Of a DNA stretch of 64,000 nt, positions 1 through 64,000 are shown piece by piece. A program made the position numbers and the translations under genes. The stretch is from NCBI RefSeq assembly GCF_022682305.1, contig NZ_CP093528.1:2493501-2557500 (forward strand), given 5' to 3'. The first letter of the stretch is position 1. The number at the start of each line of letters is the position of its first letter. The stretch comes from Shinella zoogloeoides (GTDB taxonomy: Bacteria > Pseudomonadota > Alphaproteobacteria > Rhizobiales > Rhizobiaceae). Below the pieces are notes generated by a model that was given only the letters and a program-made list of their open reading frames with translations, was not told where the DNA came from and made no database searches.

Positions 1-230
1 ATGACGGCATTGGCGAAGCCCGAGCCAAGAATGAAGAGGGTGAAGAAGAAGGAGCTGGCCAGCACGATGGCCGCCAGATGCGCGGCACCGAGGCGGCCGA
101 GGATCACCACGTCCGTCGTGTGGATGCCGAGCTGGGCGAGCTGCGCGCCGATAAGCGGCACGCCGAGCGCGAAGGTCGCCCGGAAATGCGCGCCCCAGCG
201 ATTGTCCTCGCGATGCGATGCCATGTGCAT
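1..230 (-). CDS. MATE family efflux transporter (5' part only, runs off the window)
   Basis: The reverse strand encodes an open N-terminus starting MHMASHREDNRWG and continuing with hydrophobic helices (GVPLIGAQLAQLGIHTTDVVILGRLG), the typical first two segments of MATE multidrug/Na+ antiporters. This family sits in the inner membrane and exports cationic drugs. Only about 76 codons are present because the gene is cut by the left edge. A second ATG two codons inside (position 224) could also be the start. The neighbour at 380 to 1630 is another exporter on the same strand, so this end of the window looks like an efflux cluster. The family call is from recognition of the N-terminal pattern; substrate unknown. 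Confidence 0.75.
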   Translation of the reverse strand, partial: MHMASHREDNRWGAHFRATFALGVPLIGAQLAQLGIHTTDVVILGRLGAAHLAAIVLASSFFFTLFILGSGFANAV

Positions 231-379
231 GATACTTCTCACTTTCGCATCGCTTCCGATCACAAGATCGGGTCGCGATCAATCGAATAGCATTGATGCT
301 TTCATCAAAATGCGCGAAATCGGGCCTTATCCGCCGGTTCCGGCCGGAAATTTCGCTAAAATGTCACGGTGAAGGCCCG

Positions 380-1630
380 TCAGGCGCTTTTCGGCGCCAT
401 ATCGCCGCTCGGGCCCACGCCCGCTCCCTTCAGCTTGACGAGGAAGATCACGAAGCCGACGAGCAGGATCAGCGCCGCGACCGCGAAGGGCGCGCCGGCG
501 AAGGAGACCGGCGCGGACGGCGCGGTGAAACGGCTGAAGACCTGCGTGAAGATCAGCGGGCCGATGATGGTCGTGATCGAGGAAACGCTGGTCAGCGCGC
601 CCTGCAGCTCGCCCTGCGCGGAAGCTGGTACGCGGGCGGAGGCGATGGAGCGCAGCGGCGGATCGGCCAGCGCCTCCAGCGCCGTCAGCACGATCACCAC
701 ATAGACCATCCAGCCCTGCCATGCGGCGGCATAGCCCGACAGCGCCAGCACCGAGAAGACGAGGCCGAGAAGCGCGGTGCGGTATTCGCCGAGCCTGGGC
801 ACGACGCGCGGCAGCACGAAGCCCATGACGACGGCCCCGCCGATCCCGAAGATGCCGAGCGACAGGCCGATCTCGCCCTCGCTCCAGCCATAACGATAGG
901 AGGAGACGAAGGACCAGACGGACGGATAGACGGCATGCGCCAGCCCGTAGCAGAAGAACACGAGGCCGACCCAGAGCACGCCGGGATAATGGCGCATCTG
1001 GGCGAGCGCACCGAGCGGATTGGCGCGGGCAAGCTCGAAACGGCGGCGGTTCACGGGCAGAAGGCTCTCGGGCAGCAGGATCCAGGCGCCGAGGAAATTC
1101 AGGAAGGCGAGCGCCGCCGCGCCGTAGAAGGGAATGCGCGGGCCGAACTCGCCGAGAATCCCGCCGATCACCGGCCCTATGACGAAGCCCGTGCCGAAGG
1201 CGATGCCCATCAGGCCGAAATTCTTCGCCCGCGTCTCATCCGTCGATACATCGGCGATATAGGCGGCCGCCGTGCCGAAGCTTGCGCCGCTGAGGCCGGC
1301 CAGCACGCGACCGACGAACAGCATCCAGTAGCTCGTCGCCATGGCGCAGATCAGGTTGTCGATGGCGAAGGTGAGGATACAGGCAAGCAGCACCGGCCGC
1401 CGGCCGAAACGATCCGACAGGTTGCCGACGAAGGGCGCGAAGAGGAACTGCATGCCGGCATAGACGAGCAGCAGCCAGCCGCCGTCGATCGCCGCCTGGC
1501 TGATATCGTCGCCCGTCAGCTCGCGCAGATAGGCCGGCAGCACCGGCATGATGATGGCGATGCCGATCACGTCGAGGAACATGATCATGAAGACGAGAAA
1601 CAGCCCCCGCCGGGTGGACGTGGCATCCAT
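380..1630 (-). CDS. MFS transporter, TetA-like drug/H+ antiporter
   Basis: This 416-residue protein has the size and 12-helix hydrophobicity of a drug:H+ antiporter-1 exporter. The N-terminus carries the [18 protein letters not shown] stretch seen in tetracycline exporters. The MFS motif A loop ([12 protein letters not shown], residues 69 to 80) follows helix 2, and helix 5 carries the [10 protein letters not shown] antiporter motif C. It should sit in the inner membrane and exchange a drug or metabolite for protons. It lies downstream of no obvious TetR gene, so regulation is not visible. Many chromosomal TetA-like proteins in Rhizobiales give no tetracycline resistance, so the substrate is an open question. 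Confidence 0.88.
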
Positions 1631-1779
1631 GATGGTTCGACCTCGAAAATGAATGGTGCCCGCAAGAGGGCGGAAATGTCAGGCGGCGAGTTCTATTTCA
1701 CTTTTTCCGCCGAAACAATCCGTGAACATTGCAAAAATTTTGATGGCTTGGATACATTTTCCTGATGAAAAGCAAAAAA

Positions 1780-1803
1780 CCCTTCGGCCGGCGGGCCGAA
1801 GGG
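1780..1803 (-). terminator. Rho-independent terminator of the zinc metallopeptidase gene
   Basis: A 10-bp perfect stem (CCCTTCGGCC / GGCCGAAGGG, 4-nt loop) is followed on the minus strand by a run of six Ts (plus-strand As 1774 to 1779). It sits 28 bases beyond the stop of the gene at 1832 to 2773. Confidence 0.85.
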
Positions 1804-1831
1804 TTCATTCGGTGGCGCGTGAAACGAGGTT

Positions 1832-2773
1832 TCAGACGTCGCCCTTGAACGTGTCGCAGGCATCGACGCGGCCGGTATCGAAGCCGCGCTTGAACCAGCG
1901 GCGACGCTGGTCGGATGTGCCGTGATTGAAGCTTTCCGGCACGACATAGCCCTGCATGCGCTTCTGCAGCGTGTCGTCGCCGATCTGGGTGGCGGCGTTC
2001 AGCGCCTCCTCGAGATCGCCGCTTTCAAGAAGCCCCTTCTGCTGGGTGTACTTGCCCCAGATGCCGGCGTAGCAGTCGGCCTGAAGCTCGACGCGGATCG
2101 ACATCTGGTTGGCTTCGACCTCGCTCATGCGCTGGCGCTGCTGATTGAAGCGCGGCAGCACGCCGGTGAGGTTCTGCACGTGATGGCCGACCTCGTGCGC
2201 GACGACATAGGCCTGGGCGAAGTCGCCGGCTGCGTCGAACTTGTTGGCAAGCTCATCGAAGAAGCTCATGTCGAGATAGACCTTGTGGTCGCCCGGGCAA
2301 TAGAACGGGCCGGACGCCGCCGAGGCAAAGCCGCAGGCCGACTTCACGGAGCCGGAGAAGAGCACCATCTTCGGCTCCTCGTAGCGCTCGCCGGCGGCCT
2401 GGAAGATGCCGTTCCAGGTGTCTTCCGTCTCGGCCAGAACCGTCGACATGAAGGCCTTTGTCTCCTCTTCCTGCGGCGAGGAGCGGCTGCTCGCGCTCTC
2501 CGTCTGCTCGAAGCCCGGCAGGCTCCCCTGCCCGCCGCTGCCCATGACCTGCAGGAGGTCGATGCCCATCGCCTTGAAGATGAAGTAGAGGGCGATGAGG
2601 AAGATGATCGTGCCGAAGCTCATGCCTCCGCCGCCGGCGCGGCGCCCGCCGCCCATCGGGATGCGGAAACCGCCGCCGCTGCCGCGGCCGAACGGGTTGC
2701 CGCCCCCCATCGAAGGCCCGGCTCCGCGCTGGTCCTCGATATTGTCCGACTGGCGACGACCTTTCCATTCCAT
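1832..2773 (-). CDS. Neutral zinc metallopeptidase (YpfJ/KPN_02809 family)
   Basis: The 313-residue protein begins MEWKGRRQSDNIEDQRG, the usual start of this family. It then has a Gly/Arg-rich linker, one membrane helix (about residues 53 to 72) and a C-terminal metallopeptidase domain with HEVGH at residues 193 to 197. The two His bind zinc and the Glu is catalytic. The domain should face the periplasm. An in-frame ATG at 2812 would add 13 residues, but it overlaps the stress promoter at 2804 to 2828, so 2773 is chosen. Substrates of this family are unknown. The promoter points to induction under general stress. Confidence 0.9.
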   Translation of the reverse strand: MEWKGRRQSDNIEDQRGAGPSMGGGNPFGRGSGGGFRIPMGGGRRAGGGGMSFGTIIFLIALYFIFKAMGIDLLQVMGSGGQGSLPGFEQTESASSRSSPQEEETKAFMSTVLAETEDTWNGIFQAAGERYEEPKMVLFSGSVKSACGFASAASGPFYCPGDHKVYLDMSFFDELANKFDAAGDFAQAYVVAHEVGHHVQNLTGVLPRFNQQRQRMSEVEANQMSIRVELQADCYAGIWGKYTQQKGLLESGDLEEALNAATQIGDDTLQKRMQGYVVPESFNHGTSDQRRRWFKRGFDTGRVDACDTFKGDV

Positions 2774-2803
2774 GGCGCATTTCCCCGCATTGAATTGCCG
2801 ACG

Positions 2804-2828
2804 AACGCTCATCGCGTGAATTCGTTCC
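2804..2828 (-). promoter_or_regulatory. EcfG/RpoE2 general stress promoter upstream of the metallopeptidase
   Basis: On the minus strand GGAAC (2824 to 2828) is followed by exactly 16 bases and CGTT (2804 to 2807). This is a perfect match to the alphaproteobacterial EcfG consensus (GGAAC, 16 or 17 bases, CGTT). The -10 lies about 30 bases before the ATG at 2773, a normal leader length. Confidence 0.75.
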
Positions 2829-2883
2829 TCAGCAACGACTTATAGGGCTTGCGGGGGCCGCTTGCAAAACGAAAAGCGACCGG

Positions 2884-3393
2884 TCAGCGCCGCCGCAGGC
2901 GGGCGATCCATCCCGCCTCCCGCACCGCCAGCGCCCCCGCCGCCACGATGAGAGCGCCGACCGCCGCTCCGGCCACGCCGCCAACGAGGCCGGGCGAACC
3001 GCCGAAGAGCGCCGCGTGCATGAGACGGCCCGGCAGCAGCGTGAACAGCCCCGCCACGACGATGCCGCCGAAATACATGCCGGCGACCTGAGCGCGGTGC
3101 GCACGGATATCGCCGCGACGCGCCGACCGGATCGCCGGTACGCTGCCGAAGATCACATAAAGCGACAGGAGATGGATCGCGCTGAAGCCATGGAACGTGC
3201 CGATTCCATGGATGAAGAAGGTGGAGACGCTTGTGGCGACCATCAGGCCGAGCCAGATTTTCCCGAGCAGCCGATGGGCCGGCGTGCCCTTGGGACAGGC
3301 AAGGAGAAAGGCGCCGAGCACGGCGGCGGGAAGCACCGTTGCGACATGGAAACGGATGGCAAGGGAAGCGGCGAGAAGCGGTTCGAGGGTCAT
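2884..3393 (-). CDS. DUF2306-type integral membrane protein
   Basis: The 170-residue protein (start MTLEPLLAASLAIRFHV) is almost wholly hydrophobic, with five or six predicted helices. The conserved pattern is His in the first helix region (IRFHVATVLPAAVLGAF), KGTPAHRLLGKIW, then FIHGIGTFHGFSAIHLLS and RAHRAQVAGMYFGGIVVAGLF. These spaced histidines are typical of DUF2306 and related heme-like membrane families, but no function has been assigned. A longer start at 3435 (MAEDAVEFNR) is possible. The ATG at 3393 is preferred because the hydrophobic domain begins there. It is divergent from the LytTR regulator, which may control it. Confidence 0.75.
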   Translation of the reverse strand: MTLEPLLAASLAIRFHVATVLPAAVLGAFLLACPKGTPAHRLLGKIWLGLMVATSVSTFFIHGIGTFHGFSAIHLLSLYVIFGSVPAIRSARRGDIRAHRAQVAGMYFGGIVVAGLFTLLPGRLMHAALFGGSPGLVGGVAGAAVGALIVAAGALAVREAGWIARLRRR

Positions 3394-3482
3394 GGCGGGT
3401 CCGGTGCGGTTGAATTCCACCGCGTCTTCCGCCATTGATCGGGCCGCCTCAAACGCTTTGGCCCGAACGGACGGAAAACTTC

Positions 3483-4268
3483 GTGGAACGCCCCTCGCTG
3501 CAATCCGCGCTTCGTGAAATGCAGGCCTTCCTGCGTGCGCCCCGCTTCTGGGCAACCTTCGGCGCGGTCGTGCTGATCTTCTGGGTGACCGGCCCCTACG
3601 GCACCGCCGAACGGCTGGCCGCCATCCCGCGCCTCGGCTTCTGGCTCATGCTGCACGCCGCCGCCTGGGGCATCGCCGTCAGCGTCATCGTCCTCGTCAA
3701 CGCGCTGTTGCGCGGCCGCATCCCGAGCCTTGCCGGCCGCATGGGTATCGGAACCGTCGTGGCCGGCATTCCCGTCGGGTTGGCGACGGAGGCGATCAGC
3801 CTTGCAACCTTCGGCGGCGTACCGACGCTTTCCAGCATCACCGAAAGCATCGCGACGGGCCTCCTCCTCTCCGCCCTCTTCTGCGGCCTCACCTACCTCA
3901 CGATGAGCAGCAGGCAGGCCGAGGCGCTCTCGACAACGCCTATTCCGCAGGAGCGCATGGAGGCGCCGCTGCTGCGTCGCCTCAGGCCGGAGAACCGGGG
4001 GCCGATTCTGCACATGACCGTCGCCGACCACTATACCGAGGTGACGACGACGCGCGGGCGGGAACTGATCCTGCTGCGCTTTTCCGATGCCATCGAGGAG
4101 ATCGGCGGCACGCCGGGCCTTCAGGTGCACCGCTCGCATTTCGTCGCCGATGCGCATGTCGAACGGCTGCTGCGCGCGGACGGCCGGCCCGCCGTCGTGC
4201 TCAAGGACGGAAGCGAGGTCCCGGTCAGCCGCAGCCGGACGGAGACGGTACGCACCCGTTGGGGCTGA
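3483..4268 (+). CDS. Membrane-anchored LytTR DNA-binding response regulator-like protein
   Basis: The 261-residue protein has about four N-terminal membrane helices (from [16 protein letters not shown] to about residue 125). A cytoplasmic LytTR DNA-binding domain follows (about 150 to 261), ending with the typical [19 protein letters not shown] and SRSRTETVR segments. There is no receiver domain. Membrane-bound LytTR proteins act as transcription factors that sense a membrane or envelope signal directly. I chose the GTG at 3483 (preceded by ACGGACGGA); an ATG at 3435 would overlap the divergent gene's leader, and an ATG at 3519 would shorten the first helix. The likely target is the divergent DUF2306 gene, by position only. 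Confidence 0.82.
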
Positions 4269-4352
4269 TTTTTTTTGCCGCCCGTGTCGGCTCGCCGTCC
4301 CGCCATTCGTCTCTAGGTATATCCGTCAATCGCACATGCCAGGAGAAACCCC

Positions 4353-5012
4353 ATGCGAAAGATCATTGTCGGCGCATTCACCAGCCTCGACGGCGTCATG
4401 CAGGCCCCGGGCGGGCCGGACGAGGACCCTATCGGCGGCTTCAGGTTCGGCGGGTGGGCCGCCCCGCTTTTCGATGAGAAGATGGGCGCCTTCATCGGCG
4501 AACTGTTCGCAAAACCCTTCGATCTGCTGCTCGGCCGCAAGACCTACGACATCTTCGCCGCCCACTGGCCCTATGTGGAGAAGGACGACCCGATCGGCCC
4601 GCTCTTCGACCGCATCGGCAAATATGTCGCCACCCGCAATCCCGCCTTCAAGACCACCTGGCAGAACAGCCATGTGCTTGGTCCGGACACCATCGCCGCC
4701 GTGCGCAGGCTGAAAGAGGAGGACGGGCCGGATCTCCTGACGCAGGGTTCCACCGAGTTCCTGAAGGCGCTCTTCGAGCACGACCTCGCCGACGAGGTGC
4801 ACGTCTCCATCTTCCCGGTCATCCTTGGCAGGGGCAAGCGACTCTTCGGCGACGCTGCCTTCCCGCGCGCCCTGACGCTGATCGATTCGCGCACCAGCGA
4901 TACCGGCATCGTGATGAACCGTTATGCCCGCGCGGGCGACGTCGCCACCGGCTCCTTCGAATTCGAGACGCCGACGGATGCCGAGCTGGAGCGCCGCCGC
5001 AACCTCACCTGA
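4353..5012 (+). CDS. Dihydrofolate reductase family protein (RibD C-terminal domain)
   Basis: The 219-residue protein starts [21 protein letters not shown], the signature of the RibD-C/YwjB-type reductase family, and a good ribosome site (AGGAG) lies 8 bases upstream. Conserved features include [15 protein letters not shown], and the C-terminal [38 protein letters not shown], where NADPH-binding and dimer contacts sit in RibD. The fold is that of dihydrofolate reductase, but these stand-alone proteins lack proven folate activity and are cytosolic NADPH reductases of unknown substrate. It stands alone between a regulator gene and a convergent LysR gene. Confidence 0.85.
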
Positions 5013-5018
5013 GCCGCA

Positions 5019-5906
5019 TCAGGCCAGCCCCTCCGCCGCCGCCGTTTGCGCCAGCCATGCGGCGAAGGCGGACATGGCCGGGGTGAGGCTGCGCGATTGC
5101 AGGCGGGTCAGCCAATAGCTGCCGAGCGCAACGCTCGTGCGGAACGGCTGGACGACCGCCCCGGCGGACAGGAGCCGCGAGAACATCAGCGGCGGCGCAA
5201 GGCCGACGCCACCACCCTGGAGCACCACTTCCATCATCGCGAGCGAGGTGTCGAAGACGATGGCGTTCTGCGGCGGCGGCGTGCGCGGCAGGCCGGCGGC
5301 CTCGAACCAGCGCGTCCACTCGTCGCGCCGGTAGGAGCGCAGCAGCGTCATGCCGAGCAGATCGGACGGCTCCTTGAGATCGTGGGCGACCGAAGGCGTC
5401 GCAAGCACGGAAAGCGGCGCGTCGAAAAGGCGGACGGCATCCGTCCCATGCCACGCGCCCGCACCGAAGCGGATCGCGAAATCGAGTCCCTCGGCGGCAA
5501 GGTCCACGCGGTTGTTGTTGGTGGAAAGTCGCACCTCCACAAACGGATGGCGCTCGCGGAAACCGGCAAGCCGCGGCAGCAGCCAGCCGACGGCGAAGGT
5601 GCCGACCGCGCCCACCGTCAGTATCTCCCGCACATGCCCGCCGCGAAAGCGCTCCACCGCATCCGCCATGCGGTCGAAGCTGTCGCGCAGCACCGGCAGC
5701 AGGCTTTCCCCCTCCGCCGTGATCATCAGACCGCGCGGCAGGCGCTTGAAAAGAACGACGCCCATCTGTTCCTCAAGGCTCTTCACCTGGTGGCTGACCG
5801 CCGCCTGCGTGACGTTCAGCTCGATGGCCGCGCGCGTGAAGGAAAGATGACGGGCCGAAGCCTCGAAGGCCCGGAAGGCGTTCAGCGGAAGATATGGCCG
5901 AACCAT
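5019..5906 (-). CDS. LysR family regulator divergent from the beta-lactamase (GcvA/AmpR-like)
   Basis: The 295-residue protein has the LysR N-terminal winged helix (LPLNAFRAFEASARHLSFTRAAIELNVTQAAVSHQVKSLEEQMG, residues 6 to 50) and an effector-binding domain from about residue 92. The helix-turn-helix wording matches the GcvA/AmpR branch. It is divergent from the class D beta-lactamase with a 110-base shared promoter region, the same layout as ampR-ampC in other bacteria. The inference is that it controls the beta-lactamase gene and itself. In AmpR the ligand is a muropeptide; nothing in this window (no ampG, ampD or nagZ) tests that here. Confidence 0.9.
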   Translation of the reverse strand: MVRPYLPLNAFRAFEASARHLSFTRAAIELNVTQAAVSHQVKSLEEQMGVVLFKRLPRGLMITAEGESLLPVLRDSFDRMADAVERFRGGHVREILTVGAVGTFAVGWLLPRLAGFRERHPFVEVRLSTNNNRVDLAAEGLDFAIRFGAGAWHGTDAVRLFDAPLSVLATPSVAHDLKEPSDLLGMTLLRSYRRDEWTRWFEAAGLPRTPPPQNAIVFDTSLAMMEVVLQGGGVGLAPPLMFSRLLSAGAVVQPFRTSVALGSYWLTRLQSRSLTPAMSAFAAWLAQTAAAEGLA

Positions 5907-5907
5907 G

Positions 5908-5974
5908 GCAATGCCCCAATTTTCCTAATGGCTAAGACCAGTATTCGTCTTTTGCCAGATCATCAAGGCATTGC
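5908..5974. promoter_or_regulatory. Candidate LysR operator (inverted repeat in the divergent promoter region)
   Basis: GCAATGCC at 5908 to 5915 is the perfect reverse complement of GGCATTGC at 5967 to 5974, with a 51-base separation. The first arm abuts the LysR start codon and the second touches the proposed beta-lactamase -10. The placement would suit a LysR regulator looping or repressing both genes, but 8-bp repeats can arise by chance. Confidence 0.35.
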
Positions 5975-5980
5975 TATCAA
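5952..5980 (+). promoter_or_regulatory. Candidate sigma-70 promoter of the class D beta-lactamase gene
   Basis: TTGCCA (5952 to 5957), 17-base spacer, TATCAA (5975 to 5980). The predicted start of transcription lies about 30 bases before the ATG at 6017. The right inverted repeat arm overlaps the spacer. Confidence 0.45.
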
Positions 5981-6016
5981 TGATATACAAACCATTCGAA
6001 ATTCGAGGAAAACGCG

Positions 6017-6823
6017 ATGAATCCACGTCCCTTCGCGGCCGGCCTGCTGCTGGCCGCCGGCTTTGCCATGCCTGCCGAGGCCCGTATTATTTGTACAATC
6101 GTGGCCGACGCGGCAAGCGACGAGATCATCCTGGAACAAGGCGACTGCAAGACGCGCGTCACCCCCGCCTCCACCTTCAAGGTGCCGCTCGCCGTCATGG
6201 GCTACGATTCCGGCTTCCTGGAAAATGCCGAGGAGCCGGTCCTGCCCTTCCTGAAGGGCTATCCGGAATGGGGCGGCGACAACTGGCGCCAGCCGACGAC
6301 GCCGAAGCGCTGGCTCGAATATTCTGTCGTCTGGTATTCCCAGCGCATCACCGAATTCCTCGGCTACGAGCGGCTGCGCGACTATGCCGAAGCCTTCGCC
6401 TACGGCAATGCCGACATGACCGGCGACCCCGGCAAGAACAACAGCCTCGAGCGCTCCTGGATAGCCTCCTCGCTGAAAATCTCGCCACGCGAGCAGGTCG
6501 CGTTCCTGCGGAAGCTTGTGAACCACGAACTGCCCGCCTCCGCAGAGGCCATGGATTCGGCGATGGGCATCGTCGAGGGACGCGACATCGCCGATGGCTG
6601 GCGGGCGCAGGGCAAGACCGGCATGGCCTATCCCCGCAAGGCGGACGGAAAATTCGATTATGCAAGTCCCTGGGGCTGGTATGTCGGCTGGGCGCGCCGC
6701 GACGACCGCACCGTCGTCTTTGCCCGGCTGATGCAGGATGAGAAGAAGCAGGAATCGAGCCCCAGCCTGCGCGCACGCGACGGCATCCTTGAGGAATTGC
6801 CGGGTATTCTGGCCGGCAACTGA
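6017..6823 (+). CDS. Class D (OXA-type) beta-lactamase
   Basis: The 268-residue precursor has a signal peptide (MNPRPFAAGLLLAAGFAMPAEA), so it is periplasmic. All class D active-site elements are visible: the nucleophile motif STFK with Ser52 and Lys55 (carboxylated in the family), SVV at 103 to 105, YGN at 129 to 131, and KTG at 200 to 202 inside WRAQGKTGMAYP. The segment between (LERSWIASSLKISPREQVAFLRKL) is the usual omega-side helix pair. It hydrolyses penicillins by acyl-enzyme formation; the spectrum cannot be read from the sequence. Base composition matches the surroundings, no mobile element is near, and the divergent LysR gene suggests an old, regulated chromosomal enzyme. Confidence 0.93.
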   Translation: MNPRPFAAGLLLAAGFAMPAEARIICTIVADAASDEIILEQGDCKTRVTPASTFKVPLAVMGYDSGFLENAEEPVLPFLKGYPEWGGDNWRQPTTPKRWLEYSVVWYSQRITEFLGYERLRDYAEAFAYGNADMTGDPGKNNSLERSWIASSLKISPREQVAFLRKLVNHELPASAEAMDSAMGIVEGRDIADGWRAQGKTGMAYPRKADGKFDYASPWGWYVGWARRDDRTVVFARLMQDEKKQESSPSLRARDGILEELPGILAGN

Positions 6824-7044
6824 TCCTCCTCCCTCCACGCCTGTGTGGCTCCCCGGACCGGCAGCGGAAAGTCCCCGCACTTTTCCTGTCGATTCGGCGA
6901 TTTTCGGGGTTCCGCTCCCCCCTGCATTTGCCTATAAGCCGCTTCTAGCCTTTGAACGACCATAGATGCGCGCCCGGCCGGTGAACCCATCACCATGGCC
7001 GGTTTTATGCGCGCGCGGCCCATGCGTTAAGAACGGATAGAGAG

Positions 7045-10000
7045 ATGCCCAAGCGCCAAGATTTGAAATCGATCCTCATCATCGGCGCGGGGCCGATCGT
7101 CATCGGCCAGGCCTGCGAATTCGACTATTCCGGTACCCAGGCCTGCAAGGCGCTGAAGGAGGAAGGCTACCGCGTCATCCTCGTCAACTCCAACCCGGCG
7201 ACGATCATGACCGATCCGGGCCTCGCCGACGCCACCTATGTCGAGCCGATCACCCCCGAGGTCGTCGCCAAGATCATCGCCAAGGAGCGCCCGGACGCGC
7301 TGCTGCCGACCATGGGCGGCCAGACCGCGCTCAACACCGCGCTCTCTCTCAAGCGCATGGGCGTGCTCGACCGCTACAATGTCGAGATGATCGGCGCCAA
7401 GCCGGAAGCCATCGACAAGGCCGAGGACCGCGCGCTCTTCCGCGAGGCCATGGCCAAGATCGGCCTCGAAACGCCGAAGTCGATGCTGGCCAACGCCACC
7501 GAGATCAAGGACAAGGACCGCAAGATCCACGAGGCCGAGCGCGCAAAGCTGAAGGCCGAGCTTTCGGGCGACGCGCTCGACAAGGCGCTGGACGCGCTGG
7601 AGAACCAGTGGAACCTCGGCGAGACCGACCGCAAGCAGCGCTACATGAGCCACGCCATGGCCATCGGCGCGCAGGCGCTCGACGTCATCGGCCTGCCCGC
7701 CATCATCCGCCCGTCCTTCACCCTCGGCGGCACCGGCGGCGGCATCGCCTACAACCGCTCGGAATTCTTCGAGATCGTCAATTCCGGCCTCGACGCCTCC
7801 CCGACCACGGAAGTCCTCATCGAGGAATCCGTCCTCGGCTGGAAGGAATACGAGATGGAAGTCGTCCGCGACAAGGCGGACAACTGCATCATCATCTGCT
7901 CCATCGAGAACATCGACCCGATGGGCGTGCATACGGGCGATAGCATCACCGTCGCCCCGGCCTTGACCCTGACGGACAAGGAATACCAGATCATGCGCAA
8001 CGCCTCCATCGCGGTGCTGCGCGAGATCGGCGTCGAGACAGGCGGCTCCAACGTGCAGTTCGCCGTCAACCCGGAAAACGGCCGCCTCGTCGTCATCGAG
8101 ATGAACCCGCGCGTCTCACGCTCTTCAGCGCTGGCGTCCAAGGCCACCGGCTTCCCTATCGCCAAGATCGCAGCGAAGCTCGCCATCGGCTACACGCTCG
8201 ACGAACTGGAGAACGACATCACCGGCGGCGCGACCCCGGCCTCCTTCGAGCCGTCCATCGATTATGTTGTGACGAAGATTCCGCGCTTCGCCTTCGAGAA
8301 GTTCCCGGGCGCCGAGCCGACGCTGACGACGGCCATGAAGTCGGTCGGTGAAGTCATGGCCATCGGCCGCACCTTCGCCGAATCGCTGCAGAAGGCCCTG
8401 CGCGGTCTCGAAACGGGCCTGACCGGCCTCGACGAGATCGAAATTCCCGGCCTCGGCGACGGCAACGACAAGAACGCCATCCGCGCCGCCATCTCCACGC
8501 CGACGCCGGACCGCCTGCGCATGGTCGCCCAGGCGCTGCGCATGGGCCTCTCGCTCGAAGAAGCCCATGAAGGCTCCAAGATCGACCCGTGGTTCCTCGA
8601 ACAGTTCAAGGCCATCGTCGACATGGAGGCCCGCATCCGCGAGCACGGCCTGCCGACCGACGCCGAGAACCTGCGCATGCTGAAGGCCATGGGCTTCTCC
8701 GACGCCCGCCTCGCCACCCTCTCCGGCAAGCGCCCGAAGGAAGTTGCCGAACTGCGCAACGGCCTGAACGTGCGCCCGGTCTTCAAGCGCATCGACACCT
8801 GCGCCGCCGAATTCGCCTCGCCGACCGCCTATATGTACTCGACCTACGAGACGCCCTTTGCCGGCGCGACGCGCTCGGAAGCCGGCATTTCGGATCGCAA
8901 GAAGGTCGTCATCCTCGGCGGCGGCCCGAACCGTATCGGCCAGGGCATCGAGTTCGACTATTGCTGCTGCCATGCCGCCTTCGCGCTGAAGGACGCCGGC
9001 TACGAAGCCATCATGGTCAACTGCAACCCGGAAACCGTCTCGACCGACTACGACACGTCGGACCGCCTCTATTTCGAGCCGCTGACGGCAGAAGACGTCA
9101 TCGAGATCCTGAAGGCCGAGCAGACCAACGGCGAAGTCGTCGGCGTCATCGTCCAGTTCGGCGGCCAGACCCCGCTGAAGCTCGCCGAGGCGCTGGAGAA
9201 GAACGGCATCCCGATCCTCGGCACCGCGCCCGACATGATCGACCTTGCCGAAGACCGCGACCGCTTCCAGAAGCTCCTGCAGAAGCTGGACCTCGCCCAG
9301 CCGAACAACGGCATCGCCTATTCCGTCGAGCAGGCCCGCCTCGTCGCTGGCGAGATCGGCTTCCCGCTGGTCGTGCGCCCATCCTACGTGCTTGGCGGCC
9401 GCGCCATGCAGATCATCCATTCGGAAGGCCAGCTCCAGACCTATCTGCTCGACACGGTTCCGGAACTCGTTCCCGAGGACATCAAGCAGCGCTACCCGAA
9501 CGACAAGACCGGCCAGATCAACACCCTGCTCGGCAAAAACCCGCTGCTCTTCGACAGCTACCTGACCAACGCGACGGAAGTCGACGTCGACGCGCTCTGC
9601 GACGGCAAGGACGTCTTCGTCTCCGGCATCATGGAGCATATCGAGGAAGCCGGCATCCATTCGGGCGACTCAGCCTGCTCGCTGCCCGTCCACACGCTCT
9701 CCAGCGAGATCGTCGACGAGCTGGAGCGCCAGACCAAGGCGCTCGCAAAGGCGCTGAACGTCGGCGGCCTGATGAACGTGCAGTACGCCATCAAGGATGG
9801 CACCATCTACGTGCTGGAAGTCAACCCGCGCGCCTCGCGCACGGTGCCCTTCGTCGCCAAGACCATCGGCGCGCCCATCGCCAAGATCGCCGCCCGCGTC
9901 ATGGCCGGCGAGGGTCTCGACGCGGCGATTGCCGCCTATGGCGAGAAGCCGGACCCGCGCAACCTCAAGCACATCGCCGTCAAGGAAGCCGTGTTCCCCT

Positions 10001-10527
10001 TCGCCCGCTTCCCGGGCGTCGATACGCTGCTCGGCCCGGAAATGCGCTCGACCGGCGAGGTCATCGGCCTCGACACGGACTTCGCGCTGGCCTTCGCCAA
10101 GTCGCAGCTCGGCGCCGGCGTCGACCTGCCGCGTGAAGGCACGGTCTTCGTTTCCGTGCGTGACGAGGACAAGGACCGTGTGCTGACAGCCGTGCGCCTT
10201 CTCACCGAGATCGGCTTCAAGGTCATGGCGACGTCGGGCACCGCCCGCTTCCTCGCCGAGAAGGGCATCGAGGCGATCAAGGTCAACAAGGTGCAGGAAG
10301 GCCGCCCGCACGTCGAGGACGCCATCCGCAACCGCCAGGTCAGCCTCGTCATCAACACGACGGACAGCAGCAAGGCCATCTCGGACTCGAAGTCGCTGCG
10401 CCGCGCCGCCCTGATGCAGAAGGTGCCCTACTACACCACCATGGCCGGCGCGGAAGCCGCCGCCCAGGCGATCAAGGCCCTCAAGCAGGGCCAGCTCGAA
10501 GTACGGCCGCTGCAGTCGTACTTCTGA
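7045..10527 (+). CDS. carB: Carbamoyl-phosphate synthase large subunit
   Basis: The 1160-residue protein makes carbamoyl phosphate from bicarbonate, ammonia (from the CarA glutaminase) and two ATP, feeding arginine and pyrimidine synthesis in the cytoplasm. It starts [30 protein letters not shown] and has the family's duplicated ATP-grasp halves: the second begins near residue 620 at [25 protein letters not shown]. Both halves carry EVNPR or [22 protein letters not shown]-site motifs. The allosteric MGS-like domain is at about 1025 to 1160. Length is slightly above the roughly 1070 of E. coli because of an insertion near residues 155 to 185. carA is not in the window, as is common in Rhizobiales. 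Confidence 0.98.
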
Positions 10528-10541
10528 GAAACCGGACATCG

Positions 10542-10571
10542 AGGCCGGGCGGTTCATCCGCCCGGCCTTTT
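10542..10571 (+). terminator. Rho-independent terminator of carB
   Basis: An 11-bp stem (AGGCCGGGCGG, 10542 to 10552, with CCGCCCGGCCT, 10558 to 10568) and a 5-nt loop, then TTT, 15 bases after the carB stop. Confidence 0.85.
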
Positions 10572-10684
10572 CATTCGCGCCATGACACAGCCTCTCGCAC
10601 ACTTGTGGGTGGATGCTGCCCTGCGGCAAAAAAACTGGCTTTCACTCGCCGCAATCTGCTATAAGGGCCGTTCAAACGCTTTCG

Positions 10685-10723
10685 ACGGTTCCGGGGATTC
10701 TTCTCCGGAGACCGTTTTCTTTT
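10685..10723 (+). terminator. Terminator-like attenuator hairpin in the greA leader
   Basis: ACGGT-TCCGG (10685 to 10694) pairs with CCGGA-G-ACCGT (10705 to 10715), leaving a roughly 10-nt loop and a single bulge, followed by TTTTCTTTT. It lies between a TATAAG -10-like box (10660 to 10665) and the greA start at 10775. It could therefore end transcription after about 50 nt in the leader, as the terminator that yields GraL RNAs does upstream of E. coli greA. Confidence 0.6.
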
Positions 10724-10774
10724 GCGTTCACGCGGGCGGGAGTTCGGGTGGCGCGGGCTGAAGGACGGGATAAA

Positions 10775-11251
10775 ATGGTTGAAAAGGTACCGATGACTCA
10801 GGGCGGTTTCGTCAAGCTGCAGGAAGAGCTGCGCTGGCGTCAGCAGGAAGAGCGCCCGCGTATCATCGAGGCGATTGCCGAGGCGCGCGCCCATGGCGAC
10901 CTGTCTGAAAACGCCGAGTACCACGCCGCCAAGGAAGCCCAGAGCCACAATGAAGGCCGCATCACGGAGCTTGAAGACTTCGTCGCGCGCGCCGAGGTCA
11001 TCGACCTTTCCAAGATGTCCGGCTCGAAGATCAAGTTCGGCGCCCGGGTGAAGCTCGTCGACGAGGACACCGAGGAAGAGAAGGTCTACCAGATCGTCGG
11101 CGACCAGGAAGCCGACGTGAAGCAGGGCCGCATCTCCATCTCCTCGCCCATCGCCCGCGCCCTCATCGGCAAGGAAGTCGGCGATTCGATCGAGGTGAAC
11201 GCACCCGGCGGCTCCAAGGCCTACGAAATCCTCGCGGTCACCTGGGGCTGA
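10775..11251 (+). CDS. greA: Transcription elongation factor GreA
   Basis: The 158-residue protein is the exact usual GreA length. It binds in the secondary channel of RNA polymerase and stimulates cleavage of backtracked transcripts. The N-terminal coiled coil (about 1 to 75) ends in the conserved tip [16 protein letters not shown], whose acidic residues (Asp and Glu of DLSENAEY) hold the catalytic Mg2+. The C-terminal FKBP-like globular domain (80 to 158) has the [15 protein letters not shown] motif. The start [11 protein letters not shown] is the usual rhizobial start; longer upstream reading frames run through the leader hairpin. The next gene starts 25 bases after the stop. Confidence 0.97.
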
Positions 11252-11275
11252 GGCCCTGCCTGCCGGAGACCGGGC

Positions 11276-12325
11276 GTGACCGATATCAGGAACGTCGACG
11301 TGATCGCGCCGAACTTCAAGCGCCGGCTCTCCGGCGTGACGTCGACGATCGTCCAGCTTGTGCCCGCGCAGGTGAAGCTTGGGCTGCGCATCGCGGTGCT
11401 CGGCCCCGGCCTGCCGGACGACGCCGGCCTTCCGAAGATCGGTTTTAGCGCCCTTGCCGGCCTCTGGCGCGCGCCCGAAGGGCGCACGCACCGTGTCTGG
11501 CACGCGCGACGCAACAACGAGATGGGCTTCGGCCTTCTCCTGCGCAGCGTGCTGCGCATGCCGCTCAAGCTTGTCTTCACCTCGGCCGCCCAGCGCGAGC
11601 ACAGCGCCTATACGCGCTTTCTCATCCGCCGCATGGACGCGGTGATCGCCACCAGCGACCGTTCGGCCTCCTTCCTCAAGGTGCCGTTCCGCGTCATCCG
11701 CCACGGCGTCGATCTCGACGCGTTCCACCCGCCGCAAGGCCCGGACGACACGATGGAAGCGACGGGCCTGCCCGGCCGCCACCTCATCGGCTGCTTCGGT
11801 CGCATCCGCCACCAGAAGGGCACCGACCTTTTCGTGCGTGCGATGATCGAGCTGCTGCCGCACTATCCCGACTGGACCGCCGTCATCTGCGGCCGCGCCA
11901 CGGCGAGCCACACGGCCTTTGCCGATGGCCTCAAAGCCGAGATCGCTGCCGCCGGCCTTGCCGGGCGCATCGTCTTCATGGGCGAGGTGCCGGACGTGAA
12001 AGTCTGGTATCGCCGCCTCGCCCTCTATGTCGCGCCCTCGCGCAACGAGGGCTTCGGGCTGACGCCGCTCGAGGCCATGGCGTCCGGGACGGCGGTCGTC
12101 GCCAGCGACGCCGGCGCCTATGCCGAGATGATCACCCCCGGCGAGACGGGCGCGGTGACACCCGCCGGGAACTACGAGGCGCTGCGCGATGCGATCCGCC
12201 CCTATCTGGCCGACCCGCAGATGACCGCGCACCATGCCGCCGAGGGGCTTGCATCGGTGCGCAGGACATTCGCGCTGGAGAACGAGGCGAAGGCCGTCAA
12301 CGCCGTCTATGAAAGCCTGAAATAG
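11276..12325 (+). CDS. lpsB: LPS core glycosyltransferase, GT4 family (LpsB/LpcC-like)
   Basis: The 349-residue protein (GTG start) is a GT-B glycosyltransferase. The C-terminal half shows GCFGRIRHQKGTDLF (nucleotide-sugar site) and the retaining-enzyme EX7E motif in NEGFGLTPLEAMASG. Its N-terminus NVDVIAPNFKRRLSGVTSTIVQLVP matches the rhizobial LpsB/LpcC group, which adds a mannose to the inner LPS core at the cytoplasmic face of the inner membrane. Position next to greA is the same as in Sinorhizobium meliloti, from memory of its greA-lpsB-lpsE-lpsD-lpsC-lrp cluster. Here lrp follows at once, so lpsE, lpsD and lpsC are missing at this site. Confidence 0.88.
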   Translation: MTDIRNVDVIAPNFKRRLSGVTSTIVQLVPAQVKLGLRIAVLGPGLPDDAGLPKIGFSALAGLWRAPEGRTHRVWHARRNNEMGFGLLLRSVLRMPLKLVFTSAAQREHSAYTRFLIRRMDAVIATSDRSASFLKVPFRVIRHGVDLDAFHPPQGPDDTMEATGLPGRHLIGCFGRIRHQKGTDLFVRAMIELLPHYPDWTAVICGRATASHTAFADGLKAEIAAAGLAGRIVFMGEVPDVKVWYRRLALYVAPSRNEGFGLTPLEAMASGTAVVASDAGAYAEMITPGETGAVTPAGNYEALRDAIRPYLADPQMTAHHAAEGLASVRRTFALENEAKAVNAVYESLK

Positions 12326-12328
12326 AGC

Positions 12329-12796
12329 TTACAGCTCCACCAGCCCGACCTTCTTGACCTGCCGGATCGTCAGCATGGTGCGCACCGTGTCGACCTGCGC
12401 ATTGGCGGTCAGCTCCTCGATGACGAAATCCTGGAAGCGGGTGAGGTTTTCCGCCACGCAATGCAAGAGGAAATCGCTGTCGCCGGAGACCATCCAGGCC
12501 TGGCGGACCATCGGCCATTCGCCCGTCGCGGCGGCGAAAGCCTTGAGATTCGCTTCCGACTGGTGCTTGAGGCCGACCATGCAGAAGGCGACGAGATCGT
12601 AGCCGAGGGCGGGCGCGTTCAGCATCGCCGTGTAGCCCTCGATGATGCCCGCCTCCTCCAGCTTGCGCACGCGGCGCAGGCATGGCGGCGCGGAAATGCC
12701 GGCGCGTGCGGCAAGCTCCACATTGGTCATCCGCCCGTCGGCCTGAAGCTCCTTCAGGATACGGATGTCGATGGCGTCGAGTTCGGCACGGAACAT
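12329..12796 (-). CDS. lrp: Lrp/AsnC family transcriptional regulator
   Basis: The 155-residue protein has the Lrp winged helix (LDAIDIRILKELQADGRMTNVELAARAGISAPPCLRRVRKLEEAGII, residues 5 to 51) and the C-terminal RAM ligand domain (about 70 to 145, with the GDSDFLLHCVAENL turn). Lrp proteins form octamers that bind leucine or other amino acids and control amino-acid genes. The end is convergent with lpsB (4 bases apart) and the start is divergent from trxB. Same position as the lrp that closes the S. meliloti lps cluster. The regulon cannot be told from the window. Confidence 0.93.
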   Translation of the reverse strand: MFRAELDAIDIRILKELQADGRMTNVELAARAGISAPPCLRRVRKLEEAGIIEGYTAMLNAPALGYDLVAFCMVGLKHQSEANLKAFAAATGEWPMVRQAWMVSGDSDFLLHCVAENLTRFQDFVIEELTANAQVDTVRTMLTIRQVKKVGLVEL

Positions 12797-12929
12797 GAGC
12801 GTTTTTGAAACCTTTCAGGGTGGCGACCGGAAGTGACCCGAATCGCCGCATCAGCGCAACATTGTTACCGCAAGAGGCACAAATATGTCACGCGGGATCG
12901 CTTGCCTGTTGGCAAAGCGCGGCGCGCAC

Positions 12930-12958
12930 TTGAAACTGCCCGCACTCCCCTCATAAAT
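12930..12958 (+). promoter_or_regulatory. Candidate sigma-70 promoter of trxB
   Basis: TTGAAA (12930 to 12935), 17-base spacer, ATAAAT (12953 to 12958). It would start a leader of about 80 bases before the trxB ATG at 13047. Confidence 0.6.
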
Positions 12959-13046
12959 GAGGCTGGAACACGACACGCAGGCCCCTGCCCGCAGCGACAT
13001 CGCGCGGCGCCGGCCGGATTGGGGCAAGGCCCCGGAAGGAACGATC

Positions 13047-14021
13047 ATGTCCACCCGCCACGTCAAGGTGCTGATCATCGGCTCCGGCCCCGCCGGCTAC
13101 ACCGCCGCGATCTATACCGCCCGCGCCATGCTTGAACCCGTGCTGATCGCCGGCATGGAACAGGGTGGCCAGCTCATGATCACCACCGATGTGGAGAACT
13201 ACCCGGGCTATGCCGATCCGGTACAGGGGCCTTGGATGATGGAGCAGATGCTCAAGCAGGCAGAGCATGTCGGCGCCGAGATCGTCAACGACCTCGTCAC
13301 CAGTGTCGATCTCGACGTGCGCCCCTTCCGCATCTCCACCGACAGCGGAACGGAATGGACCGCCGACGCGCTGATCATTGCGACGGGCGCGAAGGCCAAG
13401 TGGCTCGGCATCGAGACCGAGCAGAAGTTCATGGGCTTCGGCGTTTCGGCCTGCGCCACCTGCGACGGCTTCTTCTATCGCGGCAAGGACGTCATCGTCG
13501 TCGGCGGCGGCAACTCGGCCGTCGAGGAGGCGCTTTACCTCTCCAACCTCGCAAAGAGCGTGACCGTCGTGCACCGCCGCGACGGCTTCCGCGCCGAACG
13601 CATCCTCCAGGAGCGCCTGTTCGCGAAGGAAAACGTCAAGGTCGTCTGGGACCACGAGGTCGTCGAATATCTGGGCGGCGAGGCCAAGCCGCCGATGCCG
13701 GCCGCCGTCAACGGCGTGAAGCTGCGCAACGTGAAGACCGGCGAGACCCGCGACGTCGAGACGGACGGCGTCTTCGTCGCCATCGGCCATGCGCCGGCGG
13801 TCGAACTCTTCAAGGGCAAGCTGCGCCAGAAGCCGAACGGCTACCTCTGGACCGCTTCCGATTCCACGGCGACGGACGTGCCGGGCGTGTTTGCCGCCGG
13901 CGACGTCACCGACGACATCTACCGCCAGGCGGTCACGGCCGCCGGCATGGGCTGCATGGCGGCCCTTGAAACCGAAAAATACCTTGCAGGTCATATGCCT
14001 GTCGCAATTGCGGCCGAGTAG
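13047..14021 (+). CDS. trxB: Thioredoxin-disulfide reductase
   Basis: The 324-residue flavoenzyme passes electrons from NADPH through FAD to thioredoxin in the cytoplasm. Seen in order: FAD-binding GSGPAGYTAAIYTARA (12 to 27), redox-active CATC at 136 to 139 (SACATCDGFF), NADPH-binding GGGNSAVEEALYL near 153, and the C-terminal FAD motif GVFAAGDVTDDIYRQAVTAAGMGCMAA. The ATG at 13047 follows GGAAGGA. An upstream in-frame ATG would add 30 residues that do not look like the family. In S. meliloti trxB and lsrB are neighbours too, and LsrB is linked to redox stress, so the pairing makes sense. Confidence 0.97.
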   Translation: MSTRHVKVLIIGSGPAGYTAAIYTARAMLEPVLIAGMEQGGQLMITTDVENYPGYADPVQGPWMMEQMLKQAEHVGAEIVNDLVTSVDLDVRPFRISTDSGTEWTADALIIATGAKAKWLGIETEQKFMGFGVSACATCDGFFYRGKDVIVVGGGNSAVEEALYLSNLAKSVTVVHRRDGFRAERILQERLFAKENVKVVWDHEVVEYLGGEAKPPMPAAVNGVKLRNVKTGETRDVETDGVFVAIGHAPAVELFKGKLRQKPNGYLWTASDSTATDVPGVFAAGDVTDDIYRQAVTAAGMGCMAALETEKYLAGHMPVAIAAE

Positions 14022-14134
14022 AAGCCGCCAACAAAGGGAGGCGGATTCGTACCGACCTCCCGCGTGGGAACAGTTGAATCAGCGATCGGGCGGGAAGCGT
14101 GCGCTCCCCGCCACACAGACATATGGGGGATAGA

Positions 14135-15031
14135 ATGCCGCTCGATTGGGACAAGCTGCGGATTTTTCATGCCGCGGCCGAGGCGGGTTCGTTCACGCAT
14201 GCGGCGGACAAGCTGCATCTTTCTCAGTCGGCCATCAGCCGCCAGGTGAGCGCGCTGGAGCAGGATGTCGGGATCAAGCTTTTCCACCGCCATGCCCGCG
14301 GCCTCATCCTCACCGAGCAGGGCGAAATCCTCTACCGCACCGCCCATGACGTGCTGATGAAGCTCGAAAGCGTGCGCGTTCAGCTCACGGAAAACACCGA
14401 GAAGCCGAGCGGCAAGCTGCGCATCACCACCACCGTCGGCCTCGGCCAGGGCTGGCTGACGGACAAGGTGCAGGAATTCCTCGCCCTCTACCCGGACATG
14501 CAGGTGCAGCTCATCCTCGACAACGAGGAGCTGGACGTGAACATGCGCCATGCCGATTGCGCCATCCGCCTGCGCGAGCCGCAGCAGTCCGACCTCATCC
14601 AGCGCAAGCTATTCACCGTGCACATGCACGTCTATGCCGCGCCGTCCTACATCAACCGTTACGGCGAGCCGCAGTCGATCGACGATTTCGACAACCACAA
14701 GATCATCACCTTCGGCGAGCCGGCCCCGAACTACCTGTTGGACGTCAACTGGCTGGAGATCGCCGGCCGCGATTCCGACAATCCGCGCCCCTCGGTGCTG
14801 CAGATCAACAGCCTCACCTCGATCAAGCGCGCGGCCCTGCTCGGCATCGGCATCGCGATGCTTCCCGATTACATCGTCGGGCGCGATCCGGGCCTGATCC
14901 AGCTCGTCACCAATGCGGATGTACCGTCCTTCGACACCTATTTCTGCTATCCGAGCGAGATGAAGAACTCGGCGAAGCTCAAGGTTTTCAGGGACTTCAT
15001 CGTCGCGAAAGCACGCAACTGGAACTTCTGA
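14135..15031 (+). CDS. lsrB: LysR family regulator LsrB/VtlR
   Basis: The 298-residue protein has the LysR winged helix (LDWDKLRIFHAAAEAGSFTHAADKLHLSQSAISRQVSALEQDVG) and a long effector domain with a C-terminal cluster ending KLKVFRDFIVAKARNWNF. The wording and the trxB-lsrB-AbcR-arsR order match S. meliloti LsrB and Brucella/Agrobacterium VtlR. LsrB is needed for LPS quality and oxidative stress tolerance, and Brucella VtlR activates an AbcR sRNA and small genes. Two AbcR-type sRNA genes lie immediately downstream here, strengthening the call. A 7-bp stem (GCAGGTC/GACCTGC, 15034 to 15054) follows the stop without a T run. Confidence 0.92.
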   Translation: MPLDWDKLRIFHAAAEAGSFTHAADKLHLSQSAISRQVSALEQDVGIKLFHRHARGLILTEQGEILYRTAHDVLMKLESVRVQLTENTEKPSGKLRITTTVGLGQGWLTDKVQEFLALYPDMQVQLILDNEELDVNMRHADCAIRLREPQQSDLIQRKLFTVHMHVYAAPSYINRYGEPQSIDDFDNHKIITFGEPAPNYLLDVNWLEIAGRDSDNPRPSVLQINSLTSIKRAALLGIGIAMLPDYIVGRDPGLIQLVTNADVPSFDTYFCYPSEMKNSAKLKVFRDFIVAKARNWNF

Positions 15032-15087
15032 GGGCAGGTCCTGGCAAGACCTGCGCCTCATGCATGGCTGGCATGCACATTGAATCC

Positions 15088-15116
15088 TTGATGCCTGCAC
15101 AAAAAACCATCATATC
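15088..15116 (+). promoter_or_regulatory. Promoter of the first AbcR-type sRNA
   Basis: TTGATG (15088 to 15093), 17-base spacer, CATATC (15111 to 15116). Nearly identical in boxes and spacing to the promoter of the second copy (TTGAAG, 17, CATATT). Confidence 0.65.
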
Positions 15117-15122
15117 GCCCGT

Positions 15123-15244
15123 AGCTGATGCACTTTGGTGGCTTTTCCTCCCAGTGCCACCGCGTCGGCTGTTCCCCTCTGGAGGTTTTATTACCTTCAA
15201 AACTACAAAGGGCCCAAGTTGATCTTGCGGCCCTCTTTTTTTGC
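15123..15244 (+). ncRNA. abcR1: AbcR-type trans-acting small RNA, copy 1 (alpha-r15 family)
   Basis: About 120 nt. It carries the family's two unpaired CU-rich target-binding stretches, CCTCCCAGTG (15149 region) and CTGTTCCCCTCTGG (15169 region), followed by GGAGGTT. It ends in a terminator formed by AGGGCC-CAAG and CTTG-GGCCCT around 15210 to 15233, then a run of seven or more Ts (15235 to 15242). AbcR RNAs are Hfq-dependent and block ribosome binding on mRNAs of ABC-transporter solute-binding proteins. The start is set from the predicted promoter and the end from the T run, so both may be off by several bases. Which copy matches AbcR1 or AbcR2 of S. meliloti is not certain. Confidence 0.85.
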
Positions 15245-15302
15245 CTTGTGTTGACCAGGACGGAATTTTCAACGCTCCCGGAAAACTTGGCATCCGTTTC
15301 TC

Positions 15303-15331
15303 TTGAAGAAACAACACCTCTCTCCCATATT
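15303..15331 (+). promoter_or_regulatory. Promoter of the second AbcR-type sRNA
   Basis: TTGAAG (15303 to 15308), 17-base spacer, CATATT (15326 to 15331). It is located after the terminator of copy 1, so copy 2 is an independent transcription unit. Confidence 0.65.
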
Positions 15332-15337
15332 CAAAAT

Positions 15338-15457
15338 CAGCCGGTGCACCCGCGGACTTTCTCCTCCCAGTGCCGCGCACCGGCTGTTCCCCTCTGGAGG
15401 TTATTCAACCTTCAACCTTGCAGGGCCCAGGCTTCGCTTGCGGCCCTCTTTTTTTGC
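15338..15457 (+). ncRNA. abcR2: AbcR-type trans-acting small RNA, copy 2 (alpha-r15 family)
   Basis: About 120 nt. It repeats the copy 1 plan: CTCCTCCCAGTGCC at 15361, CGGCTGTTCCCCTCTGGAGGTTATT from about 15381, and the terminator AGGGCC-CAGGCTTCGCTTG-C-GGCCCT (15422 to 15447) with seven or more Ts (15449 to 15455). The two copies agree in the CU-rich loops and terminator. They differ in the 5' end and in the connecting bases, so their target sets may overlap only partly. Edges are estimated from promoter and terminator. Confidence 0.85.
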
Positions 15458-15490
15458 CGGCACCCCTTGCATCGCAAAAGAACGATCACA

Positions 15491-15510
15491 ATATCGGTAC
15501 AAGACGATAT
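15491..15510. promoter_or_regulatory. Candidate operator of the ArsR-family gene
   Basis: ATATCG (15491 to 15496) and CGATAT (15505 to 15510) form a perfect inverted repeat with an 8-base spacer, 26 bases upstream of the ATG at 15537. Dimeric ArsR-type regulators bind such dyads in their own promoter, so autoregulation is likely. Confidence 0.5.
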
Positions 15511-15536
15511 AGCCATCGCCAACACACGATAGACCG

Positions 15537-15842
15537 ATGACACCGCTCGACACCGACGAAATCCTCAAGGCCCTCGCCCATCCCAAGCGGCTGGAGATCC
15601 TCGCCTGGCTGAAGGAGCCGCAGGCGCATTTCGCCGGCCAGGAGCATCCGCTGGAATTCGGCGTATGCGCCGGCCAGATCGAAAAGCGCTGCGACCTCTC
15701 GCAGTCCACCGTTTCCGCCCATCTCGCCACCCTGCAGCGCGCCGGTCTCGTGTCGACGCGCAAGGTCGGCCAATGGGTGTTCTTCAAGCGCGACGAAGAC
15801 AGGATCGCGGCCTTCCTGCGCCACATCAACGGCGCCCTCTAG
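15537..15842 (+). CDS. ArsR-type winged-helix transcriptional regulator
   Basis: The 101-residue protein is a single HTH domain: LDTDEILKALAHPKRLEILAWLK, then the recognition region CDLSQSTVSAHLATLQRAGLVSTRKVGQWVFFKRDEDRI. No metal-binding ELCVC-type motif is visible. There is a lone Cys in FGVCAGQIEKRCDLS, giving two Cys in the spacer before the recognition helix, so it may sense something other than metals. The gene sits 31 bases before an Old Yellow Enzyme reductase gene on the same strand, so the two probably form an operon and the regulator may respond to an electrophile that the reductase removes. Same place as the ArsR gene after the AbcR RNAs in S. meliloti. Confidence 0.9.
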   Translation: MTPLDTDEILKALAHPKRLEILAWLKEPQAHFAGQEHPLEFGVCAGQIEKRCDLSQSTVSAHLATLQRAGLVSTRKVGQWVFFKRDEDRIAAFLRHINGAL

Positions 15843-15873
15843 TTTCCTCCCCAGCCAGAAGAAGGACTCTTCC

Positions 15874-16995
15874 ATGACCTCCCTTTTCGACCCCATCACA
15901 GTCGGCGACATCCAGCTCAGGAACCGCATCGTCATGGCGCCGCTGACGCGCAACCGCTCCCCGGGCGCTGTGCCGAACACGCTGAACGCCGCCTATTACG
16001 AGCAGCGCGCCAGCGCCGGCCTCATCATCACCGAGGGCACGCCGATCACGCAGCAGGGCCAGGGCTATGCGGATGTGCCGGGCCTTTACACGCCCGAAGC
16101 GCTCGCCGGCTGGAAGCAGGTGACGGAGGGCGTGCACAGGGCCGGCGGCAAGATCGTCGTGCAGATGTGGCATGTCGGCCGCGTCTCCCATGACAGCCTC
16201 CAGCCGAACGGCGGCAAGCCGGTCGCCCCCTCCGCCGTCACCGCCAGGTCCAAGACCTACCTCATCAATGCCGACGGCAGCGGCGGCTTCGCCGAGACAT
16301 CGGAGCCGCGCGCCCTCGAGCGTAACGAGCTTGCCGGCATCGTGGAAGACTACCGCCGTGCGGCGCGCGCCGCCATCGACGCCGGTTTCGACGGCATCGA
16401 GATCCACGCCGCCAACGGCTATCTCATCGACCAGTTCCTGCGCGGCGGCAGCAACAAGCGCACGGACGATTACGGCGGTTCCATCGAGAACCGCGCCCGC
16501 TTCCTCTTCGAGGTCGTCGACGCCATCGTGGCGGAGATCGGCGCCGGCCGCACCGCCATCCGCATCTCGCCGGTAACGCCCGCCAACGACGCCTTCGATG
16601 CGAACCCGCAGCCGCTCTTCACCCATGTGGTCGAGGGCCTTGCCCGGCACGACCTCGCCTATGTCCACATCATCGAGGGGGCCACGGGCGGCGCGCGCGA
16701 CCACCAGCAGGGCGACACGCCCTTCGACTATACGGCACTGCGCGCAGCCTATGCAGCCGCCGGCGGCAAGGCGGCCTGGATGGTCAACAACGGCTACAAT
16801 CGGGAACTCGCCATCGAAGCCGTGGAAGACGGCAAGGCCGATCTCGTCGCTTTCGGCAAGCTTTTCATTTCCAACCCGGACCTCGTGGAGCGGCTGAAGA
16901 ACGACACGGTGATGAACGCGCCGGACGTCGGCACCTTCTACGGCGGCGGCGCGAAGGGCTACACGGACTACCCGGCCCTCGAAAACGTCGCCTGA
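15874..16995 (+). CDS. Alkene reductase, Old Yellow Enzyme family (NemA-like)
   Basis: The 373-residue FMN TIM-barrel protein reduces activated C=C bonds (enals, nitro-olefins, N-ethylmaleimide) with NADPH in the cytoplasm. Seen: FDPITVGDIQLRNRIVMAPLTRNRS at the N-terminus (FMN-binding Thr in MAPLTR), the substrate-binding pair His178/Asn181 in IEIHAANGYLIDQFL, and the phosphate-binding DLVAFGKLFISNPDL near the C-terminus. GAAGAAGGA lies just upstream of the ATG. With the ArsR-type gene before it, this resembles nemR-nemA style control, though the regulator family differs. Confidence 0.93.
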   Translation: MTSLFDPITVGDIQLRNRIVMAPLTRNRSPGAVPNTLNAAYYEQRASAGLIITEGTPITQQGQGYADVPGLYTPEALAGWKQVTEGVHRAGGKIVVQMWHVGRVSHDSLQPNGGKPVAPSAVTARSKTYLINADGSGGFAETSEPRALERNELAGIVEDYRRAARAAIDAGFDGIEIHAANGYLIDQFLRGGSNKRTDDYGGSIENRARFLFEVVDAIVAEIGAGRTAIRISPVTPANDAFDANPQPLFTHVVEGLARHDLAYVHIIEGATGGARDHQQGDTPFDYTALRAAYAAAGGKAAWMVNNGYNRELAIEAVEDGKADLVAFGKLFISNPDLVERLKNDTVMNAPDVGTFYGGGAKGYTDYPALENVA

Positions 16996-17078
16996 TTGCC
17001 CGGAGCCACACACCGGCGGCAGCGGGGTCAGCCCGGCATGGCGCCTCCGCAAACCGTCACCCCCGGCTTCATTCCAAG

Positions 17079-17117
17079 CGCCCGCGGTTTTCCTCCGCCG
17101 CGGGCGTTTTCTTTTTG
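17079..17117 (+). terminator. Rho-independent terminator after the alkene reductase gene
   Basis: CGCCCGCGG (17079 to 17087) pairs with CCGCGGGCG (17098 to 17106), 10-nt loop, followed by TTTTCTTTTT. Confidence 0.85.
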
Positions 17118-17167
17118 CGCGTGTCGGCTACATCTAAGTCATGCACACCTCCGAGGAGCCCGCCCGC

Positions 17168-18262
17168 ATGCTCTCCAGCATCCTGAAGGAACGCTTCCTG
17201 TTCATCGGCCTCGGCGCCGCGATCCTTGCCTATGCAACGGAGCACAGCCTGCTGGACATGGGGCGCCTGCCGGTTCTGCTCGCAGCCTTCGCGCTCGTCG
17301 TCACGATCATCCTCGTTTCCACCCGCATCGCCCACCATGCGGAAATCCTCGCCTCCAAGGTCGGCGACCCTTACGGCACGATGATCCTGACGCTTTCGGC
17401 GGTGCTGGTGGAGGTCGTGATCCTTGCGATCATGATGCAGAGCGAGACGTCGCCGACGCTGGTGCGCGACACGATCTACGCCGCCGTGATGCTCGATATC
17501 AACGGCATCCTGGGCCTCGCTGCTTTCCTCGGCGGCATCCGCCACGGCGAGCAGCCCTATAACGACGATTCCGGCAAGACCTATGGCGTGATGATCCTGA
17601 CGGCCATGGGCATTTCCATGGTCGTGCCGGAATTCGTGCCGCGCGAAAGCTGGCATCTCTATTCCGCCTTCACCATCGGCGCGATGATCACCCTTTACGC
17701 CGTGTTCCTGCGCATGCAGGTGGGCGCGCACAGCTATTTCTTCAGCTACGCCTATCCGCGCGCCGAACGGAAGGAAGGCCTGCCGAGCAAGGCCCCGGAC
17801 GAAAACGAGCCGACCGCATTCTCCATCGCCGTGATCGTCGTCGGCGTGGTGCTGATCGGCGCGCTCGCGGAAGTCATGTCCGTCCTGCTCGGCGCGGGCC
17901 TCAAGGGCTCCGGCGCACCGCCGGCACTGATGGCCGTGGTGGTCGCCGCGATCTCCGCCGCGCCGGAAATCCTGACGGCATTGCGCGCCGCGCTCGCCAA
18001 CCGCATGCAGTCGGTCGTCAACATCGCCATGGGCGCATCGCTCTCGACGGTCATCCTCACGGTGCCCGTCATGGAGGCGATCGCGCTCTATACCGGCCAG
18101 CCCTTCGTGATGGCCATGTCGCCGACACAGACCGTGATGGTCGCCATCACACTGATCGCCGCCGCCATAAACCTCAACGACGGCGAGACGAACGCCATCG
18201 AGGGGATGACGCACTTCATCCTCTTCGCCACCTTCATCATGCTGACATTGATCGGGCTTTAG
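17168..18262 (+). CDS. Calcium/proton antiporter (CaCA family, ChaA-like)
   Basis: The 364-residue inner-membrane protein has about 11 helices in two inverted halves. Each half contains the acidic CaCA repeat: LTLSAVLVEVVILAIMM in the first and VAAISAAPEILTALRAALANRM in the second. These Glu residues bind Ca2+ or Na+ in the family. A loop rich in charge (about 200 to 220) separates the halves. Likely role is Ca2+/H+ or Na+/H+ exchange for ion and alkaline pH tolerance. A start at 17141 would add nine polar residues (MHTSEEPAR). The stop overlaps the end of the convergent small gene by a few bases. Confidence 0.88.
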   Translation: MLSSILKERFLFIGLGAAILAYATEHSLLDMGRLPVLLAAFALVVTIILVSTRIAHHAEILASKVGDPYGTMILTLSAVLVEVVILAIMMQSETSPTLVRDTIYAAVMLDINGILGLAAFLGGIRHGEQPYNDDSGKTYGVMILTAMGISMVVPEFVPRESWHLYSAFTIGAMITLYAVFLRMQVGAHSYFFSYAYPRAERKEGLPSKAPDENEPTAFSIAVIVVGVVLIGALAEVMSVLLGAGLKGSGAPPALMAVVVAAISAAPEILTALRAALANRMQSVVNIAMGASLSTVILTVPVMEAIALYTGQPFVMAMSPTQTVMVAITLIAAAINLNDGETNAIEGMTHFILFATFIMLTLIGL

Positions 18263-18492
18263 CGGCGCATGCCGCCGACATGATACTCACCGGGGCCGTT
18301 GCGCATGGAACGGTACTTTTCCGGATTGTTGAAGAAGTAGTCCCAGACCGACATCGTGGCCGGCGCTTCGCTGACCACGATCTTGCCGCGCGGCGTCTCC
18401 TCGTTCCGCTCACCGTAATTATCGGCGGCAAGGGCGGATGTCGCGGCAACAAGCGCGAAAAGGGCGGCAAGGGAAAGAGATCTGGCTTTCAT
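18259..18492 (-). CDS. Small exported protein of unknown function
   Basis: The 77-residue precursor starts MKARSLSLAALFALVAATSALAADNYGER: a clear signal peptide with cleavage after ALA. This leaves a mature peptide of about 55 residues with no Cys and the sequence SVWDYFFNNPEKYRSM. I do not recognise a family. It is likely periplasmic. A longer start at 18519 would break the signal peptide. It has a consensus -10 upstream and its 3' end overlaps the antiporter stop by 4 bases on the other strand. Confidence 0.75.
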   Translation of the reverse strand: MKARSLSLAALFALVAATSALAADNYGERNEETPRGKIVVSEAPATMSVWDYFFNNPEKYRSMRNGPGEYHVGGMRR

Positions 18493-18522
18493 GGAACTGC
18501 TCCGGTGTTTCCGTATCACCGC

Positions 18523-18551
18523 ATTATATCGGTAACGAAGGCTAAAATTTC
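18523..18551 (-). promoter_or_regulatory. Candidate promoter of the small exported protein gene
   Basis: On the minus strand a perfect TATAAT (18523 to 18528) is preceded after 18 bases by TGAAAT. The -10 is about 30 bases before the ATG at 18492. Confidence 0.5.
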
Positions 18552-18570
18552 ACCGGCCGGGAACAAAAAA

Positions 18571-18588
18571 CCCGCCGTTGCCGGCGGG
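18571..18588 (-). terminator. Rho-independent terminator of aatA
   Basis: CCCGCCG (18571 to 18577) and CGGCGGG (18582 to 18588) with a 4-nt loop. On the minus strand it is followed by six Ts (plus-strand As 18565 to 18570). A T run on the plus side makes it possibly bidirectional. Confidence 0.85.
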
Positions 18589-18611
18589 TTTTTCATGCAG
18601 GAATGGGCCGC

Positions 18612-20122
<1,511 letters not shown>

Positions 20123-21043
20123 ATGGTGCGCTGCATGAGTGAGAAAAGTATTTTCTCCAACCTCGTCCGCCAGCCGGACGGCGCGTTCAGCGCGGTCTAC
20201 GGCCCCTATCTCCTGCAATCGGCGCTGCAACCGATCTTCCACGAGCGCGAGAACGGCCACTTGCAGATCGCCGCCTTCAAGGGCCTCATCCGCGCCAGCC
20301 TAGGGGATGTGCCTTCCTCTCCCGCGGAGTTCTTCCAGACCATACCGGAAGAGGAGCGCGGGGTCGTGGACGGCCTTTGCCGCAGTCTGCACATTCTCAA
20401 CACCGGCGCGCTCGGCCGCACCAATGCCACGCTGATCGTCGGCTTCCAGGCTGGCCTCTACGGCACGCAGGCGGCGATGCGGCAGGAGGAGGAGCGGCTG
20501 CGGCTTTGCGCGCACGAGGCGGGCATGCCGTTCGAGGCTATCGCCTGCGAAATCCGCGAGCATCCCGATGACGACCCCGACGCCATGGCGCAGTTCGCGG
20601 CACGGCTGCACGAAAGCGGCTTTTCCATCGCCATAGACGACTATACGGGCGAGGACAGCGACCTTGCCCGCCTGGAGCGTCTCGATCCGCAATTCGTGAC
20701 CTTCGACACGGCATGGCTGCGCGGCTTCGCAGAAAACTCCGCCGGCCTCGCCCTGCTGCGCGTCGTCGTCGGCCAGTTCGCGCAAAAGGGCATCCGCGCC
20801 GTCGTCGCCGGGATAGAGGAGCCGGACATGCTCGACCTCTGCCGCGAGATGGGCGGCCCCCTGATGCAGGGCTATCTCCTCGCCCGGCCCGAACTCGCCC
20901 CGACGACCTTCGACCTCAGCTTCCCGTATGAGGGCGAGGAGGACGCCTGGACGCCCGTCGAGCCGCTTCCGGCCGGCCTAGCGCCTGCCGCCGAAACCCG
21001 CGCCGCCCGCCCCCAGCGCCAGTTCGGCCGGCGGGGTGCCTAG
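20123..21043 (+). CDS. EAL-domain protein, probably catalytically degenerate
   Basis: The 306-residue soluble protein consists of one EAL-like domain (about 25 to 265) and a low-complexity tail. Landmarks are shifted from active c-di-GMP phosphodiesterases: the EAL signature position reads AAFKGLIR, the helix-3 segment reads IACEIREH, the DDFG site reads IDDYTGEDSDL, and the AEGVE site reads VVAGIEEPDM. Loss of the EAL triad suggests it binds c-di-GMP or a protein partner rather than cleaving it. Starts at 20123 and 20135 are both possible; neither has a strong ribosome site. No linked GGDEF gene. Confidence 0.8.
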   Translation: MVRCMSEKSIFSNLVRQPDGAFSAVYGPYLLQSALQPIFHERENGHLQIAAFKGLIRASLGDVPSSPAEFFQTIPEEERGVVDGLCRSLHILNTGALGRTNATLIVGFQAGLYGTQAAMRQEEERLRLCAHEAGMPFEAIACEIREHPDDDPDAMAQFAARLHESGFSIAIDDYTGEDSDLARLERLDPQFVTFDTAWLRGFAENSAGLALLRVVVGQFAQKGIRAVVAGIEEPDMLDLCREMGGPLMQGYLLARPELAPTTFDLSFPYEGEEDAWTPVEPLPAGLAPAAETRAARPQRQFGRRGA

Positions 21044-21217
21044 AACGGTGCAAAACAGCGATCTATTCGGCCGAACACCCTGAAAATCCATCTTTTTCCA
21101 CTTGCCATCCTTTCGCCACAATAAATGTCGGGACTTGCCGCAATTCGGTCCTTGTCGCGCCGATTTCGGCAGGCTTTTTCGGTACTCGCAGCGGAAAAAA
21201 GCCAAGAGGGGGACGCG

Positions 21218-21418
21218 ATGTTTCTGGATGAAGACAAGGTCGGCAGATCACCGAAGGCTCGCGAGTCGCGCGCCATGTTCCTGATCGCGATGACCGCGCT
21301 CGCCGCCTGTGTCGCCATGGTCGTCGGTCTAATGTCGCCGCCCGCAATCGCAATCGACACGATCAAGACCTCCGGCATCCACAAGACGACCTCCGAGACC
21401 CTGCCCACGCAAAAGTGA
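21218..21418 (+). CDS. Small single-pass membrane protein of unknown function
   Basis: The 66-residue product (MFLDEDKVGRSPKARESRA...) has a basic N-terminus, one hydrophobic helix (about residues 19 to 43, MFLIAMTALAACVAMVVGLM) and a short polar tail. A strong ribosome site (GAGGGGG) lies 5 bases upstream of the ATG. I do not recognise a family. A tail-out inner-membrane peptide is likely. It is followed at 73 bases by the sugar dehydrogenase gene on the same strand and may be co-transcribed. Confidence 0.65.
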   Translation: MFLDEDKVGRSPKARESRAMFLIAMTALAACVAMVVGLMSPPAIAIDTIKTSGIHKTTSETLPTQK

Positions 21419-21491
21419 CGCCCGGCACCGGCGTCGCTCTTGAAAGCCGCACGGCTCTAGGCCAGTTAACGGCGAAAGACGGGAGACGGCG

Positions 21492-22661
21492 ATGCGACGC
21501 AAGACAGGCAGCGGGAAAGAACTTATCGGCGGCATGGCCCTCGCCCTCCTTGCGGGCTGGTCGCTCCTTCCCCTTCCAGCCCACGCCGAAACCCGCGAAT
21601 TCCCCAGCAAGAAGGCCCCGCTCACCGTCGAAACGCTGGCAAGCGGCCTGCAACAGCCCTGGTCCGTCGAGGTCCTGCCGGAAGGCGGCTACCTCGTTTC
21701 CGAAAAGGCCGGCACGTTGCGCCTCGTGCGCGGCGGCAAGATCTCCGCCCCCATCGGCGGCGTGCCGGCGGTCGCCACGGACGGCCAGGGCGGCCTGCTC
21801 GACATCGCACTTGCGCCGGACTTTGCCGAAAGCCGCACGCTCTACCTCACCTATAGCGCGCGCGGCGATGGCGGCGCGGGCACGGCGGTCGCCAGGGCGC
21901 GGCTTTCCGACGACGGAACGCGGCTGGAGGACCTCACCCGCATCTTCCTGATGAGCCGCCTAACGCCAAAAGGCCAGCATTTCGGCTCGCGCATCGCGAT
22001 CGCCCGGGACGGCAGCCTGTTCTTCGGCATCGGCGACCGGGGCGAAGGCAGCCGCGCGCAGGACCCGCGCGACCATGCCGGCGCGATCCTGCACATCAAT
22101 CCCGACGGCACCCCGCACAAGGACAATCCCTTCCTCGGCACATCGGCGGGCCTTGCGGAAATCTGGTCGAAGGGCCACCGCAACCCGCAGGGCCTTGCCA
22201 TCGACCCGAAGGACGGCACGCTGCTGACGGCCGAACACGGCGCGCGCGGCGGCGACGAGATCAACAATCCGCAGCCCGGCCGCAATTACGGCTGGCCGCT
22301 CGTCTCCTACGGCCGGCACTATTCCGGCGCGGAATTCGACCTCGGCTCCTCGGCCGAGGGCTACGAGCCGCCGCTTTATTATTGGGACCCGTCCATCGCG
22401 CCGGGCGCCATCGCCGTCTATCGCGGCGCGATGTTCCCGGAATGGGACGGCAACCTCATCGTCGCCGCGCTAAAGTACCAGCTCGTCGCCCGCCTCGAAC
22501 GGGACGAAGGCGGCGCGATCGTCTCCGAGGAACGGCTGTTCGACGGCGAGTTCGGCCGCATCCGCGACGTCGTCGTCGCTCCGGACGGCGCCTTGCTGCT
22601 CCTGACCGACGAGGCGAACGGCGCGCTGCTGCGCGTCTCGCGCGACGACACGGCGGACTGA
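21492..22661 (+). CDS. PQQ-dependent aldose sugar dehydrogenase (YliI/Asd-like)
   Basis: The 389-residue protein has an N-terminal signal peptide (LIGGMALALLAGWSLLPLPAHA), so it works in the periplasm. The rest is the six-bladed propeller of soluble sugar dehydrogenases. Typical landmarks are LASGLQQPWSVEVLPEGGYLVSEKAG, LTPKGQHFGSRIAIARDGSLFFGIGDRG (contains the catalytic His region), WSKGHRNPQGLAIDP and LLTAEHGARGGDEIN. It oxidises aldoses using PQQ with Ca2+. No PQQ biosynthesis genes lie in the window, so cofactor supply cannot be judged. Confidence 0.9.
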   Translation: MRRKTGSGKELIGGMALALLAGWSLLPLPAHAETREFPSKKAPLTVETLASGLQQPWSVEVLPEGGYLVSEKAGTLRLVRGGKISAPIGGVPAVATDGQGGLLDIALAPDFAESRTLYLTYSARGDGGAGTAVARARLSDDGTRLEDLTRIFLMSRLTPKGQHFGSRIAIARDGSLFFGIGDRGEGSRAQDPRDHAGAILHINPDGTPHKDNPFLGTSAGLAEIWSKGHRNPQGLAIDPKDGTLLTAEHGARGGDEINNPQPGRNYGWPLVSYGRHYSGAEFDLGSSAEGYEPPLYYWDPSIAPGAIAVYRGAMFPEWDGNLIVAALKYQLVARLERDEGGAIVSEERLFDGEFGRIRDVVVAPDGALLLLTDEANGALLRVSRDDTAD

Positions 22662-22745
22662 CACGCTCCCTTGCCTAACGCCCGGCCGCCTGATAGCAGG
22701 AGGCCGGACGCAGTCGCGTCCATTTCCTCTCACAGGGTACGAGAC

Positions 22746-23648
22746 ATGACGCGCGTTCAGGCGAACCTTCTCCTGTTGCTGGCAGGCGCCATCTGGGGCG
22801 CGGGCTTCATCGCCCAGTCGACCGCGATGCAGGCGCTCGGCCCCTTCTGGTTCATCGGCCTTCGCTTCCTCGTCGCGACCTTCGTCGCCCTGCCCTTCAC
22901 GCTCTGGGAGAAAGCGCGGGCGACAGCCCCGTTGCGCACGAGAGACGTCGCCGGCTTCGTCCTGACCGGCCTTGCGCTGTTTGCCGGCGCCGCCTTCCAG
23001 CAGGTCGGCCTGCTCACCACGACCGTCACCAATTCCGGCTTCCTCACCGGCCTCTATGTCGTCTTCACCCCGATCCTGACGGTGCTGTTCCTGCGCCGCC
23101 GGCCGCACTGGGTCATCTGGCCCGCCGCGCTCACCGCCTGCCTCGGCATCTTCCTGCTCTCCGGCGGCACGCTGACCGCGCTGACGCTCGGCGACATGCT
23201 GACGGTCGCCAGCGCCGCGCTGTGGTCCGTGCAGATGATCTGCGTCGGCGTCTTTTCCGGTAGGTCCGGCCGGCCGATCGCGCTGTCGCTCATGCAGTTC
23301 GCCATCTGCGGCATTCTCGGCTGCGCCGCCGGCCTTCTCTTCGAATCCGTCAGCCTGGCCGCCATCCAGTCGGCGCTGCCGGAAATCCTCTATGCCGGCC
23401 TCTTCTCGAGCGGCATCGCCTTCATCCTCCAGAACATCGCCCAGCGCTATACGACCGCGCCGCAGGCGGCCATCTTCCTCTCCAGCGAGGCCCTGTTCGC
23501 CGCCCTCTTCGGCGTGGCGCTGCTCGGCGAGACCATCACGCCCGCCGGCTATGCCGGCTGCGCCATCATCTTCGTCGCGATCCTCGCGGTGGAACTGGTG
23601 CCGGAACTGCTGCGCGGCCGGCGCGCGGGCCAGCCCCTGGAGGCATGA
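22746..23648 (+). CDS. DMT superfamily (EamA) transporter
   Basis: The 300-residue inner-membrane protein has ten predicted helices in two EamA repeats (about 5 to 135 and 150 to 285). The N-terminal MTRVQANLLLLLAGAIWGAGFIAQSTAMQALGPFWFIGLRF and the C-terminal AAIFLSSEALFAALFGVALLGETITPAGYAGCAIIF are typical. Such proteins export amino acids or other small metabolites. Substrate unknown; no regulator adjacent. The gene starts 84 bases after the sugar dehydrogenase on the same strand. Confidence 0.88.
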   Translation: MTRVQANLLLLLAGAIWGAGFIAQSTAMQALGPFWFIGLRFLVATFVALPFTLWEKARATAPLRTRDVAGFVLTGLALFAGAAFQQVGLLTTTVTNSGFLTGLYVVFTPILTVLFLRRRPHWVIWPAALTACLGIFLLSGGTLTALTLGDMLTVASAALWSVQMICVGVFSGRSGRPIALSLMQFAICGILGCAAGLLFESVSLAAIQSALPEILYAGLFSSGIAFILQNIAQRYTTAPQAAIFLSSEALFAALFGVALLGETITPAGYAGCAIIFVAILAVELVPELLRGRRAGQPLEA

Positions 23649-24068
23649 GACCCGCCGCTCCGCGCGGCCTTCTTCTTTGCGCTCCGCAATATAAGTCGTA
23701 CCAATGCCGTGCAGGTCCCCGTAAAACCTGAGGGTTTTTTCGGCAATCGCCCGGAATTTGACCAAAGTGAGGCATGCCGGAGGTGTGCCAAAACTTTTGC
23801 TTGCCAATTTGAAGCAAACGCATCACTCTTGCGCCGTTCGGGCAATTTGCGAACACGGGAAGACCTTGAATAAATGCGCGCCGGAGACGCGAAACAATTC
23901 CGGGCGGCCAACATCTGGAACGGTCCTTGTGACCTTGTGGTTGGCTGGCTGCGGTGAAAACAGGACCCTTTCCTCAACCTCGAGAACTGCCTGCCTAACG
24001 CCCCTCGGGGCAAAACTGATGTGCTGCCCGCCGCCAAATATACGGGCAGAGAGAAAAGGACCTGACGC
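23649..24068. other. 420-base region upstream of the cold shock gene, structured leader
   Basis: No credible gene was recognised. After the DMT gene, CAGGT/ACCTG (about 23714 to 23735) precedes GAGGGTTTTTT and could be a weak terminator. GGAAC (23917 to 23921), 17 bases, then GGTT is one base short of an EcfG promoter and would give a leader of about 120 bases. Two hairpins lie near the gene: GCCCC/GGGGC (about 24000 to 24011) and CTGCCCG/CGGGCAG (24024 to 24030 with 24043 to 24049), the second ending 7 bases before the ribosome site AAAAGGA. Confidence 0.5.
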
Positions 24069-24284
24069 ATGGCCGAAACTGGCACCGTAAAATTCTTCAA
24101 CACCGAGAAGGGCTTTGGCTTCATCAAGCCCGACAACGGTGGTGCGGATATCTTCGTACACATTTCCGCTGTACAGGCCTCGGGCCTGAACGGCCTTTCC
24201 GAAAACCAGAAGGTAAGCTTCGACACGGAACCTGATCGCCGCGGCAAAGGCCCGAAGGCGGTTAACCTGCAGATCGCCGGCTGA
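24069..24284 (+). CDS. Cold shock protein (CspA family)
   Basis: The 71-residue single-domain OB-fold protein carries both RNA-binding motifs: RNP1 as KGFGFIKPD and RNP2 as DIFVHIS. It melts RNA structure and helps translation after cold or stress. AAAAGGA precedes the ATG at a good distance. The long leader with two hairpins fits the habit of csp mRNAs to be controlled by leader structure. A terminator follows at 24315. Confidence 0.95.
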   Translation: MAETGTVKFFNTEKGFGFIKPDNGGADIFVHISAVQASGLNGLSENQKVSFDTEPDRRGKGPKAVNLQIAG

Positions 24285-24314
24285 TCCGGCACTCTTCAGG
24301 ATTTTCAGTTGGAG

Positions 24315-24338
24315 CCCGGCAGAGATGCCGGGTTTTTT
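24315..24338 (+). terminator. Rho-independent terminator of the cold shock gene
   Basis: CCCGGCA, GAGA loop, TGCCGGG, then TTTTTT. Confidence 0.9.
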
Positions 24339-24421
24339 CGTTCAGCCTCCATTCAGCCTCTTTCTTCTAGTCTCGTGGCCATCATCGACCGGTAGAAGCC
24401 GGCGTTCAAAGGAACGATGTT

Positions 24422-24847
24422 ATGAATAAAACCATCAAGGCCATCGTGCTTTCCGCTGCAGTCGCCGCCACGACGCTCACCGCAACCGTTGGCGTCGCCG
24501 AGGCGCGCGACCGCCATGGCTGGAACAATGGCGGCTGGCACCATCGCGACCATCGCCGCCGCGACCGCAACGATGCCCTCGTCGGCGGCGCCATCGGGCT
24601 TGCCACCGGCATGATCATCGGCGGCGCCCTCGCCTCCCAGCCGCGTTACGACGACCGCCGCGTCTATGTGGAGCCGGATTACTACCCGGAACCCGAGCGC
24701 CGCGTGTACCGCCGCCCGGTCGCAAGCTACGAACCGTGGACGCAGTCCTGGTACGATTACTGCTCGCGCCGCTACCGCTCGTTCAATCCGGACAGCGGCA
24801 CCTTCGTCGGCTACGATGGCCGCGAGCACTTCTGCGTCGCCGGCTGA
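24422..24847 (+). CDS. BA14K family exported protein
   Basis: The 141-residue precursor has a signal peptide (MNKTIKAIVLSAAVAATTLTATVGVAEA). A His/Arg/Asp-rich stretch, a Gly-rich helix (ALVGGAIGLATGMIIGGALAS) and the C-terminal BA14K motif WYDYCSRRYRSFNPDSGTFVGYDGREHFC follow, with two Cys that can pair. BA14K proteins were described in Brucella as immunoreactive, lectin-like envelope proteins and occur across Rhizobiales. Expected location is periplasm or outer surface. Stands alone between two terminators. Confidence 0.93.
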   Translation: MNKTIKAIVLSAAVAATTLTATVGVAEARDRHGWNNGGWHHRDHRRRDRNDALVGGAIGLATGMIIGGALASQPRYDDRRVYVEPDYYPEPERRVYRRPVASYEPWTQSWYDYCSRRYRSFNPDSGTFVGYDGREHFCVAG

Positions 24848-24864
24848 TCGCGACGACTTTCAGC

Positions 24865-24891
24865 AAAACGGGCGCCCTCGGCGCCCGTTTT
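24865..24891. terminator. Bidirectional terminator between the BA14K and MBL-fold genes
   Basis: AAAACGGGCGCC and GGCGCCCGTTTT (12-bp perfect stem, 3-nt loop) between two convergent genes, with T runs on both strands. Confidence 0.9.
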
Positions 24892-24897
24892 CGTTTG

Positions 24898-25545
24898 TCA
24901 AAGCCCGCGCAGGAACGGATTGGTCCGCCGCTCCTCGCCGATCTTCCCGCCCGGTCCGTGGCCGCACAGGAAGCCGACCTCGTCCCCCAGCGGAAACACC
25001 TTGTCGCGGATCGAGGCCAGAAGCTGCTGATGGTCGCCGCCCGGCAGGTCCGTGCGGCCGATCGATCCCTGGAAAAGCACATCGCCGAGATGGGCGAAGC
25101 CCTGACTGCGGTTGAAATAGATCACGTGCCCCGGCGCGTGGCCCGGCGTGTGGTAGACCTCGAATTCGTGCGCGCCGAAGGAGACCTTGTCGCCATCCTC
25201 CAGCCAGCGGTCGGGCACGACATTGCTGACCTTCATCGGCACGCCGAACATCGAGGCCTGCGCCTCCAGCCGTTGCAGCAGCGAGAGATCGTCCTTGTGC
25301 GGGCCGATGATGTCGATGCCGAGCGCTTCCTTCAGTTCCTTTGCCCCGCCGGCATGGTCGATATGGCCGTGCGTCAGCCAGATCGCCTTCAGGTCGATAC
25401 CGTTATCCTTCACCGTCTGCAGGATCACCTCGACATCGCCCCCGGGATCGACGACCACGCCTTCCTTGGTGTCCACGTCGAAGAGAATGGTGCAGTTCTG
25501 CTGGAAGGGGGTGACGGGAATGATGCCCGCCTGAAGCATGCCCAT
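24898..25545 (-). CDS. MBL-fold metallohydrolase (glyoxalase II-like)
   Basis: The 215-residue cytosolic protein has the metallo-beta-lactamase zinc motif THGHIDHAGG (about residues 58 to 67), plus the later ligands HTPGHAPGHVIYF and a C-terminal CGHGPGG. It begins MLQAGIIPVTPFQQNCTILFD (after MG), typical of the small GloB-like YcbL group. YcbL-type enzymes hydrolyse thioesters such as S-lactoylglutathione, so aldehyde detoxification is plausible. Substrate not proven. Confidence 0.88.
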   Translation of the reverse strand: MGMLQAGIIPVTPFQQNCTILFDVDTKEGVVVDPGGDVEVILQTVKDNGIDLKAIWLTHGHIDHAGGAKELKEALGIDIIGPHKDDLSLLQRLEAQASMFGVPMKVSNVVPDRWLEDGDKVSFGAHEFEVYHTPGHAPGHVIYFNRSQGFAHLGDVLFQGSIGRTDLPGGDHQQLLASIRDKVFPLGDEVGFLCGHGPGGKIGEERRTNPFLRGL

Positions 25546-25613
25546 GGAATCCTCGCTCTGTTGCGCTCGTCGACCCCGTATAGCCGCAAGCGCCGGCGAA
25601 GACCAAGCGCCAA

Positions 25614-25775
25614 CTAGCGAAGGCTCGCCATCTCCTGCGCAGGGCCGGTCGCAAGCGTCGGCGAAACGGTCGAGAACAGCAGCGCGGCGACCGCGATATT
25701 GAGCGCCGCATAGAGATAGACGACCGGGCGGAGGCCCTTGGCAACCTGGTTCTGCTGCGTCGTGTTCGTTTGCAT
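25614..25775 (-). CDS. Small stress-type membrane peptide (53 residues)
   Basis: The product MQTNTTQQNQVAKGLRPVVY... has a polar N-terminus, one hydrophobic helix (about 19 to 40, VVYLYAALNIAVAALLFSTV) and a short tail. A ribosome site GGGGA lies 7 bases upstream of the ATG. I know no family. A perfect EcfG promoter lies about 55 bases upstream on the same strand, the main reason to accept this short gene as real and to link it to general stress. Likely an inner-membrane peptide. Confidence 0.7.
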   Translation of the reverse strand: MQTNTTQQNQVAKGLRPVVYLYAALNIAVAALLFSTVSPTLATGPAQEMASLR

Positions 25776-25828
25776 CGTTTCGTCCCCTGCTGTTTCCGGC
25801 CGTCTCGGCCCCTTGCGATCATTTCTAC

Positions 25829-25854
25829 AACGACGCGGGATTCCGGTCGGTTCC
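25829..25854 (-). promoter_or_regulatory. EcfG/RpoE2 general stress promoter of the 53-residue membrane peptide
   Basis: Minus strand GGAAC (25850 to 25854), 17 bases, CGTT (25829 to 25832). Perfect consensus, leader of about 50 bases. Confidence 0.75.
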
Positions 25855-25902
25855 AAGGGGAACAGGCCATGGCGGCAAGCTGTTGCGACGGGGCAACAGG
25901 GA

Positions 25903-26361
25903 TCAGAGCGGCAGGGCGGTGGTTTCCTTCAGCGTGTCCAGCACGATGGCCGTTTTCACATGGGAGACGGATTCGTGCGGCAGCAGCACGTCGTTGACGA
26001 AGGCCGAGAGCGCCTTCAGGTTCGGCACCACCACCTTGATGATATAGTCCATCTCCCCCGTCAGCGAGAATGCCTCCAGTACCTCCGGCAGGTTGGAGAT
26101 CAACCGGGCGAAACGCACCGCATTGTCGCGGTTGTGCGTCGAAAGCGTCACGGTAACGACGATGACGATGCCGAGATCGAGTTTCTCCCGATCCAGCTCC
26201 GCCCGGTAGGCGCGGATGATGCCCTCCTCCTCCAGCCGGATGCGCCGGCGCGAGCATTGCGAGGGCGACAGGTTGATGCGCTCCGAAAGCTCGTTGTTCG
26301 TCAGGCGCGCATCCTTCTGCAAATGCGCGAGCAGTTTACGGTCGAATTCGTCAAGCTGCAC
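25903..26361 (-). CDS. Lrp/AsnC family regulator divergent from the HPPD gene
   Basis: The 152-residue protein (GTG start) has the AsnC HTH (LDEFDRKLLAHLQKDARLTNNELSERINLSPSQCSRRRIRLEEEGII) and the RAM ligand domain (VTLSTHNRDNAVRFARLISNLPEV..., then GEMDYIIKVVVPNL). It is divergent from the 4-hydroxyphenylpyruvate dioxygenase gene, with 130 bases between the starts. By position it probably controls tyrosine and phenylalanine breakdown, with an aromatic amino acid as a likely ligand. No clear dyad was picked out in the shared region. Confidence 0.92.
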   Translation of the reverse strand: MQLDEFDRKLLAHLQKDARLTNNELSERINLSPSQCSRRRIRLEEEGIIRAYRAELDREKLDLGIVIVVTVTLSTHNRDNAVRFARLISNLPEVLEAFSLTGEMDYIIKVVVPNLKALSAFVNDVLLPHESVSHVKTAIVLDTLKETTALPL

Positions 26362-26491
26362 GGTCTTCCCCTTATTTTGTCATTTTACGCACAAACATCG
26401 CACGAGATTGGCAAAACGCAAGCACTACGCACGCACATTGCATGGAAACCGCGCCATACTTGCCGAACATCAATATCGAGGAGGACGAACG

Positions 26492-27595
26492 ATGGGCCCT
26501 TTCCCGCATGACGCACCGCCAGCCGTGATCACCGCCGACAACCCGGCCGGCACGGACGGCTTCGAATTCGTCGAGTTCGCCCATCCCGAGCCGCAGAAGC
26601 TGGAAGACCTCTTCACCCGCATGGGCTACAGCAAGGTCGCCACGCACCGCACCAAGGCGATCTCCGTCTGGCGGCAGGGCGACATCAACTATATCGTCAA
26701 TGCCGAGCCGGGTTCGCACGCCATGAAGTTCACGGATGTGCACGGCCCCTGCGCCGCCTCCATGGCCTGGCGCGTGGTCGATGCGCAGCATGCCTTCGCC
26801 CATGCCGTCTCCAAGGGCGCGACGCCTTATGAAGGCGACGACAAGGCGCTCGACGTACCGGCCATCGTCGGCATCGGCGGCTCCCTGCTCTATTTCGTCG
26901 ACAAGTATGGCGCCAAGGGTTCGGCCTATGACGCGGAATTCGAATGGACGGGCGCGCGCGATCCGAAGCCCGAGGGTGTCGGCTTCTACTATCTCGACCA
27001 CCTGACCCACAATGTCTATCGCGGCAACATGGACAAGTGGTGGGACTTCTATCGCGAACTCTTCGGCTTCAGCCAGATCCACTTCTTCGACATCGACGGC
27101 CGCATCACCGGCCTCGTCTCGCGCGCCATCACCTCGCCCTGCGGCAAGATCCGCATTCCGCTGAACGAATCCAAGGACGAGACGAGCCAGATCGTCGAAT
27201 ACCTGAAGAAGTACAACGGCGAAGGCATCCAGCACATCGCCGTCGGCACGGACGGCATCTACGACGCGACCGACAAGCTGGCCGGCAACGGCGTGAAGTT
27301 CATGCCCGGCCCGCCGGATAACTACTACGACCGCTCCTATGTGCGCGTGGTCGGCCATGAGGAGCCGGTCGAGCGCATGAAGAAGCATGGCATCCTCATC
27401 GACGGCGAAGGCGTCGTCGATGGCGGCATGACGAAGATCCTGCTCCAGATCTTCTCGAAGACCGTGATCGGCCCGATCTTCTTCGAATTCATCCAGCGCA
27501 AGGGCGACGAGGGCTTCGGCGAGGGCAATTTCCGGGCGCTCTTCGAGAGCATCGAGGAAGACCAGATCCGCCGCGGCGTGATCGCAGCCGAATAA
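26492..27595 (+). CDS. hppD: 4-hydroxyphenylpyruvate dioxygenase
   Basis: The 367-residue Fe(II) enzyme turns 4-hydroxyphenylpyruvate and O2 into homogentisate, the second step of tyrosine breakdown, in the cytoplasm. It has two vicinal-oxygen-chelate halves. Iron ligands fit the conserved His in YYLDHLTHNVYRGNM, His in EGIQHIAVGTDGIYD, and the late Glu in GPIFFEFIQRKGDEGFGEGNFRALFESIEEDQIRRG. GAGGAGGA sits upstream of the ATG. The other pathway genes (hmgA, maiA, fahA) are not in this window, so the pathway is completed elsewhere or the product is used otherwise. Confidence 0.96.
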   Translation: MGPFPHDAPPAVITADNPAGTDGFEFVEFAHPEPQKLEDLFTRMGYSKVATHRTKAISVWRQGDINYIVNAEPGSHAMKFTDVHGPCAASMAWRVVDAQHAFAHAVSKGATPYEGDDKALDVPAIVGIGGSLLYFVDKYGAKGSAYDAEFEWTGARDPKPEGVGFYYLDHLTHNVYRGNMDKWWDFYRELFGFSQIHFFDIDGRITGLVSRAITSPCGKIRIPLNESKDETSQIVEYLKKYNGEGIQHIAVGTDGIYDATDKLAGNGVKFMPGPPDNYYDRSYVRVVGHEEPVERMKKHGILIDGEGVVDGGMTKILLQIFSKTVIGPIFFEFIQRKGDEGFGEGNFRALFESIEEDQIRRGVIAAE

Positions 27596-27841
27596 CGACC
27601 GCGGCAGCAAGCCTATGCGGGGAAGAGGGAGGCGGTCGCGGCGCGGCCGCCTCTTTTCGTGCGCAAGACTCCGGTGCACGCAATACGCGGGCAAATTGAC
27701 AGATGCCCAGATTCTTCTCACGTTACAGATGTCGATTCTTTCGACAACGGGTGCGCGGTCTCCAGGCCGCAGCCCGGCAACGAAGCTAATGTCCGGCCCG
27801 GACCTCTCTCTCATCCTGGCGGACCTTTCGGAGGGGAAGTC

Positions 27842-28105
27842 ATGGAAGCTTTGATGCCCATCATCACGCAGCTCATCGCCGGCGCCGTCGGCGGCAATGT
27901 GGCCGGCGCCGCCTTGAAACAGGTGGCTGTGAGCGCGATCGTCAGAACCGTCGTCGGCGCCATCGGCGGTGTCGGCGGCGGCTTCCTCCTGCAGATGCTG
28001 GGCGGCGAAGCCGGCCTTTCGGGCATCGTGGCCGACGGCATCGGCGGCCTCATCGGCGGCGGCGTCCTGACGGCCATCGCGGGCGCCGTTCTCGGCAAGA
28101 AATAA
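27842..28105 (+). CDS. Small glycine-rich hydrophobic protein of unknown function
   Basis: The 87-residue product (MEALMPIITQLIAGAVGGNVAG...) is made of Gly/Ala-rich hydrophobic segments with GxxxG-like spacing (GAIGGVGGGFLLQMLGG, GIGGLIGGGVLTAIAGAVLG). It has hardly any charged residues and ends in KK. A strong ribosome site (GGAGGGG) precedes it. It resembles small membrane-inserting or glycine-zipper proteins; no family is recognised and a bacteriocin- or peptide-like role is only a guess. A TTGACA lies at 27696, but its -10 is poor. A 17-bp perfect hairpin follows. Confidence 0.6.
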   Translation: MEALMPIITQLIAGAVGGNVAGAALKQVAVSAIVRTVVGAIGGVGGGFLLQMLGGEAGLSGIVADGIGGLIGGGVLTAIAGAVLGKK

Positions 28106-28122
28106 GGTCCGACCTTTACTGC

Positions 28123-28159
28123 GCGGGGCCGGAACATCGCCACGATGTTCCGGCCCCGC
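28123..28159 (+). terminator. Very strong hairpin after the glycine-rich gene
   Basis: GCGGGGCCGGAACATCG (28123 to 28139) and its perfect complement (28143 to 28159) with a 3-nt loop, followed only by TTGTATTG. Terminator or mRNA-stabilising stem; the T run is poor, so the second is possible. Confidence 0.6.
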
Positions 28160-28254
28160 TTGTATTGCGGCGGCCGCGCCGCTCTTTCAAGTTGATTGTT
28201 CCGCCCGTTACGGTCTAACCAGAAAACCGGAAAAGACGCGGGGGACAGCAAGGC

Positions 28255-28761
28255 ATGAAGGGAAATGACAACGTGGCCCGACAGATGCCGGACAGGAACG
28301 GCGCGCACGAGCTGCACGAGGACGCCATGACGGGCGACGGGCGCATCGACTTCGAGATCATCGAGGGCCTGTTCTTCGCCTATCGCGACTTCATTTCCGA
28401 TCCGGACGCCATCCTCGAGAAGAGCGGCTTCGGCCGCGCCCATCACCGGGTCGTGCACTTCGTCAACCGCGAACCCGGCATGACCGTCGCCGACCTGCTC
28501 GACACGCTGAAGATCACCAAGCAGAGCCTGGCGCGCGTCTTGAAGCAGCTCATCGATTCCGGCTATATCCAGCAGGTCGCCGGCCCGGAGGATCGCCGCC
28601 AGCGCAAGCTCTACCCGACGCGCGCCGGGCGGGCGCTGGCCCTTGCGCTCGCCGAGCCGCAATCCCGCCGCATCGCCCGTGCATTCGAGGAGATGGACGC
28701 GGGCGACCGGCGGACGGTGATCCGCTTCCTCACCGGCATGCAGAACGCCAAGAGCGAATGA
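28255..28761 (+). CDS. petP: MarR family regulator (PetP-like)
   Basis: The 168-residue winged-helix protein has GRAHHRVVHFVNREPGMTVADLLDTLKITKQSLARVLKQLIDSGYIQQVAGPEDRRQRKLYPTRAGR: recognition helix and the wing with the D-R-R-Q-R-K signature. It is the first gene of an operon with a response regulator (24 bases on) and a histidine kinase. MarR plus OmpR-type regulator order is that of petP-petR of Rhodobacter capsulatus, which is needed for cytochrome bc1 production. The symbol is given on that order and general likeness, so it is tentative. Confidence 0.75.
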   Translation: MKGNDNVARQMPDRNGAHELHEDAMTGDGRIDFEIIEGLFFAYRDFISDPDAILEKSGFGRAHHRVVHFVNREPGMTVADLLDTLKITKQSLARVLKQLIDSGYIQQVAGPEDRRQRKLYPTRAGRALALALAEPQSRRIARAFEEMDAGDRRTVIRFLTGMQNAKSE

Positions 28762-28785
28762 CAGGTTGACCAGGAGGTGAAGACG

Positions 28786-29493
28786 ATGACCGCAGCCGGC
28801 GCGCCCTGCGACGACGCATCCCATCTTCTCGTTGTCGATGACGACACCCGTATCCGCGACCTGCTCAACCGCTACCTGAAGGCCGAGGGCTTCCGCGTGA
28901 CCGTGGCGGGGGATGCGGACGAGGCCCGGCGTAAGCTGCGCGGCCTCGATTTCGATCTCATCGTCATGGACGTGATGATGCCCGGCGAAAGCGGGATTTC
29001 GCTGACGAAGAGCCTGCGCGAGATCCGCCCCGTGCCGATCCTGATGCTGACGGCGCTCGCCGAATCCAAGGCGCGCATCGAGGGGCTGGAGGCCGGCGCG
29101 GACGATTATCTCTCAAAACCCTTCGAGCCGCGCGAACTGGTGCTGCGCATCAACAATATCCTCAAGCGCAACGCGGCCCCCGTCACGCCGAAGATCGAGC
29201 AGGTCATGTTCGGCCCCTATACCTTCTCCCTCGTGCGCAAGGAACTGAAACGCGGCAGCGATCTCATCCGCCTCACCGACCGCGAGCAGGAGATCATGCT
29301 GCTCTTCGCCCAGCGCGCGGGCGAGACGATCCCGCGCCACGAGCTGATCGGCGAGGAGACGGAGGTCGGCGAGCGGACCATCGATGTGCAGATCAACCGC
29401 CTGCGCCGCAAGATCGAGGACGACCCGTCCAATCCGGTCTGGCTGCAGACGGTGCGCGGCATCGGCTACCGCCTCAGCGTGGAACAGGGCTGA
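28786..29493 (+). CDS. petR: OmpR-family response regulator (PetR-like)
   Basis: The 235-residue protein has a receiver domain (HLLVVDDDTRIRDLLNRYLKAEG; phospho-acceptor Asp62 in LIVMDVMMPG; Lys111 in LSKPFEPRE) and an OmpR-type winged helix (about 135 to 233) with EVGERTIDVQINRLRRKIEDDPSNPVWLQTVRGIGYRL. The ATG at 28786 is 8 bases after CAGGAGG; the GTG at 28777 overlaps that ribosome site, so it is less likely. It lies between petP-like and the kinase gene. Expected to be a phosphorylation-controlled transcription factor; targets unknown. Confidence 0.9.
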   Translation: MTAAGAPCDDASHLLVVDDDTRIRDLLNRYLKAEGFRVTVAGDADEARRKLRGLDFDLIVMDVMMPGESGISLTKSLREIRPVPILMLTALAESKARIEGLEAGADDYLSKPFEPRELVLRINNILKRNAAPVTPKIEQVMFGPYTFSLVRKELKRGSDLIRLTDREQEIMLLFAQRAGETIPRHELIGEETEVGERTIDVQINRLRRKIEDDPSNPVWLQTVRGIGYRLSVEQG

Positions 29494-29545
29494 GCGTGGG
29501 CGCGGCGCGAAATATCCCGCTCCGGCCGACAGGCCAGCGAGGGGT

Positions 29546-30961
29546 ATGGCAATCGCCGCACCTGCCGGGAAGCCGCCCATGACCAGCCTTCAGACCCTCC
29601 GGCGGGATATCGAACGCGCGCCGCTGGCCGGCTGGAAACGCTTCACGCGCTGGCTGCGGCACCGGATGCCGACGGGCCTCTATGCCCGCTCGCTGCTCAT
29701 CATCATCATCCCGATGGTGCTGCTCCAGGCGGTCGTCGCCTTCGTCTTCATGGAGCGCCACTGGCAGCTCGTCACGCAGCGCCTGTCCATGGCCGTCACG
29801 CGCGACATCGCGGCGATCATCGACCTCATCGAGACCTATCCGCAGGACGGCGACTATTCCGAGATCGTCCGCATCGCCCGCGAACGGCTGGAGCTGATCG
29901 TCTCAATCGAGCCGGGCACGGAACTGCCCCCGCCGCGCAGCAAACCCTTCTTCAACATTCTCGACGAGATTCTCAGCGAGGAGATCGTCCGCCAGATCCG
30001 CCGGCCGTTCTGGATCGACACCGTCGGCGAGAGCAACCTCGTCGAGGTCCGCATCCTGCTCGACAACAAGGTGCTGCGGGTCTACGCCCGGCGCAGCCAG
30101 GCCTACGCCTCCAACACGCATATCTTCCTGCTCTGGATGATCGGCGCGTCCCTCGTGCTCATCACCATCTCCATCCTGTTCCTGCGCGGGCAGATCCGGC
30201 CGATCCTGGCGCTGGCGCAGGCTGCCGAGAGCTTCGGCAAGGGCCAGAAGATGCCGGAGAATTTCGCGCCGCGCGGCGCGGACGAGGTACGCCGCGCCGG
30301 CCTCGCCTTCATCCTCATGCGCGAGCGCATCGAGCGGCAGATGGAGCAGCGCACCGCCATGCTGACCGGCGTCAGCCACGACCTGCGCACCATCCTTACC
30401 CGCTTCAAGCTCCAGCTTGCGCTGGCCGGCGACAACCCGGACCTGCAGGGCCTCAACAAGGATGTCGAGGACATGCAGAGCATGCTGGAAGGCTACCTTT
30501 CCTTCGCCCGGGGCGATGCGGAAGAGGATGTCGGCGAATTGCGGCTGTCCGATCTCTTCGAACGGTTCGAGCTGGAGGCCGAGTTGCAGAACCGCGCCTT
30601 CACCAGCGCCATCGAAGGCGCGGACGAGGTGATGGTGCGCCCGAACGCCTTCGGCCGCCTCGTCGGCAACCTCGTGTCGAATGCGATGCGCTATGCCAAA
30701 AGCGTGCATGTGGACGCGCGCCACCGGGCCAAATGGCTGACGATCACGGTGGACGACGACGGCCCCGGCATTCCCGAACGCTCGCGCGACGATGTCTTCA
30801 AGCCATTCTTCCGGCTCGACGCGGCGCGCAACCTCGATGCCTCCGGCACCGGCCTCGGCCTTGCCATCGCGCGCGACATCGCCCGCAGCCATGGCGGCGA
30901 CGTCACGCTTTCGGACAGTCCGATGGGTGGCCTTCGGGCGACGATCCGCGTTCCCGCGTGA
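29546..30961 (+). CDS. Membrane sensor histidine kinase paired with the PetR-like regulator
   Basis: The 471-residue protein has two membrane helices (about 48 to 69 and 193 to 214) around a periplasmic loop of about 120 residues, then HAMP. The dimerisation domain with phospho-accepting His278 in VSHDLRTILTRFKLQL follows, and a HATPase domain with N box (LVGNLVSNAMRYA), G1 (DDDGPGIPE) and G2 (GTGLGLAIA). Organisation is EnvZ-like. An alternative start is 29579. Forms one operon with the regulators upstream. The signal sensed is unknown; no metal or heme motif is seen in the loop. Confidence 0.92.
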   Translation: MAIAAPAGKPPMTSLQTLRRDIERAPLAGWKRFTRWLRHRMPTGLYARSLLIIIIPMVLLQAVVAFVFMERHWQLVTQRLSMAVTRDIAAIIDLIETYPQDGDYSEIVRIARERLELIVSIEPGTELPPPRSKPFFNILDEILSEEIVRQIRRPFWIDTVGESNLVEVRILLDNKVLRVYARRSQAYASNTHIFLLWMIGASLVLITISILFLRGQIRPILALAQAAESFGKGQKMPENFAPRGADEVRRAGLAFILMRERIERQMEQRTAMLTGVSHDLRTILTRFKLQLALAGDNPDLQGLNKDVEDMQSMLEGYLSFARGDAEEDVGELRLSDLFERFELEAELQNRAFTSAIEGADEVMVRPNAFGRLVGNLVSNAMRYAKSVHVDARHRAKWLTITVDDDGPGIPERSRDDVFKPFFRLDAARNLDASGTGLGLAIARDIARSHGGDVTLSDSPMGGLRATIRVPA

Positions 30962-31303
30962 TCAGCACATCTTCTTGCCGTTCGGCACCAGATGATCGAC
31001 GCCAGCCAGCACGATGGCGCCGGTCTCGTCCTCGAAGCCGAGCGTCAGCACTTCCGAGCGAACCGGACCGATCTGGCGCGGCGGGAAGTTGACGACGGCA
31101 AGCACCTGCCGTCCGACGAGGCTTTCCGGCGTATAGTGCACCGTGATCTGCGCCGACGACTTCTTGATGCCAATCTCCGGCCCGAAATCGATCTGCAGCT
31201 TGTAGGCCGGCTTGCGCGCTTCCGGGAAGGGAAGCGCCTCGACGATGGTGCCGACACGGATGTCGACACGTTCGAAATCGGCGTAGGTGATGGTCTCGGT
31301 CAT
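30962..31303 (-). CDS. csaA: tRNA-binding protein CsaA
   Basis: The 113-residue protein is a single tRNA-binding OB-fold of the CsaA/EMAP type (TYADFERVDIRVGTIVEALPFPEARKPAYKLQIDFGPEIGIKKSSAQI, then GRQVLAVVNFPPRQIGPVRSEVLTLGF). CsaA from Bacillus binds tRNA and has chaperone-like activity; its cell role in Rhizobiales is unclear. The stop touches the end of the histidine kinase gene (convergent). The start is 18 bases downstream of proC on the same strand, so ybjN-proC-csaA may be one operon. Confidence 0.92.
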   Translation of the reverse strand: MTETITYADFERVDIRVGTIVEALPFPEARKPAYKLQIDFGPEIGIKKSSAQITVHYTPESLVGRQVLAVVNFPPRQIGPVRSEVLTLGFEDETGAIVLAGVDHLVPNGKKMC

Positions 31304-31321
31304 GGGAATTCCTTGGAGGGC

Positions 31322-32140
31322 TTAGCCCGCCAGTGCCTCGGCGCGCTTGCGGGCGGCCGCGATGGCCTTGTCGAAGAGCGGCTGCATGCCGTCCTCGGCC
31401 ATAAGGACGGAGAGGGCCGCGGCGGTGGTGCCGCCCGGCGAGGTCACGTTCTGGCGCAGGCGGCTGGCGTCGTCGGGGGACTGGTGAAGCAATTCACCAG
31501 CCCCCGCGACGGTTTCCCGTGCGAGACGCATGGCGAGGTCCGCCGGCAGGCCGAGTTTACGGCCCGCCTCTGCCATGCATTCGACGAGATAGAAGACATA
31601 GGCCGGGCCGCTGCCCGAAACGGCCGTGACGGCGTCGATATCGCCCTCGGTCGCAACCCATTCGACCGGGCCGCTCACCTTGAGAAGGGCATGCACGAAA
31701 TCGCGCTGCCCCTGCGACACCCGGTCATTGGCAAAGGCCCCGGTGACGCCGCGGCCAATCATGGCCGGCGTGTTCGGCATGGCGCGCACGGTAGCGGTCT
31801 CGCCGAGATGGCCTTCCAGATTGGCGATGGTCTTGCCGGCCGCGACGGAAACCACGACGGTTTCGGGTCCGACGAGTCCCTTCAAAGGCGGCAGAACCTG
31901 GTCGACGAGCTGCGGCTTGACGGCGACGAAGAGCACGCCCGCCTTCACGCCCTCGGGCGCGGACGTCTCATGGCGCGCGCCGTTGTCGGCGATCAGCTTG
32001 GCCATGGCCGGTTGCGGGCCGGGATCGATGACGATGACGGAAGAGCCGGAAATGCCGTTCTTCAGCCAGCCCGTGAGCATCGCGCCGCCCATGTTGCCGG
32101 CGCCGATGAGGACGATGGGACCGGAACCCGCCACAGCCAT
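31322..32140 (-). CDS. proC: Pyrroline-5-carboxylate reductase
   Basis: The 272-residue enzyme makes proline from pyrroline-5-carboxylate with NADPH in the cytoplasm. The Rossmann motif GPIVLIGAGNMGGAMLTGWL is at the N-terminus. The C-terminal substrate domain has AVSGSGPAYVFYLVECMAEAG and RQNVTSPGGTTAAALSVL, the family signature. The start (MAVAGSG) lies 2 bases from the YbjN stop, which suggests coupled translation. Confidence 0.96.
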   Translation of the reverse strand: MAVAGSGPIVLIGAGNMGGAMLTGWLKNGISGSSVIVIDPGPQPAMAKLIADNGARHETSAPEGVKAGVLFVAVKPQLVDQVLPPLKGLVGPETVVVSVAAGKTIANLEGHLGETATVRAMPNTPAMIGRGVTGAFANDRVSQGQRDFVHALLKVSGPVEWVATEGDIDAVTAVSGSGPAYVFYLVECMAEAGRKLGLPADLAMRLARETVAGAGELLHQSPDDASRLRQNVTSPGGTTAAALSVLMAEDGMQPLFDKAIAAARKRAEALAG

Positions 32141-32142
32141 GC

Positions 32143-32643
32143 TCACGCCTCCCCGACCGTTTCGAACAGCACGGCGTCGACGGCGGACTGGGCGTCCATG
32201 CCGGACCAGACGACGAACTGGAACGCCTGGAAATAGGCCTCGCAGGCCTCGAGCGCGCTGGAAAGCAGCACCTCGACCTGACGGTTCGTCGGCTCCGCGC
32301 CGCCGGCAAGCAGCAGCGACTGGCGGAAGATCACGACATCCTCGCGCCGCCACAGGTCGAAATGGCCCATGAGCACCTGGCCGTTCACATGCGAGAGCAG
32401 GCAATGCACCTCGTTGACGCGGCTTTCGGGAACCTTGATATCGAAGGCGCAGGCCAGATGCAGCGCCTCGAACTCCTCCATCCAGGAGAAGGAGACGTGA
32501 TAATCCGTCCACTTGCCTTCGACGGTCATCGCGATCTCGTCTTCGCCCGACCGCTCGAACGTCCAGTCATTGTTGGCTGCGACGAATTCGATCATGTCGA
32601 CCGGGTTGGACTGACGCCCGATATCCAATTCCATAAGGCTCAT
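32143..32643 (-). CDS. YbjN domain-containing protein
   Basis: The 166-residue protein carries a YbjN domain (about 15 to 150: VAANNDWTFERSGEDEIAMTVEGKWTDYHVSFSWMEEFEALHLACAFDIKVPESRVNEVHCLLSHVNGQVLMGHF). E. coli YbjN affects motility and stress traits by an unknown route; the fold resembles type III secretion chaperones. Cytosolic. First gene of the likely ybjN-proC-csaA operon, a common order in Rhizobiales. Confidence 0.9.
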   Translation of the reverse strand: MSLMELDIGRQSNPVDMIEFVAANNDWTFERSGEDEIAMTVEGKWTDYHVSFSWMEEFEALHLACAFDIKVPESRVNEVHCLLSHVNGQVLMGHFDLWRREDVVIFRQSLLLAGGAEPTNRQVEVLLSSALEACEAYFQAFQFVVWSGMDAQSAVDAVLFETVGEA

Positions 32644-33035
32644 GCATCACCTTCAAGGCCGGAAGGCATGCGCCGTCGCGCTCACACACGCGACGCGGCA
32701 AACCGTACTCCGGATACAACACTGAATGATTGCTCGGCACCTTGCGCAATTCTGGACGACTTACCCTGCCCGAAGCTTGCGCTGCCCGTTTCGAATCATC
32801 ATTTAAAATCAGTGTATAATGGCGGAGTCGCGACGCCAGCCCCCGCCTTCCCATTTTCTCCGCCCGGTTGTGGACAGAGCCTGCCAAAAAGATTCAGGTC
32901 GGTCGCTTAAGGGACTCTGCGCAAAGGGCTTTTCGAAAGTGTCCACAGGGGTAAAAATTTTATTAAAAAAAACGGTTGGCGCGATGTGAATCACGCCAAC
33001 CGAGTCCTTGCCGAAAGAAGCTGTGCCGAAACGGC
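32644..33035. other. Intergenic region with AT-rich tract between ybjN and ubiK
   Basis: No gene recognised. It holds the ybjN upstream region on the left, a perfect TATAAT on the plus strand (32815 to 32820) without a good -35, and two DnaA-box-like sites with two mismatches each: TGTGGACAG (about 32870) and TGTCCACAG (about 32940). Three GANTC methylation sites and an AT-rich tract (32952 to 32974) are also present. The right end is the ubiK terminator. Both flanking genes are on the minus strand. Confidence 0.5.
32966..33004 (-). terminator. Rho-independent terminator of ubiK
   Basis: CGGTTGGCG (32975 to 32983) and CGCCAACCG (32996 to 33004), 12-nt loop, followed on the minus strand by eight Ts. 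Confidence 0.85.
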
Positions 33036-33293
33036 TCAGGCGCCCTTCTCGAGGCGCGCTTCAAGGGCCTCGATCCGCTTCAAAAGCGCGTCGTTTTCAT
33101 CGCGCGCCTTGATGGCCATTTCCCGCACCGCCTCGAATTCCTCGCGCTTGACGAGGTCCATGCCGTTGAAGAAACGCTCGGCCTGGGCGCGGAACACGGT
33201 CTCGGCCTCCTTGCGCACACCCTGGGCGGCGCCGGCGGCATCGGTCATCAGCTTGGCGAAGTCGTCGAGAATGCGGTTCGCACCGGTGGTCAT
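33036..33293 (-). CDS. ubiK: Ubiquinone biosynthesis accessory factor UbiK (YqiC/BMFP)
   Basis: The 85-residue protein has an amphipathic N-terminus (ANRILDDFAKLMTDAAGAAQGVRKEAETVFRAQAERFFNGMDLVKREEFEAVREM) and a C-terminal coiled coil (AREENDALLKRIEALEARLEKG in outline), the plan of the BMFP/YqiC family. UbiK trimers bind lipids and help the aerobic ubiquinone assembly complex with UbiJ. Longer in-frame starts upstream have no family likeness. Divergent from lgt. Confidence 0.9.
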   Translation of the reverse strand: MTTGANRILDDFAKLMTDAAGAAQGVRKEAETVFRAQAERFFNGMDLVKREEFEAVREMAIKARDENDALLKRIEALEARLEKGA

Positions 33294-33447
33294 GGTCTGC
33301 CCTCCTCGGGTCTCGATGGTTCTGGCGGGCGTCCCGCGCCCGCGTCCTGACCAGTGAGGTAGGGTCTTGCGCCCTTCCTTGCAAGCGGATTCCGGTGGAT
33401 CGCGCGCCATCGGGGCACGGCAGGCCGGCGTATCACGATTTATCGCC

Positions 33448-33476
33448 TTGACCCTGCCGCAAGGCCTCGCCATCTT
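33448..33476 (+). promoter_or_regulatory. Candidate sigma-70 promoter of the lgt operon
   Basis: TTGACC (33448 to 33453), 17-base spacer, CATCTT (33471 to 33476). The predicted transcript would start about 20 bases before the lgt start. Confidence 0.5.
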
Positions 33477-33502
33477 CCGCGAAAATCAGGAAGACCGCAG
33501 CC

Positions 33503-34345
33503 TTGACCAGCATAACCCAGCTTTTCGCCATCATGCCCTACCCGCAGATCGACCCGATCGCCTTCTCCATCGGCCCGGTCGCCGTGCACTGGTACGGCAT
33601 CGCCTATGTCGTGGGCATCATGCTGGGCTGGTTCTATGCCCGCAGACTGATCGAGACGCCGCGCCTTTGGGCCGGAGAAGTGCCCGCGACCCGCGCCCAG
33701 CTCGACGACTTCCTCGTCTGGGCCGCCGTCGGCATCATCCTTGGCGGGCGCATCGGCTATATCCTCTTCTACGATTTCGCGAATGTCGTCGCCGATCCGC
33801 TGCGCGCCCTCCAGATATGGAACGGCGGCATGTCCTTCCACGGCGGCCTTGCCGGCACGACGCTCGCCATGATCCTCTTCGCAAGGCGCAGCGGCATCGC
33901 GGTCTGGAGCCTCTTCGACATCGTCGCCGCCGTCGTGCCGATCGGCCTGTTCTTCGGCCGCATCGCCAATTTCGTCAACGGCGAGCTGTGGGGGCGCCTT
34001 TCCGATGCGCCCTGGGCGGTGGTCTTTCCCAATGGCGGCCCCTTCGCCCGCCATCCGAGCCAGCTCTACGAAGCCGGCCTCGAAGGCATAGCCCTGCTAG
34101 CCCTGCTCGCCATCGCCATCTACGGATTCGGCGCGTTGAAGCGCCCCGGCCTCGTCACCGGCCTCTTCGTCTCCGGCTATGCGCTGTCGCGCATCACGGT
34201 GGAGTTCTTCCGCGAGCCCGATCCGCAGCTCGGCTACCTCTTCGGCGGCTGGCTGACCATGGGCATGCTGCTCTCCCTGCCGATGTTCGCCCTCGGCCTG
34301 TGGGCCATCGTCCGCGCCCGCGCCGCGGATGCGGCGGAAGCCTGA
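33503..34345 (+). CDS. lgt: Prolipoprotein diacylglyceryl transferase
   Basis: The 280-residue inner-membrane enzyme puts diacylglycerol from phosphatidylglycerol on the lipobox Cys of prolipoproteins. It has seven predicted helices and the Lgt signature [14 protein letters not shown], with [17 protein letters not shown] and [14 protein letters not shown]. The start used is TTG at 33503 ([18 protein letters not shown]); the ATG at 33533 is the alternative. First gene of lgt-midA-pgeF. Its substrates in this window include the lipoproteins at 37628 and 39577. Confidence 0.94.
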
Positions 34346-34357
34346 GCGGGACCGCCC

Positions 34358-35458
34358 ATGCCGACACCCCTCGCCCGCAAGATCAAGGCGCTGATCCGCA
34401 CCAACGGCCCGATCAGCGTCACCGACTATTTCGCGCTCTGCCTCGCCGATCCGGAATACGGCTATTACCGCACGCGCGATCCCTTCGGCACCGCAGGCGA
34501 CTTCATCACCGCCCCGGAGGTAAGCCAACTCTTCGGCGAGATGCTCGGTGTCTTCCTCGTCCACGCCTGGCAGCGGCACGGCGCGCCGGCGGACGTACGC
34601 ATCGCCGAGATCGGTCCCGGCCGCGGCACGATGATGTCCGACATGCTGCGCGTCATCTCGCGCATCGCGCCCGAACTCTACGAGAGTGCGACGATCCATC
34701 TCATCGAGACCAGCCCGAAGCTGCGCGGCGTGCAGCGCGAAACGCTCGGCACCCACGCGGCCCGCGTCGCCTGGCACGACAGCTTCGAGGAACTGCCCGA
34801 AGGCTTCGTGCTGCTGGCGGCAAACGAACTCTTCGACGCCATCCCGATCCGCCAGTTCATCAAGACCGCCGCCGGCTTCCGCGAGCGCCTAATCGGCCTC
34901 GATGCCGATGACGAGCTGACCTTCGCTGCCGGCGTCGCCAGCCTTGACCCGGCCCTCCTGCCGGAAAACCACAAGACCGTCCCCAACGGCACGATCTTCG
35001 AGATCGCCCCCGCCCGCGAGGCGGTGATGGCGACGATCGGCGAGCGCATCGCCCGCTTCGGCGGCACCGCGTTGATCATCGACTACGGCCATTTCGTCAC
35101 CGGCTTCGGCGATACGCTGCAGGCCGTCCTGAAGCACGATTTCGACCCGCCGCTCGCCCATCCCGGCGAGGCGGACCTGACGAGCCATGTCGACTTCGAG
35201 CGCCTGGCCGGCGCGGCGGCAAGCGTGGGCCTGCACGTCCACGGCATGCTGCACCAGGGCGACTTCCTCGTTGGCCTGGGTATCGGCGAGCGCGCCTCCG
35301 CCCTCGGCCGCAACCGCGACGAGGAGACGCAGCAGTCGATCCTTGCCGACGTCGACCGTCTCGCAGGCTCCGGCGCCGGGAAAATGGGCGATCTTTTCAA
35401 GGTCTTGGCGGTCGGCAGCGCACCGCTCTCGCTCTTTCCCTTCCGTCAACCCGATTGA
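34358..35458 (+). CDS. SAM-dependent methyltransferase, MidA/NDUFAF7 family
   Basis: The 366-residue protein has a class I methyltransferase fold: SAM site VRIAEIGPGRGTMMSDMLRV, family motif GDFITAPEVSQLFGEMLGVFL, and the later GTALIIDYGHF with the C-terminal LFKVLAVGS. The human homologue NDUFAF7 dimethylates an arginine of complex I subunit NDUFS2 during assembly, so the same role on NuoD is plausible here. Twelve bases after lgt, likely co-transcribed. Confidence 0.92.
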   Translation: MPTPLARKIKALIRTNGPISVTDYFALCLADPEYGYYRTRDPFGTAGDFITAPEVSQLFGEMLGVFLVHAWQRHGAPADVRIAEIGPGRGTMMSDMLRVISRIAPELYESATIHLIETSPKLRGVQRETLGTHAARVAWHDSFEELPEGFVLLAANELFDAIPIRQFIKTAAGFRERLIGLDADDELTFAAGVASLDPALLPENHKTVPNGTIFEIAPAREAVMATIGERIARFGGTALIIDYGHFVTGFGDTLQAVLKHDFDPPLAHPGEADLTSHVDFERLAGAAASVGLHVHGMLHQGDFLVGLGIGERASALGRNRDEETQQSILADVDRLAGSGAGKMGDLFKVLAVGSAPLSLFPFRQPD

Positions 35459-35559
35459 CACATAAGCCAAGGCCGGACAACATCCGGCCCGATTTGCACC
35501 CCGTATGCCCGGCCGAAATCCTTGCCTGGCGGCCTGTCCAAAAGCCCAGCCGAGAGACC

Positions 35560-36351
35560 ATGAAGGACCAAGCGCTTCCCCATCCGATCGAAAGCCCGCT
35601 GCTTGCGGAACGCGCCGGCAAAGCCGCGCGCCACGGCTTCTTCACCCGCACCGGCGGCGTTTCGGAAGGCATCTATCGTGGCCTCAATGTCGGCCTCGGC
35701 TCGCAGGACGAGCGCGGGAACGTTCACGAGAATCGCGCCCGCGTCGCCCGCTGGTTCGCCGTGGAGCCGGACCGGCTCGCAACGGTGCACCAGATCCATT
35801 CGCCCGACGTCGTGGTGGTGGACGAGACCTATGATGGCGCGCGCCCGCAAGCGGACGCGATGGTCAGCAACACGCCCGGCGTCATCCTCGGCGTGCTTGC
35901 CGCCGATTGCGGCCCCATCCTCTTCTGCGACCCCGAGGCCCGCGTCGTCGGCGCGGCCCATGCCGGCTGGAAAGGCGCGCTCTACGGCGTGCTCGAAAAC
36001 ACCATCGCGGCGATGGAAAAGCTCGGCGCAAAGCGCGAAAACATCATCGCCAGCCTCGGCCCCTCGATCAGCCACCGCAATTATGAGGTCGGCCCGGAAT
36101 TCGTCGAACGCTTCCTCGGCGTCGACAAGGCATACGAGCGCTACTTCAAGCCCTCGGAAAAGCCCGGCCATGCGATGTTCGACCTGCCGGGGCTGACGAC
36201 GCAGCGGCTCAAGGATGCCGGGGTGACGGCGGAGAACCTCGATATCTGCACCTATCCCGACGAGGACCGCTTCTTCTCCTACCGGCGCACCACGCACCGG
36301 CAGGAACCCGACTACGGCCGGCAGATTTCGGCGATCATGATAAGGGGCTGA
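35560..36351 (+). CDS. pgeF: Peptidoglycan editing factor PgeF (YfiH/laccase-domain family)
   Basis: The 263-residue protein has the YfiH signature: HGFFTRTGGVSEGIYRGLNVGLGSQDE, TVHQIHSPDVVVVD, LGVLAADCGPILFCDPEARVVGAAHAGWKGALYGVLENTI and FFSYRRTTHRQEPDYGRQISAIMI. The conserved His/Cys/His (HQIHS, AADCGP, AHAGW) form the zinc-like site. E. coli PgeF removes wrongly built UDP-MurNAc-L-Ser peptides. A TTG at 35455 overlapping the previous stop is an alternative start; the ATG at 35560 matches the family N-terminus. Confidence 0.93.
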   Translation: MKDQALPHPIESPLLAERAGKAARHGFFTRTGGVSEGIYRGLNVGLGSQDERGNVHENRARVARWFAVEPDRLATVHQIHSPDVVVVDETYDGARPQADAMVSNTPGVILGVLAADCGPILFCDPEARVVGAAHAGWKGALYGVLENTIAAMEKLGAKRENIIASLGPSISHRNYEVGPEFVERFLGVDKAYERYFKPSEKPGHAMFDLPGLTTQRLKDAGVTAENLDICTYPDEDRFFSYRRTTHRQEPDYGRQISAIMIRG

Positions 36352-36377
36352 AGCCCCATACCGCGAGGGAGACACCC

Positions 36378-37529
36378 ATGGCACTTCACTTCGACACCGA
36401 GGAATACGCCAACCGGCTCCAGCGCCTCACCTCCCGCATGCGGGAGGAAAAGCTCGACGCCGTGCTGCTCTTCGCGCAGGAGAGCATGTACTGGCTGACC
36501 GGCTACGACACGTTCGGCTACTGCTTCTTCCAGACGCTCGTCGTCAAGGCGAGCGGCGACATGGTGCTGCTCACCCGCTCGGCGGACCTGCGGCAGGCGC
36601 GGCACACCTCCAATATCGAGAAGATCGAGGTCTGGGTCGACCGCGTCAACGCGGACCCGACCATGGACCTGAAGAACCTCCTGTCCGATCTCGACCTGCT
36701 CGGCTGCCGCATCGGCGTGGAATACGACACGCACGGCCTCACGGGCCGCAACGCCCGCCTGCTCGACAACCAGCTCCAGAGCTTCGGCGACCTCGTCGAC
36801 GCCTCGACCATCGTCAGCCGCCTGCGGCTCATCAAGAGCCCGGCCGAGATCGCCTATGTCGAGCGCGCCGCCGCGCTTTCGGACGACGCGCTGGACGCGG
36901 CCCTGCCGCTGATCGTGCCCGGCGGCGACGAGGCGGCGATCCTCGCCGCGCTGCAGAACGCCGTGCTTGCCGGCGGCGGCGACTATGCCGCCAACGAATT
37001 CGTCATCGGCTCAGGCGCCGACGCCCTCCTCTGCCGCTCCAAATCCGGCCGGCGCCGGCTGGATGCCCAGGACCAGCTCAGCCTGCAATGGGCCGGCGTC
37101 AGTTCGCGCTACCACGCGCCGATGATGCGCACCGCCGTGATCGGCGAGCCGAGCAACCGCCACCGCGAGCTCTACAGCGCCTGCCGGGAGACCATGCAGG
37201 CGATGGAGATGGTGCTGCGGCCCGGCAATACGTTCGGCACCGTCTTCGAGACCTTCGCCCGCATCCTCGACGAGCGCGGCCTCGCCCGGCACCGGCTAAA
37301 TACCTGCGGCTACTCGGTGGGCGCGCGCTTCGCCCCCTCCTGGATGGACCCGCAGATGTTCGTCGTCGGCAATCCGCAGGAAATCGAGCCGAACATGTCG
37401 CTCTTCGTGCACACGATCATCTCCGATTCCGAGAGCGGCACGGCCATGACGCTCGGCCAGACCTACCTGACCACCACCGACACGCCGAAGCCGCTTTCGC
37501 GCTACGGTCTCGATTTCCTCGAAATCTGA
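36378..37529 (+). CDS. M24-fold (creatinase/ectoine hydrolase-like) protein lacking metal ligands
   Basis: The 383-residue protein has the creatinase N-terminal domain (about 10 to 150) and the pita-bread domain (about 160 to 375). The positions that hold the first two Asp ligands of aminopeptidase P-like enzymes read LSLQWAGVSSRYHAPMMRT instead of a D...D pattern, so a two-metal centre is unlikely. The His in RYHAP is at the place of the catalytic His of creatinase. That points to a metal-free C-N hydrolase such as creatinase or ectoine hydrolase, not a peptidase. No doe or creatine genes are nearby. GAGGGAG precedes the ATG. Confidence 0.82.
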   Translation: MALHFDTEEYANRLQRLTSRMREEKLDAVLLFAQESMYWLTGYDTFGYCFFQTLVVKASGDMVLLTRSADLRQARHTSNIEKIEVWVDRVNADPTMDLKNLLSDLDLLGCRIGVEYDTHGLTGRNARLLDNQLQSFGDLVDASTIVSRLRLIKSPAEIAYVERAAALSDDALDAALPLIVPGGDEAAILAALQNAVLAGGGDYAANEFVIGSGADALLCRSKSGRRRLDAQDQLSLQWAGVSSRYHAPMMRTAVIGEPSNRHRELYSACRETMQAMEMVLRPGNTFGTVFETFARILDERGLARHRLNTCGYSVGARFAPSWMDPQMFVVGNPQEIEPNMSLFVHTIISDSESGTAMTLGQTYLTTTDTPKPLSRYGLDFLEI

Positions 37530-37546
37530 CCCGCGACATCCTGCGA

Positions 37547-37575
37547 TTGACAGCACCGGAGGCGGCACCCATAAA
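37547..37575 (+). promoter_or_regulatory. Candidate sigma-70 promoter of the lipoprotein gene at 37628
   Basis: Consensus TTGACA (37547 to 37552), 17-base spacer, CATAAA (37570 to 37575), about 50 bases before the ATG. Confidence 0.6.
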
Positions 37576-37627
37576 TCGTTGCGGGGACGCAGGAGGCATA
37601 AGCCTCCGCAGGATACGGACGACAACG

Positions 37628-38371
37628 ATGCAGGAGCTGATGAAGCGGCTGGCACTGATCGGCCTCATTGCCACCCTTACCGGCTGCAACAGTACCGATG
37701 CGCTCATTCCGCCCGCCGACGTGGGCAACAGCTTCAACTCTCCACCGGTGACGCAGAGCGATCTCGACCAGATGAGCGCCGACACGTCGCCCGTCTCCAC
37801 CGCCACCCAGCAGACGGCCTTCACCTCCTCCGGCGGCTCCGCCGGCGCGGACACGGCAGGCACCTTGCAGGGCCAGGCCGATGCGCTGGCCCGCAACAAC
37901 GGCGCGCACAGCACCGCGGAGGCGAATGCCGAGCTTACCCGCACGGCTGCGGAGCGCTCGCTGGCCGCCGAAGAGGTCGCGGCCCTGCCGCCCGCGAACG
38001 CTGGCAGCGAAACGATCCGCTTCCTGCCGATCATCGGCGCGCCGGTCGAGGCGGTCACGCCGCTTTCCAAGCGGCTCGGCGCGGAAGCGCGCTCCGGCGG
38101 CCTGACGATCCGCAGCGCCTCGGACGCATCCGCCAAGTATATCCTCAAGGGCTACTTCTCCGCCATGAACGACAATGGCGGGACGACCGTCATCTATGTC
38201 TGGGACGTGCTCGACGGCAGCGGGGCGCGGCTGCACCGCATCCAGGGGCAGGAAACGGTCTCAGGCACGGCCGACGACCCGTGGACCGTCGTGCCCGCAC
38301 AGACGATGGAGGGCATCGCGCAGAAGACGATCCGGCAGTATCTCGACTGGCGCGGTTCGCTGCCGGGTTAA
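37628..38371 (+). CDS. Predicted lipoprotein of unknown function
   Basis: The 247-residue precursor has a lipoprotein signal peptide with lipobox LTGC (acylated Cys20). A Ser/Thr/Gln/Ala-rich linker follows (about 25 to 120, probably unstructured). A folded C-terminal domain (about 125 to 245) has IRFLPIIGAPVEAVTPLSKRLGAEA, YILKGYFSAMNDNGGTTVIYVWDVLDGSGARLHRIQGQE and PWTVVPAQTMEGIAQKTIRQYLDW. No family is named with confidence. The C-terminal part resembles envelope proteins that combine outputs of several subunits. Anchored in inner or outer membrane on the periplasmic side. Confidence 0.8.
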   Translation: MQELMKRLALIGLIATLTGCNSTDALIPPADVGNSFNSPPVTQSDLDQMSADTSPVSTATQQTAFTSSGGSAGADTAGTLQGQADALARNNGAHSTAEANAELTRTAAERSLAAEEVAALPPANAGSETIRFLPIIGAPVEAVTPLSKRLGAEARSGGLTIRSASDASAKYILKGYFSAMNDNGGTTVIYVWDVLDGSGARLHRIQGQETVSGTADDPWTVVPAQTMEGIAQKTIRQYLDWRGSLPG

Positions 38372-38496
38372 GCTCCCCGAAACGGTAAATCACAGCGAAA
38401 TGCGAGGAATCGCTTTTCCGAAGGAGCAAGGCCCTTGCATTCGAGGATTTTGCCGCTTAAACGCCCCCCATCAGCATAATAACAGGCGGACCATAG

Positions 38497-39429
38497 ATGA
38501 AGGTTTTCGCGGGCAATTCGAACCGGCTTCTGGCCGAAGCGATCTGCAATTATCTGAATGTTCCGCTCGGCCGTGCCACGGTCAGACGCTTCGCAGACCA
38601 GGAAATCTTCGTTGAAATCCAGGAGAACGTGCGCGGCGAGGACGTTTTCGTCGTGCAGTCGACGTCGTTCCCGACGAACGACCACCTCATGGAAATGCTC
38701 ATCATGATCGATGCGATGCGCCGCTCCTCGGCGCGCCGCATCACGGCCGTGATCCCCTATTTCGGTTACGCCCGCCAGGACCGCAAGCCCGGCCCGCGCA
38801 CGCCGATCTCGGCCAAGCTCGTCGCCAACCTCATCACCGAGGCCGGCGCCGACCGCGTGATGACGCTGGACCTGCATGCCGGCCAGATCCAGGGCTTCTT
38901 CGACATTCCGACCGATAACCTCTACGCCGTGCCGATCCTCGCGCGCGACGTGAAGGAGAACTACAATCTCCAGAACGTCATGGTCGTCTCGCCCGACGTC
39001 GGCGGCGTGGTGCGCGCACGCGCATTGGCCAAGCGTCTCGAATGCCAGCTGGCGATCGTCGACAAGCGCCGCGAGCGCGCAGGCGAATCCGAAGTCATGA
39101 ACGTCATCGGCGACGTCACCGGCAAGGACTGTCTGCTGATCGACGATATCGTCGACTCGGGCGGCACACTCTGCAACGCCGCCGAGGCGCTCTTGAAGAA
39201 CGGCGCGACCAGCGTCACCGCCTATATCACCCATGGCGTGCTTTCGGGCGGCGCGGTTGCCCGCGTCACCTCCTCCAAGCTCAAGGAACTGGTGATCACG
39301 GACTCGATCCAGCCGACCACGGCCGTCCAGTCCGCCCACAATATCCGTGTCATCACGACCGCGAACCTGCTTGGCGAAGCGATCAACCGCACGAGCGCGG
39401 AAGAATCGGTTTCCAGCCTCTTCGACTGA
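38497..39429 (+). CDS. prs: Ribose-phosphate pyrophosphokinase
   Basis: The 310-residue cytosolic enzyme makes PRPP from ribose 5-phosphate and ATP for purines, pyrimidines, NAD, His and Trp. Seen: [22 protein letters not shown] start, [22 protein letters not shown] ATP site (with ARQDRK), [18 protein letters not shown] (flexible and ribose region), and the PRPP loop [15 protein letters not shown]. Part of the conserved rhizobial block prs ... rplY ... pth-ychF. A terminator follows. Confidence 0.97.
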
Positions 39430-39450
39430 GAAGACACCGTTTCGTTTCGA

Positions 39451-39486
39451 AAGGCCCGCGCCCCGATGGCGGCGCGGGCCTTTCCT
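39451..39486 (+). terminator. Rho-independent terminator of prs
   Basis: AAGGCCCGCGCC (39451 to 39462) and GGCGCGGGCCTT (39471 to 39482), 12-bp perfect stem, followed by TCCTTTT. Confidence 0.85.
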
Positions 39487-39576
39487 TTTGCCAATCCCTG
39501 TTTTTTCTCTTCGCCCCGATACCGGATGCATCACTTTTGCGTTACGGTCCGGCGAGATTCATTTGGAGGACCTCTG

Positions 39577-40179
39577 ATGTCGCCTTTCCTCACCCGGCTG
39601 GCCGGACGCATCGCCATCCTGATCGCCGCCGGCACGCTCGTCGCCTGCTCGGTCGAGGTCGATGAAGGCGGCGGCGATTACCGCCCGCGTCCTCGCCCGC
39701 AGGCCTGCACGATGGAATACAACCCCGTCTGCGGCGCACGCGGCGGCGACCAGCAGACCTTCGCCAATGCCTGCGAAGCACGCTCGAGCGGCTTCCGCGT
39801 CGTCAGCCGCGGCGAGTGCCGCCGTGGCGGGCGTCCCGATGTCCGCCCGGACGACGGCCGCGCCTGCACGCGTGAATACAATCCGGTCTGCGGCGCGAAC
39901 GGCCGTGACCGCCAGACCTTCGCCAATGCCTGCGAGGCGCGCCGCAGCGGCTTCGACATCATCGGCCGCGGCGAGTGCCAGGTGCGCCGGCCCGATAGCG
40001 GCTGGGGCGGCGGCGACCGTGATCGCGACCGGCCGGGCAGAGGCGAACGCGCCTGCACGATGGAATACAACCCGGTCTGCGCACAGCGCGGCCGCGACCG
40101 CAGGACATTCGGCAATGCCTGCTCGGCGGATGCCGAGGGCTACCGCATCGTCAGCCCGGGCGAATGCTCCGGCTACTGA
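39577..40179 (+). CDS. Lipoprotein with three Kazal-type protease inhibitor domains
   Basis: The 200-residue precursor has a lipobox (LVAC, Cys24) and three repeats with identical Cys spacing (C-x7-C-x13-C-x14-C): Cys 44/52/66/81, 97/105/119/134 and 160/168/182/197. Each reads C-T-x-E-Y-N-P-V-C, the Kazal reactive-site loop; turkey ovomucoid domain 3 has CTLEYRPLC with Leu as P1. The P1 residues here would be Met46, Arg99 and Met162. The Cys pair matching C8-C38 of ovomucoid is missing. Linkers are Arg/Asp/Gly-rich. Likely an envelope-bound inhibitor of serine proteases with mixed specificity. Strong ribosome site TTGGAGGA. Confidence 0.9.
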   Translation: MSPFLTRLAGRIAILIAAGTLVACSVEVDEGGGDYRPRPRPQACTMEYNPVCGARGGDQQTFANACEARSSGFRVVSRGECRRGGRPDVRPDDGRACTREYNPVCGANGRDRQTFANACEARRSGFDIIGRGECQVRRPDSGWGGGDRDRDRPGRGERACTMEYNPVCAQRGRDRRTFGNACSADAEGYRIVSPGECSGY

Positions 40180-40203
40180 TCGCCTTCCCGCATGAAACCG
40201 GAA

Positions 40204-40228
40204 ACCCCGCCCGCAAGGCGGGGTTTTT
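40204..40228 (+). terminator. Rho-independent terminator of the Kazal lipoprotein gene
   Basis: ACCCCGCC, 5-nt loop, GGCGGGGT and a T run. Confidence 0.88.
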
Positions 40229-40303
40229 CCTATACGGCACCCTGTTTCCAAGCCCCGCGCCGCCTGTTACCAGTGGGCATTTCCTTTCCGCATAGATGTC
40301 GCC

Positions 40304-41488
40304 ATGCTTCGTGATTTTTCCGCTCAGGCCCTGTTCATGGGCTTGCTCACCGCCTTCGTCGGCTTTGCCAGCTCCTTCGCCGTCGTGCTGCACGGCCTGA
40401 CGGGTGTCGGCGCCACCGAAGCGCAGGCCGCCTCCGGCCTGATGGCGCTCTCGGTCTCGATGGGCCTTTGCGCCATCGTGCTCAGCACCGTCACACGCCT
40501 GCCCGTCTCCATCGCCTGGTCGACGCCCGGCGCGGCCCTGCTCGCCAGTTCCGGCGCGGTCGAGGGTGGTTTTGCGACGGCGGTCGGCGGGTTCCTCGTC
40601 TGCGCGACGCTGATCGTCGTCGCCGGCCTCTGGAAGCCGCTCGGCCGCATGGTCGCCGCTATCCCGGCGACGCTCGCCAACGCCATGCTGGCCGGCGTGC
40701 TGATCGGCCTCTGCTTCGCGCCGGTCAGGGCCATCGCCTTCAATCCCCTGCTCGGCCTGCCCATCGTGCTGGCCTGGATCGTCGTCGGCAGCATCAACCG
40801 GCTCTATGCCGTTCCGGCAGCGCTCGCCGCCTTCGTCGCCGTGCTCGCCTTCGGCGTCGAGATTCCGGACGGCGCGCTCTCCGGCCTTTCCGCCGCGCTG
40901 CTGCCGCAGCCGGAATTCGTCACGCCCGCCTTCACCGTGGCCGGCCTCGTCGGCATCGCGCTGCCCCTCTTCATCGTCACCATGGCCTCGCAGAACATTC
41001 CCGGCATCGCCGTGCTCAAGGTGAACCACTACGAACCCAATCCCGGCCCGCTCTTCGCGACAACGGGCCTCTTCTCGCTTTTCTCCGCGCCCTTCGGCGG
41101 CCATGCGGTGAACCTTGCCGCCATCACAGCCGCCATGTGCGCGGGCAGCGACGCCCATCCCGACCCGGCAAAACGCTACTGGGCGGCGATCAATGCCGGC
41201 GTCTTCTACGTGATCTTCGGGCTTGCGGCCGGCGCGGTCACGGCCTTCGTCAGCCTCGCACCGCCGATCCTCATCCAGGCCGTGGCGGGCCTTGCGCTCA
41301 TCAGCGCCTTCGCCGGCTCCGCACTCAACGCCTTCAGGGAACCGGACGGGCGGGAAGCGGCGGCGGTGACCTTCCTCGTCACCGCCTCGGGCGTTTCCTT
41401 CGCCGGCATTTCCGGCGCGTTCTGGGGGCTGATCGCGGGCGGCCTGATGCTGGCGCTTTCCCGCCTGGTGGCCAGCCTGCGCAAATAG
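40304..41488 (+). CDS. benE: Benzoate/H+ symporter (BenE family)
   Basis: The 394-residue inner-membrane protein has about 12 helices and the BenE signatures: FAVVLHGLTGVGATEAQAASGLMALSVSMG near the N-terminus, LPVSIAWSTPGAALLASSG, and GHAVNLAAITAAMCAGSDAHPDPAKRYWAAINAGVFY in the middle. BenE proteins import benzoate with protons. No ben or cat catabolic gene is in this window, so it is an orphan transporter and the true substrate may be another aromatic or hydrophobic acid. Confidence 0.92.
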   Translation: MLRDFSAQALFMGLLTAFVGFASSFAVVLHGLTGVGATEAQAASGLMALSVSMGLCAIVLSTVTRLPVSIAWSTPGAALLASSGAVEGGFATAVGGFLVCATLIVVAGLWKPLGRMVAAIPATLANAMLAGVLIGLCFAPVRAIAFNPLLGLPIVLAWIVVGSINRLYAVPAALAAFVAVLAFGVEIPDGALSGLSAALLPQPEFVTPAFTVAGLVGIALPLFIVTMASQNIPGIAVLKVNHYEPNPGPLFATTGLFSLFSAPFGGHAVNLAAITAAMCAGSDAHPDPAKRYWAAINAGVFYVIFGLAAGAVTAFVSLAPPILIQAVAGLALISAFAGSALNAFREPDGREAAAVTFLVTASGVSFAGISGAFWGLIAGGLMLALSRLVASLRK

Positions 41489-41489
41489 G

Positions 41490-42944
41490 CTACTGCTGGA
41501 ACGGCAGCGGGCGGCCGTTGACCAGCATCTTCCCGTCCTCGCCGACCGTGAGGTCCCAGGCCTGCGCGCCGTCGCCGGCATCGCGGGCAAGCCCCTTCAT
41601 CATCAGGAGGCCGAAAGAGGCCTGGGCGAATTCCGGCACGGTCGCGGAATTCTTCTGGAGATAGGCGACGGTCTTGTCGAAGTCGCGCATGGTGATCGTC
41701 ACATCCGCGCTGCGGCGCTCCTTGTCGTCCGGATAGACCGTCATCCTGCCCGAAAGGTGCACGTCATAGACCGGCGATACGGCGGATACGTCCTCGAACT
41801 CCACGGTCATCGCGCCGTTCGGCAGGACGATACGGCCCAGCTCCGCGTTCTGCGCCTCGGTCAGCGGCTCCGACTTGGTGAAGTCGGCATGATCGACGAG
41901 ATAATTGACGGCGCCGGCGAGATCGAGGTCGGCCACCGCCAGCCCGAAGGTCGCCTTTTCCGGCAGCACGCCCTCATAGGCCGCGGGCAGCAGGCCGGCC
42001 GGCAGTTTCGGCTTCTCGACGCCAAAGCCGAAGCCGAAACGGGTCGAGTGGGCGATGCCGTTCATGGAGAGATCATAGGTAACGGCCTCGGCGCCGAAAC
42101 TGCCCTGCTCCGTCCCCACCGTCACGTTCGAGGCCCTGATCTTCTCGGTCAGGTTGTCGAACACCGGAAGCGAAGCGCGCAGCAGGCCCATGAGCTGCTT
42201 CGCCTCGGCCGGCTCGAGCTTTTCCTTGTGCATGTTGTCGAGCACGAAGAAGACGAAGTCCTGCAGGACCTTGTAGCGCGCGCCGTCCATGCTCACGTCG
42301 ATGTCGACCGCATCCGCGCCGATCTCCACGCGGCCGGTCTCACCGCCCGTGATCGTCTGGGCGAAGGCCTTCATCACGCCCGTGGATGAAATGTCGAGCG
42401 CATCGGCTCCCTTCTTCTCCGCCACGGTACGGATCGCCGTCTCACCGAAGCTCGCCGTCGTGCTTTCCCGCGGCGAGCTGCTGGAGAAGGCCAGCCGCCC
42501 GGTGGTCCAGTCCGCCGAGGTGAAGTAGAGGATCTCGGGATCGTAGACACCGTCGAGCTTCATCGAATCGATCACGTAGGAAAAGGCGTTCTTCTCCTCC
42601 CCGAGGGTGACCGCCCCCTTGATGTCGAGGCTCTCGTTCGCCTCGATGCGGTAGGTGCCTTCCGGCAGCGGCCGCAGATAAGCTGTCATGGGCTTCAGGC
42701 CCTCGATGGCGACCGCACCGCTCTTCGCCTTGTCCAGAAACACGGCGGGATCGAAGCGCAGCTCGTAGAACGAGGTCGCGGCCCTGACGGTGACCAGACC
42801 GGCGTCGATCATCTCCTGCGGCAGGTAGCGCGTGAGGCGCTGCTGGATGCTTTGCGCCTCGGCGGGCGAAACCTGCTGGGCAAAGGCGGGACTTGCGGAT
42901 ACCAACGCAAGGGCGGCCGAGGCCATCAGGATCTGTCTTCTCAT
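41490..42944 (-). CDS. Exported protein of unknown function (beta-rich, DUF2125-like)
   Basis: The 484-residue precursor has a signal peptide (MRRQILMASAALALVSASPAFA). The mature part is a repetitive, mostly beta protein with short amphipathic strands (YELRFDPAVFLDKAKSGAVAIEGL..., ITMRDFDKTVAYLQKN). It shares the look of DUF2125 proteins of Rhizobiales, but I cannot confirm the family. Three ATGs are possible (42956, 42947, 42944); GGAGG ends 5 bases before 42944, so that start is chosen. Periplasmic. It ends one base from the convergent benE stop and is divergent from rplY. Confidence 0.78.
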   Translation of the reverse strand: MRRQILMASAALALVSASPAFAQQVSPAEAQSIQQRLTRYLPQEMIDAGLVTVRAATSFYELRFDPAVFLDKAKSGAVAIEGLKPMTAYLRPLPEGTYRIEANESLDIKGAVTLGEEKNAFSYVIDSMKLDGVYDPEILYFTSADWTTGRLAFSSSSPRESTTASFGETAIRTVAEKKGADALDISSTGVMKAFAQTITGGETGRVEIGADAVDIDVSMDGARYKVLQDFVFFVLDNMHKEKLEPAEAKQLMGLLRASLPVFDNLTEKIRASNVTVGTEQGSFGAEAVTYDLSMNGIAHSTRFGFGFGVEKPKLPAGLLPAAYEGVLPEKATFGLAVADLDLAGAVNYLVDHADFTKSEPLTEAQNAELGRIVLPNGAMTVEFEDVSAVSPVYDVHLSGRMTVYPDDKERRSADVTITMRDFDKTVAYLQKNSATVPEFAQASFGLLMMKGLARDAGDGAQAWDLTVGEDGKMLVNGRPLPFQQ

Positions 42945-43030
42945 CATGGCCTCCAATGCCGAACCGATCTGGCCCGAACATCCATATGCGGCGGCACCCT
43001 GTCAATCCGGACACGAACCCGGCGCAGGCC

Positions 43031-43059
43031 TTGCATTTTCGGCCATTCTCGTTTATCGA
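43031..43059 (+). promoter_or_regulatory. Candidate sigma-70 promoter of rplY
   Basis: TTGCAT (43031 to 43036), 17-base spacer, TATCGA (43054 to 43059), placing the transcript start right before the first leader hairpin. Confidence 0.55.
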
Positions 43060-43066
43060 CCCCCCG

Positions 43067-43164
43067 TCCGCGTAGACACCCTTGGAGGCAACGCGGATGA
43101 GGCTTTCACGAAATCCTCAAGTTTGGCGCGGCTGGAGCATTCTCCGCCGGGACAAGCTCTCCAG
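43067..43164 (+). promoter_or_regulatory. Structured 5' leader of rplY (two stem-loops)
   Basis: TCCGCGT (43067 to 43073) pairs with ACGCGGA (43091 to 43097), and CTGGAG (43132 to 43137) pairs with CTCCAG (43159 to 43164), which may also hold an inner GGAG/CTCC pairing. The roughly 120-base leader ends at the L25 start. Many ribosomal proteins control their own mRNA through such leaders. Confidence 0.45.
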
Positions 43165-43185
43165 TAACACATGAAAGGTAAAGCC

Positions 43186-43788
43186 ATGAGCCACGACACC
43201 TACGAGCTCAAGGCCGAAACGCGCGAACGGGTTGGTAAGGGGTCCTCCCGTGAACTTCGCCGCAACGGCCTTATTCCTGCAGTTATCTACGGCGACAAGC
43301 AGGCCCCCCTGTCGATCGCCATCTCGACCAAGGAAGTGACCCAGCGCATCCACGCCGGCGGCTTCAAGACGACGGTCGCGACGATCGACGTCAACGGCGA
43401 GAAGATCAAGGTCCTGCCGAAGGACTTCCAGCTTGATCCGGTCCGCGACTTCACGATGCATGTCGACTTCCTGCGCGTTTCGGGCGACACCCACGTTGTC
43501 GTCGAAGTTCCGGTTCACTTCGTCAACGAAGAGAAGTCCCCGGGCATCAAGGCCGGCGGCGTCCTGAACGTCGTTCGCCATGCAGTCGAGCTGCACGCCC
43601 TTGCCGGCAACATTCCGGAATTCATCACGGCTGATCTCGCTGGCCTCAAGGTTGGCGACGGCATCCACATCTCGCACGTCAAGCTGCCGAAGGGCACCAG
43701 CCCGGTCATCGCCGACCGCGACTTCACGATCGCCACGATCGCTGTCCCGGCTGCCGGCGTGAAGGAAGAAGAAGCCGCTTCCGAGTAA
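43186..43788 (+). CDS. rplY: 50S ribosomal protein L25 (long Ctc/TL5 form)
   Basis: The 200-residue protein has the L25 5S-rRNA-binding beta barrel (about 1 to 95: [41 protein letters not shown]) plus the C-terminal TL5/Ctc domain (100 to 190), the usual alphaproteobacterial long form. It binds 5S rRNA in the central protuberance and is linked to stress in other bacteria. The start MSHDTYEL (43186) follows AAAGG; an ATG at 43171 would add MKGKA. In related genomes pth follows rplY directly; here two signalling genes lie between. Confidence 0.95.
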
Positions 43789-43811
43789 GCGCCTTCGACC
43801 GCATTCCTGCG

Positions 43812-43843
43812 AACCCCGCGTCCACCCGGACGCGGGGTTTTTC
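43812..43843 (+). terminator. Rho-independent terminator of rplY
   Basis: AACCCCGCGTCC, ACCC loop, GGACGCGGGGTT (12-bp perfect stem) and a T run. Confidence 0.92.
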
Positions 43844-44013
43844 TTTGCGCAGTCATTGCACTGCCGCCGCGACAAGTTTGAATTATCAGCACTTTTCCGA
43901 ACCGATATTTCAGCAACATTTAAGACTTTGGTGAAAATCTAGCCCCGGAAAACGTCGCGCGCCAAAGAGGGGCATATGGGCTGGCTTCGCAGAGCGGCAG
44001 GAGGGCAACCGGC

Positions 44014-46407
44014 ATGAAAGTGCATTCGGTTGAGAGCCGCTTCATTGCCATCGTCATCGGCGCCTTGCTCGTCTTCGTGGCCCCGCTCTTCGTCCTGTTC
44101 CTGATCCTGTCCTCCGACCGCGTGGCGCGCGAGCGCCTGCAGAACACCGAGGTCCTGCTGAAGACCAACGTGCAGGCGCTCGGCAAGCCGTTGTGGGATT
44201 TCGACAAGGAGAGCATCGACCAGATCGTCGCCGACCTGCAGGCCGATGCCGCCATCGGCCTCGTTCGCGTGCGCGACACGGCCGATGTCATCGATATCAG
44301 CAAGCCCGCCGTCGCACCCGATCCGGGAGAGGCCCGCTCCATCGTGCGGACCGACATTCTCCACAAGGCCTCCGACGGCATCCAGAAGGTCGGCACGGCG
44401 GAAATCTGGCTGAGGCAGGAAGGCCTCTTCTCGCGCTTCACGAAGGACGAGATCGCTATTTTCGCCATCTTCTTCTTCGCCGTCGCCACGCTTTTCACCG
44501 CCGCCCTCATCGGCAACCGCATCACGATCATCCGGCCGCTGATGCGGCTGACGGCGGCCATCGAGGCCACGCGCCGACTCGGCTCACGCCACCATGTCGA
44601 CTGGACGTCGAACGACGAGATGGGCGCGCTCGCCGACAATTTCAACGCGATGCAGAGCAAACTGGAGCGCGACGAGCTGGAGCTGAAGCTGGCCCATGCC
44701 CGCGCTACCGACATCTACAACCTCACCCCCGCCATGCTGTTTTCCATCGACGGCGAGAACCGCATCACCGCCGTCAGCGACTACTGGCTCCGCGCGACAG
44801 GCTATCGCCGCGAGGAGGCGATCGGCGAGGATTTCACCGCCTTCGTCGCCGAGGAATGGCGCGAGGCCTATCGCAGCCGCCACGCCACCAACACATCGGA
44901 CGGCGGCATCTGCGAAGTCACGGTGCGCTTCCGCTGCGCCGACGAAAGCATGATCGACGTGCTGATCCTGGAGACCGGCGCGGAGGCCAGCAGCGACCGG
45001 CATGCCCTGTCCCTTTCGGTCATGACCGATGTCACGGAACTCAAGGAAGCGGAAAACCGCAACCACCGCCAGGCGATCACCGATCACCTGACCGGCCTTC
45101 TCAACCGGCAGGGTCTCGAATCCATGCTGGACCACATGATCGGCGAGGTGGACGCGCGCGGCCAGCAGCTCGCCTGTCTTTTCGTCGACCTCGACCGCTT
45201 CAAGTGGATCAACGACAATCTCGGCCATGCAGCCGGCGACGACGTGCTCTGCCAGGTGGCGATGCGCCTGCGCCGCCAGTTGCGCGCCAGCGACATCATC
45301 GCCCGGCTCGGTGGCGACGAGTTCGCCATCCTGCTCACCGCGCCGGACGCCCGCCAACTCGCCCTCGACATCAGCGAACGGCTGGTGGCGAGCCTGCACG
45401 CGCCGTTCCTCGTCAACGGCGCGGAGCTGCATGTCAGCGCCAGCGTCGGCGTCGCGCTCTACCCCGATCATGCGACCACCGCGGCCAGCCTGCTGCAGAA
45501 ATCCGACATGGCCATGTATGCGCGCAAGCGCGGCGGCAAGAACGGCGTACAGCTCTTCGACAGCAACATGGTCGATATCGCCCGCACGCGCCTGGAGATC
45601 GAGCAATCCATCGAGCAGGGTTTGCGCAGCGACTGGTTCACGGTCCACCTTCAACCCATCGTCAGCCTTGCGGATGGCCGCGTGGCCGGCTTCGAGGCGC
45701 TGATGCGCCTCAACCACCCCGAGCGCGGCCTGCTGCCCCCGGCCGAGATCATCGGCGTCGCCGAGGAGAACGGCTCCATCGGCAAGATCGGCGATTGCAT
45801 CCTGTCGAAAGCCATCGCCAGCCTCGCCGTCATCTCGAAGCGTGACGGGCTGGCCGACAGCTACCTCGCGGTGAATTTCTCGCCGCTGCAATTCGAACCC
45901 GCCCTGCCCGCCCGCCTCGCCGCGCTGCTGCTGGAAAGCGGCATCACGCCGGCGCGCATCGTCGTGGAGATCACCGAGGCGGTGCTGATGTTCGACAACC
46001 CGGTGGTGCGCGAGGTGCTCGATGCGCTCTCCGACCTCGGTTGCCGCATCGCGCTCGACGATTTCGGCACGGGCTATTCCTCGCTGAGCTACCTCAACCG
46101 CTTCCCGGTCGATATCGTGAAGGTCGACCAGTCCTTCACCCGCTCGCTTTCCAGCGACCAGGTGGATTTGCGCCGCAAGAGCCGCATGCTGGTCGAAGGC
46201 ATCCGGACCATCTCGCACCAGATGGGCTGCGCCGTGGTGGCCGAGGGCGTCGAAACCGCCGAGCAATGGGATATCCTGCAGGCGATGGATATCGAATTCG
46301 CCCAGGGCTACCTGCTGAGCCGGCCGCTACCGCTCGATGCGCTCCTGGAGAAGCTGGACGACATCGCCCCGTCCCAGGCGCCCGGGCGCCGGGCAGCGGC
46401 ATCTTGA
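44014..46407 (+). CDS. Bifunctional-type c-di-GMP protein: HAMP-PAS-GGDEF-EAL
   Basis: The 797-residue membrane protein has two helices (about 9 to 32 and 148 to 170) around a periplasmic sensor loop, then HAMP (about 170 to 225) and PAS (about 235 to 345). GGDEF (about 355 to 515, RLGGDEF near 431 to 437) and EAL (about 530 to 785) follow. EAL catalytic landmarks are intact: FEALMRL (Glu561), NFSPLQF, EITEAVL, DDFGTGYSSLSYL and VAEGVE. Both activities are possible. It ends 17 bases before a periplasmic solute-binding protein gene, which may feed a ligand signal to the sensor loop. Confidence 0.93.
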   Translation: MKVHSVESRFIAIVIGALLVFVAPLFVLFLILSSDRVARERLQNTEVLLKTNVQALGKPLWDFDKESIDQIVADLQADAAIGLVRVRDTADVIDISKPAVAPDPGEARSIVRTDILHKASDGIQKVGTAEIWLRQEGLFSRFTKDEIAIFAIFFFAVATLFTAALIGNRITIIRPLMRLTAAIEATRRLGSRHHVDWTSNDEMGALADNFNAMQSKLERDELELKLAHARATDIYNLTPAMLFSIDGENRITAVSDYWLRATGYRREEAIGEDFTAFVAEEWREAYRSRHATNTSDGGICEVTVRFRCADESMIDVLILETGAEASSDRHALSLSVMTDVTELKEAENRNHRQAITDHLTGLLNRQGLESMLDHMIGEVDARGQQLACLFVDLDRFKWINDNLGHAAGDDVLCQVAMRLRRQLRASDIIARLGGDEFAILLTAPDARQLALDISERLVASLHAPFLVNGAELHVSASVGVALYPDHATTAASLLQKSDMAMYARKRGGKNGVQLFDSNMVDIARTRLEIEQSIEQGLRSDWFTVHLQPIVSLADGRVAGFEALMRLNHPERGLLPPAEIIGVAEENGSIGKIGDCILSKAIASLAVISKRDGLADSYLAVNFSPLQFEPALPARLAALLLESGITPARIVVEITEAVLMFDNPVVREVLDALSDLGCRIALDDFGTGYSSLSYLNRFPVDIVKVDQSFTRSLSSDQVDLRRKSRMLVEGIRTISHQMGCAVVAEGVETAEQWDILQAMDIEFAQGYLLSRPLPLDALLEKLDDIAPSQAPGRRAAAS

Positions 46408-46423
46408 GAAACGGGGAGAGGGG

Positions 46424-47176
46424 ATGATGAAGAGACTGCTCCTGGCGCTCGGCCTTTCACTCGCTCCCCTTTCCGCACCGCTCGCCGAGCCGCTGCACTT
46501 CATCACCGAGGAATACGCACCCTTCAATTTCCTCAAGGACGGCAAGATCACCGGCATCACCGTCGATCAGGTCACCGCGATCGCCGAAGCGGCCGGCATC
46601 GACTACACGATGGAGATCATGCCCTGGGCGCGCGCCTTCGCCATGGTGCGGAGCCGGTCGATGCACTGCATCTTCACGGCCGGATACAACCGCGAGCGCG
46701 CCCGCCAGTTCGCCTGGATCACCCCCACACTCAAGGACGAGATGGTGCTGCTGAAGCGCAAGGACGGCAGCAAGGGACCGGCCTCCATGAAGGAAGCACT
46801 CGGCATGAAGGTCGGCTCGCAGCGCGGTGACTTCGCCGTGGAGGTGCTGGAAGGCCTTGGCTTCACGAATATCGATCTTGCCGCCGACATCGACCTTTCC
46901 GTGCGCAAGCTCGTTTCCGGCCGCATCGACCTGATGCCGACCTCCATCAAGACCTATGAAAGCCTCGTGCGGCGGGGAGAGCCGGTGGAAAAAGCCATGG
47001 CGATGTCGGGCCAGATCTTCGGCATCGCCTGCAACAAGCAGACGCCTCCGACCCTCATCGCCCGCCTGCAGGCCGAGTTGAACAAGCTGATCGCAAGCGG
47101 CGAGCAGGACCGCATCTTTGCCGCCTACGGCCTGCCGCCAACCCCGCGCACGACGGAAAACGGCGCGAAGGAATAG
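46424..47176 (+). CDS. Periplasmic solute-binding protein (SBP_bac_3 type)
   Basis: The 250-residue precursor has a signal peptide ([20 protein letters not shown]) and a two-lobed type II binding domain ([51 protein letters not shown]). The wording is that of amino-acid-like ABC binding proteins that lack a linked ABC system. Right after the GGDEF-EAL gene with GGGGAGAGGGG as ribosome site, it probably acts as a ligand-binding partner for signalling rather than for uptake. Starts at 46424 or 46427 are equivalent. Confidence 0.85.
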
Positions 47177-47244
47177 CCTGCCTGTTGACTTCCAGCCGCT
47201 TTCGCGGTGGTGAAGGTCGAACACAGCTTTTGGCGGACCATTCC

Positions 47245-47958
47245 ATGCAGATCATCGCCGGGCTCGGCAATCCGGGCGCAAAATACGCGGGCAACCGTCA
47301 CAATATCGGTTTCATGGCGCTGGACGCCATCCACCGCAAGAACCCTTTCTCGCCCTGGTCGAAGAAGTTCAAGGCGGAGATCTCCGAGGGCGAGCTGGCC
47401 GGTGAGAAGGTGCTGCTCGTCAAGCCGCAGACCTTCATGAACCTTTCCGGCGAATCCGTCGGCGAGGCGATGCGCTTCTACAAGCTGGCGCCGAAGGATA
47501 TCGTCGCGATCTACGACGAGCTGGACCTTGCCCCCGGCAAGGCCCGCATCAAGGTCGGCGGCGGCCATGGCGGGCACAATGGCATCAAGTCGCTCGACGC
47601 CCATTGCGGCAAGGAATACCGGCGGCTACGCCTTGGCATCGGCCATCCGGGCGCCAAGGAACTCGTCACCAATCATGTGCTCGGCGATTTCGCCAAGGCA
47701 GACCATGCCTGGCTCGACCCGCTGCTGGACGAACTGGGTATCAACGCCGCCATACTGGTGCGCGGCGAGGATTCGCAGCTCATGAACAAGCTGGCGCTCG
47801 CCACCGGAAGCAAGCCGGAGGAGGATGCGCCGGCGAAGAAACCCGCCGGCCAGTCCCATATCCGCGCCGCGCGCAACCACGCCCAGCCGAAGGCGCTGCC
47901 GACCAGCGGGCCGATGGCCCACATGCTGAAGAAGCTCTTCGGCGACAAGGACAAGTAA
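47245..47958 (+). CDS. pth: Peptidyl-tRNA hydrolase
   Basis: The 237-residue cytosolic enzyme frees tRNA from peptidyl-tRNA that has fallen off ribosomes. Signature motifs: [25 protein letters not shown] (catalytic His in RHNIGF), [13 protein letters not shown], and [31 protein letters not shown]. The tail of about 45 residues beyond the domain is Ala/Pro/Lys-rich, as in other Rhizobiales. Convergent with clpS2; ychF follows on the plus strand. Confidence 0.97.
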
Positions 47959-47962
47959 CGGC

Positions 47963-48274
47963 CTATTCCTCCGGCTCGGTCTGGAAGAGCAGCGGGAAGC
48001 CCGCCTCCTTGGCGAGGTCCGTCGCCTCCTTCGCCTTGGTCTCGGCAATATCGCGCGCGCAGACGACCACCACCGAGGTCCCCATCCTGTGGGCGGTCAG
48101 CATCACGCGGTAGCTCGTCTCCTCCGGCATGTGGAAGATGGCCTTCAGCACCAGCACAACGAAGTCGCGCGGCGTATAGTCGTCGTTGACGAGGATGACC
48201 TTGTAGAGCCTCGGCCGCTGCAGCTTCGGTTTCGTGACGGTCTTCGGGGTAAGGATCGTGTCACCATTGCTCAT
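47963..48274 (-). CDS. clpS2: ATP-dependent Clp protease adaptor ClpS2
   Basis: The 103-residue adaptor delivers N-degron proteins to ClpAP. The core reads LYKVILVNDDYTPRDFVVLVLKAIFHMPEETSYRVMLTAHRMGTSVVVVCARDIAETKAKEATDLAKEAGFPLLFQTEPEE: NDDYTP binds the N-degron amino group, and the tail AGFPLLFQTEPEE is that of Agrobacterium ClpS2 rather than ClpS1, as I recall it. ClpS2 has tighter residue specificity. It is not next to clpA, unlike ClpS1 genes. Four bases separate its stop from the pth stop. Confidence 0.92.
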   Translation of the reverse strand: MSNGDTILTPKTVTKPKLQRPRLYKVILVNDDYTPRDFVVLVLKAIFHMPEETSYRVMLTAHRMGTSVVVVCARDIAETKAKEATDLAKEAGFPLLFQTEPEE

Positions 48275-48432
48275 GGGAAGCTCCTCGGACTGTTGGCTTC
48301 GAGCGGTGTACGGCCATTGTGCACCGCAGGCGGGGCGACTTCAAGGCCGTGCGGGCCGCAGGCCCTTGACCCTGCCCCGTCCTTCCCCCATAGCGAGGGC
48401 AACGATTTTTCCAAGACGAACGGACCATTTCC

Positions 48433-49536
48433 ATGGGCTTCAAATGCGGTATCGTCGGTCTGCCGAATGTCGGCAAGTCGACCCTCTTCAACGCGCTGAC
48501 CAAGACGGCGGCCGCCCAGGCGGCGAACTATCCCTTCTGCACCATCGAGCCGAATACCGGCGAAGTCGCCGTGCCGGATCCGCGCATGAAGGCGCTCGCA
48601 AGCGTCGCCGGCTCCAAGGAGATCATCCCGACGCGCATCTCCTTCGTCGACATCGCCGGCCTCGTGCGCGGCGCATCGAAGGGTGAAGGCCTCGGCAACA
48701 AGTTCCTCGCCAACATCCGCGAAGTCGATGCCGTCGTGCATGTGCTGCGCTGCTTCGAGGACGATGACATCACCCATGTCGAAGGCCGGATCAATCCGGT
48801 CGGCGACGCCGACACGATCGAGACCGAGCTGATGCTCGCCGACCTGGAAAGCCTGGAGCGCCGCGTCGAGCAGACGCGCAAGCGGGCGGCCAGCAAGGAC
48901 AAGGATTCACTGGCGCAGCTGCCGATCATGGAAGCCGTCGTCAAGCTCCTCAACGAGGGCAAGCCGGCCCGTCTTCTGCTGAAGACGCTGGCTCCGGAAG
49001 AGATCGAGGTCCTGAAGGGCCTCAACCTCCTGACGTCGCATCCGGTCCTCTACGTCTGCAACGTCGCTGAAGCGGACGCCTCGACGGGCAACGCCCACAC
49101 TGCAGCCGTCGCCGCCATGGCGAAGGAACAGGGCGCCGAATGCGTCATCATCTCGGCCGCCATCGAATCCGAGGTCGCCCAGCTTCCCGAAGAGGAAGCG
49201 ACCGAATTCCTCTCCGCGCTCGGCCTCGAGGAAGCCGGTCTCGACCGGCTCATCCGCGCCGGCTACCATCTGCTAGACCTCATCACCTATTTCACCGTCG
49301 GCCCCAAGGAAACCCGCGCCTGGACCATCGTGCGCGGCACCAAGGCCCCGCAGGCAGCCGGCGTCATCCACACCGATTTCGAACGCGGCTTCATCCGCGC
49401 CTTCACCATCGCCTATGACGACTACATCGCCTACAAGGGTGAAGTCGGCGCCAAGGAAGCCGGCAAGGGCCGCGACGAAGGCAAGGAATACGTGGTTCAG
49501 GACGGCGACGTCATCCATTTCCGCTTCAACACGTAA
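48433..49536 (+). CDS. ychF: Redox-regulated ATPase YchF
   Basis: The 367-residue Obg-class P-loop protein has G1 GLPNVGKSTLF near the start, the G3 region FVDIAGLVRGASKGEGLGN and the coiled-coil insert (LESLERRVEQTRKRAASKDKD). The C-terminal TGS domain has FFTVGPKETRAWTIVRGTKAPQAAGVIHTDFERGFIRA (as YFTVGPKE here). YchF/OLA1 prefers ATP and dampens the oxidative stress response. Same place after pth as in other rhizobia. A terminator follows at 49561. Confidence 0.97.
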   Translation: MGFKCGIVGLPNVGKSTLFNALTKTAAAQAANYPFCTIEPNTGEVAVPDPRMKALASVAGSKEIIPTRISFVDIAGLVRGASKGEGLGNKFLANIREVDAVVHVLRCFEDDDITHVEGRINPVGDADTIETELMLADLESLERRVEQTRKRAASKDKDSLAQLPIMEAVVKLLNEGKPARLLLKTLAPEEIEVLKGLNLLTSHPVLYVCNVAEADASTGNAHTAAVAAMAKEQGAECVIISAAIESEVAQLPEEEATEFLSALGLEEAGLDRLIRAGYHLLDLITYFTVGPKETRAWTIVRGTKAPQAAGVIHTDFERGFIRAFTIAYDDYIAYKGEVGAKEAGKGRDEGKEYVVQDGDVIHFRFNT

Positions 49537-49560
49537 GCGAACCGCATCCCCGGTATTTCA

Positions 49561-49594
49561 GCCGCCGTCCCTGACCCGAGGGGCGGCGGTTTTC
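49561..49594 (+). terminator. Probable terminator of ychF
   Basis: CCGCC..CCC pairs with GGG..GGCGG (49562 to 49590) with a small internal loop, followed by TTTTCG. Confidence 0.65.
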
Positions 49595-49669
49595 GTTGAC
49601 GGGGACCGATGCAAGGGCGGCCGAGCTTGCCAAAGCAGACCGCCCTCGCCATTGTGCCCTTGCAACAGA

Positions 49670-50152
49670 ATGGACGGGATCGTGCCCAGCTACACCTTTG
49701 AAGACTTCACGCCCGGCCGCCGCTTCGAATTTTCGAAGCGCACGATGACGGCACAGGAGATCGTCGCCTTCGCGGCCGAATTCGATCCCCAGCCGATGCA
49801 TCTGGACGAGGTGGTCGGCAGCGCCAGCATCCTCGGCGGCCTCGCCGCCTCCGGCTGGCACACCAGCGCGGTGATGATGCGCATGCTCTTCGAGGCCTAT
49901 ATCGACGGTTCCACCTCGGAAGGCTCGCCCGGTGTCGATCTCATGGAATGGAAGCGCCCGGTGCTCGCCGGCGATACACTCGGCGGATACTGCGAGGTGC
50001 TGGAAGCCCGCATCTCGCGCTCGCGGCCGGACATCGGCATCGTGCGCCTGCGCGCCGAGGTGACGAACCAGCGCGGCGAGACCGTCGCCGTCTGCGAATA
50101 CATCAACATGCTGCGGCTTGCCGCAAAAGGAGCCGACCATGCGGATGGCTGA
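49670..50152 (+). CDS. MaoC-like hydratase, first of a tandem pair
   Basis: The 160-residue hot-dog-fold protein has the R-hydratase motif region FAAEFDPQPMHLDEVVGSASILGGLAASGWHTSA; the Asp of FDPQP and the His of MH are the catalytic pair in this family. Such enzymes hydrate enoyl-CoA thioesters. Overlaps the next gene by 14 bases, with which it shares FDPQP-H-LDE and SGWHTSA, so the two are paralogues and may form a heterodimer. Confidence 0.88.
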   Translation: MDGIVPSYTFEDFTPGRRFEFSKRTMTAQEIVAFAAEFDPQPMHLDEVVGSASILGGLAASGWHTSAVMMRMLFEAYIDGSTSEGSPGVDLMEWKRPVLAGDTLGGYCEVLEARISRSRPDIGIVRLRAEVTNQRGETVAVCEYINMLRLAAKGADHADG

Positions 50153-50606
50153 GCTTTATCCTTTCGGCGAGGCGGTCGATATCGGCAGCCTCACCTTCAC
50201 GGCCGGGGACATCATCCGCTTCGCGAAGGATTTCGACCCGCAGCCCTTCCACCTCGACGAGGAACAGGCAAGGCACGCCCTCTTCGGCGGCCTCTGTGCC
50301 TCCGGCTGGCATACGAGCGCGGGCTGGATGAAATGCTTCGTGCCGTTCTGGATGGACGAATGCAGGCGCCTCGCCGCGAAAGGTATCGCGCCCCCGAATC
50401 TCGGCCCCTCCCCGGGCTTCACCAAGCTCGCCTGGCTGAAGCCGGTCTTCGCCGGCGACACCATCACTTACTCGGTGACGCTCACCGGATCGCGCGAACT
50501 CGCCTCGCGTTCGGACCGGCTGATCAACACGATCCTCAATGCCGGCCGAAACCAGAAGGGCGAGCCGGTCATCCGGTTCGAGAGCACGGTTCTGGAGTTC
50601 GTCTGA
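50139..50606 (+). CDS. MaoC-like hydratase, second of a tandem pair
   Basis: The 155-residue hot-dog protein starts MRMAELYPFGEAVDIGSLTFTAGDIIRFAKDFDPQPFHLDEEQARHALFGGLCASGWHTSA. It has the same catalytic Asp/His pair as its neighbour, then the strand TKLAWLKPVFAGDTITYSVTLTGSRELASR. Its ribosome site AAAAGGAG lies inside the end of the first gene, so translation is coupled. Acyl-CoA hydratase role probable; chain length and partner unknown. Confidence 0.88.
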   Translation: MRMAELYPFGEAVDIGSLTFTAGDIIRFAKDFDPQPFHLDEEQARHALFGGLCASGWHTSAGWMKCFVPFWMDECRRLAAKGIAPPNLGPSPGFTKLAWLKPVFAGDTITYSVTLTGSRELASRSDRLINTILNAGRNQKGEPVIRFESTVLEFV

Positions 50607-50699
50607 GGCTCTCGCCGATCGGAGAGCCTGCCCCTCTCCAGCGAGCGGGGACTTGCTCCATGCACCGTTGAAGATCTGGGAAAGCGGCGCGGCATATCT

Positions 50700-50725
50700 C
50701 CTTCTCCCCGCTTGCGGGGAGAAGG
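50700..50725. repeat. Palindromic intergenic element of a type frequent in rhizobia
   Basis: CCTTCTCCCCGC, TT, GCGGGGAGAAGG: a perfect 12-bp palindrome followed by TAGCCGGCAGGCCGGATGAGAGG. From memory, this wording (CTTCTCCCCGC...GCGGGGAGAAGG...GGCAGG..GGATGAG) recurs between genes in many Rhizobiales genomes as a mobile palindromic repeat. It lies between the convergent maoC and apt genes and could also end transcription. Confidence 0.6.
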
Positions 50726-50772
50726 TAGCCGGCAGGCCGGATGAGAGGCCGCCATCCGAAGACGGCCCGCCC

Positions 50773-51315
50773 TCAATCCCCGTCGAAGGCCACCAACGTG
50801 CGCACTTCCACGCCGAGTGCTTCCAGCTTCTTGCGCCCGCCGATGCCCGGCAGGTCGATGATAAAGCAGGCCGCGACGATGTCCGCGCCCATCTGCTGCA
50901 ACAGCTTGACCGCCGCTTCCGCCGTACCGCCGGTCGCGATCAGGTCGTCGACGAGGATCACCTTCTCGCCCGGCTTGATGGCGTCCTTGTGCATCTCCAT
51001 CTCGTCCACGCCGTATTCCAGGCTATAGGCGATGCGTACGGTCTCGTGCGGCAGCTTGCCCTTCTTGCGGATCGGCACGAAGCCGGTCGAAAGCTGGTGC
51101 GCCATGGCCCCGCCGAGAATGAAGCCGCGCGCCTCGATGCCGGCGACCTTGGCGATGCCGATGCCCGCATAGGGATGCACCAGCTCGTCCACCGCACGGC
51201 GGAAGGCGCGCGGATTGCCGAGCAGCGTGGTGATGTCGCGGAAGACGATGCCGGGCTTGGGATAGTCCGGAATGCTGCGGATCGCGGCGACGAGTTCGTT
51301 TTCAAGCGTAGACAT
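50773..51315 (-). CDS. apt: Adenine phosphoribosyltransferase
   Basis: The 180-residue cytosolic enzyme joins adenine to PRPP to give AMP (purine salvage). Landmarks: [37 protein letters not shown], and the PRPP loop [22 protein letters not shown]. The start [14 protein letters not shown] is the usual one; the upstream extension is not family-like. Alone between a repeat element and the pet operon on the same strand. Confidence 0.96.
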
Positions 51316-51373
51316 GGAGGTTCCCGACTGCGGAGGGCTTCGTCCGGTTATTGCAGGTGAGGCGCGGCCCCAC

Positions 51374-51400
51374 AACAAAAAAGGCGGCCCGGAGGCCGCC
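51374..51400 (-). terminator. Rho-independent terminator of the petABC operon
   Basis: AGGCGGCC (51381 to 51388) and GGCCGCCT (51393 to 51400), followed on the minus strand by TTTTTTG. Confidence 0.88.
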
Positions 51401-51422
51401 TTTCGACAGAGCGGCTAGCCGC

Positions 51423-52307
51423 TCAGTGTTCCTTGTTCGCGTAGACCGACTTCTTCGTCAGGTAGATCAGGCCGGTGAAGATCACCAGGAAGACCATGAC
51501 CATGAAGCCGGTGCGCTTGCGTGCTTCCAGGTGCGGCTCAGCGGCCCACATCAGGAAGGCGGAGACGTCGCGGGCATACTGGTCGACCGTCTGCGGCGAG
51601 CCATCGTCATAGGTGACCTGGTCGTCGGAGATCGGCTTTGCCATGGCGAGCGCCGCGGCGCTGACGAAGTACGGGTTGAAGTGCGTGCCTTCGGCGACTT
51701 CGAGATGCGCCGGCACCTCTTCATCGTAGCCCGTCAGCAGCGAGTAGATATAGTCCGGCCCGCCTTCCTGGTACTGCGTGAAGATATCGAAGACGAACTG
51801 CGGGAAGCCGCGGGTGATGCCGCGCGCCTTGGCGATCAGCGAGAAGTCCGGCGGAGCCGCGCCGTTGTTCGCGGCGGCCGCTGCCTGCACGTTCGGGAAC
51901 GGCGACGGGAAGTGGTCGGACGGAACGGCCTTGCGGGTGAACATCTCACCGTCGCTGTTCGGGCCGTCCTCGACTTCGTAGTTCGCCGCGAAGGCCTTTA
52001 CCTGAGCTTCCGAGTAACCGAGGCCTTCCAGCGTGCGGAAAGCGACGAGGTTCATCGAATGGCAGGCAGAACAGACTTCGGTATAGACCTTGAGGCCGCG
52101 CTGGAGCTGCCCCCTGTCATACTTGCCGAACGGGCCGGCGAAGGACCATTCCTGTTCCCGGGGGTGGTGCATGGGGAAATGCGGGGTGGCGTGTTCCGCT
52201 GCCGCGCCGGCGGCGGGCGCCGCCTCTTCCGCCGTGGCGAAGGAGACGCCGAGGCCGGCGACGAGTGCGAGCGACAGAATGCCTGCAACAAGCTTTTTCA
52301 TTGTCAT
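51423..52307 (-). CDS. petC: Cytochrome c1 of the bc1 complex
   Basis: The 294-residue precursor has a signal peptide (KKLVAGILSLALVAGLGVSFATA) and one c-type heme site CSACH (Cys79, Cys82, His83). A C-terminal membrane anchor (TGFMVMVFLVIFTGLIYLTKKSVYA) keeps the heme domain in the periplasm. Axial Met is likely in the FNPYFVSAAALAMAKPIS segment. It passes electrons from the Rieske centre to soluble or membrane cytochrome c. The ATG at 52301 (MKKL) is nearly as good a start. Last gene of petABC. Confidence 0.95.
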   Translation of the reverse strand: MTMKKLVAGILSLALVAGLGVSFATAEEAAPAAGAAAEHATPHFPMHHPREQEWSFAGPFGKYDRGQLQRGLKVYTEVCSACHSMNLVAFRTLEGLGYSEAQVKAFAANYEVEDGPNSDGEMFTRKAVPSDHFPSPFPNVQAAAAANNGAAPPDFSLIAKARGITRGFPQFVFDIFTQYQEGGPDYIYSLLTGYDEEVPAHLEVAEGTHFNPYFVSAAALAMAKPISDDQVTYDDGSPQTVDQYARDVSAFLMWAAEPHLEARKRTGFMVMVFLVIFTGLIYLTKKSVYANKEH

Positions 52308-52327
52308 GGTTCCTTTCGTCGCTCGTC

Positions 52328-53596
52328 TCAGGCCTTGGCCGCCTTGGCGTTCTTCTGTTCCAGAACCGCTTCCGTGATCGAATTCGGAATGCGCTTCGGG
52401 GTTTCGATCAGGCCGAGGACCGGCATGATGACCAGGAAGAAGCCGAAGTAGTAGAGCGTACCGAGCTGCGAGAGGACGACGTAGATACCTTCAGCAGGCA
52501 TGGCGCCGAGCCAGCCGAGCATGATGGCATTGGCCACGAACAGCCAGAAGAACAGCTTGTACCACGGGCGGTAGACGGCGGAACGAACCTTGGAGGTGTC
52601 GAGCCACGGCAGGAAGAACAGGATGATGATCGAGCCGAACATCACCAGGACGCCGCCCAGCTTGGAGTCGATCGGGCCGACGTTGAAGGTGATGGCGCGC
52701 AGCATCGCGTAGAACGGCAGGTAGTACCATTCCGGAACGATGTGGGCCGGGGTGCGCAGCGGATCGGCCGGGATATAGTTGTCCGGGTGGCCGAGGTAGT
52801 TCGGCATGTAGAACACGAACCAGGCAAAGACGATCAGGAAGACCGATACGCCGAGGGCGTCCTTCAGCGTCGCATAGGGCGTGAAGGGAACGGTGTCGGT
52901 CTTGGACTTCACCTCGACACCGGTCGGGTTCGTCTGGCCGGTGACGTGCAGTGCCCAGATATGCAGGACGACGACGCCGGCAATCATGAACGGCAGGAGG
53001 TAGTGCAGCGCGAAGAAGCGGTTCAGCGTAGGCTGGTCGACGGCGAAGCCGCCGAGCAGGAACTGCTGGATCCACTCGCCGACCCACGGGAAGGCCGAGA
53101 AGAAGCCGGTGATGACCGTCGCGCCCCAGAAGGACATCTGGCCCCAGGGCAGAACGTAGCCCATGAAGCCGGTGGCCATCATGAGCAGGTAGATCACCAC
53201 GCCGAGGATCCAGAGGATTTCGCGCGGCGCCTTGTAGGAGCCGTAGTAGAGGCCGCGGGCAATGTGCAGATAGACCGCGATGAAGAAGAAGGATGCGCCG
53301 TTGGCGTGCATGTAGCGCAGCAGCCAGCCGTGGTTCACGTCGCGCATGATCTTCTCGACCGAGACGAAGGCCTCGTTGACGCTGGCCACGTAATGCATGG
53401 CGAGCACGATGCCGGTCAGGATCTGCACGATCAGCATCACCGACAGCATGGCGCCGAAGGTGTAGGCATAGTTCAGGTTACGCGGAACCGGATAGGAAAC
53501 GAAGCTGTCATGGACCATGCGCGGCAGAGGCAGGCGCGAGTCGACCCATTTTTCGATGCCAGTCGTCGGCTGGTAGGTTGAATGTTCAGCACTCAT
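52328..53596 (-). CDS. petB: Cytochrome b of the bc1 complex
   Basis: The 422-residue inner-membrane protein has eight helices, the four heme-ligand His in helices 2 and 4, and the Qo-site motif [15 protein letters not shown] (PEWY). [28 protein letters not shown] is the cd1 region. It oxidises ubiquinol and drives the Q cycle. Start [19 protein letters not shown] (53596) chosen; it lies 14 bases from the petA stop. Full-length fused b form (no split b6/IV). Confidence 0.96.
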
Positions 53597-53610
53597 TATC
53601 AGTAGTCCCC

Positions 53611-54189
53611 TCAACCGATCTTGATGACTGTGTCGGATACGAACGAGAAGGTCGGCACAGCAAGGTTCTCGGGCGCCGGACCCTTACGGATACGACCGGC
53701 GGTATCGTAGTGAGAACCGTGGCAGGGACAGAACCATCCGCCGAAGTCGCCGGACTGGCCGAGCGGCACGCAGCCGAGATGGGTGCACGAGCCGATCATG
53801 ACGATCCAGTTTTCCTTGCCTTCGCCGGCGGAGCGATCGAGGTCCGTCGCCTCTGCGTCGGCAGCGACGTTGGCGTTACGGGCGATCGGGTCCTTGAGGT
53901 CGGTGAGCGGAACGGCGCGCGCCTCTTCCACTTCCTTGTCCGTGCGGTTGCGGATGAAGATCGGCTTGCCGCGCCACTTGGCGGTCAGCGACATGCCCGG
54001 TTCCAGGCTGGAGACATCGACCTCGATGGAGGCGAGCGCCAGCGTGGACGCGTCCGGGCGCATCTGGTCGATGAACGGCCATGCAACCGCCACGCCGCCC
54101 ACGACGCCCGCCATGCCGGTGGTCAGGTAAAGGAAATCGCGGCGAGTGGGCTCGCCCATGGATTCGCTTGTTGTCTCGTGTTCGCTCAC
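53611..54189 (-). CDS. petA: Rieske iron-sulfur protein of the bc1 complex
   Basis: The 192-residue protein has a Tat-type N-terminus ([25 protein letters not shown]) that stays as membrane anchor. The Rieske domain ligands are Cys135/His137 (CTHLGC) and Cys154/His157 (CPCHGS), with a Cys140-Cys156 disulfide. It takes an electron from ubiquinol and swings to cytochrome c1. First gene of petABC. A TTGACG-like -35 lies on the minus strand near 54285, but no good -10 was found. The PetP-PetR-like genes at 28255 may matter for its expression, by analogy only. Confidence 0.96.
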
Positions 54190-54452
54190 GGCTAAACCAT
54201 CCTCTCACGCAATGTCTGCGGAAACCGCAACGCCCCTTTGGAAACCGGCAAGATCCGGACACAATACGGCCATAGATTCCCCGTCAATCCGGCGCGTTCT
54301 ATGCTTGATCGCAAATTATGTCCAGCCTTGGCAAGGGGAGGTGGGCACATTGTCGCGGGAAAAAGCCGGCATCTTGACAAAGCAGATGCGCCGCCTTGAA
54401 TTTTCAAGGCTTACCGGCTGAAAAACCGAGCGAAAAACGACGCCCGGCGGCG

Positions 54453-56321
54453 CTATTGCGCCGCTTCCTCGTGGCCGAGGAATCCGCCCGACTGGCGCGC
54501 CCACAGATCCGCATAGAGACCGCCTCGCGCGACCAGTTCCGCGTGCGTTCCCTCCTCCACGATATGGCCGCGATCCATGACGATCAGCCGGTCGAGCGCG
54601 GCGATGGTCGAGAGGCGGTGGGCGATGGCGAGCACGGTCTTGCCGCGCATCAGGCGCTCGAGGTTCGACTGGATCGCCGCCTCGACCTCGGAATCGAGCG
54701 CCGAGGTCGCCTCGTCGAGCACGAGGATCGGCGCGTCCTTCAGCATGACGCGGGCAATGGCGATGCGCTGGCGCTGGCCGCCGGAAAGCTTGACGCCGCG
54801 CTCGCCGACATGCGCGTCATAACCGCGCCGACCGCGCTGGTCTTCGAGCTGGAGGATGAAGTCGTGCGCCTCGGCCTTGCGCGCCGCCTCGATCATCTCC
54901 GCCTCGCTGGCATCCGGATTGCCGAAGAGGATGTTGTCGCGGATCGAACGGTGGAGCAGAGCCGTATCCTGGCTGACCATGCCGATATTGGCGCGCAGGC
55001 TCTCCTGCGTGACCGCCGCGATATCCTCCCCCGCAACGAGGATGCGTCCGCCTTCCAGATCGTAGAAGCGCAGCAGCAGGTTGACGAGCGTCGACTTGCC
55101 GGCGCCGGAGCGTCCGACGATACCGACCTTCTCGCCGGGGCGGACGGCGAGCGAGAGGTCCTCGATGACGCCGGATTTGCGGCCGTAATGGAAGCGGACG
55201 TTGTCGAAGCGGATATCCGGCCGCGCAACCTTCAGTTCCGCTGCGTCCGGCCTGTCGACGAGGCCGATGGGCTGGGAGATGAGGTCGGCGGAGTTCTGGA
55301 TCGTGCCGATATTGCGCATGATGCCGTTGAGCTGCGTCATCAGCCGGTTGAGCAGGAAGTTCAGCCGCAGCACCAGCGCCATGGTGAAGGCGACCGCGCC
55401 GGAACTGACGATGCCGCCCAGCCAGAGATGGATGCACAATACCGCCATGCCGGCGATCATCAGGCCCGAGAGGAAGGCCATGGAGGCGCGCACGGCCGTC
55501 AGCAGCCGGGTGAAGTTCAGGATCGTGGCCTGGAAAGTCTCGAAGCCGTCGCGCATGTAGCGGTCGTTGGCGTCGTCGCGGCCGAAAAGCTTCAGCGTCT
55601 GGATGTTGGAATAGGCGTCGACCATGCGCCCGCTGATCATCGACCCGGCCTCGGCGGAAAGCCGCGCCTGCTCACGGATGCGCGGCACGTAGTGACGCGC
55701 CAGCACGGCGAAGACCGCCAGCCAGACGACGAGCACCGCCGCCAGCCGCCAGTCGAGCCGGCCGAGCAGGACGAGCGTCGAGGCCGTATAGATCGTGACG
55801 AACCAGACGCTTTCCATGAAAGAGGTGATGACATCGCCCGTCGCCTGCCCCGCCGACCAGACCTTGGTGACGATGCGGCCGGAAAAATCGTTCTGGAAGA
55901 AGGAGAGCGACTGGCGCGCGACATGCACATAGGACTGCCAGCGCACCAGATTGTAGAAACCCGGCGTGATGACCTGCTGGTCGACCAGCGCCGTGAGGAA
56001 TGCGACGAGGAAGCGCACGATGCCGATGAGGCCAAGCATCAGCAGCAGTTCCGGCCCATGCGCCGAAAGCAATCCGTTCCATCCCTGCCCCGGCGTCACG
56101 GTCGCCAGCATGTCGACCAGCCGCCCGACGAACCAGAACGTCGCCGCCTCGATGCCCGCCGTGATGCCGCCGAGCACCAGCAACGCCGCGAACGGCCCCT
56201 TGGCCTGCCCGACATAGAACCAGACGAAGGCAAGCAGGCTCTTCGGCGGCCGCAGATCATCCTGCCGCGCGAAGGGCTGGATCCAGTTCTCGAAAAGGGA
56301 GAAGAGCGGCCGGAAGATCAT
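54453..56321 (-). CDS. ABC exporter, fused membrane and ATPase domains (first of two)
   Basis: The 622-residue half-transporter has six membrane helices (about 35 to 330) and a C-terminal ATPase: Walker A VGRSGAGKSTLVNLLLRFYDL, signature VKLSGGQRQRIAIARVMLKDAPILVLDEATSALDSEVEAAIQ and a switch His in AIAHRLSTIAALD. It should export lipids, peptides or drugs from the cytoplasmic side. The C-terminal wording (ARGGLYADLWARQSGGFLG) matches the exporter at 57074, so the two are close paralogues and may pair. Its start is divergent from a toxin-antitoxin pair. Confidence 0.93.
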   Translation of the reverse strand: MIFRPLFSLFENWIQPFARQDDLRPPKSLLAFVWFYVGQAKGPFAALLVLGGITAGIEAATFWFVGRLVDMLATVTPGQGWNGLLSAHGPELLLMLGLIGIVRFLVAFLTALVDQQVITPGFYNLVRWQSYVHVARQSLSFFQNDFSGRIVTKVWSAGQATGDVITSFMESVWFVTIYTASTLVLLGRLDWRLAAVLVVWLAVFAVLARHYVPRIREQARLSAEAGSMISGRMVDAYSNIQTLKLFGRDDANDRYMRDGFETFQATILNFTRLLTAVRASMAFLSGLMIAGMAVLCIHLWLGGIVSSGAVAFTMALVLRLNFLLNRLMTQLNGIMRNIGTIQNSADLISQPIGLVDRPDAAELKVARPDIRFDNVRFHYGRKSGVIEDLSLAVRPGEKVGIVGRSGAGKSTLVNLLLRFYDLEGGRILVAGEDIAAVTQESLRANIGMVSQDTALLHRSIRDNILFGNPDASEAEMIEAARKAEAHDFILQLEDQRGRRGYDAHVGERGVKLSGGQRQRIAIARVMLKDAPILVLDEATSALDSEVEAAIQSNLERLMRGKTVLAIAHRLSTIAALDRLIVMDRGHIVEEGTHAELVARGGLYADLWARQSGGFLGHEEAAQ

Positions 56322-56441
56322 GTCCTCGATATAGGAGTTTTTGAGTGGGGGGCAAATTAAAGATCGGCAAGATATGGCACGCTTCGACAGTCAAGCCCGA
56401 GCTTGATTTCCGGAAGCCGTAATATTAAAGTTACAATCGAT

Positions 56442-56741
56442 ATGGCGATCCTGATCAGGCAGACGGACACATTTCAAAAATGGGAGCGCGCGCTCAACGA
56501 TCCGAGGGCGCGGGCCTTGATCGCCGCCCGGCTGAACCGGGTCGCCTATGGCCTCCTCGGCGACGTCAAATCCGTCGGCGAGGGGATCAGTGAAATCCGT
56601 ATCCACTACGGCCCAGGATATCGCATCTACTTCACGCGGAGAGGCAACGAAATCATCGTTCTGCTTTGCGGCGGCGACAAGGGCACACAGAAACGGGACA
56701 TCGTGGCCGCCAGAACACTTGCAGCTCAACTGGACGACTGA
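56442..56741 (+). CDS. RelE/ParE-superfamily toxin (HigB-like, toxin-first pair)
   Basis: The 99-residue protein is of the RelE/ParE-like addiction module killer type: MAILIRQTDTFQKWERALNDPRARALIAARLNRVAYGLLGDVKSVGEGISEIRIHYGPGYRIYFTRRGNEIIVLLCGGDKGTQKRDI. The GxGYRIYF and LLCGGDK...QKRDI blocks are typical. Such toxins cut mRNA at ribosomes or act on gyrase. The antitoxin starts 1 base after the stop, so translation is coupled. The pair sits between two same-strand exporters and faces the other way. Confidence 0.9.
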   Translation: MAILIRQTDTFQKWERALNDPRARALIAARLNRVAYGLLGDVKSVGEGISEIRIHYGPGYRIYFTRRGNEIIVLLCGGDKGTQKRDIVAARTLAAQLDD

Positions 56742-56742
56742 C

Positions 56743-57033
56743 ATGAGCAAAGCCTTGCATATCTATGATCCTGCGGAAGCGCTCACCTCCGACGAAGCCG
56801 TCGACATCTTCATGAAGGATGCTTTCGAAAGCGGAGATGCCGGATATATCGCGCATGCTCTCGGCGTCGTCGCGCGCGCAAAGGGCATGAGTAAGGTCGC
56901 CGGGGAAACCGGCCTTGCCCGCGAAGCGCTCTATCGCTCGCTCGCCGCCGATGGCAATCCAACCTTGAAATCCATGCTGACCATCATGCACGCCCTAGGG
57001 CTTGAACTGACCTCGAAACGCACCGGCACATAG
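56743..57033 (+). CDS. Antitoxin of the RelE/ParE-type pair (HTH, HigA-like)
   Basis: The 96-residue protein has an HTH: EAVDIFMKDAFESGDAGYIAHALGVVARAKGMSKVAGETGLAREALYRSLAADGNPTLKSMLTIMHALGLELT, the wording of the addiction module antidote family. It should bind the toxin and its own promoter. Toxin-first order suggests strong autoregulation. A strong terminator follows 5 bases after the stop, so this is a self-contained unit. Confidence 0.9.
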   Translation: MSKALHIYDPAEALTSDEAVDIFMKDAFESGDAGYIAHALGVVARAKGMSKVAGETGLAREALYRSLAADGNPTLKSMLTIMHALGLELTSKRTGT

Positions 57034-57038
57034 GAACG

Positions 57039-57070
57039 GCATCCCCGCCCACATGGCGGGGATGCTTTGT
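57039..57070 (+). terminator. Rho-independent terminator of the toxin-antitoxin pair
   Basis: GCATCCCCGCC, CACAT loop, GGCGGGGATGC (11-bp perfect stem), then TTTGTTTTT. It lies just outside the end of the convergent exporter gene. Confidence 0.9.
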
Positions 57071-57073
57071 TTT

Positions 57074-58930
<1,857 letters not shown>

Positions 58931-59275
58931 GGCTTTCTCCGTAATGAAAGACGGAACCGGCACGGACAGCGCGCAACGGCGCGTTCGGGAAGGGGTTCCG
59001 GAGGTTTGCCGCGCGGCGACGAAAAAACGTCACACGGCGATTTGAAATGAGGGCAATCAGGGAATCCGGGCGGCGGAGTGCCTAGGCGAGAAGAGGCGTA
59101 AATCCAGCCGGGAGGCGGTGCCGATGCGTGGTTCTCATCATGATCCTCCCTTTCTCGTGTTGCGGATGGACCTTGAGTACCCCGGAATGGCGCAATTTGC
59201 CAGTCACTTCGTCGCAAGTTCGCATCTGAGGCCAATTCTGTTGCCATCACGCCACATCCGGGCTACGCGACGATC
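58931..59275. other. Intergenic region between the stress-driven exporter and trmL
   Basis: The left part holds the exporter leader and its EcfG promoter (58975 to 58999). The middle and right parts (about 59000 to 59275) must hold the trmL promoter, but no good box pair was seen and no coding frame is convincing. Confidence 0.55.
58975..58999 (-). promoter_or_regulatory. EcfG/RpoE2 general stress promoter of the second ABC exporter
   Basis: Minus strand GGAAC (58995 to 58999), 16 bases, CGTT (58975 to 58978). Perfect consensus, -10 about 45 bases from the ATG at 58930. Confidence 0.75.
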
Positions 59276-59737
59276 ATGCCAGACATCCGCATCGCCCTGT
59301 ATCAGCCCGACATTGCCGGCAACACCGGCACGATCCTGCGTTTTGCGGCCTGCCTCGGCCTTGCCGTCGACATCATCGAGCCGGCGGGCTTCGACATCTC
59401 CGACCGCAACCTGAAGCGCGCCGGCATGGACTATCTCGCCGCCGTGGCGCTGACACGGCATGTGAACTGGGAGCATTTCGAGGCGTGGCGGCAGGCGAGC
59501 GGCCGCCGGCTGGTCCTGGCCTCCACCAGGGCGGCCGACCTCTACACGGATTTCGCCTACCGCCCGGACGATATCCTGCTTCTCGGCCGCGAAAGTGCCG
59601 GCGTGCCGGATCGGGTACACGAGATCGCGGACGGCCGGGTGCTCATTCCGATGGTCGAGGGCCAGCGCTCCATCAACGTCGCGCTCTCCGCGGCGATGAT
59701 CTGCGGCGAGGCGTTGCGCCAGACGGGTTTTGCGTGA
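59276..59737 (+). CDS. trmL: tRNA (cytidine(34)-2'-O)-methyltransferase TrmL
   Basis: The 153-residue SPOUT enzyme methylates the wobble base of tRNA-Leu using SAM. The knot motifs are visible: IALYQPDIAGNTGTILRFAACLGLAVDIIEPAGFD at the N-terminus, DDILLLGRESAGVPDRVHEIADGRVLIPMVEGQRSINVALSAAM at the C-terminus. Size fits TrmL. Convergent with the CNNM/CorC gene 3 bases away. Confidence 0.95.
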   Translation: MPDIRIALYQPDIAGNTGTILRFAACLGLAVDIIEPAGFDISDRNLKRAGMDYLAAVALTRHVNWEHFEAWRQASGRRLVLASTRAADLYTDFAYRPDDILLLGRESAGVPDRVHEIADGRVLIPMVEGQRSINVALSAAMICGEALRQTGFA

Positions 59738-59740
59738 CGG

Positions 59741-61021
59741 TCAGCCCAGCCGGGTGGCCAGCAGCTTGTCGACGCGGCGGCCGTCCATGTCGACGACCTC
59801 GAAGCGCCAGCCCTGCGTTTCGGTGATCTCGCCGGTCTTCGGGAGCTTCTGCAGCGATTCGATGACGAGGCCGGCGGCAGTCTGGTAGCTGCGGCGGGCC
59901 GGCAGCGACAGGCCGAGCCGGTCGGCCATCTCGTCGATGGGCATGGAGCCGGCGATCAGCCAGGAGCCGTCCTCACGCTGCACGGCATAGTCGTCGTCGC
60001 CTTCCTCGATGTCGGCGCGGAACACGCCGGCAATCGCCTCCAGCACGTCGGCAGGCGTGATCACGCCCTCGAAGTGGCCGTACTCGTCGTGAATGAGCAG
60101 GATCGGCACTTCCGAATTGCGCAGCGCCTCCAGGACGCGCATCGCGTCCATCGTGTCCGGCACGATGGGCGCCTGTCGGATGAACGAACGGATATCGAGC
60201 GGATGGCCGGTCAAGAGCGCCGACAGCAATTCGCGCTTCTGCACGATGCCGACGATGGTCTCCGGGCCGCCATCGGCGACGGGCAGGCGCGAATGCTGGC
60301 TCTCGACGAGCTGCTGGTGGATTTCCTCCACCGTATCGCCGAGGTCGATCCAGTCGACATCGTTGCGCGGCGTCATGAGGCCGCGCGCCTCGCGGTCGGA
60401 AAAGCGCATGACGCCGGCGATCATCAGCTTCTCACCGCCCTCGATGACGCCGGCGGCCTCGGCCTCGGCGACGATGGTCTTGATCTCCTCGTCGGTGACG
60501 ACGCTCTCGGCAACCTCGTGCTGGCCCAGAAGACGGAAGATCAGGCGCGTGGAAGCATCGAGCACCCAGACGGCCGGCGCGCCGATCCTGGAAAGCAGCG
60601 ACATGGACGGAGCGACCAGCGTTGCGAACCGCTCCGGGTTCTTCAGCGCGATCTGCTTGGGCACCAGTTCGCCGACGACGACCGACAGGAAGGTGATGAC
60701 GGAAATGACGATACCGAAGCCCAGCGGATCGGCAAGCCAGTCCGGCACGCCTTCGGCACGCAGGATGTCACGCAGTCGCCCGCCGAGCGCGGCGCCGGAA
60801 AAGGCGCCCGCGAGGATGCCGATGAGCGTGATGCCGATCTGGACGGTGGAGAGGAACTTTCCGGGGTTTTCCGCAAGCTTCAGTGCCGATGCGGCGCCGC
60901 GTGAGCCTTGGGCCGCCATGGTCTTGAGGCGCGGCTTGCGCGAGGAAACGATGGACAGTTCGGAAAGGGCAAAAACCCCGTTCAAGAGAATGAGGAAGAC
61001 GGCAATCGCGAGTTCGAACAA
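59741..61021 (-). CDS. CNNM/CorC family membrane protein with CBS domains
   Basis: The 426-residue protein has a DUF21 membrane domain (about 1 to 190, helices from FELAIAVFLILLNGVFALSELSIV), a CBS pair (about 205 to 330: GLMTPRNDVDWIDLGD, ALRNSEVPILLIHDEYGHFEGVITPADVLEAI) and a C-terminal CorC_HlyC domain (about 345 to 426). Family members act in Mg2+/Co2+ efflux or its control and are still often named hemolysins from old work. Not a toxin on this evidence. Confidence 0.92.
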   Translation of the reverse strand: MFELAIAVFLILLNGVFALSELSIVSSRKPRLKTMAAQGSRGAASALKLAENPGKFLSTVQIGITLIGILAGAFSGAALGGRLRDILRAEGVPDWLADPLGFGIVISVITFLSVVVGELVPKQIALKNPERFATLVAPSMSLLSRIGAPAVWVLDASTRLIFRLLGQHEVAESVVTDEEIKTIVAEAEAAGVIEGGEKLMIAGVMRFSDREARGLMTPRNDVDWIDLGDTVEEIHQQLVESQHSRLPVADGGPETIVGIVQKRELLSALLTGHPLDIRSFIRQAPIVPDTMDAMRVLEALRNSEVPILLIHDEYGHFEGVITPADVLEAIAGVFRADIEEGDDDYAVQREDGSWLIAGSMPIDEMADRLGLSLPARRSYQTAAGLVIESLQKLPKTGEITETQGWRFEVVDMDGRRVDKLLATRLG

Positions 61022-61144
61022 GGACGATGAGCCGTGCTTTAGAACCGCAACGGCGCCTTTCTATTGATGACGATGGCCGCAAGATAGGGGCGCACGCGTC
61101 CGCCGTCAATCGAACTTGCCGATCACGCTGTCGTCAGGGTCGCG

Positions 61145-61402
61145 TCAATCGGCGCTCGGCAACCTGCGCATGGTGAATTCGATACGGTCGCCCTCCAGCA
61201 TCCGCCAACTCTCCACCTCGGTCCAGTAGGCGGCTTTCGGCCAGAGATCGAACCATTCGCGCGCCTTTTCCCGTGCGGCGCTCCGTTCGAGGCAGAAGGT
61301 CTCGCGCACGAAATGGCCCTCGCCCGCGGGTCTGCCGCGGCGGTGACGCTCGATCTGGCGGCGAAGGCCTTCGAGCGGGGGCGGTCCGGGAACACGCGCC
61401 AT
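61145..61402 (-). CDS. Small hypothetical protein (85 residues)
   Basis: The product MARVPGPPPLEGLRRQIERHRRGRP... is basic, hydrophilic and has no signal peptide, helix or known motif. One segment reads FDLWPKAAYWTEVESWRMLEGDRIEFTMRR, rich in Trp. The start at 61402 is read because the preceding ribosome site AGGAGG (minus strand) is well placed. I do not recognise a family. Divergent from hemF, 174 bases apart. Confidence 0.6.
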   Translation of the reverse strand: MARVPGPPPLEGLRRQIERHRRGRPAGEGHFVRETFCLERSAAREKAREWFDLWPKAAYWTEVESWRMLEGDRIEFTMRRLPSAD

Positions 61403-61576
61403 GCAGAATTCCTCCTGGCAGCACATTCGACGGGATGAACATAAGTCGCCCTCGCGGCTTTTACGAGTCCCCTCGCCCTGGCGGTAAACGCCCCACGCGG
61501 TTGCAAAACGGCGCAAAGTTGGGGACTGTGGCGAAAATGCGATTCGGCGGCGCCTGCCGCCAGCGGGAAGTGAACC

Positions 61577-62491
61577 ATGGAACGACCAGACCTGCCGAAG
61601 GGCTTGCCCGAGGATATCGAAGACAAGAAGGCCATGGCCCGCGCCTGGTTCGAGCAGTTGCGCAACGCGATCTGCGCGCGCTTCGAAGCCCTCGAGGACG
61701 AGCTGGAAGGCCCGCTCTCCGACCTGCCGCCCGGCCGCTTCGTTGGCAAGGACTGGCTGCGCGAGGACGGCGAAGGCGGCGGCGGGCGCATGTCGCTGAT
61801 GGAGGGCCGCGTCTTCGAGAAGGTCGGCGTGCACACGTCCACGGTCTACGGCGAGTTCTCGCCGGAATTTCGCGGCCAGATCCCCGGCGCCAGCGAAGAC
61901 CCGCGCTTCTGGGCCTCCGGCATCTCGCTGATCGCCCATCCGGTGAACCCTAACGTGCCCGCCGTGCACATGAACACGCGCATGGTCGTCACCACCAGCC
62001 GCTGGTTCGGCGGCGGAGCGGACCTGACGCCGGTGCTCGACCGCCGCCGCGTGATGAGCGACCCGGACACGGCCCTCTTCCACAAGGCGATGGAGATCAC
62101 CTGCAACCGTCATCCGGTCGCCGACCATGCCAGATTCAAGGGCTGGTGCGACGAATATTTCTTCCTCAAGCACCGGAACGAGCCGCGCGGCACCGGCGGC
62201 ATCTTCTACGACTGGCTGCACTCGCCGGAAGAGCTGGGCGGCTGGGACGCGGACTTCGCCTTCACGCAGGATGTCGGCCGCGCCTTCGCCATGGTCTATC
62301 CCAAGATCGTGCGCTCCAACTTCAACAAGGGCTGGACCGAAGAGGACCGCGACGAGCAGCTCGTGCGGCGCGGACGCTATGTCGAGTTCAACCTGCTCTA
62401 CGACCGCGGCACGATCTTCGGCCTGAAGACAGGCGGCAATGTCGATTCCATCCTCTCCTCCATGCCGCCGGTCGTGCGCTGGCCGGCTTAG
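61577..62491 (+). CDS. hemF: Oxygen-dependent coproporphyrinogen III oxidase
   Basis: The 304-residue cytosolic enzyme turns coproporphyrinogen III into protoporphyrinogen IX with O2, for heme. The family blocks are clear: [89 protein letters not shown] and [31 protein letters not shown]. Likely used in aerobic growth; hemN not in window. AGTCCCC/GGGGACT (61466 to 61472, 61521 to 61527) flank the upstream region, but the meaning is unknown. Confidence 0.97.
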
Positions 62492-62614
62492 GCCGCCGGG
62501 GTATTTCCAGCAGAAGCGCGCAACGGTTTGCGGCCGCTCTCGCGGGCTTGTGACTACGGCGTGAGCGGCCTTCGTGGTATCATGCCCCTGTCTGATTCCA
62601 TCAGGGAGGCAGTC

Positions 62615-62866
62615 ATGATCCATGCGGCACAAGATGCAGCGCATCCGGGCCTCGACCCGCAATCCGCCGATTTTCTCGATCGTTTCGCTGAAACCATCCG
62701 CGCCGAAAGCGGCACGGACCTGCCGCACGACTATTTCGTCGCGGAAGCACGATTGCGGCTTTCCCGCCGCGCCGTCTCGTCTTCCGGCGAGCGGCGGGCG
62801 GAGCCGGAACGCCTCCAGTCGTCGGCCTGCTTCGATTGCTGGGCGAAGGGCGAGCACACCGCCTGA
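62615..62866 (+). CDS. Small hypothetical protein (83 residues)
   Basis: The product MIHAAQDAAHPGLDPQSADFLDRFAETIRAESGTDLPHDYF... is acidic then basic, with no signal peptide. A CFDC pair lies near the C-terminus (SSACFDCWAKGEHTA) that could bind a metal, but it is only one C-x2-C-like pair. Strong ribosome site (AGGGAGG). No family recognised. Next to a stress-type DUF1059 gene on the same strand, with an EcfG promoter between them. Confidence 0.65.
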   Translation: MIHAAQDAAHPGLDPQSADFLDRFAETIRAESGTDLPHDYFVAEARLRLSRRAVSSSGERRAEPERLQSSACFDCWAKGEHTA

Positions 62867-62892
62867 CCGCGCCGGCAATGTCGAGCCGGGGC

Positions 62893-62917
62893 GGAACCAC
62901 GGTCGGCCCCTTGCGTT
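62893..62917 (+). promoter_or_regulatory. EcfG/RpoE2 general stress promoter of the DUF1059 gene
   Basis: GGAAC (62893 to 62897), 16 bases, CGTT (62914 to 62917). Perfect consensus; leader of about 85 bases to the ATG at 63011. Confidence 0.75.
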
Positions 62918-63010
62918 TGCGTAGACGGCCTTCGTGGCCAAAACCCGGACGGTTTGGCCGCTCCGGCCTCATCTGCTACAATGGTCCCGTTGAAACGACA
63001 GGAGATAGTC

Positions 63011-63202
63011 ATGAGACTTTTTGAATGCGGTTCACTCGTCCCCGGATGCGACTGGCATACGCGGGCCAATGACGACGCCGAAGTCGTCCGCCGTGCGGTC
63101 GAGCACATGCGCACCGCCCATGGCGAGACCATGATCCGGGAGAGCATGGTCGAGCATATCAAGGAACGCATCGTCAACGAAAAGGCCGCCGACGCCGCCT
63201 GA
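63011..63202 (+). CDS. DUF1059 small protein
   Basis: The 63-residue protein MRLFECGSLVPGCDWHTRANDDAEVVRRAVEHMRTAHGETMIRESMVEHIKERIV has the DUF1059 layout: C-G-x5-G-C at the start and a spaced His (W-H, M-R-T-A-H) that may bind a metal such as zinc. Function unknown. A perfect EcfG promoter upstream and the ribosome site AGGAGA at good spacing support a real, stress-controlled gene. Confidence 0.88.
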   Translation: MRLFECGSLVPGCDWHTRANDDAEVVRRAVEHMRTAHGETMIRESMVEHIKERIVNEKAADAA

Positions 63203-63211
63203 GGCGACGGG

Positions 63212-64000
63212 TCAGCCTTCCATTGCAAGAACCTCCAGCCGGGCAAGCAGCTTTGCCCGGCTCTCATGGAAATTGCCGGCGACCCACGCGTCCTCAATGG
63301 CCGAAAGCGCCGCGCCGACCCTCGGCCCGGCGGGAATCCCGACGGCCAGCACATCCGCGCCCGTCAGCGGGAAGGACGGCTTCTGCCATTTTCCCGCGCG
63401 CGCCAGCAACCGCTGGCAGAGGCCAGCGAAGGCCAGCGCCGTTGGATCGCCCGGCCCGCGCGCCCGCGCGGCGGCAAGCGCCAGCTTGAGACGCATGACC
63501 AGCCCCTGCGGCCCGTTCTTGTAGAGCAGCCGGTCGAAGGCGGTTTCGGCGAGTTTTGGCGCGATCTCCTGCGCGGATGCCCAGTAATCGAGCGTGGCGG
63601 CTTCCGCCTTGGAAAGGCGCAGGCGCTCGGCAAGTCCCTTCAGCCGGTCCCGATCGGCGGGCACCATGGCGGCAAGACGCAGCAGCGCATCCGGCTTCCA
63701 GCCGAAAACCCTCTCCGCCTCGATCAGGCCGGGAATGGCGTCTATGCCCCATTTCTCCGTCTCGGGCAGGATTTCCGTCAGCACGCCCGCCTGCCGCATC
63801 CAGAGCAGCGCCCGCCCGGGATCGGGCGCACCCAGCAGCTTCTTCATCTCCGACCAGACACGCTCGGCCGACAGCTTGCCGAGTGTTTCCTTGGCCCGTG
63901 CACAGGCCTTCAGGCCTTCCGCGTCCGGCCGCCCGCTGCCGTAGAGCGCAAAGAAGCGGAAGAAGCGCAGAATGCGAAGATGGTCTTCCGCGATGCGGGT
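63212..64000 (-). CDS. cca: CCA tRNA nucleotidyltransferase (3' part, cut by window end)
   Basis: The visible 262 residues are the C-terminal part. They begin near HLRILRFFRFFALYGSGRPDAEGLKACARAKETLGKLSAERVWSEMKKLLGAPDPGRALLWMRQAGVLTEILPETEKWGIDAI, the family block after the catalytic domain with the (A)ERxxxEMKKLL neck motif. The nucleotidyltransferase head lies beyond the right edge. The enzyme adds or repairs the 3' CCA of tRNAs in the cytoplasm. Convergent with the DUF1059 gene, 9 bases apart. Confidence 0.93.
   Translation of the reverse strand, partial: TRIAEDHLRILRFFRFFALYGSGRPDAEGLKACARAKETLGKLSAERVWSEMKKLLGAPDPGRALLWMRQAGVLTEILPETEKWGIDAIPGLIEAERVFGWKPDALLRLAAMVPADRDRLKGLAERLRLSKAEAATLDYWASAQEIAPKLAETAFDRLLYKNGPQGLVMRLKLALAAARARGPGDPTALAFAGLCQRLLARAGKWQKPSFPLTGADVLAVGIPAGPRVGAALSAIEDAWVAGNFHESRAKLLARLEVLAMEG

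Follow-up and report, generated by a model that had tools for sequence, protein, structure and literature searches.

The AbcR small RNAs have been described in S. meliloti and A. tumefaciens. In S. meliloti, LsrB is reported to bind the AbcR1 promoter at −61 to −49, through the motif GCAT-N3-TG-N3-T, and the AbcR2 promoter is reported to carry the RpoH1 box CTTGAA-N16-CCTATAT (PMC8844928). The published accounts conflict on the weight of LsrB in that species: one describes no effect of an lsrB deletion on either AbcR1 or AbcR2 (PMC7486931), while the other describes a strong LsrB dependence of AbcR1 (PMC8844928). In A. tumefaciens, AbcR2 is described as having little activity (PMC7486931). The AbcR pair, its regulators, and the occurrence of ar15 in multiple and plasmid-borne copies are already in the literature (PMC8844928, PMC7486931, PMC3712013, PMC7143759, PMC10746234, PMC3927594, PMC2873474, PMC2881028).

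The 64-kb stretch of Shinella DNA analysed here (the window) carries such a pair on its forward strand. An Rfam scan of the whole window returned only two matches, both to the ar15 (AbcR) model RF02345, at 15123-15239 with 103 bits and at 15339-15452 with 87.2 bits. The curated cut-off of that model is 40 bits, and both matches cover positions 1-112 of its 112, which makes the two units full-length members of the family. A first-pass annotation, made from the sequence by a model, had proposed two tandem AbcR-type sRNA genes and had suggested this covariance-model comparison as a check; with both scores so far above the cut-off, the proposal is borne out. Terminators included, the genes extend over 15123-15242 (abcR1) and 15339-15455 (abcR2), and 93 of their 121 aligned columns are identical. 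The CU-rich loops that had been described as shared are present in each unit as the anti-Shine-Dalgarno motifs CTCCCAGTG (aSD1, at 15148 and 15364) and CTGTTCCCCTCTGG (aSD2, at 15169 and 15384), and the predicted folds agree with the terminators that had been noted, in that both units form three hairpins of which the third is a terminator-like stem followed by U. Each unit thus combines the two anti-Shine-Dalgarno motifs with the three-hairpin, terminator-bearing fold of ar15. The folds are far more stable than those of shuffled sequences (z = −5.39 for unit 1 and −4.99 for unit 2, and in 200 shuffles no value was as low). No promoter and neither of the two terminators was among the sites of a generic consensus scan, which returned one terminator-like site at 15818; the promoter and terminator calls are accordingly based on the Rfam model, on the folds and on the consensus published for alphaproteobacteria.

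All 21 genus genomes hold at least three ar15 matches, and by the listed coordinates a tandem pair about 215 bases apart is present in 20 of them. From this conservation we infer, as the first-pass annotation had, that both copies are live. At one locus (G009:C7:285847-288882) the tandem pair is split, with the ar15 copies about 2.9 kb apart.

The neighbouring genes are also those of the described systems. The pair is preceded by trxB, encoding thioredoxin reductase (12957-14021 when read from the first start codon; NCBIfam TIGR01292, 394.8 bits against a cut-off of 343.45), and by a LysR-type gene for 298 aa, lsrB/vtlR (14135-15031), and is followed by an arsR-type regulator gene (15537-15842; NCBIfam NF033788, 71.4 bits against a cut-off of 55), all on the forward strand. 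This order, trxB-lsrB-abcR1-abcR2-arsR, is identical to the trxB-vtlR-abcR1-abcR2-arsR order published for A. tumefaciens C58 (PMC7486931), and in S. meliloti the AbcR pair is likewise reported to be flanked by lsrB and an ArsR-type gene (PMC3712013); the earlier statement that the pair adjoins lsrB/vtlR holds, with the LysR-type gene lying directly upstream, between trxB and the abcR genes. Its product aligns over residues 1-298 with PDB chain 9hh1_A, named as a LysR-family regulator, at 602.4 bits, and matched LysR families of which none, the LsrB-type family included, rose above its curated cut-off. The name lsrB is accordingly a putative one, given on the LysR match and a position as in A. 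tumefaciens (PMC7486931). The leader of lsrB, ACATATGGGGGATAG (14110-14140), is well conserved and complementary to aSD2, and its ATGGGGG is present in all 12 tandem loci read, that of the window included; one might guess that this leader could pair with aSD2, which would close a feedback loop between AbcR and lsrB.

The promoter boxes had been given as TTGATG/TTGAAG and CATATC/CATATT with a 17-base spacer, and all are correct: the abcR1 promoter spans 15088-15116 (TTGATG at 15088-15093, 17 bases, CATATC at 15111-15116), and unit 2 has TTGAAG at 15303 and CATATT at 15326 with the same spacer of 17. Judged by their surrounding motifs, these similar −35 and −10 boxes hide two kinds of promoter. 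An LsrB/VtlR box, GCATGGCTGGCAT, with the consensus GCAT-N3-TG-N3-T (PMC8844928) lies at 15062-15074, that is at −61 to −49 of unit 1 when counted from the Rfam start at 15123 rather than from a mapped 5' end. The same pattern has no match upstream of unit 2, where the promoter at 15302-15331 reads CTTGAA-N16-CCCATAT over 15302-15330, one mismatch away from the RpoH1 consensus CTTGAA-N16-CCTATAT (PMC8844928). Because unit 1 has the published LsrB/VtlR site, it is assigned as AbcR1, and unit 2, which has an RpoH1-like promoter and no LsrB box, is assigned as AbcR2. The suggestion that neighbouring LsrB is a candidate activator consequently stands for unit 1 and falls for unit 2, and of the further suggestion that the units differ in regulation or in targets, the part on regulation is upheld, in agreement with what has been published for S. 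meliloti, and the units may also differ in targets.

The division of promoters recurs among related loci. The Rfam search gave 67 matches outside the window's own genome, and in the 28 genus loci retrieved from these, without selection for the box, the LsrB box precedes 8/8 tandem-first, 0/8 tandem-last and 17/19 unlinked copies; the corresponding counts in the own genome are 1/1, 0/1 and 2/4 (in both sets identical units were counted once and units without the core pattern were left out). Over a larger set of 105 units, which includes some loci fetched by the LsrB box itself, the box is found in 19 of 20 tandem-first, two of three middle and 49 of 62 single units and in one of 20 tandem-last units, so that each tandem position has a single counter-case. 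An RpoH1-like promoter with at most one mismatch shows the opposite distribution (tandem-last 15/20, tandem-first 0/20, middle 0/3, single 2/62). By chance, the LsrB box appeared at that offset in 41 of 52,500 shuffles and at 590 of 460,000 random points.

There is strong reason to think that the two units are an LsrB-activated AbcR1 (15123-15242) and an RpoH1-driven AbcR2 (15339-15455) that silence through their anti-Shine-Dalgarno motifs, a reading that draws here on RNA family and structure, on motifs and the position of the box, and on neighbours and conservation. By analogy with S. meliloti and A. tumefaciens, LsrB from the adjoining gene would bind at −61 to −49 and activate AbcR1 in growing cells, and RpoH1 would drive AbcR2 under stress. 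On the same analogy, the two C/U-rich stretches of each RNA would then pair with the Shine-Dalgarno regions of mRNAs for ABC transporters and metabolism, and this pairing, assisted by Hfq, would block translation of the targets. Given the little activity described for A. tumefaciens AbcR2, AbcR2 may be weak at this locus too.

Similar −35 and −10 boxes with similar spacing in both units might lead one to expect a redundant pair co-regulated by LsrB, but the box is absent before unit 2 and before 19 of 20 tandem-last copies, and AbcR2 is reported to be unchanged by deletion of vtlR in A. tumefaciens (PMC7486931) and of lsrB in S. meliloti (PMC8844928), which together make co-regulation very improbable. 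It is also unlikely that AbcR2 is a decaying duplicate without function; its Rfam score is below that of AbcR1 and weak AbcR2 activity has been published for A. tumefaciens (PMC7486931), but the tandem pair persists in 20 of the 21 genus genomes and the window copy retains both aSD motifs, its stems, its terminator and an RpoH1-like promoter. To the idea that the stretch is instead a protein gene, with a 134-aa reading frame that is indeed open at 15128-15532 through both units, we attach next to no probability, and it was rejected: on translation of 12 tandem loci the corresponding frame ran for 134 codons in the window and was free of stops over the 140 codons read in L025, but it stopped after 26-74 codons in the other ten, and covarying hairpins account for the conservation.

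With AbcR1 and AbcR2 so assigned, the question of targets can be set beside the S. meliloti work, in which the two targetomes are reported to overlap widely (PMC8844928), livK is described as repressed by AbcR1 and not by AbcR2, and the 5' hairpin has been proposed as the target-discriminating part (PMC3712013). In the window pair the 5' hairpin differs between the copies, and both anti-Shine-Dalgarno motifs are kept in both. The solute-binding protein gene at 46424, which the first-pass annotation had put forward for target prediction, is a plausible but unremarkable target, forming a duplex of −15.8 kcal/mol with either aSD motif and placing 10th of 62 ORFs in a ranking of naively called frames, some of them spurious, whose top entry is antisense to the sRNA itself.

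The pair is not alone in its genome (5.14 Mb, 7 contigs), which contains at least six ar15 genes, namely the pair, a third copy on C1, which is also the contig of the pair, and single copies on C2, C3 and C4, as counted from 150 of 163 first-look candidates that were scored. Its BLAST neighbours belong to Shinella, with Shinella sp. PSBB067 at 85.6%, an S. zoogloeoides plasmid at 92.2% and the RepA of an S. sumterensis plasmid at 99.8%. An extended form of the box, GCATRGCTGNNNTGCACA, occurs at three sites in the whole genome, each of them ahead of an ar15 gene, with no site for its reversed control; the C2 copy has a box with one mismatch, and none was found before the C4 copy even when one mismatch was allowed. 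A shorter form, GCATRGCTGNNNTGC, occurs at nine sites against two for the reversed control. Three of the nine are before ar15 genes, one is before an ar14 gene and five are elsewhere; two of these five, located 89 bases upstream of an ORF of 213 aa and 139 bases upstream of one of 104 aa, may mark additional LsrB targets. The ar14 family has five matches in this genome, two of them preceded by an LsrB-type box and three without one. The two boxes are GCATAGCTGCCTT, which is separated from the Rfam start by 95 bases that include a further aSD-like stretch (C1:591943-592162; L122/L133), and GCATGGGTGCCAT, which is 60 bases ahead of it (C1:1578850-1578982; L125).

Related copies occur on many plasmids of the family. 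A query made of the C2 copy and its upstream region matched 392 of the 72,556 plasmid records, 275 of them typed as conjugative, and 388 records matched when only the RNA of the third C1 copy was used. The 75 bases upstream of that third copy matched at least 182, a lower bound with so short a query, and the 83 bases upstream of the window AbcR1 matched a single record, which at 4.6 Mb is chromosome-like; some other matching plasmid records are also megabase-sized. For scale, relatives of the C4 RepC appear in 2113 records (951 conjugative) over a wider genus set, and the ar15 and RepC records, set side by side rather than intersected, number 175 and 657 in Rhizobium, 84 and 322 in Agrobacterium, 64 and 255 in Sinorhizobium, and 23 and 49 in Shinella.

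Twenty-three plasmid records were fetched, three by hand and 20 at every third row of a spread list, and all 23 loci pass the Rfam ar15 cut-off. In 18 of them the LsrB box lies 61-64 bases ahead of the Rfam start; L039 has it with one mismatch, and four records (L050, L059, L060, L061) lack it. Among the 20 systematic rows the count is 16, in a sample that favours records keeping the promoter because the query contained it. Four further records chosen by hand add two with the box (L128, L129), one without (L127, Roseibium) and one missed by the pattern and unscored (L126, Mesorhizobium). The pSymA plasmid of S. meliloti strain ABS7 (L057) carries a plasmid-class ar15 copy, with the box 64 bases ahead of its Rfam start. 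Across 151 family genomes, the box together with the ar15 core was found in 33, as pattern matches rather than as sites scored individually by the Rfam model, and a scrambled box in none; the bare core pattern was found in 51, with many background matches for the reversed control too. Since most of the ar15 copies examined that are unlinked or on plasmids have the same box in front of them, at almost the distance seen for AbcR1, LsrB probably drives those copies as well. In one family member (G119:C11:655906-656631; L069, L101) four ar15-core sites follow one another, and three of these have an LsrB box.

An alignment of 29 ar15 copies (the window pair, the four others of the same genome and the 23 from plasmids) gives a consensus fold of 28 pairs, ten of which have at least one change on both sides with pairing kept; most pairs are broken in a few sequences, and the pair of columns 98/110 is broken in 6/29. 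The stretch GTTCCCCTCTGGAGG around aSD2 is invariant but for one inserted T in L050, and aSD1 is nearly so; kept pairs and invariant aSD stretches argue against decay of the plasmid copies in general. As a clade of their own, plasmid copies of the RNA were unsupported, with 19 label changes against a shuffled mean of 21.3 and 36 of 500 shuffles as low, for an RNA too short to resolve a tree. Some genus copies group with plasmid copies from other genera (L015 with L058, L032 with L046), which suggests transfer. The possibility of a single conserved plasmid position was rejected, as the surroundings vary among the 23 records: large helicase and/or ParB-like genes fall within the flank in seven (L040, L041, L042, L044, L047, L048, L058), ar15 is just upstream of repABC in L050, as it is in contig C4 of the window's own genome, tra or virB genes are close by in L051-L053, and the remaining records vary, L043 and L046 being without annotation. 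In two Shinella-type plasmids repABC is bracketed, with ar15 upstream of repA and ar14 downstream of repC (contig C4, L010, 255-5113; L050, 7082-11939). A phage origin of the copies was likewise rejected, the exact core CTGTTCCCCTCTGGAGG being present in no viral contig; among 50,697 phage-labelled records one, MT838570.1 (5.1 kb, Bacteriophage sp.), matches the plasmid-class ar15 gene and promoter at 1590-1769, and it is perhaps a mislabelled plasmid fragment.

With the window locus, a well-studied riboregulatory switch is extended to Shinella, and each copy is assigned its expected regulator. The plasmid class matters more. In the limited set of papers searched, no publication on LsrB control of plasmid ar15 copies came up. 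We tentatively propose, as a possibility that we rate somewhat short of even, that an AbcR class recurrent on rhizobial repABC plasmids has its own operator, GCATAGCTGCATTGCACA at about −61, wired to chromosomal LsrB, such that an incoming plasmid would raise the dose of anti-Shine-Dalgarno sRNA and transporters, possibly the plasmid's own, would be held down when LsrB is active. If LsrB does drive the class, small RNA genes on mobile DNA are under the control of a chromosomal redox regulator, and the class would directly test how plasmids connect to the metabolism of their host.

Compared with the known systems, the locus differs in arrangement from that of Brucella, where an AbcR RNA is activated by VtlR through an identical box consensus but the AbcR1 and AbcR2 genes are on two chromosomes, as recounted in PMC7486931. 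The NfeR1/ar14 RNAs are likewise multi-copy anti-Shine-Dalgarno sRNAs, with NfeR1 also activated by LsrB (PMC10746234), but they form a separate Rfam family with three aSD loops. In A. tumefaciens VtlR is reported to activate AbcR1 only, and its AbcR2 is said to be without motif M1 (PMC7486931), whereas the window copies keep both motifs. Another counterpart is the S. meliloti pair Smr15C2/Smr15C1 (AbcR1/AbcR2), which has the same tandem arrangement and neighbours, the same three-hairpin fold and the motifs CUCCUCCC (aSD1) and UUCCCCUC (aSD2) (PMC8844928, PMC3712013), and which belongs to a different genus, with three AbcR homologues reported in Rm1021 (PMC7143759) against at least six ar15 genes here. 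As in the window, the S. meliloti LsrB box lies at −61 to −49 of AbcR1 and an RpoH1-type promoter precedes AbcR2 (PMC8844928).
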